Shown in pieces: positions 1-40,874 of a DNA stretch of 40,874 bases. The first letter of the stretch is position 1; each line of letters starts with the position of its first letter. The position numbers and the translations under genes were made by a program. The notes under the pieces are model-generated. The model saw only the letters and a list, made by a program, of their open reading frames with translations. It was not told the origin of the DNA and did not search any database. Source of the stretch: an uncultured Alphaproteobacteria bacterium (GTDB lineage: Bacteria; Pseudomonadota; Alphaproteobacteria; Methylaequorales; Methylaequoraceae); NCBI GenBank assembly GCA_902563505.1, contig CACEXK010000011.1, forward strand, positions 1 to 40,874, read 5' to 3'.

Positions 1-1
1 A

Positions 2-2510
2 CCAGGCTGGGACTGTCATGGTTTGCCTATAGAATGGAAGATTGAGGAAAAGTTCAAAAAATTAGGTAAGAAAAAAAATGAAATAGGTTTGAAAGAGTTC
101 AGAAACGAATGTAGAAAATTTGCTAATCACTGGGTTGATGAACAGAAAATACAATTTGAAAGATTTGGAATTCAAACGAATTGGGAAAAAATTTATTTAA
201 CAATGACCCCAGATTCTGAATTAAGTATTGTTAAAGAATTATTAAAGTTTTTAGAAACAGGAGAATTATATTTAGGTTTTAAGCCAGTCATGTGGTCAGT
301 TGTTGAACAAACTGCTCTTGCAGAGGCAGAAATAGAGTACCATGAAAAAACCTCTAATTCGATTTATGTAAAGTTTCCGATTAAACAAACTAATGAAAAA
401 ATTTCAGTTGTTATCTGGACAACCACGCCATGGACAATCCCATGTAACAGAGCAATTGCCTTTTCTAATGATTTGAAATATGTGGTCCTTGAAATTAGTG
501 ATTAAAGCATTAAATTTAGAAAAAAATGAACAACTTGTAATATCTGAAAATCTTTTGAGTGACTTTATTAGAAATCACAAGATTGATTCATATAAAATTA
601 AGCATGAGGTTAAGGCTAATTTTTTTAGAGAGGTTGAATGTAATCATCCACTACATAAATTAGGGTATAAGCATAATGTTAAACTTTTTCAAAGTAGTCA
701 TGTAACTGATGAAAGTGGATCTGGTTTTGTTCATATAGCACCAAATCATGGTTTGGAAGATTTTGAAGTAGGTAAGAAAAATAATTTAGGTAATGAGAGT
801 ACAGTCAATGAAAAAGGTATCTATGAAGACTCAATACCAATTTTTGCTGGATTACATATTTTTAAAGCTGATGAAAAAGTGATTGAGGAGTTACAAAAGT
901 CAAAAAACCTTATTAGTAATAATGAATATAAACATAGTTATCCGCATTCTTGGAGATCAAAAGCTCCACTTATTTATAGAGCAACTTCTCAGTGGTTTAT
1001 TTCAATGGATAATAAAAATTTGAGAAAAAAAGCTCTTAAAGAAATTGATGCTGTAGAATGGATTCCATCCAACAGTAAAAATAGAATATTTTCGATGATC
1101 AAAGATAGACCAGATTGGTGTGTATCCAGACAAAGAAGTTGGGGTGTGCCTATAACTATTTTTGTTTCAAAAAAACAAAAAAAACCAATAATAGATTCTG
1201 ATGTTAATAAAAAAATAATCTCTCTTTTACAGGAAAACGGTGTCGATTTTTGGTTTGAAGGTTCGGGTGAAAGTTTTTTACCAAAAAAATATAATTCGTC
1301 TGATTATGAAAAAGTTACCTCAATACTTGATGTGTGGTTCGATTCAGGATCAAGTCATGTGTATGTTTTTAAAAACAAAGGTGTTAAAGGAAAAGTTGAT
1401 TTATATTTGGAAGGATCAGATCAACATAGAGGATGGTTTCAAACATCTTTGTTGGAATCATGCGGGGTTTATGGAGAAAGTCCATACAAATCAGTTCTTA
1501 CACACGGATTCGTAATTGACGAAAAAGGCAAAAAGATGTCGAAGTCTCTAGGAAATGTTATTTCTCCAAAGGATATTGTAAATAAATTTGGTGCAGATAT
1601 TTTAAGAATTTGGGTTGCTAGTTCTAATTATAATGAAGATATAAGAATAAGTTATGAAAATCTTAATAGACACTCAGAAAGTTACAGAAAGTTAAGAAAT
1701 ACAATAAGATTCATCTTGGGAAACTTAAATGGCTGGAATACAAAAAGTAGTATTGATTACAAAGAATTACCAGAATTAGAAAAATATATTTTACATAAAC
1801 TAAAAAAAACTGACTCAGAGATTGAGATTTTTTTTAATAAATTTAATTTTAGCAAGGCTTTCCAATCTATTTTGAGTTTTTGTGCAAGTGATTTATCTAG
1901 TTTCTTTTTTGACATAAGGAAAGATACTTTATATTGCGAAAATGAAAATTCAGATTTAGTTAAATCCACAAAGACAGTTATGAGTATAATTTTCAATTGT
2001 TTAATAAGATGGTTGTCACCAATAATTCCATTTACAACTGAAGAAGCCTGGCAATGTTGGAGGAATGAAATTGATTCGAATGCAGAACTTAGTTGCCATT
2101 TATTGAAAAAATCAGAAATACCAAATGAGTGGTTGAGCCCAAAACTCGAAGAGAGATGGAAAAAAATTTTTGAAATAAGGGATACTTTTTTGTTATCTGT
2201 TGAAAACAAAAGAAATCTTAAAGAAATTAAATCAGGTATGGAAGTAAAGGTTAAATTTTTCTTCAAGGATCAAGATTATCATAAAATCGCTGAATCATTG
2301 GATTTGTCAGAAATATTGATTGCCTCTGATGTATCTCTATCATCTCAGGTCGATGAGGGATTTGAGAATCATCCTGGTAAAGAACATATTTTTTGTAAAC
2401 TCGAAGTAAGTCAGGGTTTTAAATGTCCTAGATGCTGGAAAATAATTGAAAATTTTGACAGTAGTAATGAAATTTGTGATAGATGCAAGAGTGTAATAGG
2501 TGCAATTTAG
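2..2510 (+). CDS. ileS: Isoleucyl-tRNA synthetase, 5'-partial, with one frameshift
   Basis: This class I synthetase charges tRNA-Ile and edits mischarged valine in the cytoplasm. The reading frame is already open at base 2 and reads PGWDCHGLPIE, the conserved block just after the HIGH motif, so the true start lies upstream of the window. The editing domain (TTPWTIPCN near 421-451, HIAPNHGLEDF near 735) is followed by KMSKS at 1533-1547. The C-terminal zinc site is CPRC...CDRC, near 2424-2487. The frame changes once: frame 2 ends at TAA 503-505 and frame 3 carries all downstream homology. One extra base around 480-505, most simply the second T of GATTAAAG, restores a normal protein. This may be a sequence error or a real lesion; the gene is essential, so error is favoured. 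lspA overlaps its last 11 bases. Confidence 0.96.
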
Positions 2511-2982
2511 AAATATAAAATTTTTTATTTTTTTTGTAATTTCCTTTCTTACAATTACACTCGACCAATTATCTAAATTTCTAGTTGCAAAAAATAAATA
2601 TGAGTTGCTATCAGGAATTAAGATTTTTAGTGGATTAAATTTTGTTTATGTTGAAAATCAGGGGATAAGTTTTGGAATATTTTCTAATCTAAATATTTCT
2701 TTTTATCTTGGGATTTTATCCTTTATTATTAGTTTTTATATTTTTTATCTAATTTTTTTATCAAAAAAGGTAATAGAATTTACATGTTTATCTTTAATTT
2801 TGGGTGGCGCTATTGGCAATGGATTAGATAGAGTTTTAAAAGGCTATGTAATTGATTTCGTTGATATTTATTATAAAGATTTTCATTGGCCAGCATTTAA
2901 TTTAGCAGATTCATGTATAACTATTGGTGGATTAACCTACATTTGGCTAATTTTTTATAAAAAATCCGAACAAAATTCATAA
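2500..2982 (+). CDS. lspA: Lipoprotein signal peptidase (signal peptidase II)
   Basis: LspA is an inner-membrane aspartyl protease that cuts the signal peptide from prolipoproteins after diacylglycerol is added to the +1 cysteine. The 160-residue protein has the usual length and four hydrophobic segments. The two catalytic aspartates are visible: D119 in VIDF and D137 in FNLADS. The supporting motifs ENQGISFG and GGAIGNGLDR are also present. The start is GTG at 2500, which overlaps the end of ileS by 11 bases and suggests translational coupling. Two lipoprotein genes, its likely substrates, follow directly. The ileS-lspA order is common in proteobacteria. Confidence 0.96.
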   Translation: MQFRNIKFFIFFVISFLTITLDQLSKFLVAKNKYELLSGIKIFSGLNFVYVENQGISFGIFSNLNISFYLGILSFIISFYIFYLIFLSKKVIEFTCLSLILGGAIGNGLDRVLKGYVIDFVDIYYKDFHWPAFNLADSCITIGGLTYIWLIFYKKSEQNS

Positions 2983-3085
2983 TTATTCTTTGCAAAAAAG
3001 TAAACTAATGTTATGAATATATTAGCCTTTTCTACAAAATGTTTGTAAAATTGGAGAGTTTAGACACTATATGTAGTATGCACCA

Positions 3086-3727
3086 ATGAAAAATAAGAAT
3101 TTTTCGAACAAGTATTTAATATTTTTTTCAATTTTGATTTTGAGTTCTTGTGAAACTTTAGAATCAACAGTTGATGCCACATGGGATTCAATTTCCTCTG
3201 CTGGAGATTATATATATGATACTGTAAATTTTTGGGAGGAAGAGGAGCCAGAGCAAAGTGAAGCAATAATTATAGAGGAAGCAGTTGAGGTTCCAGAATA
3301 TGCTTTGCCCGATCCAGATTATCAAAATCAAGTTATTGAACGAACACCTATCCAACCTCAAATGTCACAACCTCAAATGTCACAACCACAACAATACTAT
3401 GATCCAATATATAGAAGTGCAAGACAATATTATTATGTAGGACCAAATGGTACGCCTATGTTAGCACCACCACCACCACCATTTCCTCAATATTCAATTG
3501 ATCAAGCTAACCCGGTAATGCCTTATTCCTATTACAATAATTACATGAATCAACAAACTCCTCCTGCTGCAATAAATCAGCCCAGAATTAGTCAGCCACC
3601 CCAAAAAAATCTTCCAAGGATGTTAACTAAAGAAGAAGAGATGGAGTTGTTTGGGATTCAGAATGATTGTGTGAGAGTTGTAGAGAATTATTCAACTGGT
3701 GAATTAGCTTGTGATGATTATGAATAA
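3086..3727 (+). CDS. Pro/Gln-rich outer-envelope lipoprotein of unknown function
   Basis: I do not recognise a family for this protein. The N-terminus is a clear lipoprotein signal: a basic start, a hydrophobic stretch, then ILSSC with the lipidated cysteine at residue 22. Glutamate follows the cysteine rather than aspartate, so outer-membrane sorting is more likely. The mature part is low complexity: an acidic patch (WEEEEPEQ), a repeated PQMSQ unit, a run of six prolines and many Tyr/Gln/Pro residues. The last 40 residues look more ordered and hold two cysteines (NDCVRV, LACDDYE) that could form a disulfide in the periplasm. It lies 103 bases after lspA and overlaps the next lipoprotein gene. 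Both mature proteins begin CET, which suggests an old duplication or a shared export signal. The preceding gap holds no firm promoter motif. Confidence 0.85.
   Translation: MKNKNFSNKYLIFFSILILSSCETLESTVDATWDSISSAGDYIYDTVNFWEEEEPEQSEAIIIEEAVEVPEYALPDPDYQNQVIERTPIQPQMSQPQMSQPQQYYDPIYRSARQYYYVGPNGTPMLAPPPPPFPQYSIDQANPVMPYSYYNNYMNQQTPPAAINQPRISQPPQKNLPRMLTKEEEMELFGIQNDCVRVVENYSTGELACDDYE
3356..3385 (+). repeat. Two perfect 15-base tandem copies inside the lipoprotein gene
   Basis: The unit CCTCAAATGTCACAA occurs twice back to back and encodes PQMSQ-PQMSQ. A related PQQ follows. The repeat is in frame, so gain or loss of a copy would change length by five residues without breaking the protein. 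It is coding and has no spacer structure. Confidence 0.9.
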
Positions 3728-4325
3728 AAAAAAAGTATTTATTTTTTCACTAGCATTATTCTTAGTCTCTTCATGTGAAACTTTTCAAGAGTTGACAGGA
3801 TTTGCCAAGCCTGAAATTGATGATAGCTTGGTTACAGAAACACCTGAATTAGTTCTTCCTCCAGATTTTAACACTCCTCCACAACAACAAGCTGTTAGGC
3901 GAGGGATTGCTGATTCTGAGCAACAGAATATAGTTTTAGAACAACAATTACCTTTTGGTAATAGAATGACAACAGCCAATCCTCAAATCAGAAATTATAT
4001 TGCACCAAAGATCAATATGCCTTCTTCACTAACCCCATCTGATTCTCTTGAAAAATTTAAGGAAAATAAAAGATTTACAATTGGAGAATGGGTTTATGGT
4101 CAGTATGTTGATAGTTTCAGAAGAGGAAACCTATACTACAGACCAGTTTATGATAAGGGTTACAATTTCTCTAGAAGATATATTCCTGAACAGAATATAA
4201 TTTCACACCAATCTATTCAAAGACCAATTCAACAAACAAATAGATTCATTCCCCCTCAAGAAAATCTAGACTCCCAAATTCAAAATGAATTTAACACATT
4301 AGATCAGCTTCCTGTTATAGAATAA
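3714..4325 (+). CDS. DUF3035 (BamF-like) lipoprotein
   Basis: A lipoprotein whose mature start matches the alphaproteobacterial DUF3035 pattern: a few residues after the cysteine comes a PELVLPPDFNTPP segment, like the PLxxPPDFxLPxP signature. Some alphaproteobacterial members have been called BamF for association with the outer-membrane protein assembly complex; whether this copy acts there is inference. The lipidated cysteine is residue 21 (FLVSSC). A GTG at 3711, ATG at 3714 and ATG at 3720 are all possible starts, and none has a clear ribosome-binding site. All three overlap the previous gene, so coupling is likely. The middle and C-terminal parts are rich in Gln, Pro and Arg. Position between lspA and an M16 peptidase pair is the usual location for DUF3035 genes. 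Confidence 0.8.
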   Translation: MIMNKKKVFIFSLALFLVSSCETFQELTGFAKPEIDDSLVTETPELVLPPDFNTPPQQQAVRRGIADSEQQNIVLEQQLPFGNRMTTANPQIRNYIAPKINMPSSLTPSDSLEKFKENKRFTIGEWVYGQYVDSFRRGNLYYRPVYDKGYNFSRRYIPEQNIISHQSIQRPIQQTNRFIPPQENLDSQIQNEFNTLDQLPVIE

Positions 4326-5639
4326 ATGAAATTAGCACTTCTGATTTCAATTTGTATTTTAATTCCATTCAAAATTCTAACCAAAAAAAATTTTGAACCT
4401 CATGAATTCGAACTTAACAATGGATTAAAAGTAATAGTTCTAGAAAATAAAAGAGCGCCGGTTATTGCACAAATGTTATGGTATGACTTTGGCTCAGGGG
4501 TAGAGGAAAAGGGTAAAAGTGGATTAGCACATTTTATGGAACATTTGATGTTCAAGGGGACAAGAAAATTCCCTGAAAATACATATTCAAATTTTATTTC
4601 TAGAATAGGCGGAACAGAAAATGCTTTTACCAGTTATGATTACACAGCTTATTATCAAGTTTTTCCAAAATCACAAATCAAGAAAATTATGGAGATGGAA
4701 GCAGATAGAATGACGAATTTAATTTTAACTAAAAAAAATGTTGAAATTGAGAAAAAAGTAATTCTTGAGGAAAGGTTTCAAAGAATTGAGAGTGATCCAT
4801 CATCACAATTAGATGAATCGATGAAAAGCATTCTTTTTCCTAATCATTATTATGGAAGACCAATAATTGGATGGAAACATGAAATTGAACAATTATCCTA
4901 TGAAGATGTTATAAAATTTTATAAAGAAAATTATATACCAAATAACGCAACATTAATATTGTCTGGCGATATTGATTTGCCTACAGCAAAGGTATACGCT
5001 AAAAGGTTTTTTGGGAGAATTAAAAAAGGTGATAAAAATAAGCAGATTCAAACTATCAATCCAGACTTTAAGTCCTCAGTTTTTGTTGAGTTGTTTCACC
5101 CAACTGTTAAGCAACAAATTTGGAAAAAACTTTACAGGGTTAACTCTTACAAGAGTTCAATAAAAAAAGGAATTGCTCTTGATATTGGTCTAAAAATACT
5201 TGCATCAGGAAGTGCTAGCTTGCTTTACGAGAAATTAGTTAATGAGGAAAAAAAATTTTCAGCAATCGGAGGTTATTTTCAAGGATTGGCAAAGGGAAGT
5301 GGTTTTGTATATTTTTATGCAATACCAGCGAATAATATAGGTTTAAAAAAAATTGATGAAATAATTAATGTTGAAATTTCAAGAATTCTTAAAAAAGGGA
5401 TTGATATAAAAAGATTTGAAATTGAAAAAAAAAAATATTTATTTGATTCAATCTACGAAATGGATGGGATTCTTAATCCCGCACAAATAATTGGTGAGTC
5501 TATTCACTCAGGGTTAAAAGTTAATGAACTTATAAGATGGAATGAGATACTTGAAGATATTTCGATTCAAGATATTGAAAAGGAGTTAAATAAATTTCAT
5601 AAAAATAAAAATTATGTTTTGGGGGTATTAGATAGTTGA
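4326..5639 (+). CDS. M16 family zinc peptidase, catalytic subunit
   Basis: This is a pitrilysin/processing-peptidase type zinc protease, probably periplasmic because it begins with a hydrophobic export-like segment (residues 1-17). The inverted zinc motif HFMEH is at residues 69-73 and the third ligand is E149 in VILEER, the expected spacing. It lacks the Arg/Tyr substrate-binding pair in its C-terminal half, which the next gene has. In the bacterial heterodimeric M16B proteases, one chain carries zinc and the other the Arg/Tyr pair, so these two genes very likely encode one heterodimer. The start ATG follows the stop of the DUF3035 gene with no gap. Its stop overlaps the next start as TTGA. 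Substrates are not known. Confidence 0.93.
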   Translation: MKLALLISICILIPFKILTKKNFEPHEFELNNGLKVIVLENKRAPVIAQMLWYDFGSGVEEKGKSGLAHFMEHLMFKGTRKFPENTYSNFISRIGGTENAFTSYDYTAYYQVFPKSQIKKIMEMEADRMTNLILTKKNVEIEKKVILEERFQRIESDPSSQLDESMKSILFPNHYYGRPIIGWKHEIEQLSYEDVIKFYKENYIPNNATLILSGDIDLPTAKVYAKRFFGRIKKGDKNKQIQTINPDFKSSVFVELFHPTVKQQIWKKLYRVNSYKSSIKKGIALDIGLKILASGSASLLYEKLVNEEKKFSAIGGYFQGLAKGSGFVYFYAIPANNIGLKKIDEIINVEISRILKKGIDIKRFEIEKKKYLFDSIYEMDGILNPAQIIGESIHSGLKVNELIRWNEILEDISIQDIEKELNKFHKNKNYVLGVLDS

Positions 5640-6922
5640 AATTTTTTGTCACAATATTTTTTATATTTTTTTCTTTTAATACCGAAGCTTTCGAATTTAA
5701 AGAAATTACAACTAAAGAAGGTATAAAGTTCTGGTTTGTTGAAGATAAAAGTATTCCATTAGTAAGTTTAAGCTTTTCACTTAATGGCGGAGCAGTTAAC
5801 GATAAAAAAAATAAAGATGGTACAACTAATCTAATGGTATCATTACTTGACGAAGGTACCGAAAACTTTTCCTCACTTGACTACAAACTGGCACTTAAAG
5901 ACTGTGGAGCAAAGATTTATTTTTCGGCTGATAGAGAAAAAATTGATGGAACATTTCGGGTTGTATCAAATCAACTTCAAAAGGGATTCTGGCTCCTTCA
6001 AGAAGCAGTAAATTTCCCTAAGTTTGATCAAAATGAAATGACTAAAGTTAAAAATCAAATTGAGGCTAGTATAAAAATTGATCAATCAGATGTTTCAACA
6101 ATTGCTTCCGATATGTTTAATAAGCATTTCTTTCTCGATAAAAGCTTTTCTAGAAAAATTAAAGGAACAATAAAATCTTTGAAGAATATTTCTAGAAAAG
6201 ATATTTTTGAATCCTATAAGTTGAATTTTAATAAAAATGGTCTGACAATTGGAATTGCTGGTGATATTGATGAACAAAATGCAAAAAAATATATTGATTA
6301 TGTTTTTGGAGATCTTCCTGAAAATGCAAAAGAGTCCAAGATTAATTTTTCAAAGTTAAATAAAGGCGAAAAAAAGCATAATATAGAAACACCGCAAGCT
6401 ACAGTAATTTTTGGTCAGAAAGGATTGAGTAGGACTGATGAAAATTATTTCGCAGCTAGAATAGCCAATTATGTTCTTGGTGGTGGGAGTTTTCAGTCTC
6501 GTTTGTATAAAGAGGTTAGAGAAAAAAGAGGGTTAGTATATTCAATCTCAACTTATCTTTTGCCATACAAAAATGACGGTTTGATACTCGGTGCATTTCA
6601 AACAAGAAATGAAACAGTCAGAGAAACAATTGAACAAGTAAAAGAGCAATGGGACAAAATTTTAAATAAAGGAATTACAAAAAAAGAATTTAGTGAGGCT
6701 AAGACTTACTATAAAGGTTCGTTTTCAAGGAATTTTACAAATACACTTTCAATTGCAAATTTGTTAAAAATTGTTCAATATTATGATTTAGGTAATGATT
6801 ATTTTAAAAACAGAGAGAGAATCATTAATAACATAAAATTGAAACAAGTTAATAATGTTGCAAGTAATTTCTTTAAGAGTGATGAACTATTTTTTGTAGT
6901 CGTAGGAAAGCTAAAAGAATAA
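5636..6922 (+). CDS. M16 family peptidase-like protein, non-catalytic partner
   Basis: A homologue of the preceding protease with an N-terminal signal peptide (cleavage likely after FNTEA). The zinc motif is lost: the equivalent stretch reads LMVSLLDEGT and lacks both histidines. The C-terminal domain keeps the substrate-binding motif VREKRGLVYSIST, including the Arg and Tyr needed by the heterodimer. It therefore looks like the binding subunit of a two-chain periplasmic peptidase. The start is TTG at 5636 inside a TTGA overlap with the upstream stop, preceded by a G-run (GGGGGT at 5621-5626) at ribosome-binding distance. pgi begins directly after its stop. Confidence 0.92.
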   Translation: MKFFVTIFFIFFSFNTEAFEFKEITTKEGIKFWFVEDKSIPLVSLSFSLNGGAVNDKKNKDGTTNLMVSLLDEGTENFSSLDYKLALKDCGAKIYFSADREKIDGTFRVVSNQLQKGFWLLQEAVNFPKFDQNEMTKVKNQIEASIKIDQSDVSTIASDMFNKHFFLDKSFSRKIKGTIKSLKNISRKDIFESYKLNFNKNGLTIGIAGDIDEQNAKKYIDYVFGDLPENAKESKINFSKLNKGEKKHNIETPQATVIFGQKGLSRTDENYFAARIANYVLGGGSFQSRLYKEVREKRGLVYSISTYLLPYKNDGLILGAFQTRNETVRETIEQVKEQWDKILNKGITKKEFSEAKTYYKGSFSRNFTNTLSIANLLKIVQYYDLGNDYFKNRERIINNIKLKQVNNVASNFFKSDELFFVVVGKLKE

Positions 6923-8185
6923 ATGTTTTTCAGTCAGAAATTTTATAATTTGGATGAATTTTCCAAACAAATTAAATCAGAAAAATATTTAATCGCAAAA
7001 AAAAAAATAATTGATGATATTAAGCTTAAGTCTTTTTCTTTTATGAGTGAAATGCAAAAGAAAAAACTTAATGAAATATATTCCCTTAAGAATCATTTCA
7101 GAAAATTTAAAAATATAATTTTTCTTGGAACTGGAGGTTCAAGTTTAGGGGGCAAAACTCTTGTATCCATAAAAAAAAACTTTTATATAAATGATTTATT
7201 TCCTAAAATATTTTTTGTAGAAAATATTGACCAGCTTTCAATTAATGGCTTTTTAAAACATATAAATTTGAATGAATCAGCTTTGGTGGTAACATCAAAA
7301 TCTGGCGAAACCATAGAAACCCTTGCTCAATTTTTTTTTATAAAGGAACAAATAAAAAATCAAAATTCAAACACAGAAATTTTTATCATAACTGAAAATA
7401 AGAAAAGTACTTTAAAAAGAATACAGGAGGAAGAAAGTTATTTTTTCATTGAACATAATAAAAGAATAGGTGGCCGTTTCTCAGTTTTTTCTGTTGTTGG
7501 TTTGCTTCCTGCTGTCATTGCAGGCCTGAAAATTGAGGAATTTGTAAAAGGTGCAGATTTTTTTCTAGAGAGTATTATAGAAGATGAAAGTAAATTTGAT
7601 GATTATTTTTTTGCATCTTTTTCCCAGGTTCTATTAATTGATAAAGGTTTTAATATTTCCGTTCTGATGCCCTATATTGACTGTTTTGATGATTTTTCAA
7701 AATGGTACAGACAATTATGGGCGGAAAGTATTGGGAAAGATCATAAGGGTACAACACCAATTAATGCATTGGGGACTGTTGATCAACACAGTCAATTACA
7801 GCTATTTCTGGATGGTCCTCGGGATAAATTTTTTACTATAATAGGTAAAAAAAATTCAATAAATCAACAAATTATTGACTGTTCATATGGAGAAAATAAT
7901 ACCTTTCATATATTACATAACAAATCCCTAGAAAATCTAATGAATGCAGAAATTCAAGCTACTATTGCCACGCTAAAAAAAAAGAAATTACCATTAAGAT
8001 TTATAGAACTAGAAAATCTGAAAGAAAATTCTACTGGATCATTAATGATGTTTTTTTTAATTGAAACTATATTTTGTTGTTATTTAATGGGTGTTAACCC
8101 ATTTGATCAACCAGCGGTTGAAGAGGGAAAAAAATTAACCCGGGATTTTTTGAAGAATGAGTCACATAAAAGTTTTACCAGATGA
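6923..8185 (+). CDS. pgi: Glucose-6-phosphate isomerase
   Basis: The enzyme interconverts glucose-6-phosphate and fructose-6-phosphate for glycolysis, gluconeogenesis and sugar-nucleotide supply. The two SIS-type sugar-binding regions are visible: LGTGGSSLGG and VTSKSGETIETL in the first, then WAESIGKDHKG and LGTVDQHSQLQLF in the second. The C-terminal NPFDQPAVEEGK block ends the fold. At 420 residues it is the short form common in Alphaproteobacteria, well below the roughly 550 of E. coli. The ATG touches the previous stop. Its last 29 bases overlap mutL. Confidence 0.95.
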   Translation: MFFSQKFYNLDEFSKQIKSEKYLIAKKKIIDDIKLKSFSFMSEMQKKKLNEIYSLKNHFRKFKNIIFLGTGGSSLGGKTLVSIKKNFYINDLFPKIFFVENIDQLSINGFLKHINLNESALVVTSKSGETIETLAQFFFIKEQIKNQNSNTEIFIITENKKSTLKRIQEEESYFFIEHNKRIGGRFSVFSVVGLLPAVIAGLKIEEFVKGADFFLESIIEDESKFDDYFFASFSQVLLIDKGFNISVLMPYIDCFDDFSKWYRQLWAESIGKDHKGTTPINALGTVDQHSQLQLFLDGPRDKFFTIIGKKNSINQQIIDCSYGENNTFHILHNKSLENLMNAEIQATIATLKKKKLPLRFIELENLKENSTGSLMMFFLIETIFCCYLMGVNPFDQPAVEEGKKLTRDFLKNESHKSFTR

Positions 8186-9911
8186 TTTGATAAATAAGAT
8201 TGCTGCAGGAGAAGTTCTTGAAAGGCCATCATCAGCTGTAAAAGAATTGGTTGAAAATAGTATAGATGCAGGTGCTAAAAAAATTCAAATTTTTGTTAGA
8301 AACGGAGGTAAAACTGAGATAACAGTAATTGATGATGGCAATGGCATCGGTTCTGATCAGCTAGAGCTTGCAATTAAAAGACACGCAACATCAAAGATAA
8401 ACAAGGGTAATCTTGATCAGATAAATTCATTGGGTTTTAGAGGAGAGGCTTTACCTTCAATTGCATCAGTTTCTGAAATGATAATTAAGTCTAATGTAAA
8501 TTCAGATCAAAATGGAACATTAATAAATATAGTCGCAGGAAATATTAAGAAAATTGCTCCAACCAATCAGACTAAAGGAACATTTGTTAGTGTTAAAAAT
8601 TTATTTTTTTCAACACCTGCAAGATTAAAGTTTCTTAAAACAGAAAATTATGAATCACTTTTAATTAAGAGAATTATTCAAAAATTAGCTATATCAAACC
8701 ATACAATTCAATTTAATTTATCAATTAATGATAAAAATATAATTAGAACAAATAATTCAAGAATAAGTGATGATCACGAATCACTAAAAAATAGAGTTTC
8801 AGAAATATTAGGCAAAGAATTTTTAAAAAACTCAATATCTTTAAATCAAAACATTGGAGCTTTTAGGTTCTCAGGGCTTCTTGGGATTCCAACATTTAAT
8901 CATTCTAATTCAAACAATCAATATATTTTCGTTAATGGAAGAATTGTGAGTGACAAATCAATTAGTATGGTATTTAAATTAGCATATAGAGATTTCATTT
9001 CATACGATAGATTCCCTCAATTAATTTTATTTATCGAATGTCCATTCAGTGAAGTTGATGTAAATGTTCATCCTGCAAAGAGTGAAGTTAGATTCAAAGA
9101 CACAAATTTATTAAGATCTAACATTATAAATCTCTTTAAGGAAACTATCGCAAAAGCTGGTCATAGATCTAGTACAGTAAATACTTCAAAAGCAATAAAC
9201 AAGTTTTCTAGAGGTTATGTTTACCAAAACAGTTTAAAATTAAAAACTGAGGTATCAAAAGAAATTAACAAAACAAATCAAGAAAATATTCACGATAAAA
9301 ATATTCAAGATTCTTATGTTGAAGAAGATCATGCGCCATTGGGATTTGCAAAAAGCCAATTTCATAAAACATATGTAATTTCTGAAACTGATAGTGGCAT
9401 TATAATTGTTGATCAACATGCAGCTCATGAAAGAATTGTTTATGAAAAATTAAAAAAAGACTTTTATGAAAAAAAGATAAAAACACAAATTTTATTAATC
9501 CCAGTAATAATTGATTTAGACAAAACCACAATTGAGAATTTAAGAGGTTGTTATAAGATTGCTGAAAAATATGGGATGAAAATTGAGCAGTTTGGAAATG
9601 AATCAATAATTGTTAGGGAAGTACCTTTAATTTTAAGTGACTGTGACATAAAGAATTTAACATTAGATCTAATTAATGAATTAATTGAAGATAATGACGC
9701 AAAACCTCTAGAAACTAAGATTGATAATATTTGTTCCAAAATGTCTTGTCACGGATCTATTCGAGCTGGAAGAGTGCTTCAAGTGGATGAAATGAATGAT
9801 CTTCTCAGAAAAATGGAAAAAACTCCTTATTCAGGTCAATGTAATCATGGTAGACCTACTTATGTTGAGTTAAAACTTAATGATATTGAAAAGTTATTTG
9901 GCAGAAAATGA
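8157..9911 (+). CDS. mutL: DNA mismatch repair protein MutL
   Basis: MutL couples MutS mismatch recognition to strand removal. The N-terminal GHKL ATPase has AAGEVLERP, KELVENSIDAGA (E30, N34), DDGNGI and GFRGEAL. The C-terminal dimerisation domain carries the endonuclease motif DQHA-x2-E-x4-E starting at D419, plus SCHGSIRAGR and QCNHGRPT. This copy should therefore nick DNA itself, as expected in bacteria without MutH, unlike the E. coli protein. The linker (about residues 335-390) is short and polar. At 584 residues it is normal. The gene overlaps pgi by 29 bases, and its stop abuts the convergent rsmD stop exactly. mutS is not in the window. Confidence 0.96.
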   Translation: MSHIKVLPDDLINKIAAGEVLERPSSAVKELVENSIDAGAKKIQIFVRNGGKTEITVIDDGNGIGSDQLELAIKRHATSKINKGNLDQINSLGFRGEALPSIASVSEMIIKSNVNSDQNGTLINIVAGNIKKIAPTNQTKGTFVSVKNLFFSTPARLKFLKTENYESLLIKRIIQKLAISNHTIQFNLSINDKNIIRTNNSRISDDHESLKNRVSEILGKEFLKNSISLNQNIGAFRFSGLLGIPTFNHSNSNNQYIFVNGRIVSDKSISMVFKLAYRDFISYDRFPQLILFIECPFSEVDVNVHPAKSEVRFKDTNLLRSNIINLFKETIAKAGHRSSTVNTSKAINKFSRGYVYQNSLKLKTEVSKEINKTNQENIHDKNIQDSYVEEDHAPLGFAKSQFHKTYVISETDSGIIIVDQHAAHERIVYEKLKKDFYEKKIKTQILLIPVIIDLDKTTIENLRGCYKIAEKYGMKIEQFGNESIIVREVPLILSDCDIKNLTLDLINELIEDNDAKPLETKIDNICSKMSCHGSIRAGRVLQVDEMNDLLRKMEKTPYSGQCNHGRPTYVELKLNDIEKLFGRK

Positions 9912-10469
9912 TTATATTTTTTTTAAAAAAAGAAAATTTGAACTAGAAACTTTTTTTACCGTAATTTTTTTAAAACCCTCAGGGATAAAAATTTGTTTTT
10001 TTAATGGCAATTCAATTATTCCAATGCTTTTTTCATTTATTGATCTATTTTTTTTTAAAAGTCCCAGAACCTTTTCTATATCAACTTCATTATAGGGTGG
10101 GTCAAGAAAAAACAAGTCTGCATTTATCAAATCAATTTCAAAATTAGTTAAATCTAATTTTAAAAAATTTAAATTTTTATTTTCATTAAGTAAGGAGCAA
10201 TTTTTTTTTGTTAAGTCAATAGCTACTTCAGAAGAGTCAATAAAATATACATTTTCTGAACCTCTAGATATACATTCAATTCCAAGTGCACCTGATCCAC
10301 AGAAACAGTCTAAAACCCTCATTTGAGAAAAGCTTTTTTCTTCAATAAAAAGAATTGAGGTTAAAGTATTAAATATAGTTTCTTTACCTCTATCACTTGT
10401 AGGCCTTATTAAGTTATTTTTTGGAGAAAATAATTTTAAACCCTTAAATTTACCAGAAATGATTCTCAT
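9912..10469 (-). CDS. rsmD: 16S rRNA (guanine966-N2)-methyltransferase
   Basis: RsmD methylates N2 of G966 in the small-subunit RNA using S-adenosylmethionine. The sequence shows RIISGKFKG at the start, RPTSDRGKETIFN, the SAM-binding loop LDCFCGSGALGIE and the catalytic FLDPPY motif. ATG at 10469 is chosen because it gives the family start MRIISGKFKG; a TTG six bases upstream is less likely. It overlaps rluB by 20 bases and is the last gene of a three-gene minus-strand unit. Its stop is adjacent to the mutL stop. Confidence 0.94.
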   Translation of the reverse strand: MRIISGKFKGLKLFSPKNNLIRPTSDRGKETIFNTLTSILFIEEKSFSQMRVLDCFCGSGALGIECISRGSENVYFIDSSEVAIDLTKKNCSLLNENKNLNFLKLDLTNFEIDLINADLFFLDPPYNEVDIEKVLGLLKKNRSINEKSIGIIELPLKKQIFIPEGFKKITVKKVSSSNFLFLKKI

Positions 10470-11196
10470 CAACAAAACCTATTAGCTTTAAATATTTATC
10501 TAGTTTTTTATTTTCAACAATTTTTAATTCTCCGGTTTTTAATGAACCTAATTCAAATGGCCCAAAACTAATTCTTTTTAATTCTTGAACTTTTAATTTA
10601 AAATAATTCATTATTTTTCTAATTTCTCTATTTTTGCCCTCTCTAAGAGTTATTTCAAGCTGACTATGATTTTTGTATTCTTTTTTAATAATTAGTTCTA
10701 ATCTTTTGTAGATTATCCCATCAATTATCAGAGTTTTTTTTGATATCATCTCAAATTTTTTTGGTAATTTTCCTGTTACTTTTATTATATATTTCCTCTG
10801 AATTTCATTTGAGGGTTTCTCGAGAAATGATGATAAGCTTGGATTATTAGTCAATAATATTAGTCCCTCAGATTGAATGTCCAACCTTCCAACACTCACA
10901 ACCCTCAAAATATTCTTTGGGATTAAATTAAAAAAACTTATTTGATTCTTTTGTTCTTTGTTTGATGAAACATATCCCCTAGGTTTATAAAAACACCAGA
11001 GTTTTGTTATTTGTTTTCTGAGGATTTTTTTGTTTACTTCAACATTTTTTATTGAATTTATTTCAATATAGAAATCTTTGAATATAGCACCATTAATTTT
11101 AACCTTTCCTTTTTTAATCAACTCCTCTGCATCTCTTCTTGAACAAATACCAGAGTGTGAGATTATTTTTGAAATTCTTACAAGTTTTTCTTTCAA
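10450..11196 (-). CDS. rluB: rRNA pseudouridine synthase, RsuA/RluB family
   Basis: This enzyme isomerises a specific rRNA uridine to pseudouridine. An N-terminal S4 RNA-binding domain (ISKIISHSGICSRRDAEEL) is followed by the catalytic domain with GRLDIQSEGLILLTN, where the Asp of RLD is the nucleophile. The C-terminal EGKNREIRKIM block is typical. Alphaproteobacteria usually keep one such protein, annotated RluB, acting on 23S U2605; that target is by family analogy. The only plausible start is TTG at 11196, in a TTGA overlap with the upstream gene. Confidence 0.9.
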   Translation of the reverse strand: MKEKLVRISKIISHSGICSRRDAEELIKKGKVKINGAIFKDFYIEINSIKNVEVNKKILRKQITKLWCFYKPRGYVSSNKEQKNQISFFNLIPKNILRVVSVGRLDIQSEGLILLTNNPSLSSFLEKPSNEIQRKYIIKVTGKLPKKFEMISKKTLIIDGIIYKRLELIIKKEYKNHSQLEITLREGKNREIRKIMNYFKLKVQELKRISFGPFELGSLKTGELKIVENKKLDKYLKLIGFVDENHFW

Positions 11197-11912
11197 TTTT
11201 TTTTTCTTGAATTTTCTACCAATGCTCTAAAAATTTCAATATCTTTATTATCGATCAGAAATTCTGGATGCCATTGAATACCTAAACAAAAATTTAGGCT
11301 CTGATGTTCAAATCCCTCAATAATTCCATCCTCAGAATGAGAATTTATAATTAAACCTTCTCCTAACTTATCAACTGCTTGATGGTGTGCTGAATTAACA
11401 AACATAGAATCTACTTTAGTTATTTCATGAAGTTTAGTCTCTTTTTTAATTATTACTTTGTGACTGGCTTCGTTTCTAGGGTTTTTTTGTTCGTGATTTA
11501 TTGTTGTTTTAACTGTATCGGGAATATGTTGAATTAATGATCCACCCAATACAACATTTAATAATTGTTGTCCTCCGCAAATTCCTAATACTGGAAGATT
11601 GATTTTAATTGCTTTTTTTGTAATTTCATATTCAAAAACTGTTCTCTCATTTTTTAACTTAATCTCTGAGGAATTAATTTTTTGTCCGTAAAATTTGGGA
11701 TCTATATCAAAATCACCACCGGTAATAATTAATGCATCAATTATTTCTAAATAATATGGAATTTTTTCAAGATTCTGAGGAAGAAAAATTGAGATTCCAC
11801 CCACTTTATCAATTGATTCAGAATAATTTTTTCTGATAGCGTACCAAGGGAATTTTGAATATGTATCATTGCTACCCTCATCGATAGTTATACCTATAAT
11901 TGGATTTTTCAT
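11193..11912 (-). CDS. Gamma-glutamyl hydrolase, peptidase C26 (PuuD-like)
   Basis: A class I glutamine-amidotransferase-like hydrolase of the C26 family, which includes PuuD (gamma-glutamyl-GABA hydrolase). The nucleophile is C112 in LGICGGQQ. The histidine and glutamate of the triad are in the C-terminal QWHPE. TGGDFDIDPKFYG is the family's substrate loop. No other putrescine-pathway genes are nearby, so the PuuD role is not supported by context, and another gamma-glutamyl compound could be the substrate. It heads the unit with rluB and rsmD, 38 bases from the divergent cyclophilin-like gene. Confidence 0.88.
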   Translation of the reverse strand: MKNPIIGITIDEGSNDTYSKFPWYAIRKNYSESIDKVGGISIFLPQNLEKIPYYLEIIDALIITGGDFDIDPKFYGQKINSSEIKLKNERTVFEYEITKKAIKINLPVLGICGGQQLLNVVLGGSLIQHIPDTVKTTINHEQKNPRNEASHKVIIKKETKLHEITKVDSMFVNSAHHQAVDKLGEGLIINSHSEDGIIEGFEHQSLNFCLGIQWHPEFLIDNKDIEIFRALVENSRKKN

Positions 11913-11950
11913 AATTGTTTAAAAAAAAAGAGTTTATGTTAATTTATTAT

Positions 11951-12325
11951 ATGAAAAAAAAATGTAAAATAAGCATAAAAAATCATAAAATAATAACAAG
12001 TCTCAAAAATACCGAAACGGCAAGAATTATTTGGGAAAAACTTCCACTAAAATCAAAAGTAAATACTTGGGGTAGCGAAGTGTACTTTTATGTAAATTTT
12101 CATTCAGAGATAGAAGATGAAGCAAAAGAAATTATTGATTTCGGTGAAATAGCTTACTGGCCAATTGGAAAAGCCATTGCAATTGGATTTGGAAAAACTC
12201 CAATTTCAAAGAAAAATGAAATTCGTCTCGCAGATAAGTGCAATGTTTGGGGAAAGACAAGTTATGATTTAAAAAAACTTAAGGATGTGGTTCCTGGAGA
12301 TGAGGTAATAATTGAAAGATATTGA
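11951..12325 (+). CDS. Cyclophilin-like fold protein (PF04126 type), function unknown
   Basis: A small beta-barrel protein resembling Thermotoga TM1367, the type member of the cyclophilin-like family PF04126. Conserved stretches are KSKVNTWGSEVYF, GEIAYWPIGKAIAIGFGKTP and the C-terminal PGDEVIIE. Members have a cyclophilin-like structure but no demonstrated prolyl isomerase activity, so no function is assigned. ATG 11951 is preferred because it aligns with the family N-terminus. ATG 11936 and TTG 11915 are in frame upstream and none has a strong ribosome-binding site. The end overlaps tadA by 14 bases, so the two are probably co-translated. Confidence 0.8.
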   Translation: MKKKCKISIKNHKIITSLKNTETARIIWEKLPLKSKVNTWGSEVYFYVNFHSEIEDEAKEIIDFGEIAYWPIGKAIAIGFGKTPISKKNEIRLADKCNVWGKTSYDLKKLKDVVPGDEVIIERY

Positions 12326-12758
12326 AAAGGAAATTATGAATTTTGCATTGAAACTTGCTCAATCATCACCTAAAAACGAAATTCCTGTGGGATGTGTGAT
12401 AGCAGATTCGAAAGGAAAGATAATAAGTTATGCAAATAATTCCACTTTAAAAAAAAATGATCCAACCGCTCACGCTGAAATAATTGCAATTCGCAAAGCA
12501 TGTAAGAAGTTAAAGACCAGTAAATTATTAGATTTTTCAATTTTTGTTACTCTTGAGCCATGTAAAATGTGCGAAGCAGCAATTCTACAATCTGGTATAA
12601 AAAAAGTTTTTTTTGGAGCTTATTCCGATTATTTTCGTATTTTTAAAGAAAAAAAAAAAAATTATGATTCTGAAAATAGAGGTTATCAATATTACGGTGG
12701 TATTAAAGAGAAAGAATGTTCAAATTTGATTAGAAATTTTTTTAAAAGTAAAAGATAA
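12312..12758 (+). CDS. tadA: tRNA-specific adenosine deaminase
   Basis: TadA deaminates A34 to inosine in the tRNA-Arg anticodon and is essential in most bacteria. The zinc and catalytic residues are present: H54 and E56 in PTAHAE, and C84/C87 in EPCKMC. NEIPVGCVI and the C-terminal GGIKEKECSNLIRNFF fit TadA rather than cytidine or guanine deaminases. Two starts are possible: TTG 12312, preceded by GAGGT six bases upstream, and ATG 12336, preceded by AAGGA. The longer form is chosen because it supplies the first helix. A run of 13 A (12649-12661) lies inside the coding region. The gene abuts the convergent purD stop with no gap. Confidence 0.92.
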   Translation: MKDIEKEIMNFALKLAQSSPKNEIPVGCVIADSKGKIISYANNSTLKKNDPTAHAEIIAIRKACKKLKTSKLLDFSIFVTLEPCKMCEAAILQSGIKKVFFGAYSDYFRIFKEKKKNYDSENRGYQYYGGIKEKECSNLIRNFFKSKR

Positions 12759-14024
12759 TCAGTAATTTTTTATACCTATGTCCTCTCTAAAAAATCCATC
12801 TTCCCAATTAATTATTCTCAGAGCATCATAGGCTTTTTCTCTTGCAATATCCAAAGACTTTGCTTTTGAAGTAATTGATAAAACTCTTCCGCCTTCAGAG
12901 AAAATTTTATTTGATAATTTTTTTGTTCCAGCATGAAAAATTTCAATGCCTTCAATTTTTTCTGCTTTTTCGATATTTTCTATTAACTTATTTTTTTCAT
13001 ATGAATCTGGGTACCCATTTGCTGCTAAAACAACACAAATAACAGAATCATAATTTTTTTTTATTTTGATAGAGGATAATTGATTAGAGCTTGTGGCTAA
13101 TAAAATTTCTAGTAGATCACTCTCTAATGTCCTCAATAAAGTTTGGCATTCTGGATCACCAAACCTTACATTATATTCAATCACAAAAGGTTCATTTTTA
13201 TTTATCATTAAACCAAAAAACAAGATACCTCTGTAATCAATTTTTTCTTTTCTTAAACCCGAGATGGTTTTATTAATTACTTTATCTAAAATTTTTTTTT
13301 CTAATTTTTTATTAACTTTTTTAGATGGAGTAAAACAACCCATCCCTCCTGTATTTGGACCCTTGTCATTGTTAAAAGCTTTTTTATGGTCCAAAGCATA
13401 TCCTAAAGGTAAAAATGAATCTTTATCCACAAAAACAAAATAACTTATTTCGAATCCATCCAAAAATTCTTCTATTATGATTTCATTTCCAGATTCACCA
13501 AATTTTTTTTCTTTCATTATGGTATCAATAGCTTGATTAGCTTCTTTCAAATTTTTACAAATAATAACTCCTTTTCCTGAAGCAAGACCATTAGCTTTTA
13601 CAACTATTGGGAAGATAGATTTTTTTAAAAATCTTTTTGCCTCAGAAATAGAACTAAAATAACTATACTCAGCAGTTGGAATATTGTTGTTTTTTAAAAA
13701 TAATTTTGCAAATGATTTGGATGTTTCTAGTTGAGATGCTTTTTTTGATGGTCCAAAAGTTTTGATTTTATTTCTTATCAAATAATCACTTAATCCATCA
13801 GCTAAAAAATCTTCTGGACCAATTATTACAAATGTAATTTTATTTTTTTTACAAAAATCCAGAATTTTTTTTTTATTTTTTATTTCTAAATTTGGACAAT
13901 CAGCAATGTCAGATATCCCTCCATTACCAGGAATACAAAAAATTTTTTTACAGTTAGAGGATTTTTTAAGTGACCAACAAATTGAATGTTCCCTTGCCCC
14001 ACTACCTATTACTAAAATATTCAA
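12759..14024 (-). CDS. purD: Phosphoribosylamine-glycine ligase
   Basis: This ATP-grasp enzyme makes glycinamide ribonucleotide, step two of purine synthesis. It begins NILVIGSGAREHSI and contains the ATP-binding KANGLASGKGV. It also has GGMGCFTPS and the metal-binding RFGDPECQ. At 421 residues it is full length. The start codon is TTG at 14024, supported by an upstream AAGGA at suitable distance on the minus strand and by the conserved N-terminus. It stands alone between the convergent tadA and the divergent xseA, 43 bases away, so both promoters must fit in that gap or reach into the coding regions. Confidence 0.96.
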   Translation of the reverse strand: MNILVIGSGAREHSICWSLKKSSNCKKIFCIPGNGGISDIADCPNLEIKNKKKILDFCKKNKITFVIIGPEDFLADGLSDYLIRNKIKTFGPSKKASQLETSKSFAKLFLKNNNIPTAEYSYFSSISEAKRFLKKSIFPIVVKANGLASGKGVIICKNLKEANQAIDTIMKEKKFGESGNEIIIEEFLDGFEISYFVFVDKDSFLPLGYALDHKKAFNNDKGPNTGGMGCFTPSKKVNKKLEKKILDKVINKTISGLRKEKIDYRGILFFGLMINKNEPFVIEYNVRFGDPECQTLLRTLESDLLEILLATSSNQLSSIKIKKNYDSVICVVLAANGYPDSYEKNKLIENIEKAEKIEGIEIFHAGTKKLSNKIFSEGGRVLSITSKAKSLDIAREKAYDALRIINWEDGFFREDIGIKNY

Positions 14025-14067
14025 GAATATTATTCCTTTTTATGCTATCTATTATTAAAAATTATTG

Positions 14068-15405
14068 ATGAATAATTTATCAAACATATCCCAATATACC
14101 GTAACAGAACTTAATAAATCTATAAAAAATATTATTGAAAGTTCATTCTTGATAATAGAGGTTTCAGGTGAGATTTCTGACTTAAAAAAACATTCTTCAG
14201 GACATATATACTTTACATTAAAAGATGAAGAAAGTTCAATTTCCTCTATTTGCTGGAGATCTAATGTACCAAAGTTGAATTTTGAAGTTGAGGATGGATT
14301 ATCAGTAAAAGTTAAAGGAAAAATCACAACCTATTCTCCCCAATCAAAGTATCAATTGATAGTGGAACAAATCGAACACCAGGGAGAAGGAGCACTTCTT
14401 AAAATTTTAGAAAAGAGAAAAAAAAAATTATTAGACGAAGGAATTTTTGACAAGATTCACAAGAAAGAACTTCCTAAAATTCCAAAAACTATTGGGGTTA
14501 TAACCTCAGAGTCTGGTTCTGTTATAAAAGATATAATTCATAGAATTACTGATAGATTTCCTCTTAATATAATATTATTTCCTGCCAAAGTTCAAGGTAG
14601 AGAGTGTGTAAAAGATGTTTGTGAAGGAATAGATTTTTTTAATAATTTTATAAATAAAAATCTAGAAGAATCAGTTGATCTGGTAATTATAGCAAGAGGA
14701 GGGGGAAGTTTAGAAGATTTGATGCCATTTAATGATGAGGAAATGGTTAGAAAAATATTTAATTCGAAAATTCCAGTAGTTTCAGCGGTTGGGCATGAGA
14801 CAGATATAACCTTAGTAGATTTTGTATCTGACTTGAGATCACCCACACCTTCGGCTGCGGCAGAGATGATCGTGCCAGATAGAAAAGAGATTTTAATAAG
14901 AATAAAAGAAAAGTTTTCTAATATAAAAAATAACTACAAAAAATATTTGAATCAAAAATCTAATTCATTAGAATTATCCTACTCAAAATTTCCTGATTTA
15001 ATATCTATAATAAATAGTCATTCTCAAGGTCTAGACTTGATAAATCAGAAATTAAGTACTTTTTTAGAAAAAATTTTTACGAAAAAAAAAATTTCATATT
15101 TGGCAGTTACAAGAAAGTTTAATACAGATATTCTTGTTAATTCAATTAATACAACAAAAGATAAATTTTTATTAGTTTCAAAAAGATTAGTAAAAGAGAT
15201 TATAGATTTAATAAGAAATAAAAAATTGATTTTTAGTTCAAAGGAAAAGCAATTAAATATATTATCACACCGAGAAACTTTGAAAAGGGGATTTGCACTC
15301 GTTAGAAAGAAAGAAAAGATTGTTTCAGATGATAAGCAAATTCAGGTAAAAGAAAAAATAGAAATAGAATTTTTTAAAAGCAAAACTAATGTGAGAAAGT
15401 TATGA
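14068..15405 (+). CDS. xseA: Exodeoxyribonuclease VII large subunit
   Basis: XseA is the catalytic subunit of the single-strand-specific nuclease that trims DNA to oligonucleotides during repair. An OB-fold domain (residues about 10-105) contains VSGEISDLKKHSSGHIYFTLKD. The nuclease domain has IGVITSESGSVIKDI, LVIIARGGGSLEDL and VGHETDITLVDFVSDLRSPTPSAAAE. A long Lys-rich coiled-coil region follows, ending in the typical RGFALVRK motif. ATG 14068 is preferred over the TTG three bases before. The small subunit XseB is not in the window. It ends in an ATGA overlap with the next gene. Confidence 0.95.
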   Translation: MNNLSNISQYTVTELNKSIKNIIESSFLIIEVSGEISDLKKHSSGHIYFTLKDEESSISSICWRSNVPKLNFEVEDGLSVKVKGKITTYSPQSKYQLIVEQIEHQGEGALLKILEKRKKKLLDEGIFDKIHKKELPKIPKTIGVITSESGSVIKDIIHRITDRFPLNIILFPAKVQGRECVKDVCEGIDFFNNFINKNLEESVDLVIIARGGGSLEDLMPFNDEEMVRKIFNSKIPVVSAVGHETDITLVDFVSDLRSPTPSAAAEMIVPDRKEILIRIKEKFSNIKNNYKKYLNQKSNSLELSYSKFPDLISIINSHSQGLDLINQKLSTFLEKIFTKKKISYLAVTRKFNTDILVNSINTTKDKFLLVSKRLVKEIIDLIRNKKLIFSSKEKQLNILSHRETLKRGFALVRKKEKIVSDDKQIQVKEKIEIEFFKSKTNVRKL

Positions 15406-16199
15406 TCAAACTATTTTTACTTTTATCAACTATTCTTTTTTCAAAAAATGCAATTTCTGATGATTTTCCAGCTATTTTTGGCTGTTTTTGTGAAGGAGGG
15501 TTATTAACTGGAAAAATAAAAAACAATCAAGAAATAAAAATCAATGAGAAAAAATTAACTGTTTACGAGAATGGAATTTTTGTATTTGCATTTGGAAGAA
15601 AATTTGATGATTATGTAACAGTCTCAATAAATGGAAAAACAAAAAAATTTAAAGTTAAAAATAAAAAATATAAAATAGAAAGAATAAATGGGTTGCCAAA
15701 CAAAAAAGTACAACCCTCAGAAAAAGATTTGATACAAATCAGAAATGATCAGAAAAAGATAAAGCTTTCAAAAAAAATTGGAGAGAAAAAAAAATTATTT
15801 GGTAGTAAATTTATATTACCTGTAAAAGGAAGACTTTCAGGATTCTTTGGAAGTCAGAGAATTCTCAATTCTAAACCAAGAAGTCCGCATAATGGGATAG
15901 ATATAGCACAAAAAGAGGGTGCTGAAATTTTAGCACCTGCATCTGGTCGAGTGAAACTTGTTGAAAACAATATGTTTTTTACGGGCAATACTTTGATAAT
16001 GGATCATGGCCTTGGATTAATATCAATTTTTGCACATATGAAAAAAATTAATGTTAAAAATGGTCAATATGTTGATCTTGGCAAAAAAATTGGAGAAGTG
16101 GGAATGACTGGAAGAGCTACAGGTCCCCATTTGCATTGGGGAGTTTATTTATTAGAAAAACCTGTGGATCCTTTATCATTGGTCCAATCAGATTTCTGA
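15402..16199 (+). CDS. Secreted M23 (LytM-type) metallopeptidase
   Basis: A periplasmic zinc peptidase of the lysostaphin/LytM family that probably cuts peptidoglycan cross-links. Residues 1-19 form a signal peptide. A beta-rich N-terminal part (about 25-90) and a Lys-rich linker precede the catalytic domain at about 135-260. The zinc ligands H163 and D167 (SPHNGID) and H245, with catalytic H243 (GPHLHWG) and H212, are all there, so it should be active rather than an EnvC-like activator. The start is in an ATGA overlap with xseA. The 3' end overlaps convergent lpxK by 12 bases. Many alphaproteobacteria have a DUF2093 gene after xseA; none is seen here. Confidence 0.92.
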   Translation: MIKLFLLLSTILFSKNAISDDFPAIFGCFCEGGLLTGKIKNNQEIKINEKKLTVYENGIFVFAFGRKFDDYVTVSINGKTKKFKVKNKKYKIERINGLPNKKVQPSEKDLIQIRNDQKKIKLSKKIGEKKKLFGSKFILPVKGRLSGFFGSQRILNSKPRSPHNGIDIAQKEGAEILAPASGRVKLVENNMFFTGNTLIMDHGLGLISIFAHMKKINVKNGQYVDLGKKIGEVGMTGRATGPHLHWGVYLLEKPVDPLSLVQSDF

Positions 16200-17156
16200 C
16201 AATTTTTTTAATAGAAAGTTTGTAAAACTGGACTCATTTTCAATTAAAATTTCTAGATCAACTATATTTATATATTTTTTATATTGGCTTGGAACTCTTA
16301 TGAAATCTTTCATGGTTGTAACAATTGAAAGTTTTTCAAATTTTGCTAAATCTATTATTTCCTTAATTTCTTTCTCTTGATATTTATGGTGATCTGGAAA
16401 TTCAATAAACTTGAACAAATGAAATCCTAAGTTTTTAAGTCCATCGAAAAAGTTCTGATTATTTCCTAAACCAGAAAAAGCAATTAACTTTTTATATTTT
16501 AATTTTTTAATCTTCATAACTTTTTTTGCAAAAAAAATTTTTTTTTTATCAAAAATAAAATCTTGATTATTAAAATTAATTTTTCCAATTATTAAAATAG
16601 CATCACATTTCTTCAATGTTTTTTTGATAGTCTCTCGGAGTGGTCCAGCTGGAAATAGTCTATTATTTCCAAATCCATAATTGCCATCGATAACTAAAAT
16701 CGAGATATCTTTTTTAATGCTTTTGCTTTGCAAGCCATCATCAAGAATAATTAAGTTGGCATCATTTTTTTTACAAAAATTTGCTCCCTCGATTTTATTT
16801 TTTGATATACAGGTTTTTCCAGATTTAAGGTGCAGTATTGCCTCATCGCCAACATCAATAAAGCTATGATTATTATTTACTAGCGATGGCCCCTTCAATA
16901 AGCCTTTATAACCTCTTGTTAATACAAAAATATTTGCAATTTTTTTTTTTAATAGACTGCGTAATTTCATCACAATAGGAGTTTTTCCAGATCCTCCAAT
17001 TGTTGCATTTCCAACGCAAATAATTGGTATGCCTATATTCACTTCTTTTTTTATTTTTGAAAAAAAAATATGAACTAAATAGTAAAGATATGAAAAAGGA
17101 ATTAAAATAAAACTTAGTAATCTTTTTTTTTCCCAAAAAATCGGTGTTTTCAACAT
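16188..17156 (-). CDS. lpxK: Tetraacyldisaccharide 4'-kinase
   Basis: LpxK phosphorylates the 4' position of the lipid A disaccharide at the inner membrane. An N-terminal hydrophobic anchor (about residues 13-32) precedes the P-loop GNATIGGSGKTP at 49-60. LTRGYKG, ILDDGLQ and the FPAGPLRE block are family hallmarks. At 322 residues it is normal. It lies 9 bases after waaA on the same strand and closes the lipid A operon. Its last codons overlap the convergent M23 gene. Confidence 0.95.
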   Translation of the reverse strand: MLKTPIFWEKKRLLSFILIPFSYLYYLVHIFFSKIKKEVNIGIPIICVGNATIGGSGKTPIVMKLRSLLKKKIANIFVLTRGYKGLLKGPSLVNNNHSFIDVGDEAILHLKSGKTCISKNKIEGANFCKKNDANLIILDDGLQSKSIKKDISILVIDGNYGFGNNRLFPAGPLRETIKKTLKKCDAILIIGKINFNNQDFIFDKKKIFFAKKVMKIKKLKYKKLIAFSGLGNNQNFFDGLKNLGFHLFKFIEFPDHHKYQEKEIKEIIDLAKFEKLSIVTTMKDFIRVPSQYKKYINIVDLEILIENESSFTNFLLKKLSEI

Positions 17157-17165
17157 TTTTTATAG

Positions 17166-18416
17166 TTAATTATAAATTTCTTCTATAATAGAGCTTACTT
17201 TCTTTGATTCCATAGCACACATTTTTTTAAAGTTGTTAACAGTATTTTTCCAAAGCTTTTTATTTTTAAGGAGTGCTAATATTTTTTCTTCCAATTCTTC
17301 GATATTTTTGGCTCTAAAACCTGACTTTGTCTCTATAATTTTCTTCTCAATTTCACAAAAGTTTTGCATATATTGTCCAAAGATTAATGCACAATCAAAA
17401 TTATTTGTTTCAATAGGGTTGTGTCCTCCATTATTTACAAATGAACCTCCAACAATAGAAATATGAGATAATTTAAAAAATAATCCAAGTTCACCAAAAC
17501 TATCTACAATATAAAACTTTTTATTTTTAATTGAATTTCTTTGTTGAGATCTTATTGCAAAGTTTATTTTATTTTTTTTGCAGTTTTGTTGAATACTTTT
17601 ACTGATTATTGGATGTCTTGGAATAATAATAAAAAAAAGATTATTGATTTTTTTTCCCAGGGACTTTGAGCAATTTATTAAAAAAGTTTCTTCATTTCTG
17701 TGGCTACTAAATAAAGTTATTATTTTTTTACTTTTTAATTCTTTTTTTAGTTTTTTATATTCAGCTTGATCAAACTTTAACTGATCTGAGAGAAATTTTA
17801 AATTACCAGATAACTTAACATTTTTAGCACCTAAATCCTTAAATCTATTTTTAGATAAAATATCCTGGGCATAACAAATATCAATTTTTGAGAATATTTT
17901 TTTTGAAAAAAAATTTAATTTTTTCCAGAATTCAAATGATTTTTTAGACATCCTTGCATTTAAAATTACATACCTTAATTTTTTTTTTTTAATTTCATTA
18001 ATGATATTTGGCCATATCTCTGATTCCAAAAATACAGTGAGATCTGGATTCCATTTGTTTATAAATCGTTTGATAATAAAACTTATATCTAATGGTGAAA
18101 ATATTAAAATTATTCTCTTATCTAAATTAGAAATCAGATTATAAGCTGATAGGGTTGAAGTGCTAAGTAAAATGGTTGATTTTGGGAATCTTTTTAAAAT
18201 CTTATTAGCAATAATTAAACCCGACTTAGCCTCACCAATACTAACTCCATTAATCCAAATAAGTTTTCCTTTGGGTCTTTTTCTTTTGTCAAAAAAAAAA
18301 AATTTTTCTTTAATACTTTTTAGATTTTCTTTAGATAATGAAAGTCTGATAAAAAAAAATAAAAGTACAAAAAAAGAAAAAAAATTTGAAAATTGTTTAT
18401 ATATAATTAAGGCCAT
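17166..18416 (-). CDS. waaA: 3-deoxy-D-manno-octulosonic acid (Kdo) transferase
   Basis: WaaA adds Kdo from CMP-Kdo to lipid IVA on the inner face of the membrane. A membrane anchor (about residues 8-26) is followed by the GT-B fold. GVSIGEAKS contains catalytic E62. ESEIWPN, LNARMS and the C-terminal VGGSFVNNGGHNPIE motif for the sugar nucleotide are clear. The gene has T12 tracts at 18291-18302 and 17979-17990 (A or T runs in the coding sense). It starts immediately after the stop of the acyltransferase gene and is co-oriented with lpxK. Confidence 0.95.
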   Translation of the reverse strand: MALIIYKQFSNFFSFFVLLFFFIRLSLSKENLKSIKEKFFFFDKRKRPKGKLIWINGVSIGEAKSGLIIANKILKRFPKSTILLSTSTLSAYNLISNLDKRIILIFSPLDISFIIKRFINKWNPDLTVFLESEIWPNIINEIKKKKLRYVILNARMSKKSFEFWKKLNFFSKKIFSKIDICYAQDILSKNRFKDLGAKNVKLSGNLKFLSDQLKFDQAEYKKLKKELKSKKIITLFSSHRNEETFLINCSKSLGKKINNLFFIIIPRHPIISKSIQQNCKKNKINFAIRSQQRNSIKNKKFYIVDSFGELGLFFKLSHISIVGGSFVNNGGHNPIETNNFDCALIFGQYMQNFCEIEKKIIETKSGFRAKNIEELEEKILALLKNKKLWKNTVNNFKKMCAMESKKVSSIIEEIYN

Positions 18417-19073
18417 TTATTTTGAGAGATTTTCTGATAATTTTGTAACCCTTTTTAGTTCTTCGTTAACTATTTCTAGATTATTATCTAAATTTTTACT
18501 TGGATCATATTTAATTGGATTTCCCCAAACTGCAACAAACTTATTAAATGGAAATACAAAAACAAAGCTATCCCATGACTTTAACTTGATTTTAAATCTA
18601 GCTGAGTAGCTGAGTGGAATGATTATTGAATTAGTTTTTTTTTGAAGAGAAATTATTCCCTCTTTAACTTTTTCTTTTGGTCCTCTTGGACCATCTGGAG
18701 TTATTCCCACAGTATTAAAAATTTTTAATTCTTCAATTATTTTTTTGGCAGAAGAAATTTTTTTTTTGTTTGACGATCCTGAAATTGTATCGATTCCTAA
18801 GTGAGATACTGCATTTGAGATTATTCTTCCATCACGATGTTCTGAAATTAGCATTTTGAATTTTGTTTGATAATTCCAACAAAATGGAGCCATTAACATC
18901 CTATTATGCCAAAAACAAACTAAGATACTTTTTTTCTTTTTTAAGTTTTTTTTAATTGATTCATCATTTTTTACATACCATAGTGAGGTATTAAAACAAA
19001 TTTTGATATAGAATGATATCAACCAACCTAATAATTCCTGGGTATATTTATGTTTAAGAAAGTTTTTTATCAT
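18417..19073 (-). CDS. DUF374 lysophospholipid-acyltransferase-like protein
   Basis: A membrane-associated acyltransferase-like protein of the DUF374 group. CFWHNRMLMAP corresponds to the acyltransferase block I region, and GITPDGPRGPKEKVKEG is the signature of the family. Placement between waaA and msbA suggests it adds an acyl chain to lipid A or a related lipid; no member-specific substrate can be read from the sequence. ATG 19073 gives the family-like start MIKNFLKHK. ATG 19100 is in frame upstream and would enlarge the overlap with msbA from 20 to 47 bases. Confidence 0.88.
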   Translation of the reverse strand: MIKNFLKHKYTQELLGWLISFYIKICFNTSLWYVKNDESIKKNLKKKKSILVCFWHNRMLMAPFCWNYQTKFKMLISEHRDGRIISNAVSHLGIDTISGSSNKKKISSAKKIIEELKIFNTVGITPDGPRGPKEKVKEGIISLQKKTNSIIIPLSYSARFKIKLKSWDSFVFVFPFNKFVAVWGNPIKYDPSKNLDNNLEIVNEELKRVTKLSENLSK

Positions 19074-20835
19074 TAATATTTTTCTTAAATTGTAATTCAT
19101 AAAGGTTTTTGTATATTGCTGAACTTTTTAAAAGTTCTTTATGCTTTCCAATATCATTTATTTCTCCATTATGTATTAAAACGATTTTATCCGCATCAAT
19201 TATTGTTGATAATCTGTGAGCAATTATTAACGATGTTTTGTTTTTCATTAATTTTCCTAATGACAGGTGAATTTTTTTTTCGGATCTCGAATCTAACGCT
19301 GATGTAGCCTCATCTAATAAAAGAAATGGAGAGTTTTTAAGAAATGCTCTTGCTATCGCAACTCTTTGTTTTTGACCTCCTGACAATTTAACTCCTTTTT
19401 CACCTACAACCTCTTTTAGTCCTTTGGGAAATTTTCTAATGAATTCGCTGCAGTTAGCTTTCTTACAGGCATCACGAACTTCTTTTTCCCCAACACCTTT
19501 CATTCCGTAAGTTATATTATACTTTAGAGTTTCATCAAAGAGAACAATATCTTGACTTACTAAAGAGAAGTGACTCCTCAGGAAATCGAAACTTAAATCT
19601 CTAATATCGATGTCTCCAATGGTAATTCTTCCTTTTTGTATCTCATAAAATCTAGGTAACAAATTAAGTAGGGTTGTTTTTCCTGCTCCAGAGTAGCCTA
19701 CTAAAGCAACCTTCTCTCCTTTCAAAATTTCTAGATTAATATTTTTTAGATTTTTTAGTTTAGACCCATCATATTTAAAAGATACATTGGAAAAGAACAA
19801 ATCGTATGATTTATTTATCTCTAAGTGATGATCTTTGTTTTTCAGATTTTCAATAATTAATGGTTTAGTATCTATGATATCAAAAACTCTCTCCGCAGAA
19901 GCCATTGCCATTTGGAGTGTTGCATTCAAACTAGCAAGAGATTTTATTGGCTGGTAAGCCATTAGCAAAGCTGTTAGAAAAGAGAAAAATGTTCCTGGAG
20001 TAGTACTTCCTGATATAACCTGACTTCCTCCAATAAAAATTATAGCAGCAATTGCTATTCCTCCAATAGTTTCCATTAGTGGTCTGGATATTGAATTAAC
20101 ACGACTTGATTTAAAAGTTAAATTAAATAAATTATTAATTTCAACACCTATTTTATCCTCCTCAATTTTTTCGGCATTAAAGGATTTTATAGTTTTAATT
20201 GCTTGCATAGATTCAGTTAATTTTTTTGTGAATGTACCAAATCCAACTTGTGTATTTTTTGATATTTTTCTCAATCTTCTCCCAATTCTTGAAATAGGAT
20301 ATATAACCAATGGGAAGACGAGTATTGCTACTAATGCCAATTTAAAATCATGAAAAAACATCACTCCCACTAGAAAAATAAATGTAAGACTATCTTTAAC
20401 GATATTAATTATAACATTATGTACACCCCTTGAAAGAGAACCAACATCAGCTAAAAACCTTGATACTAGTGTGCCAGAATTTGTTTTGCTGAAATATGAC
20501 ATATCACATTTCAGCAATGATTTAAGCATATTTAATTGTAATTCGGAGACCATCTTGTAGCCCACGAAACTCATAAGTATGGACTGATAATATGATGCTA
20601 TACCTTTTATAATTGCAACTATTAGAACTGCTAAAGGAATTATAATAATTAGTTTTTGATTTTTATTAATAAATATTTCATCTAAAACTGGTTGCATCAT
20701 CCATGCATTAATTGCTGTCGCTGCAGCAACTAAAGTCATACAAAAAACTGAAATTACAAGCTTAAAAGTATGCTTTTTTATATACTCATTGAATAATCTT
20801 TGAACTATTTTTGCAGTAGAATTATTCTGATTCAC
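19054..20835 (-). CDS. msbA: Lipid A export ABC transporter, MsbA type
   Basis: A half-transporter with fused membrane and ATPase domains that, as a dimer, flips lipid A-core across the inner membrane. Six hydrophobic segments occupy about residues 20-310. The nucleotide-binding domain (about 340-580) has Walker A GYSGAGKTT, signature LSGGQKQR, Walker B LLLDEATSALD and a switch histidine in IAHRLST. The assignment as lipid A flippase rests on the lpxK-waaA context; other ABCB-type exporters share these motifs. The start is GTG in a GTGA overlap with the cysQ stop. Confidence 0.9.
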   Translation of the reverse strand: MNQNNSTAKIVQRLFNEYIKKHTFKLVISVFCMTLVAAATAINAWMMQPVLDEIFINKNQKLIIIIPLAVLIVAIIKGIASYYQSILMSFVGYKMVSELQLNMLKSLLKCDMSYFSKTNSGTLVSRFLADVGSLSRGVHNVIINIVKDSLTFIFLVGVMFFHDFKLALVAILVFPLVIYPISRIGRRLRKISKNTQVGFGTFTKKLTESMQAIKTIKSFNAEKIEEDKIGVEINNLFNLTFKSSRVNSISRPLMETIGGIAIAAIIFIGGSQVISGSTTPGTFFSFLTALLMAYQPIKSLASLNATLQMAMASAERVFDIIDTKPLIIENLKNKDHHLEINKSYDLFFSNVSFKYDGSKLKNLKNINLEILKGEKVALVGYSGAGKTTLLNLLPRFYEIQKGRITIGDIDIRDLSFDFLRSHFSLVSQDIVLFDETLKYNITYGMKGVGEKEVRDACKKANCSEFIRKFPKGLKEVVGEKGVKLSGGQKQRVAIARAFLKNSPFLLLDEATSALDSRSEKKIHLSLGKLMKNKTSLIIAHRLSTIIDADKIVLIHNGEINDIGKHKELLKSSAIYKNLYELQFKKNINDKKLS

Positions 20836-21626
20836 AATTCCCTCTTGTTTATTTGATTCTTGAATTCTGATAAGATAAATCTATTGGATGCTAAAACAGA
20901 ATTAATTTTAAGATCCGCACTGTTGTAAATTATTTTTTTCCCACATATCTCTTCAATTTTGCCGCCAGATTCAGTTAAAATAAGATCAGCGGCTGCAAGG
21001 TCCCAATCATTTTTTTTTGTAAAGCTCAAAGCTACATCAACTTCGCCTTTTGCGACCAATGCAATCTTGTATGCGATCGAACCCATCTTGGTAACTGTTA
21101 AATTCTTTAGAAAATTATATTCAGAGAGTTTTTTTGATTCAGAACTACTTATTGCAAAAGAACATAGATTTAGTTTTTTTTTATTATTAACAGATAGTTT
21201 CTGATCATTACAAAATGCACCATTATTTTTTTTTGCATAAAAAAGTTCTTTTGTCTCGGGATTAACGATCATTCCAATTATTGGCTGTGTTCTTTTTAAT
21301 AAAGCCAAAGAAATTGTATATTCAGGTTTCCCATCTATATATGATCTTGTACCATCAATAGGATCTAAACACCAAAAGTAATCAGAATTAAAACGCGATT
21401 TATTATCCTCTGACTCTTCAGATAACCAACCAAATTCAGGTGTCAGCTTTGAAAAAAAATTCATCAAAAAATTATTTATTTTAATATCAGCATCAGTTAC
21501 AGGCTGATTTTTAGATTTGTATCGTATTGAAGCTTTTCCCTGAAGCTGTTTTGCAATTTCTCCTGCTTCCAATAATACTTTCTTCAAAGATTTTTCTAAG
21601 CTATTAATAAAAATATGATTGTCCAA
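20832..21626 (-). CDS. cysQ: 3'(2'),5'-bisphosphate nucleotidase / inositol monophosphatase family
   Basis: A Mg-dependent, lithium-sensitive-type phosphatase. Metal-binding residues are in GWLSEESE, WCLDPIDGTRSYIDG and WDLAAADLILTESGG. The pattern is closest to alphaproteobacterial proteins labelled CysQ, which remove the 3' phosphate from PAP made during sulfate assimilation or coenzyme A use. An inositol-1-phosphatase role cannot be excluded by motif alone. The start is TTG at 21626, directly after the pmbA stop; no later ATG would preserve the N-terminal helix. Position between pmbA and lipopolysaccharide genes is conserved in the class. Confidence 0.86.
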   Translation of the reverse strand: MDNHIFINSLEKSLKKVLLEAGEIAKQLQGKASIRYKSKNQPVTDADIKINNFLMNFFSKLTPEFGWLSEESEDNKSRFNSDYFWCLDPIDGTRSYIDGKPEYTISLALLKRTQPIIGMIVNPETKELFYAKKNNGAFCNDQKLSVNNKKKLNLCSFAISSSESKKLSEYNFLKNLTVTKMGSIAYKIALVAKGEVDVALSFTKKNDWDLAAADLILTESGGKIEEICGKKIIYNSADLKINSVLASNRFILSEFKNQINKREL

Positions 21627-22967
21627 TTATATTCCACCAAGTGTAAGGTTTTCAACAAAAAGAGATGGTGCATTAATTCCATAATTGAATTCTAAATCAT
21701 CGGATGGCACAAGTGAGGAAAATATATTTTTTAAATTGCCAGCAATAGTTATTTCTGTAACTGGAAATGAGATTTTTCCTTTCTCAATCCAAAATCCTGA
21801 CGCTCCTCTACTATAGTCACCATTTGAGTAATTGATTGAACTTCCCATTAGTTCAGTAACTAATAGCCCCCTTTTCATAGATCCTATAATATCATTCTTA
21901 GAATTTTTTCCATTTTCTAAATAGAGATTGGAATATGATGCAGCTGGAATTGATGAGGCTGATCTTGAGGCATGCCCGGTTGGTTGTTCTTTTAATTGTC
22001 TTGCAGAGCTAAGACTATTGTAAAAAAAATTTAAACGGCCATCTTCCACTAAAAATTTTTTACTAGTTGGTATTCCCTCACTATCAACAATTCGGGATCT
22101 TAGTTTTCTTTTCATTAAAGGATGATCAATAATATTAATTCCTTTTTTGAATATTCTTTTATTCTTTTTATCTTTAAGAAAACTTGTTCCCTTTATTACA
22201 GAAATTGCATTTGATGCATTAAATAGATTACTTAGAAGGCTAGACGAGACCTTAGAGTCAAAAAAAACATCACATTTACATGTTTTTATTTTTCGTGCAT
22301 TGAGTTTTTTCACAGCTTCTTTTGAAACTTTTTCACCTATTTTTTTCATATTCCCTAAATCTTGAAAAAAAACCTTTGATTTATAATCATAGGCACGTTC
22401 CATAGATTTTGAATTTCCGGCTAGAACAGCAACTATAAAATCAGAGTGAGTTTTATTTGATTGGTTTACAAATCCATTCGAACCCATAAGAATACTTTTT
22501 GTTTTTGAAAAGGCAATTTCTGCTCCTTCGGAGTTAATGATTTTATTATTTTTTAATGCAGCATTTTCTAATTCAAGCACCTTGTTATTAATTTCTTCTA
22601 ATGAAGGTTCATAGGAGTCATTAAGCTCTAATTTTGAAACTTCATTTTCATTAAAATTTTTGATCTGATTTTTATTGGCTAAACCACAAAATTTATTTTG
22701 TGGAACTACTTTTACCATTTCAACAACTTTATTAGTCAAATCATCCAAATTTTTTGGCTCAAGGTTTGTAGTCGAAATTATGGACTGTTTTTTATTTTTT
22801 ATAGTTCTTATCCCAATTTCTTTGATTTCGGAGGTTTCTGTTCTTTCAATTTTACCCAATCTTGAGGATGAGCTTATTGTTTTATTTTCAGAATAAATGA
22901 TATCAGATTCATCACATCCCTTTTTTTTTAATTTTTTTAAAATTTCTTCTAGAAAATTTTTATTCAT
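21627..22967 (-). CDS. pmbA: Metalloprotease subunit PmbA (TldE)
   Basis: PmbA/TldE pairs with TldD to form a protease that in E. coli degrades CcdA and matures microcin B17. This 446-residue protein shows the PmbA pattern and lacks an HExxxH zinc site, as expected for the non-catalytic chain. Blocks such as GIRTIKNKKQ, HASRSASSIPAAS and YSRGASGFWIE are family features. Its partner TldD is encoded at 26566-27966 on the same strand, about 3.6 kb away. It is the first gene of the minus-strand block that runs to lpxK. Confidence 0.93.
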   Translation of the reverse strand: MNKNFLEEILKKLKKKGCDESDIIYSENKTISSSSRLGKIERTETSEIKEIGIRTIKNKKQSIISTTNLEPKNLDDLTNKVVEMVKVVPQNKFCGLANKNQIKNFNENEVSKLELNDSYEPSLEEINNKVLELENAALKNNKIINSEGAEIAFSKTKSILMGSNGFVNQSNKTHSDFIVAVLAGNSKSMERAYDYKSKVFFQDLGNMKKIGEKVSKEAVKKLNARKIKTCKCDVFFDSKVSSSLLSNLFNASNAISVIKGTSFLKDKKNKRIFKKGINIIDHPLMKRKLRSRIVDSEGIPTSKKFLVEDGRLNFFYNSLSSARQLKEQPTGHASRSASSIPAASYSNLYLENGKNSKNDIIGSMKRGLLVTELMGSSINYSNGDYSRGASGFWIEKGKISFPVTEITIAGNLKNIFSSLVPSDDLEFNYGINAPSLFVENLTLGGI

Positions 22968-23026
22968 AAGATAATAATTTATATTTGAATTTCTTATAAT
23001 TACAAGTCTAACTAAACTATTTTAAA
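22968..23026. promoter_or_regulatory. Divergent promoter region pmbA / DUF4170
   Basis: These 59 bases must carry start signals for both neighbours. On the plus strand TATAAT at 22995-23000 is a perfect -10 box, 26 bases before the DUF4170 ATG, without a good -35. On the minus strand TTGTAA (23005-23000) and TATAAA (22983-22978) are separated by 16 bases and would start transcription almost at the pmbA ATG. In such AT-rich DNA chance matches are common, so both remain tentative. Confidence 0.35.
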
Positions 23027-23212
23027 ATGAGCTACTGGGTAATAGGCGGAACATACAAAGACACAAAATTTAAAGAGATTGAAGATGGACATAAACTTCA
23101 AAAATATGGCCCTTTCAATTCCTATGAAGATGCAAAAATAAAATGGGATAAAATCTCGTGGCAAAATGTAGATAATTGTTTTGTGAGATTTATAATTTTA
23201 CCTCATAAATAA
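23027..23212 (+). CDS. DUF4170 small protein
   Basis: A 61-residue cytoplasmic protein of the DUF4170 family, found mainly in Alphaproteobacteria and without known function. The family pattern is present: YWVIGGTYKDTKF at the start, YGPFNSYEDAKIKW in the middle and a C-terminal VDNCFVRFII. In relatives the gene sits beside the pmbA-cysQ-waaA cluster, and here it is divergent from pmbA. Its last 10 bases overlap the convergent ubiA. No signal peptide or membrane segment is seen. Confidence 0.85.
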   Translation: MSYWVIGGTYKDTKFKEIEDGHKLQKYGPFNSYEDAKIKWDKISWQNVDNCFVRFIILPHK

Positions 23213-24072
23213 TTTTGTGTGAATATCAAAAGTGACAGTATTGAACCTGTAAAAACACTAGAATCAAAAATCTTTTTATATGGAACTCTTTTTTTAAATG
23301 CATAAACTTGTAGGCTAAAAAAAAGAATTATAAAAAAAATAGATATTAACTTAGAAATTACATTTCCATTCTCATTTAAGAAAAAAGCAATACTAATACA
23401 AATTAAACTTAGTGAAAAAATTAATGGGATTATTTGATCAGACTTATTTTCTATTTTAATCGATAAAGATTTAACACCAATTTTTTTGTCATCTTTCATG
23501 TCCTGAAATCCGTATATTGTGTCATAACCTACAGTGTAAAACACTCCACCTAAATACAGAAAAAAAATTCCTGAATTAAGCATAGTATTTTGAGTCAAGA
23601 AACCGATGACAATTCCCCAGTTAAAAACTATACCCAAAATAATTTGAGGAAAAAAAGTAATTCTTTTGAGTAATGGATAAACTATGACTAAAGGTATAAT
23701 AAAAAAACTAAATAATATAGCTTTTAGATTAAATTGAATTACTACAAATAAACCAATTAGTAGTTGGAAACATGTAAAAAAGAATGCTGTCTTAATGGAA
23801 ATTTCTTTACTAGCCAATGGTCTTTTTTTTGTTCGAGAAACCAACCTATCTAAATCTTTATCAAAAAAATCATTTATACAACAACCAGCACCTCTCATAA
23901 CAAAAGACCCAACAACAAAAAGAATAAAAATTTTTAATAAATTAGTTTCTGAGTTTATTTGATAAGACATCCCCCAAATACACGGCCAAAGTAATAAAAA
24001 AGCTCCAGTTGGATAGTTGTATCTTCCGAGTTTCAATAATATTTGAATATTTTCTAAAGAATTTTTAAACAT
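23203..24072 (-). CDS. ubiA: 4-hydroxybenzoate polyprenyltransferase
   Basis: UbiA attaches the polyprenyl tail to 4-hydroxybenzoate in ubiquinone synthesis. It is an integral membrane protein with about eight hydrophobic segments. The two Asp-rich Mg-diphosphate sites are NDFFDKDLD (about residue 67) and DTIYGFQDMKDD (about residue 185). The second motif separates it from heme O synthase, which is encoded elsewhere in the window. It has 289 residues. The gene is divergent from rsmE with 163 bases between, and convergent with DUF4170. Confidence 0.95.
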   Translation of the reverse strand: MFKNSLENIQILLKLGRYNYPTGAFLLLWPCIWGMSYQINSETNLLKIFILFVVGSFVMRGAGCCINDFFDKDLDRLVSRTKKRPLASKEISIKTAFFFTCFQLLIGLFVVIQFNLKAILFSFFIIPLVIVYPLLKRITFFPQIILGIVFNWGIVIGFLTQNTMLNSGIFFLYLGGVFYTVGYDTIYGFQDMKDDKKIGVKSLSIKIENKSDQIIPLIFSLSLICISIAFFLNENGNVISKLISIFFIILFFSLQVYAFKKRVPYKKIFDSSVFTGSILSLLIFTQNYL

Positions 24073-24235
24073 ATTTGACTATTAATATAAATTAGTTTTA
24101 GGATTAACTTAAATTCAATTTATAAAAATTTGAAAAATTAACTAATTTTCATCACTATAAAAATTAAACTTTACAAGAGTCTATTATTCTTTCTTTTAAA
24201 TAATATAGTTAAGTGATTATTAAAATATTGTTCTT
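24073..24235. other. Intergenic region between divergent ubiA and rsmE
   Basis: This is one of the two longest gaps in the window (163 bases) and is almost pure A/T. It should hold promoters for ubiA and the rsmE-gshA operon. A TTTACA at 24170-24175 and a TATAGT at 24204-24209 occur, but their spacing (28 bases) is too long for a standard sigma-70 site. No hairpin, repeat or small gene was recognised. Confidence 0.5.
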
Positions 24236-24937
24236 ATGACAAAGATAAGGTTATTTATAAAAAAAAAATTCATTTTTTCTAAAGAAATTGAAATTGATAG
24301 AGAAAAAGAGCATTACTTGAGACGTGTTATGAGGAAAAAAGATGGAGATAAGATTTATGTTTTTAATGAAGAAGAGGAGTGGAGAGCTAAGTTATCTATT
24401 AAAAATAAATTTAAAGTAATTCCAATTGATTTAGTAAGAAAAAAGCAGATACAAGATGATATTTGGGTATGTTTTAGTTTAATTAAATCAAAAAATATTA
24501 ATTATCTCATAGAAAAAATAACTGAAATTGGAGTAAAAAAAATTATACCTCTTATTACTGAGTACTCAGAAAGATTTAAAATAAATCATCATCGTTTAGA
24601 AAAGATTATGATAGAGGCAGTTGAGCAAAGTAACGCTATCCACATTCCTAGGCTTGAGAAAACTATGGATTTAAAACAATTTTTTAAAAATTTGGAAGAT
24701 GATAGGAAAATACTTTTTTGTGATGAGAGAAGGGAAGGCTTAAAGATTTCTGATATTCAATCAATAAAAAAAAATAAAATTGCTATTTTGGTCGGTCCGG
24801 TTGGAGGCTGGTCAGATAAAGACATAAATATTATTAAAAATAAGAATGTATTAAATATTAATTTGGGTAAGAATATCTTAAAAGCTGATACTGCAGCAAT
24901 AGTTTCATTGTCGATGGTTAAGGAATTTTTATTGTGA
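24236..24937 (+). CDS. rsmE: 16S rRNA (uracil1498-N3)-methyltransferase
   Basis: RsmE methylates N3 of U1498 in 16S rRNA. The N-terminal PUA-like part includes EKEHYLRRVMRKKDGD. The SPOUT methyltransferase domain has KITEIGVKKIIPLITEYSE and AVEQSNAIHIPRL. The knotted cofactor site is ILVGPVGGWSDKD and LGKNILKADTAAI. At 233 residues it is normal. The ATG at 24236 has no clear ribosome-binding site. The stop overlaps the gshA start as GTGA. The ubiA-rsmE-gshA neighbourhood is common in Alphaproteobacteria. Confidence 0.95.
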   Translation: MTKIRLFIKKKFIFSKEIEIDREKEHYLRRVMRKKDGDKIYVFNEEEEWRAKLSIKNKFKVIPIDLVRKKQIQDDIWVCFSLIKSKNINYLIEKITEIGVKKIIPLITEYSERFKINHHRLEKIMIEAVEQSNAIHIPRLEKTMDLKQFFKNLEDDRKILFCDERREGLKISDIQSIKKNKIAILVGPVGGWSDKDINIIKNKNVLNINLGKNILKADTAAIVSLSMVKEFLL

Positions 24938-26283
24938 AAAAACAAGATTTAATTTCATTTTTTGAAGATGGTTGCAAAGAAAAAACTGAATGGAGGATTG
25001 GAACTGAGCATGAAAAATTTGGTTTTAGAACTAATGATTTAAAGCCTATATCTTACCTAGATATTGAGAAAATTCTTTCAAGGTTAAGTGAGAAATTCCA
25101 TTGGGAAAAAATTTACGAGAATAGGAATATAATAGCATTATCCAGAAAAATGGCATCTATTACATTGGAACCTGGTGGTCAAATTGAGCTTTCAGGAGCT
25201 CCGTTGTCGAATCTTTTCGAGACATGTAAAGAGGTCAATCTTCATCAAAATGAACTATCCGATGTGTGTGAGGAGATGGGGATTGAATTTATGGGAATGG
25301 GTGTTCTGCCTAAATGGCAAAGAGAAGAAATAAAATTTATCCCAAAAGAGAGATATAAAATAATGGGTAAATATATGCCTAAAGTTGGAGAAAGGGGATT
25401 GGATATGATGCTGAGAACAGCAACAATTCAAGCTAACTATGATTTTTCTTCCGAAAACGATATGGTAAAAAAATTCCGTGTTAGTCAATCATTACAACCT
25501 GTTATAATTGCCCTCTACGCTAACTCACCTTTTCTAAACGGTAATCTTACAAATTATCTAAGTTTTAGGTCTCATATTTGGACTCAAACAGATAACAATA
25601 GATGTGGATTGTTATCTTTTGTATATGATAAGAGCTTTGGTTTTGAAAGATATGTTGATTATTTACTTGATGTTCCAATGTATTTTGTTATCAGAGATGG
25701 AAAGCATATTGATCTAACCGGTTATTCTTTCAGAGACTTCATGAAAGGAAAAGTAAAAAAAGGTTTAAATTTAGTTCCAAACTTTTCTGATTGGAAACTT
25801 CATATTACAACTGTCTTTCCGGAAGTAAGGTTGAAAAATTTCATAGAACTTAGAGCTGCAGACGGTGGCCCTTGGTCAAGGGTTTGTGCTCTTCCAGCTT
25901 TTTGGACAGGAATTCTGTATGATGAAGAAGTTTTAGATGATGTCTGGAATCTCATAAAACATTGGAATTTTTCTGAAATCATTGATTTTTACGAAAATAC
26001 AAGGATTGGAGGCCTTAAATCTAAAACTCCAGATAAAGAAAATTTAGAAGTTTTTTGCAAAAAAATAATTAATTTATCATCCAAGGGCTTAGAAAAAAGA
26101 AAGATCGAATTGGAAGGTAAAAATGAGTCTTCTTTTCTGGAGCCTCTTAAAAAAATCCTGAATTCAGGAATGTCTCCAGCCTCAGTTTGGAAAAAATTAT
26201 TTCTAGAGCAATGGGATAATAATATTGATATGTTATACAAGACGAATTACTTTAAGGCTTTGAAACTAAATGAAAAAATTTAA
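24934..26283 (+). CDS. gshA: Glutamate-cysteine ligase, plant/alphaproteobacterial type
   Basis: GshA joins glutamate and cysteine, the first and limiting step of glutathione synthesis. EWRIGTEHEKFGF near the N-terminus, ITLEPGGQIELSGAP and ELRAADGGPW are signatures of the plant and alphaproteobacterial branch (GCS2 superfamily). Its 449 residues fit that branch. The start is GTG at 24934 in a GTGA overlap with rsmE. gshB is not in the window. The chorismate mutase gene overlaps its last 14 bases. Confidence 0.95.
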   Translation: MKKQDLISFFEDGCKEKTEWRIGTEHEKFGFRTNDLKPISYLDIEKILSRLSEKFHWEKIYENRNIIALSRKMASITLEPGGQIELSGAPLSNLFETCKEVNLHQNELSDVCEEMGIEFMGMGVLPKWQREEIKFIPKERYKIMGKYMPKVGERGLDMMLRTATIQANYDFSSENDMVKKFRVSQSLQPVIIALYANSPFLNGNLTNYLSFRSHIWTQTDNNRCGLLSFVYDKSFGFERYVDYLLDVPMYFVIRDGKHIDLTGYSFRDFMKGKVKKGLNLVPNFSDWKLHITTVFPEVRLKNFIELRAADGGPWSRVCALPAFWTGILYDEEVLDDVWNLIKHWNFSEIIDFYENTRIGGLKSKTPDKENLEVFCKKIINLSSKGLEKRKIELEGKNESSFLEPLKKILNSGMSPASVWKKLFLEQWDNNIDMLYKTNYFKALKLNEKI

Positions 26284-26560
26284 TTCAATAGAAGAGATTA
26301 GGGATGAAATCGACAAAATCGATTTAAAAATTTTAGAGTTAATTTCAGATAGGAAAGATTTAGTAACCGAAGTTGTTAAACTAAAAAAAAGAGATCAAAT
26401 AATAGACAAAAAAAGAATAGATTTCATATTAGAAAAATTAAGTTCAGAAGCAAAAAAAAAAGGCCTTCCCGAGAGTCTAGTTCAGGGGCTTTGGAATCAC
26501 ATGATAAAGGGATTTATAATGTATGAAGAGCAGATTTTTGATGAAATAAATAGAAAGTAG
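26270..26560 (+). CDS. Chorismate mutase, AroQ class
   Basis: A 96-residue all-helical protein of the AroQ/PchB type, converting chorismate to prephenate for phenylalanine and tyrosine synthesis. Active-site candidates are R11 (IRDEIDKID), R28 (SDRKDLV), K39 and R49. The C-terminal LWNHMIKGFIMYEE matches the alphaproteobacterial stand-alone mutases. An isochorismate-pyruvate lyase role is possible in this fold but has no contextual support. The gene overlaps gshA by 14 bases and is the last of the rsmE-gshA unit. It ends 5 bases from the convergent tldD stop. Confidence 0.85.
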   Translation: MKKFNSIEEIRDEIDKIDLKILELISDRKDLVTEVVKLKKRDQIIDKKRIDFILEKLSSEAKKKGLPESLVQGLWNHMIKGFIMYEEQIFDEINRK

Positions 26561-26565
26561 CTATT

Positions 26566-27966
26566 TTAAATAGTCCCACCAACAGTCAATTTTTTTATTT
26601 TTAGACTTGGTTGTCCAACACCAACTGGAACACTTTGACCTTCTTTGCCGCAAGTGCCGATTCCTTTGTCAAGTTCAAGATTATTAGCAACCATAGTTAC
26701 TTCTTTTAAAATTTCAGGTCCATTTCCTATGAGAGTTGCTCCTTTTAGTGGTTTGCCAATTTTTCCATTCACAATTTCATATGCTTCAGATGCACTAAAA
26801 ACAAATTTTCCTGATGTAATATCAACCTGTCCACCACTAAATTGAGTTGCGTAGACCCCTTTTTTAGTTGACTCAATTAATTCATCATGTTCGTATTTTC
26901 CTGATAGCATGTATGTATTTGTCATGCGTGGCATTGGAATATGAGAATAACTTTGTCTTCTCCCATTACCAGTTGGTTTTTGTTTCATGAGTCTTGCGTT
27001 GAGTCTATCCTGCATGAAACCTTTCAATTTGCCGTTTTCTATTAATACTGTGTTTTCGGAAGGAGTACCTTCGTCGTCTATTGTTATTGATCCTCTTTTT
27101 TCAGGTATAGTTCCATCATCGACAACTGTAATTTGTTCAGATGCAACTTTTTGTCCAATTAAATCATAGAAAGCGGATGTTTTCTTTCGATTGAAATCAC
27201 CCTCCAGTCCGTGTCCAACAGCCTCATGAAGAAGAATGCCAGGCCAACCAGGACCTAAAATTACTGTCTGTTCTCCTGCAGGTGCCTGCTTAGCTGTTAA
27301 TTTGATTTTAGCTTGTTCATAAGCATCGTCTACAGCACATTTCCAATTATTTTTCTTAAAAAATTTTTCATATGTGATTCTTCCTCCCATACCAAAAGAG
27401 CCTGTTTCGATTCTCCCATTTTTTTCAACTGAAACATTAACATTAAGTCTTACGAGCGGTCTTAAATCATTAAAAAATGTTCCGTTATATTTAGTGATTT
27501 CTACATTTTGAAAGTTTCCATTTAAGCTGATTGAAACTTGTTTCACTGAGTTATCTATTTTTCTTGCATAGTTGTTTATGTTTTTAAGTAGTGTAATCTT
27601 TTTATCCAGTGAAATCAGAGATATTGGATTAATCTTATCATACAAGACTTTGTTAGTTTTACTAAATCCGGTTTTTTGTGGAGTTTTTAAATTTGAACCT
27701 TTTTTTACTAACTTAATACCATTAATCAAAGTGTCTTGATTAATTACCGAGCTGTGAAAAAAATTGACTGAATCGCCAGAAACGGCTCTAATTCCAAATC
27801 CTCTGTCTTGGTCATAACTTGCATTTTTGATTTTATTATCATCAAAGGTTATATTCTCAGAAAAAACTTCTTCAACAAATAGTTCGCCATCGTCATAATT
27901 CTTTAACAGTTCATCAATTTTTGATGTAACAAGTTTTTCATTCCATTCTTTAGAAATTTTTTTCAT
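26566..27966 (-). CDS. tldD: Metalloprotease subunit TldD
   Basis: TldD is the catalytic chain of the TldD/TldE protease. The zinc motif HExxxH reads HEAVGH at residues 247-252. The following GLEGDFNRKKTSAF, PTGNGRRQSYSHIPMPRMTN and the C-terminal CGKEGQSVPVGVGQPSL are family signatures. The length (466) is close to that of the E. coli protein. The gene stands alone, convergent with chorismate mutase and divergent from coxB. Its partner pmbA lies about 3.6 kb to the left. The substrate in this organism is unknown. Confidence 0.95.
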   Translation of the reverse strand: MKKISKEWNEKLVTSKIDELLKNYDDGELFVEEVFSENITFDDNKIKNASYDQDRGFGIRAVSGDSVNFFHSSVINQDTLINGIKLVKKGSNLKTPQKTGFSKTNKVLYDKINPISLISLDKKITLLKNINNYARKIDNSVKQVSISLNGNFQNVEITKYNGTFFNDLRPLVRLNVNVSVEKNGRIETGSFGMGGRITYEKFFKKNNWKCAVDDAYEQAKIKLTAKQAPAGEQTVILGPGWPGILLHEAVGHGLEGDFNRKKTSAFYDLIGQKVASEQITVVDDGTIPEKRGSITIDDEGTPSENTVLIENGKLKGFMQDRLNARLMKQKPTGNGRRQSYSHIPMPRMTNTYMLSGKYEHDELIESTKKGVYATQFSGGQVDITSGKFVFSASEAYEIVNGKIGKPLKGATLIGNGPEILKEVTMVANNLELDKGIGTCGKEGQSVPVGVGQPSLKIKKLTVGGTI

Positions 27967-28014
27967 AAATTTTCATTTAATCCTTCGTAAAATAATTAAC
28001 AGTTAAGAACTTGG

Positions 28015-28043
28015 TTGTAAATAATTACTCACTAGTTTATAAT
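28015..28043 (+). promoter_or_regulatory. Putative sigma-70 promoter of the cox operon
   Basis: TTGTAA at 28015-28020 and a perfect TATAAT at 28038-28043 are separated by 17 bases, the optimal spacing. Transcription would begin near 28050, leaving about 90 bases of leader before coxB. The surrounding tldD-coxB gap (27967-28139, 173 bases) is the longest in the window and shows no other recognisable element. AT richness raises the chance-match rate. Confidence 0.5.
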
Positions 28044-28139
28044 CTATAAGCAAAAATTATTACTGGGTTTAAAAAAAATTATAATTGTTTTTTAATTTAT
28101 CGCCACTATATTAATTTAAGTAAAAAGAATATAAAAACA

Positions 28140-28967
28140 ATGACAAAAATAAATATATTCCTGACTTTTATTTTTTCTCTGGTTGTTTCATCTAACCAGG
28201 CCTTCGCAAACCCTAAGGGGCAACCTTATGAATGGCAAATAGGTTTTCAAGAAGCGGCTTCTCCTCTAATGCAAGAGCTAATAAATCTTCATGACTTAGT
28301 TTTTTGGATAATTACAGTCATAACTCTTTTTGTTTTCTTTTTGATGGCCTATGTTTGTTTCAAATTTAGCGCAAAAAGAAACAAAGAGCCATCTCAAACA
28401 ACCCATCATTCTCTTCTAGAGGTTGCATGGACAGTTATCCCTTGCTTAATATTAATTGTTATGGCTATACCTTCATTTAAACTTTTATACAAACAGAATG
28501 ACCTCAGCAATATCGACATGACAATTAAAGCTACCGGTTACACTTGGCTTTGGGGATACGAGTACCCAGACCATGATAACATCACATTTGACGCAGTCAT
28601 GCTACAAGATGATGAACTAGAAGAAGGGCAACCTCGATTGCTATCAACAGACAATCACTTGGTTTTGCCAGTTGGAAAAAATATAAAAGTTCAAATCACA
28701 TCTGATCCAAGTGGCGTTATCCATTCATGGGCAGTTCCTGCTCTAGGTGTTAAAACCGATGCAGTTCCTGGAAGATTAAATGAAACTTATATCAGAATAG
28801 ATGAACCAGGCATGTATTACGGACAGTGTTCAGAACTTTGCGGTCCTGGTCATGGTTTTATGCCTATAACCATAAAAGCTGTGTCCGCTGATGAGTTTGC
28901 AGCTTGGGTTGAAACAGCTAAAGAAGAATTTGCATCAAATAAAGAAGATCTTATAGTTCAAAAATAG
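28140..28967 (+). CDS. coxB: Cytochrome c oxidase subunit II
   Basis: Subunit II accepts electrons from cytochrome c through its CuA centre. A signal peptide (about residues 1-23, ending AFA) and two membrane helices (about 52-76 and 92-112) precede the periplasmic cupredoxin domain. CuA ligands are complete: H195, C230, C234, H238 and M241, in IHSW and CSELCGPGHGFM. The aromatic YTWLWGYEYP segment is the electron-entry region. No heme c motif (CxxCH) is present, so it is a plain aa3 type. First gene of the operon. Confidence 0.97.
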   Translation: MTKINIFLTFIFSLVVSSNQAFANPKGQPYEWQIGFQEAASPLMQELINLHDLVFWIITVITLFVFFLMAYVCFKFSAKRNKEPSQTTHHSLLEVAWTVIPCLILIVMAIPSFKLLYKQNDLSNIDMTIKATGYTWLWGYEYPDHDNITFDAVMLQDDELEEGQPRLLSTDNHLVLPVGKNIKVQITSDPSGVIHSWAVPALGVKTDAVPGRLNETYIRIDEPGMYYGQCSELCGPGHGFMPITIKAVSADEFAAWVETAKEEFASNKEDLIVQK

Positions 28968-30545
<1,578 letters not shown>

Positions 30546-30578
30546 GATTACTTAAACTTTTTTTGGGGGGTTAGATTA

Positions 30579-31490
30579 GTGAAGTTAAATTCTATTAATG
30601 ATCAAATAAGATTTGTCAAACAACAAAGTTCTGTAGATGATTATCTTGCACTTTTAAAACCCAGGGTGATGGCACTAGCTATATTCACATCATTGTGTGG
30701 TATGATTTTATCTCCGTTTGAGTTACACCCCTTTCTTTTCTTTCTATCGATTTTTTGTATTTCTCTGGGGGCAGGTGCATCAGGTGCTATAAACATGTGG
30801 TTTGATAGAGATATTGATAAACTCATGGAAAGAACTAAAAAAAGACCAATTCCTGATGGCAAAATTTCTCCAGCTGACGCGCTTGGTTTTGGTGTAATAC
30901 TCTCTCTGATATCCATTATAACCCTTGGTTTGTCAGTCAACTACTTTGCGGCATTTTTGTTAGGATTCTCAATACTTTTTTATATTTTCATCTACACAAT
31001 TTGGTTAAAAAGAAAAACACCACAGAATATTGTAATTGGAGGAGCAGCAGGTGCATTTCCACCGATGATTGGGTGGGCATGTGCAGCAGGAGAAATTTCT
31101 TTATTCCCAATTTTTTTATTTTTAATAATTTTTATTTGGACCCCTCCACATTTTTGGGCCCTTGCTCTATACAAAGATACAGAATATTCCAAGGCAAATG
31201 TTCCCATGATGCCTGTTGTTCGTGGGCAAAGATTTACTAAAAACCAAATTTTTATTTACTCGATATTACTTTCTATATGTTCTATTTTACCTTATATTTC
31301 TAATTATGCTGGAGAACTTTATTTATTTTCTGCAATATTTCTAAATATATACTTTTGTTATCTAGCCTATAAAATTTTAAAATCAAGTGACGATTCAAAG
31401 ACTTTCTTCGCCCCAAAATTATTTAAATTTTCAATTTTATACTTGTATTTAATCTTTTCCATTTTAGTAATAGACTCATATATTTTATAA
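30579..31490 (+). CDS. ctaB: Protoheme IX farnesyltransferase (heme O synthase)
   Basis: CtaB adds a farnesyl group to heme b, giving heme O, the precursor of the heme a used by CoxA. It is a UbiA-superfamily membrane protein with Asp-rich NMWFDRDIDKLMERT and KRPIPDG. Further heme O synthase motifs are WTPPHFWALAL and YSKANVPMMPVVRG. The start is GTG at 30579, preceded by GGGGGG (30565-30570) at ribosome-binding distance. It follows coxA by 33 bases. heme A synthase (ctaA) is not in the window. Confidence 0.96.
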   Translation: MKLNSINDQIRFVKQQSSVDDYLALLKPRVMALAIFTSLCGMILSPFELHPFLFFLSIFCISLGAGASGAINMWFDRDIDKLMERTKKRPIPDGKISPADALGFGVILSLISIITLGLSVNYFAAFLLGFSILFYIFIYTIWLKRKTPQNIVIGGAAGAFPPMIGWACAAGEISLFPIFLFLIIFIWTPPHFWALALYKDTEYSKANVPMMPVVRGQRFTKNQIFIYSILLSICSILPYISNYAGELYLFSAIFLNIYFCYLAYKILKSSDDSKTFFAPKLFKFSILYLYLIFSILVIDSYIL

Positions 31491-31491
31491 G

Positions 31492-31587
31492 ATGGATAAT
31501 AAAAAAAGAAAAAAAAATATCGCTTTGGGGTTAGCATTATTTCTTTTAGTAATTATATTTTATATTGTAACAATTATTAAATTTTAA
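31492..31587 (+). CDS. CoxF-like small membrane protein (31 residues)
   Basis: A short open reading frame fills the space between ctaB and ctaG, starting 1 base after one stop and ending 1 base before the next start. It encodes a basic N-terminus (DNKKRKKNIALG) and one hydrophobic helix (about residues 11-29) ending VTIIKF. The RNIALGLxL...FYxxTIxK pattern resembles the small CoxF proteins found at this place in other alphaproteobacterial cox operons, where they are usually longer. The role is unproven; it may assist Cox11 or heme delivery. Its perfect fit in the operon argues that it is real. Confidence 0.78.
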   Translation: MDNKKRKKNIALGLALFLLVIIFYIVTIIKF

Positions 31588-31588
31588 G

Positions 31589-32113
31589 ATGTATCGAAAA
31601 AATATCAAGTTTCAGGCTTTACTGTTAAGTGCTTTCGTTTTATTTATGTTAATGATGAGTTACGCAGCAGTTCCGCTTTATAAACTTTTTTGTCAGGTAA
31701 CAGGTTATGGGGGAACACCGTCTATAAAAGAAATAAACCCCTCGGAGGTTGTTATTGGTGAGATTAATATAAGGTTTGATTCTTCAAGTGAGAGAAACTC
31801 ATCGGTTTATTTTGAACCTATAAAGAATACAATGAAAGTTAATATTGGTGAAAATAGCTTAGCTTTTTACAAGGCGAAAAATAAGACAGATCAAACAATA
31901 AATACGATGTCGGTTTTCAATGTCACACCTTTGCAGGCTGGAAAATATTTCAATAAAATTGAATGCTTCTGCTTTGAAGAGCAGACACTCAACCCCAGAG
32001 AAGAGGTGGAAATGCCTGTGACCTTTTTCATTGACCCATCAATAAAAAATGATAAATTTATAAAAGATTTGAGAGAGATTACTTTATCTTATACAATGTT
32101 TATCAAAGAATGA
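31589..32113 (+). CDS. ctaG: Cytochrome c oxidase assembly protein Cox11
   Basis: Cox11/CtaG delivers copper to the CuB site of subunit I. One N-terminal membrane anchor (about residues 8-30) leads into a periplasmic immunoglobulin-like domain. The copper-binding cysteines are C126 and C128 in ECFCFEEQ, with the conserved C35 in YKLFCQVTGYGGT. The length (174) is slightly short but complete. It starts 1 base after the CoxF-like stop and ends 3 bases before coxC. Confidence 0.96.
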   Translation: MYRKNIKFQALLLSAFVLFMLMMSYAAVPLYKLFCQVTGYGGTPSIKEINPSEVVIGEINIRFDSSSERNSSVYFEPIKNTMKVNIGENSLAFYKAKNKTDQTINTMSVFNVTPLQAGKYFNKIECFCFEEQTLNPREEVEMPVTFFIDPSIKNDKFIKDLREITLSYTMFIKE

Positions 32114-32116
32114 TCT

Positions 32117-32938
32117 ATGAGTGAGAACCAAAAACACCCCTACCATTTAGTTGATCCAAGTCCTTGGCCTTTAGTTACAGGAATTTCGATGTTGATGGTT
32201 GCTATAGGATTTATACAATTTCTTCATTATGAAAAATCATTGCTTTTCTCCATCGGAGGGGCTGCAACACTAATCACTTCATATTTATGGTGGAGAGATG
32301 TAGTTAAAGAGTCTGAGAGTGGTAAATTTCATAATCAAGTTGTCCAAATAGGCTTAAGGTATGGAATGATTCTATTCATAATGTCTGAAGTTATGTTTTT
32401 TTCAGCTTGGTTTTGGGCATTTTTCGATGTTGCATTTTATCCAGGTTCTGAAAGCCCAGAGCTAATTGGAAGACAGGATGCCCTTGGTGGTGTTTTTCCT
32501 CCAGAGGAAGTTGAGCTAATTCCACCATTTGGGATTCCATTACTAAATACTTTTATATTGCTAGCGTCTGGTGGTACTGTGACTTGGGCACACCATGCGC
32601 TTAGAGAAAATGATAGAAAAAACTTTTTACTCTTTCTTTTTCTTACAATAGTTTTAGGTGTAGTTTTTACAGGATTTCAAGCCTATGAATACCAGCATGC
32701 AACTTTTACAATTGAAGATGGAATATATCCTTCTACATTTTATATGGCAACAGGTTTCCATGGTGTACATGTGATAATTGGAACAATTTTCCTAATAGTT
32801 TGTTTCTTTAGAGGATTAAAAGGCCAACTAAAACCAAAGAAGCATCTAGGCTTTGAATTTGCAGCATGGTATTGGCATTTCGTGGATGTTGTCTGGCTTT
32901 TCCTATTTACATTTATTTACTGGTGGGCTTCTGTATAG
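32117..32938 (+). CDS. coxC: Cytochrome c oxidase subunit III
   Basis: The seven-helix subunit that stabilises the oxidase and supports proton uptake. It starts with KHPYHLVDPSPWPL, typical of alphaproteobacterial and mitochondrial COX3. FRGLKGQL and FAAWYWHFVDVVWLFLF near the C-terminus and SEVMFFSAWFWAFF are invariant regions. It has 273 residues. It follows ctaG by 3 bases and precedes surf1 by 6. Confidence 0.97.
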   Translation: MSENQKHPYHLVDPSPWPLVTGISMLMVAIGFIQFLHYEKSLLFSIGGAATLITSYLWWRDVVKESESGKFHNQVVQIGLRYGMILFIMSEVMFFSAWFWAFFDVAFYPGSESPELIGRQDALGGVFPPEEVELIPPFGIPLLNTFILLASGGTVTWAHHALRENDRKNFLLFLFLTIVLGVVFTGFQAYEYQHATFTIEDGIYPSTFYMATGFHGVHVIIGTIFLIVCFFRGLKGQLKPKKHLGFEFAAWYWHFVDVVWLFLFTFIYWWASV

Positions 32939-32944
32939 CCAATA

Positions 32945-33667
32945 ATGAAATTTAATTTTAATCACCAGCGGTTCGAATTTACTTTACCTAAAATAATACC
33001 GCTTATTTCCTTTTTAATTGCTCTAGCTATTCTTTTAGGATTGACATCATGGCAATTAAAAAGATTGGTCTGGAAAAATAATCTTATAAATGAAAGAATA
33101 AATAAATATGAATCAGAACCTAGTGATCTTGATAAGATAATAGCACCGCAGGATGAAGAATTTAGAAAAGTTTTAGTTAAAGGAAAATTAATAAATGATT
33201 TTGAGCTATTTATGCCCGCATTAAGTAAACGAGGAAATAATGGTTATCATATCTTGGTTCCTCTTAAAACAAGTTCAGGAAAAAACATTATTTTTGATAC
33301 AGGATGGGTTCCATTAGCGATGAAAGAAATCGAAAATAGAAAAAATAATATAAACTTTAATGAGGGGGAATTTAAGGCAGTAATAAGGTTACCGGGTAGA
33401 AAGGGCTACTTTCAACCTGATAATGATCCGAAGGGAAACTTTTGGTTTTTTATTCAGCCAAAGTTGATGGAAAAAACATTAGAGATCAAGTTGGAAGAAA
33501 ATTTTTATTTGGAAGCTGTTGATAATGGGCCTAATGGTTTTCCCCTTGGCAATCAAACAAGGATCTATTTAAGAAACAATCATTTACAGTATGCTATAAC
33601 ATGGTTTCTCATAGCACTCGGACTTGTAGGAGTTTTCTTCTTTGCAAATATAAAAAAAATTAAATAA
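32945..33667 (+). CDS. SURF1 family cytochrome oxidase assembly protein
   Basis: Surf1 helps insert heme a into subunit I. The topology is two membrane helices at the ends (about residues 15-35 and 215-235) around a periplasmic domain. TSWQLKRLVWKNNLI, the VLVKGKL block, GWVP and the C-terminal RNNHLQYAITWFLIALGL are family features. It is 240 residues long. The stop and the thrC start share one base (TAATG). In Alphaproteobacteria this gene usually follows coxC. Confidence 0.93.
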   Translation: MKFNFNHQRFEFTLPKIIPLISFLIALAILLGLTSWQLKRLVWKNNLINERINKYESEPSDLDKIIAPQDEEFRKVLVKGKLINDFELFMPALSKRGNNGYHILVPLKTSSGKNIIFDTGWVPLAMKEIENRKNNINFNEGEFKAVIRLPGRKGYFQPDNDPKGNFWFFIQPKLMEKTLEIKLEENFYLEAVDNGPNGFPLGNQTRIYLRNNHLQYAITWFLIALGLVGVFFFANIKKIK

Positions 33668-35052
33668 TGAAATATTCATCAACAAGAGGGAAAGACAACA
33701 ATTTAAATTTTGTAGATGTTTTGCTCAATGGTTTGGCAAAAGATGGTGGTTTGTATGTTCCCAATAAAATTCCAAAATATAGTAAGAAACAACTAAATGA
33801 ACTAAAAAAATTAGATTATACCCAGTTAGCCTATGAATTAACTTTTCCTTTTGTCCGATCAGATGAAATTACTAGTGATTCATACATGTCTATTTGCAGA
33901 AAAACCTATGACGATTCCTTTGGTAAAGAAATAATCTCAATTGATAAATTGAATGAAAATGAACACATACTCAATTTATTTCATGGACCAACTTTTGCAT
34001 TTAAAGATTATGCTCTTCAATTACTTGGAAATTTATACGAATTTGTTCTAAAAAAAAAAAAAATTAATTTAACAATTATAGGTGCAACATCTGGTGATAC
34101 TGGTTCAGCAGCCATTAATGGCTGTTCAAAATCAAATAATATAAAAATGTTTATTCTATTTCCTAAAGGAAAAGTAAGTGAGGTTCAAAGAAAACAAATG
34201 ACTACATTTGGGAAAGATAATGTAATTAATGTGGAAGTTGATGGCAATTTTGATGACTGTCAAAAGTTAGTTAAAGATTTTTTTAAATTGAATATAAAAA
34301 AAAGGAAATACAATTTGGCAGCAGTAAATTCGATAAATTGGGTAAGAATTCTTGGACAAATAGTTTATTATTTTTGGTCATTTTTTAGAATACAAAAAAA
34401 ATTAGACCCTTTAAGTTTTGTTGTTCCAACAGGAAACTTTGGAAACGCATATGCAGGGTTCTTTTCTAAATTGATGGGTTTGCCAATTAGAAAAATTATA
34501 ATTGGATCAAATAAAAATGATATTCTGACCCGCTTCTTTTCTTCAGGAGGTATGGAAAAGAAAATTATTAAAAAATCCTTCAGTCCAAGTATGGATATTC
34601 AGGTATCAAGTAATTTTGAAAGATTATTGCATCATTTTAAAAACGATACGAATGAGGTAAATAGATTTTTTAACGACCTCGACAATTTAGGGTTTTTCAA
34701 AGTTCAAAAAGAAACACTTCAAAAAATGTTACATACTTTTCAGGCAGGAAGATTAAATGATGATGATACGGTGCTTTCAATTAAGTCAATTTTTAATATT
34801 TATAATATTATTATTGATCCACACACAGCAGTTGGTTGTTCGGTTGGAAAAACTTTACTTAAAGAATCAGAAAAAAGAATTTATTTGTCTACAGCTCATT
34901 ATGGAAAATTCTTAGATACTGTTAGAAAAGCCATAAATATAAATATTCAGCTTCCTGGTCAATTATCAAAGATAATGAAAAAAAAAGAAAAGTTTGAGAT
35001 AATCGGAAATAGTTTAATTGAGTTGGAAAGACTTGTTGATTTAAAAACCTGA
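33667..35052 (+). CDS. thrC: Threonine synthase
   Basis: ThrC converts phosphohomoserine to threonine with pyridoxal phosphate. The PLP lysine is K113 in FHGPTFAFKDYAL. GATSGDTGSAAI is the phosphate-binding loop and VVPTGNFGNAYAG a further cofactor segment. It belongs to the longer fungal/proteobacterial class (461 residues). The gene contains the window's longest homopolymer, 14 A at 34050-34063, coding for four lysines. Its position after surf1 is conserved in the class. Homoserine kinase, the preceding enzyme, is at 38547-39509. Confidence 0.96.
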   Translation: MKYSSTRGKDNNLNFVDVLLNGLAKDGGLYVPNKIPKYSKKQLNELKKLDYTQLAYELTFPFVRSDEITSDSYMSICRKTYDDSFGKEIISIDKLNENEHILNLFHGPTFAFKDYALQLLGNLYEFVLKKKKINLTIIGATSGDTGSAAINGCSKSNNIKMFILFPKGKVSEVQRKQMTTFGKDNVINVEVDGNFDDCQKLVKDFFKLNIKKRKYNLAAVNSINWVRILGQIVYYFWSFFRIQKKLDPLSFVVPTGNFGNAYAGFFSKLMGLPIRKIIIGSNKNDILTRFFSSGGMEKKIIKKSFSPSMDIQVSSNFERLLHHFKNDTNEVNRFFNDLDNLGFFKVQKETLQKMLHTFQAGRLNDDDTVLSIKSIFNIYNIIIDPHTAVGCSVGKTLLKESEKRIYLSTAHYGKFLDTVRKAININIQLPGQLSKIMKKKEKFEIIGNSLIELERLVDLKT

Positions 35053-35054
35053 TT

Positions 35055-35621
35055 CTATGCATTTCCTGAAATACTAGAAAACTTAGTAAAATCAATCCCC
35101 GTTTTTTTTATAGCATTTGCCCATTTTTTTTCACTTTCAGTTTCAAATAACAAGTCTAATTCTTCATTTAAATTTATCCAGCTATTTTTTTTGATCTCAT
35201 CTTCTAGTTGTCCTGGTCCCCAACCAGAGTAACCCAGCGATATAAAAAATTTTTTTGGTCCTTTGTTTTGGGCTATATCAGTTAAAATATTTGTTGAGCA
35301 AGTAAGTTTTACATTTTTAGAAACTTTTACCGTACTACTACTCTTATAATCACTAGAGTGAAGGATAAAACCATTATTTTGATTGAGTGGTCCACCAATG
35401 TGAAAAGAAAAATTCATATCAAGATTTTTATTAATATTATCTATTTTTAGTTTTTTAAATAGATCTATACCTTTAATATTCATAATTTTATAATTAAGAA
35501 CAATTCCAACTGCTCCATCTTTATTATGATGTGTTATATATATTATGCTCTTTGAAAAAAAAAGATCATTTAGTTGTGGAAGTGCGCAAATTATATTTCC
35601 CTTTAAATATGAATGTTTCAT
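35055..35621 (-). CDS. yqgE: UPF0301 protein YqgE/AlgH
   Basis: A conserved protein of unknown biochemical role. The family pattern is clear: SYLKGNIICALPQLND, SIIYITHHNKDGAVGIVLN, HIGGPLNQNNGFILHSSD and SLGYSGWGPGQLEDE. AlgH in Pseudomonas was linked to alginate control, but that cannot be transferred here. ATG 35621 is chosen because it gives the family-like start MKHSYLKG. ATG 35660 would add 13 residues and leave only 15 bases to the divergent dsbD. The stop lies 2 bases from the thrC stop. Confidence 0.92.
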   Translation of the reverse strand: MKHSYLKGNIICALPQLNDLFFSKSIIYITHHNKDGAVGIVLNYKIMNIKGIDLFKKLKIDNINKNLDMNFSFHIGGPLNQNNGFILHSSDYKSSSTVKVSKNVKLTCSTNILTDIAQNKGPKKFFISLGYSGWGPGQLEDEIKKNSWINLNEELDLLFETESEKKWANAIKKTGIDFTKFSSISGNA

Positions 35622-35675
35622 AGTTAAATTATTACAAATTATTATTTGATATTCAAACATAAGATTTATTACTTT

Positions 35676-37640
35676 ATGATCACATTAATTTTTGCATTTT
35701 TTTATTTTTTTTCATTTTCAGAGTTAAAATCTAATACAACTGGCAATACTTACTCTAAACTTGAAATTGTTCCAGCTTCTAAGCTTATAAAACATAAAGA
35801 AGAATATTTGTTTGGCATTAAGATTAACCTTGAAGAAGGTTGGAAAACTTACTGGAAGAATCCTGGTGAAGCAGGGGCTAAAATTGATATTAAATGGCAA
35901 AAAGATTCTAATATTTCAGAAATGGAAGTGCTCTTTCCTTTTCCTGAAAAATTTCTTGATCATCAGGTGGAAACTATTGGTTATGAGAAAGAAATAATTT
36001 TTCCTGTAAAGATAAAACCTAAACAAAATGCCCAATCAATCAATACTGACCTGACTATAGAATATTTGATATGTAAAGAAATATGTATTCCAATTACAGA
36101 AAAAAAAAAAATAAATTTTTTATTTAATGATTTTATATTAGATACCTCCAAAAATGAGGTAATCAAATACCTCAATAAAGTACCAATTAGAGACTCTAAA
36201 ACCTTTCAAATAATAGAAATATTTGAAAAGACTGATAACAGAGTAAGATTGACGCTTAGACCAGTGGATTCAGAAAAAAAAAATTATAAAATATTTACTT
36301 ATTCTGAAGAAACAGATGTATATGTTTTGTCAATTAATCCAGAAAGTAAAATTAATATTGACTTAGAAATTGACAAAAAAATAAGTTTAATGAAAAATCC
36401 ATTTTTTGTATCAATATCTGACGGAATAAATTTTGAAGAAATTTCAGTATTTCCTGATCAAATAAAAGCCAATAGCAACCTTTTTTATTATTTATTATTA
36501 GCTTTTGTGGGTGGACTCATCCTTAACTTTATGCCCTGTGTTTTACCTGTTTTGTCATTGAAACTTTTTTCATTTATTAAAATAAGTGATAAAAACTCAA
36601 TTGAGGTAAGAAAGTTTTCTTTAGCTACTATATTTGGGATAATCTTTTCCTTTGTACTTCTTTCATTATTTATAATTTCATTTAAGTTTTTTGGTTTAGA
36701 ATTAGGTTGGGGATTCCAATTCCAAAACTATAATTTTTTATTAGTTATTACTATTATAATATTATTATTTTCTTTAAATCTCCTTGGTTTCTTTGATATT
36801 TTTCTTCCGAACAAATTTACAAAAAGTATTTATAGATTTATTGATGATGATTCTTCAAAAGGTTACTTTTTCTCTGGCGTTTTCTCAACACTTATGGCAA
36901 CTCCTTGTAGCGCACCTTTTCTTGGAACAGCAGTTGGCTTTTCAATTACATCTTCATATGAAAATATTTTTTTTATTTTTGTTTTTATATCACTAGGTTT
37001 CTCAATGCCATATATTATTTTTACTATCAGACCAAGCTTAATTAAAAGATTCCCAAAACCAGGAAAGTGGATGATAAATTTCAAATTTTTGTTAGGTCTG
37101 ATTCTTTTGATAACATTCAGTTGGTTTTTAACACTTTTGAATATTGATAAACATATTATTACAATATTAGTCTTTCTGGTCTTATTAATATCAATTATAA
37201 TAAATAAAAGTATTTTTTCAAAAGTATCGTCTTCACTTATATTAATTTCTATTTTATATATTTTTTTCTCCCCTTCTTTGAAAAAAAAGAATGAAATTAA
37301 ATGGAAAGAATTTGATGAAACTATTTTAAAAGAATATATCAATTCAGAGCAATTGATTTTTTTAGATTTTACTGCTGATTGGTGTGTGACTTGTCAGCTT
37401 AATAAGCTAACAACTTTAGATTCAAAAAAATTAAAAAAATACTTTAATAAAAATGATGTTAAATTATTGAGAGGAGATTGGGGTGAAAAAGACGAAAAAA
37501 TTCTTAGCTTTATATCAAAATTTGAAAGATACGGAATACCGGTTAATATTATCTATGGTCCAGGAGATAAGCAGGGTGTTTTGCTTCCAGAAATTTTAAC
37601 AAAAGATATTGTTATAAATGAGTTAAATTTGATAAAGTAG
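35676..37640 (+). CDS. Thiol:disulfide interchange protein, DsbD/ScsB-like
   Basis: A membrane electron shuttle that passes reducing power from cytoplasmic thioredoxin to the periplasm. The N-terminal domain has GWKTYWKNPGEAGAKI and LICKEICIP, the ScsB-type version of the alpha domain. The membrane domain (about residues 265-515) has two proline-flanked cysteines, NFMPCVLPVLSLK and ATPCSAPFLGTAVG. The C-terminal thioredoxin-like domain carries C570-V-T-C573 in ADWCVTCQ. ATG 35676 starts a plausible signal peptide; a TTG 30 bases upstream also exists. No ScsC or DsbA partner is adjacent. The peroxiredoxin gene follows after 5 bases. Confidence 0.9.
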   Translation: MITLIFAFFYFFSFSELKSNTTGNTYSKLEIVPASKLIKHKEEYLFGIKINLEEGWKTYWKNPGEAGAKIDIKWQKDSNISEMEVLFPFPEKFLDHQVETIGYEKEIIFPVKIKPKQNAQSINTDLTIEYLICKEICIPITEKKKINFLFNDFILDTSKNEVIKYLNKVPIRDSKTFQIIEIFEKTDNRVRLTLRPVDSEKKNYKIFTYSEETDVYVLSINPESKINIDLEIDKKISLMKNPFFVSISDGINFEEISVFPDQIKANSNLFYYLLLAFVGGLILNFMPCVLPVLSLKLFSFIKISDKNSIEVRKFSLATIFGIIFSFVLLSLFIISFKFFGLELGWGFQFQNYNFLLVITIIILLFSLNLLGFFDIFLPNKFTKSIYRFIDDDSSKGYFFSGVFSTLMATPCSAPFLGTAVGFSITSSYENIFFIFVFISLGFSMPYIIFTIRPSLIKRFPKPGKWMINFKFLLGLILLITFSWFLTLLNIDKHIITILVFLVLLISIIINKSIFSKVSSSLILISILYIFFSPSLKKKNEIKWKEFDETILKEYINSEQLIFLDFTADWCVTCQLNKLTTLDSKKLKKYFNKNDVKLLRGDWGEKDEKILSFISKFERYGIPVNIIYGPGDKQGVLLPEILTKDIVINELNLIK

Positions 37641-37645
37641 TTTAT

Positions 37646-38125
37646 ATGAATATTAACAAAAATGATTCTTTCCCTTCTGTAGAATTTTATGTTTTAGGAG
37701 ATGACGGCCCTAAACCTATTTCATCATCTAATCTTTTTAATGAAAAAAAAGTACTCTTAGTAGGTGTGCCTGGAGCCTTCACACCAACTTGCTCAAATGA
37801 CCACCTCCCAGGTTTTGTTAATAACTACAATGAATTAATAAAAAAAGGTATCGACGAAATTTTTTTTGTTGCTACTAATGATCCTTTTGTAATGTCAGAA
37901 TGGGGTAAATCTCTTGGAGAAAATAAAATAAAGTTTATTTCTGACTGTACACAAGAATTTCTCAATAAATCACAGCTAGTATTAGATTTGAGTTCCATTG
38001 GTCTTGGAAAGAGATTATCCAGATTTGCCATGGTAATTGACAAGGGATTAATTACTGATATTTTTGATGAAAAAGGAGGGGGGCTGGAAATAAGTAAAGC
38101 TGAAAATGTGCTTTCAAATCTTTAA
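37646..38125 (+). CDS. Peroxiredoxin, Prx5 type
   Basis: A thiol peroxidase that reduces hydrogen peroxide and alkyl hydroperoxides. PGAFTPTCSNDHLPGF contains the peroxidatic C49. ATNDPFVMSEW and the C-terminal Asp/Gly-rich GGGLEIS fit the AhpC/TSA Prx5 branch. A second cysteine, C101 in ISDCTQEF, lies where many relatives have a non-cysteine residue. It has no signal peptide, so it is cytoplasmic. It is likely co-transcribed with the DsbD-like gene. Its 3' end overlaps convergent rnhA by 12 bases. Confidence 0.92.
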   Translation: MNINKNDSFPSVEFYVLGDDGPKPISSSNLFNEKKVLLVGVPGAFTPTCSNDHLPGFVNNYNELIKKGIDEIFFVATNDPFVMSEWGKSLGENKIKFISDCTQEFLNKSQLVLDLSSIGLGKRLSRFAMVIDKGLITDIFDEKGGGLEISKAENVLSNL

Positions 38126-38557
38126 TAGATAAGCCTCTTGTCTAGCAAGGTCATCGACCTCTTCATTGTAAATATTACCGCTGTGCCCACGAACCCATTG
38201 CCAATTTATTGAATGACCAGAAGAAAGTGAATCAAGTTCTTTCCATAATTGGTCATTTTTAACCTCTTTTTTTGCTGAAGTTTTCCAATTGTTTAACTTC
38301 CATGTTTTTATCCAAATATTAATACCGTCAATTAAGTATTTACTATCGGTATAAATTTTTATCTTTGATTTATTTTTAATTTGTTTAAGAGCTTCTATAG
38401 GAGCAATAAGTTCCATTTGATTATTCGTCGTATTTACCTTATTTCCTTTAATTGAATTTTTTTTATTTTTTTTATCAAAAATTATCGCAGCCCATCCACC
38501 TGGACCTGGATTCCCAAGGCAGGCTCCGTCGGTATATATTATAAAGTCAAAGTCCAC
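38114..38557 (-). CDS. rnhA: Ribonuclease HI
   Basis: RNase HI cuts RNA in RNA-DNA hybrids, removing primers and R-loops. The catalytic acidic residues are D10 (YTDGACLGNPGPGG), E49 (NNQMELIA), D71 (YTDSKYL) and the late Asp in NEEVDDLARQEA. The basic substrate-binding region WIKTWKLNNWKTSAKKEV is intact. The start is GTG at 38557, overlapping thrB by 11 bases. thrB-rnhA is a common alphaproteobacterial pair. Confidence 0.96.
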   Translation of the reverse strand: MDFDFIIYTDGACLGNPGPGGWAAIIFDKKNKKNSIKGNKVNTTNNQMELIAPIEALKQIKNKSKIKIYTDSKYLIDGINIWIKTWKLNNWKTSAKKEVKNDQLWKELDSLSSGHSINWQWVRGHSGNIYNEEVDDLARQEAYLLKI

Positions 38558-39509
38558 TGAAATAATTTGAATGGTTGTTGATTTTCTTATGGAAATTTAA
38601 AATCTTAAAAAATTCCAAAGGGTTTTTTTTTTTTAAAAATTTATTTCCATCGACATGAATCATATCATAAATTCTAGTTAATAAAAACCTCATCGATGCA
38701 CCTCTAAGTAAGATATTTAATTTTTCTTTTTCAGATTTTTTAAGTCTTCTTTTAGTCTGATATCCTTGTAGTAATTTAGAAAAATTTTCTTTTTTAAATT
38801 TTCCATTTTTAAAACCCCAGGCATTTAATGATATGGCAAGGTCGTATGCTAAAATTTCATTACAAGAGAAATAAAAATCGAGGATTCCTGAGATATTTTC
38901 TTTATAAAACAAAACATTGTCAGGAAATAAATCACCATGAATTAAGCCCTTAGGAAGATTACTAGGCCATTCATTATTTAAATATACTATTTCTTTATAG
39001 ATTGAATCGCAGGAGTTTGGAATTATCTCGTTAATTTTATATTTACATTTGCTAAATAACTTTTTCCATGATGAAACACCAAAATTATTTTTCAAATCTA
39101 ATTTTTTATTCATATTCTTTTGATGTAAATTTCCCAGAACTTCGCCAACATGAACACAATCAGACGAATACCAATTTCTTTTAGATTTTCCATCTAAAAA
39201 AGAAAAAATTCCAAACTTTTTAGATTTAAATTTATTAATTAAATTATTATTTTTGTCTATAATTGGATTAGGACATCTTATTTTCTGTTTTGATGTATGC
39301 TTCATCAGTTGAAAGAATAATGGTAATTTTGATTTATTTACTCTGTTTTCAAATATAGTAAGAATAAATTTATTTTTAGAGGTTTTAATTGAGTAATTTG
39401 TGTTTTCGATACCCTCTTTGATTCCTGAAAAATTTTCTAATTCTCCGATTTCGTATTTATTAACAATTTCTAAAATATCATTTTTTGACAATTTAGTATG
39501 AACAGCCAT
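38547..39509 (-). CDS. thrB: Homoserine kinase, ThrB2 (aminoglycoside phosphotransferase-like) type
   Basis: This kinase phosphorylates homoserine, giving the ThrC substrate. It belongs to the alphaproteobacterial APH-fold class rather than the GHMP class of E. coli. It starts AVHTKLSKNDIL and has GIENTNYSI. The catalytic loop is LIHGDLFPDNVLF and the metal site is ILDFYFS. It is 320 residues long. A T12 run (A12 in the coding sense) is at 38623-38634. In many relatives ispH precedes it; here atpF does, 6 bases away. Confidence 0.94.
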   Translation of the reverse strand: MAVHTKLSKNDILEIVNKYEIGELENFSGIKEGIENTNYSIKTSKNKFILTIFENRVNKSKLPLFFQLMKHTSKQKIRCPNPIIDKNNNLINKFKSKKFGIFSFLDGKSKRNWYSSDCVHVGEVLGNLHQKNMNKKLDLKNNFGVSSWKKLFSKCKYKINEIIPNSCDSIYKEIVYLNNEWPSNLPKGLIHGDLFPDNVLFYKENISGILDFYFSCNEILAYDLAISLNAWGFKNGKFKKENFSKLLQGYQTKRRLKKSEKEKLNILLRGASMRFLLTRIYDMIHVDGNKFLKKKNPLEFFKILNFHKKINNHSNYFSGL

Positions 39510-39515
39510 AAAGAA

Positions 39516-40013
39516 TTAGGAAAAATGTCCTGAGAGTTTATTAAGTGATTCTTCAATTAATTGGTTATTATGCTTTTTCTTCAGATGTTTTTTAATTCTG
39601 AACTCAGTGAATTTTAGTGTCTGTTTTAGTATTTCTTCTTTAAGATCATCTTGAATCTTGGACTCCATTTGTGAAGAAATTAATTTAAAATTTGCTTCTT
39701 TCCTTTTCATATTCATATTTAGTTCATTTTCTATTTTTTTTTTTATTAAATTCGCTTGATTTTTGGCATCATCATTTAACTTTTTTATTTTTTCTAAATT
39801 TTGTTTCTGTTTGATTAAATGTGATTTATAAAGTTTTTCCGCTTCTTCCTTGAGCCTTTTGGAATCATTAAGTTCCTTTTTGAGTTCATTAATCTTTTTA
39901 TCAAGACTATTTATGATCTGATTCTTGGCTGGTTGGTAACAAACAACAACAAAAATTATAAAAGATGTAGCAACCCATAATGTTGAATTGTTTAATAAAC
40001 TTATATCAAACAT
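39516..40013 (-). CDS. atpF: ATP synthase F0 subunit b
   Basis: Subunit b forms the peripheral stalk linking F0 to F1. One N-terminal membrane helix (about residues 10-27) is followed by a long charged coiled coil to residue about 140. At 165 residues it is typical. AGGGGAG at 40024-40018 on the minus strand is a strong ribosome-binding site 4 bases before the ATG, inside the end of atpF'. The 8-base overlap with atpF' supports coupled synthesis of the b/b' pair. Confidence 0.93.
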   Translation of the reverse strand: MFDISLLNNSTLWVATSFIIFVVVCYQPAKNQIINSLDKKINELKKELNDSKRLKEEAEKLYKSHLIKQKQNLEKIKKLNDDAKNQANLIKKKIENELNMNMKRKEANFKLISSQMESKIQDDLKEEILKQTLKFTEFRIKKHLKKKHNNQLIEESLNKLSGHFS

Positions 40014-40572
40014 TTTTCTCCCCTACTATTTTTTTGAAATCTTCAATTTTACCTAATGATTTTTCACCTACAATTTTTTCAAACAACTGGTCAGATAGTG
40101 GTAATGAAATCTTTGATATATTTTTTATTACTTTATCTTTTGATACTAAAAGCTCATCTTCAAGTTTATTTTTTTTTTCTTCATAGCTAGCATTAAGTTC
40201 ATTTATTTTTTTATCAAAAATGCTTTTATTTTTTTCATAAGCTAATTTGACTTGCTTATCATAACTTTCTTTTGCCTCGTTTAATTCATTGTTTATTTGT
40301 TTAATTATCTTTTCAACGGAATCGTTAATTTTTTTTGTTTCTATGATAAAATCTTCAACAGTTTTATCTCTTTTAGATTTAATTTTTTGAATCTTTGGTA
40401 TAAAAAAATAATGAAGAAACAAGAAAAGTAATAGAAAAAAAACGAATAGCCAAAATAGCTGGGAGCTAAAGGACTCTGGGTTTAGTTGTGGCATTCCACC
40501 TTGTCCTTCAGCTGAGTTAACATTTCCAGCAAATAAAAAACTAAGTAAAGTTAAAAAAACTTTGGCAGTCAT
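40006..40572 (-). CDS. atpF': ATP synthase F0 subunit b'
   Basis: The second stalk subunit, found in Alphaproteobacteria and phototrophs, which pairs with b as a heterodimer. The membrane helix (about residues 38-60, WLFVFFLLLFLFLHYFF) follows the conserved GMPQLNPESFSSQLFWL segment, and a long coiled coil covers the rest. The first 21 residues look like a cleavable signal peptide (MTAKVFLTLLSFLFAG, then NVNSA). It is 188 residues long. It starts 2 bases after atpE. Confidence 0.92.
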   Translation of the reverse strand: MTAKVFLTLLSFLFAGNVNSAEGQGGMPQLNPESFSSQLFWLFVFFLLLFLFLHYFFIPKIQKIKSKRDKTVEDFIIETKKINDSVEKIIKQINNELNEAKESYDKQVKLAYEKNKSIFDKKINELNASYEEKKNKLEDELLVSKDKVIKNISKISLPLSDQLFEKIVGEKSLGKIEDFKKIVGEKNV

Positions 40573-40574
40573 TT

Positions 40575-40802
40575 TTAGAAAACAAACAACAGTAATAGTG
40601 CTATGATTAATGCAAACAATGCCAGAGCCTCAACTAAAGCAAAACCAAGCATTGTCATAGTAAATACATGCTCTCTAGCCTCTGGGTTTCTTCCAACTGC
40701 TGTAATAAAAGCAGAGAAAATAGAACCTATACCTATTCCTGATCCAATCACACCAAGAACTGCGATTCCAGCCCCAAGTAGTTTAGCAGATTCAATATCC
40801 AT
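40575..40802 (-). CDS. atpE: ATP synthase F0 subunit c
   Basis: The ring subunit that carries ions through F0. Two hydrophobic helices flank the polar loop GRNPEAR. E58 in FALVEALALFALI is the ion-binding carboxylate. The glutamine of sodium-specific c subunits is absent from helix one, so proton coupling is expected. At 75 residues it is standard. It lies between atpB and atpF' on the minus strand. Confidence 0.97.
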   Translation of the reverse strand: MDIESAKLLGAGIAVLGVIGSGIGIGSIFSAFITAVGRNPEAREHVFTMTMLGFALVEALALFALIIALLLLFVF

Positions 40803-40810
40803 AAAATATA

Positions 40811-40816
40811 CTCCTT
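40811..40816 (-). promoter_or_regulatory. Strong ribosome-binding site of atpE
   Basis: AAGGAG on the minus strand sits 8 bases before the atpE ATG. It is the best Shine-Dalgarno match seen here and fits the known need for many c subunits per complex. It lies in the 25-base gap after the atpB stop. Confidence 0.75.
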
Positions 40817-40827
40817 AATTATAAAAG

Positions 40828-40874
40828 TTAATGTAAATGTATTGCATCATTAATATATAGACAAGTTAATATTG
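40828..40874 (-). CDS. atpB: ATP synthase F0 subunit a, C-terminal end only
   Basis: The last 14 whole codons of a minus-strand gene enter the window at its right edge. They read ILTCLYINDAIHLH and then TAA at 40830-40828. This is the characteristic tail of alphaproteobacterial subunit a, part of the proton channel. The rest lies outside. It confirms the order atpB-atpE-atpF'-atpF. Confidence 0.9.
   Translation of the reverse strand, partial: ILTCLYINDAIHLH

Follow-up and report, generated by a model that had tools for sequence, protein, structure and literature searches.

The copy of ileS that opens the 40,874-nucleotide stretch of DNA analysed here (the window) is broken in frame, which raises the question of whether the cell itself carries a broken gene or whether the assembled sequence is at fault, and of how large the underlying change is. 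The window corresponds to contig 11 in the draft genome of a marine bacterium (1,273,483 bases in 24 contigs, 86.79% complete, 0% contamination), and its features are given on the forward (+) strand. Reading frame 2 stays open from base 2 up to a TAA at 503-505, and frame 3 is open after a stop at 474-476 up to the stop ending at 2510. The shift of frame is bounded by these two stops (477..505), and skipping one base joins the two frames. The frame-2 part (2..505) comprises 167 codons and the TAA, its 5′ side being cut by the contig start, and the frame-3 part (480..2510) comprises 676 codons from its first ATG. In the list of open reading frames (ORFs), the end of ileS is overlapped by the next gene (2500..2982), which we take to be lspA-like.

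The bacterial IleS model TIGR00392 matches both pieces in order: positions 80-269 of its 861 over bases 2-562 of the window, and positions 254-856 over bases 519-2249. The sequence WTTTPWT in frame 2 is followed by KKMSKS in frame 3, as in the motif order of IleS. We take the former to mark the start of the editing domain and the latter to be the KMSKS-type motif, which lies in the frame-3 part together with what is presumably the C-terminal Cys pair. The curated cut-off of 621.4 bits is not reached by a full-length match; taken one by one, the two pieces reach 535.2 and 186.7 bits, since the gene is cut both by the break in frame and by the start of the contig. These results bear out the sequence-only reading of the locus, in which frame 2 is IleS-like up to the TAA and frame 3 carries the rest. 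That reading also held ileS to be otherwise intact, which proved too generous: the contig start falls inside ileS, the 5′ end of the gene is absent from the window, and the match begins at profile position 80, so that the N-terminal part is cut off. We assume that the HIGH motif, being N-terminal, belongs to the profile positions before 80 and thus lies beyond the contig start.

The size of the change follows from the comparison with relatives. The set comprised 31 genomes of the same family from other genera, of which 28 gave an IleS covering the loop at the break; the other three (G011, G030 and G031) gave weaker TIGR00392 matches only and were left out of the loop count. The 28 sequences were aligned with the window IleS read through by skipping one base, and the loop was counted as running from the conserved Tyr that follows the start of the editing domain up to the conserved strand that comes next. 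Its length is 18 residues in 28 of 28 relatives vs. 16 in the window. Over the whole alignment, this is the sole departure of the window IleS from the family majority in length, and none of the 28 relatives shares the short loop; at the level of the family, the break is specific to the window's assembly. One skipped base and two missing codons add up to a net difference of −5 nt with respect to the family. The break had been described as a single-base frameshift, with one base too many as the possible error. The frameshift itself stands, but its size does not: a single base is the smallest size only modulo 3, and since the loop length is constant, the change is a net −5 and not +1. A single event with a net loss of 5 nt would be the simplest account of the aligned sequences.

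Identity to the relatives is correlated between the two halves of the gene (0.82). Halves A and B differ in identity by 0.13 in the window vs. 0.11 (s.d. 0.04) among the relatives. Given this parallel kinship, neither half looks decayed or foreign. A contig chimera of two organisms joined at the break is likewise unsupported, the kinship of the halves being consistent. The sequence-only reading had also pointed to close relatives as a place to look. In 27 of the 28 relatives, ileS is kept in one frame over the part covered, and the break is therefore not a conserved feature of the family. The exception, G004, is split at another site, approximately 45 residues earlier than the window break and upstream of WTTTPWT, which is taken as a separate consensus fault in N-rich sequence rather than a shared split. 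The ileS consensus of this genome (L140) contains 47 N in 3,601 bases, and that of another relative, G017 (L149), contains 112 N in 3,501 bases. Among IMG/VR contigs, no relative was confirmed.

The break lies 503 nt (~0.5 kb) from the contig start, and with 48 contig ends of 505 nt each, 1.9% of the 1,273,483 bases are as close to an end. The usual neighbour upstream of ileS is ribF, which was not found in the 86.8% complete draft of the own genome. In a titled scan, the nearest named relatives (55-63% identity) are mostly alphaproteobacterial AG-... isolate assemblies, which we presume to be single cells, plus the MAG HIMB59-MED-G10. The present genome is likely a single amplified genome (SAG).

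Other broken genes were judged by reading ORF lists, with 668,833 own bases (the window and 39 readable stretches, ~53%) set against 1,144,127 bases of the relative G007. The aligned part of the own genome (441,266 bases) contains seven candidates, two of them convincing, namely ileS and a gene that we take from its sequence to be of the RNase II/R type (L218:18877-19241; G000:C5), ~1 kb from a contig end. Beside the second break lies a 45-nt perfect inverted copy (18922-18966 and 19197-19241, 230 nt apart). No other perfect inverted pair in the own bases scanned reaches 26 nt within a distance of 3 kb, and none was found in G007; the L218 break looks like an amplification chimera. In G007 itself, five convincing genes (in L191, L192, L208 and L209) are broken in frame in 451,490 aligned bases, the corresponding own ORFs being whole, and one of them presumably encodes a D-Ala-D-Ala ligase-like protein. 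None of the five is near a contig end, so that proximity to an end is no general rule for such breaks.

The remaining candidates were dropped. In the first scan, four of five own candidates were short ORFs across gene boundaries, lying opposite to larger ones or overlapping them. In the second scan, five of seven were removed: L214 (twice) and L229, where it is the relative that has the broken frame and the own one is whole; L223, put down to a boundary effect at the N terminus; and L225, a short ORF beside larger ones. For G007, 12 candidate rows yielded the five clear broken genes, and seven rows were dropped: two in L156 (one repeat-rich protein), one in L162 (a short ORF), three in L167 (one short ORF) and one in L195, where G007 has a pair of ORFs and the own genome only one. 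In this last case, the own ORF has 714 aa (L230:5274-7415) vs. two overlapping ORFs of 369 and 343 aa in G007 (L195:5836-7964), all presumably permease-like; the genomes may differ by a genuine fusion, or either assembly may carry an indel.

Published benchmarks put these numbers in context. For marine single amplified genomes, PMC11247762 gives error rates per 100 kb of 1.5 for misassemblies, 3.0 for indels and 5.0 for mismatches, which would amount to approximately one indel per window-sized stretch if the present genome is from a single cell. For MDA assemblies, PMC3842359 describes discrepancies as small and mostly located at contig ends, and the typical chimera as an inverted join of nearby sequence. 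Such single-cell error rates may not apply here, as the SAG or MAG origin of the genome is unstated.

We consider it very probable (roughly 0.85) that the ileS break arose as an artefact, during amplification or assembly, and that the gene itself is an ordinary essential one. The cell would then carry an intact ileS, and the contig would have lost a few bases (net 5 nt compared with the family) from a variable editing-domain loop. This loss, whose technical origin we infer, would have arisen during whole-genome amplification or assembly, close to the contig end. An artefact is favoured by the constant 18-residue loop in the relatives, with no other length departure in the window; by the position no more than 505 nt from the end of a contig, where the start of ileS is missing and ribF was not found; by the chimera-like inverted copy in the second own broken gene; by the five broken genes of G007; by the published benchmarks for single-cell and MDA assemblies; and by the one-frame ileS of 27 relatives together with the lack of decay in either half. 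Errors of the single-amplified-genome type should be accompanied by others in the same assembly and be absent from relatives, and both are seen here, the former in L218 and the latter at family level. Against an artefact, no convincing inverted or repeated patch was found at the ileS break, the broken genes of G007 lie away from contig ends, and the site is not a homopolymer; as had been remarked from the sequence, no long run is present, the longest within the shift interval being three A. An assembly indel, one of the options raised by the sequence-only reading, is thus the best supported of them, in the form of a loss rather than an added base.

Taken as given, the sequence reads as a real and very recent out-of-frame deletion in one cell or strain, with ileS a fresh null or near-null allele, and the loss of 5 nt in one step is a simple mutation. 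We regard such a deletion as unlikely: ileS is an essential gene, and the second copy that had been suggested as a means of tolerating the break was not found by a TIGR00392 search of the 86.8% complete genome, in which one 2,176-nt contig reads N. The same search scores over the cut-off in 14 of 14 control genomes. Other matches in the own genome were rejected as a second ileS, their scores being like those of other class I synthetases, and are presumably valS, leuS, metG or similar. The undecayed halves and the single frame kept in 27 of the 28 relatives over the part covered also speak against a recent deletion.

It is less probable still that a base was added in error to a gene that had genuinely lost two codons in this lineage. 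The frames do join when one base is skipped, but two independent length changes would be needed at one spot, the two codons are missing in none of the 28 relatives, and the site offers no homopolymer. At the ileS break, neither a prfB-like CUU-UGA site nor a clear Shine-Dalgarno sequence was seen by eye, and Rfam gives no match in the window, in agreement with the earlier statement that a prfB-like signal is lacking. Elsewhere in the genome, a glutamine riboswitch match above the Rfam cut-off is found at L130:8693-8743 (G000:C13). The enzyme could be kept working by programmed +1 frameshifting or by the separate translation of two IleRS chains: starts at ATG 480, TTG 489 and GTG 498 lie in the new frame of the window gene just before the TAA, and E. 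coli IleRS reportedly tolerates being split (Shiba and Schimmel). But the signals named above were not seen by eye, no family relative has the arrangement at this site and the loop-length rule better fits an indel. We regard it as highly improbable that this lineage builds its IleRS from two chains divided within the editing domain, or by way of a +1 shift of an unrecognised kind. Neither a private mutation nor a split or frameshifted IleRS has positive evidence.

If the break is an artefact, it serves only as a caution that drafts from uncultured bacteria can show essential genes as broken close to the ends of contigs, and the conservation of loop length among relatives can reveal both the size and the sign of an indel. 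Should it be real, this would be a rare case of an essential synthetase split in nature.

Among known systems, the prfB-type programmed +1 frameshift relies on a slippery codon and an upstream stimulator. A +1 move would likewise join the window frames at a stop codon; unlike in prfB, neither element is seen by eye in the window, and the arrangement is not conserved. The window gene resembles bacterial IleS (TIGR00392) in that both halves match in order, with the WTTTPWT region and a KMSKS-type motif, and differs from it in that the frame is broken after residue 167 of the covered part and the 5′ end is cut. Errors of single amplified genomes include chimeras, small indels and contig-end errors. 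The ileS site departs from these in having no inverted patch, and the type of genome is unstated, but the window resembles them in its small net loss near a contig end, and a second gene of the same assembly is broken beside a 45-nt inverted copy.
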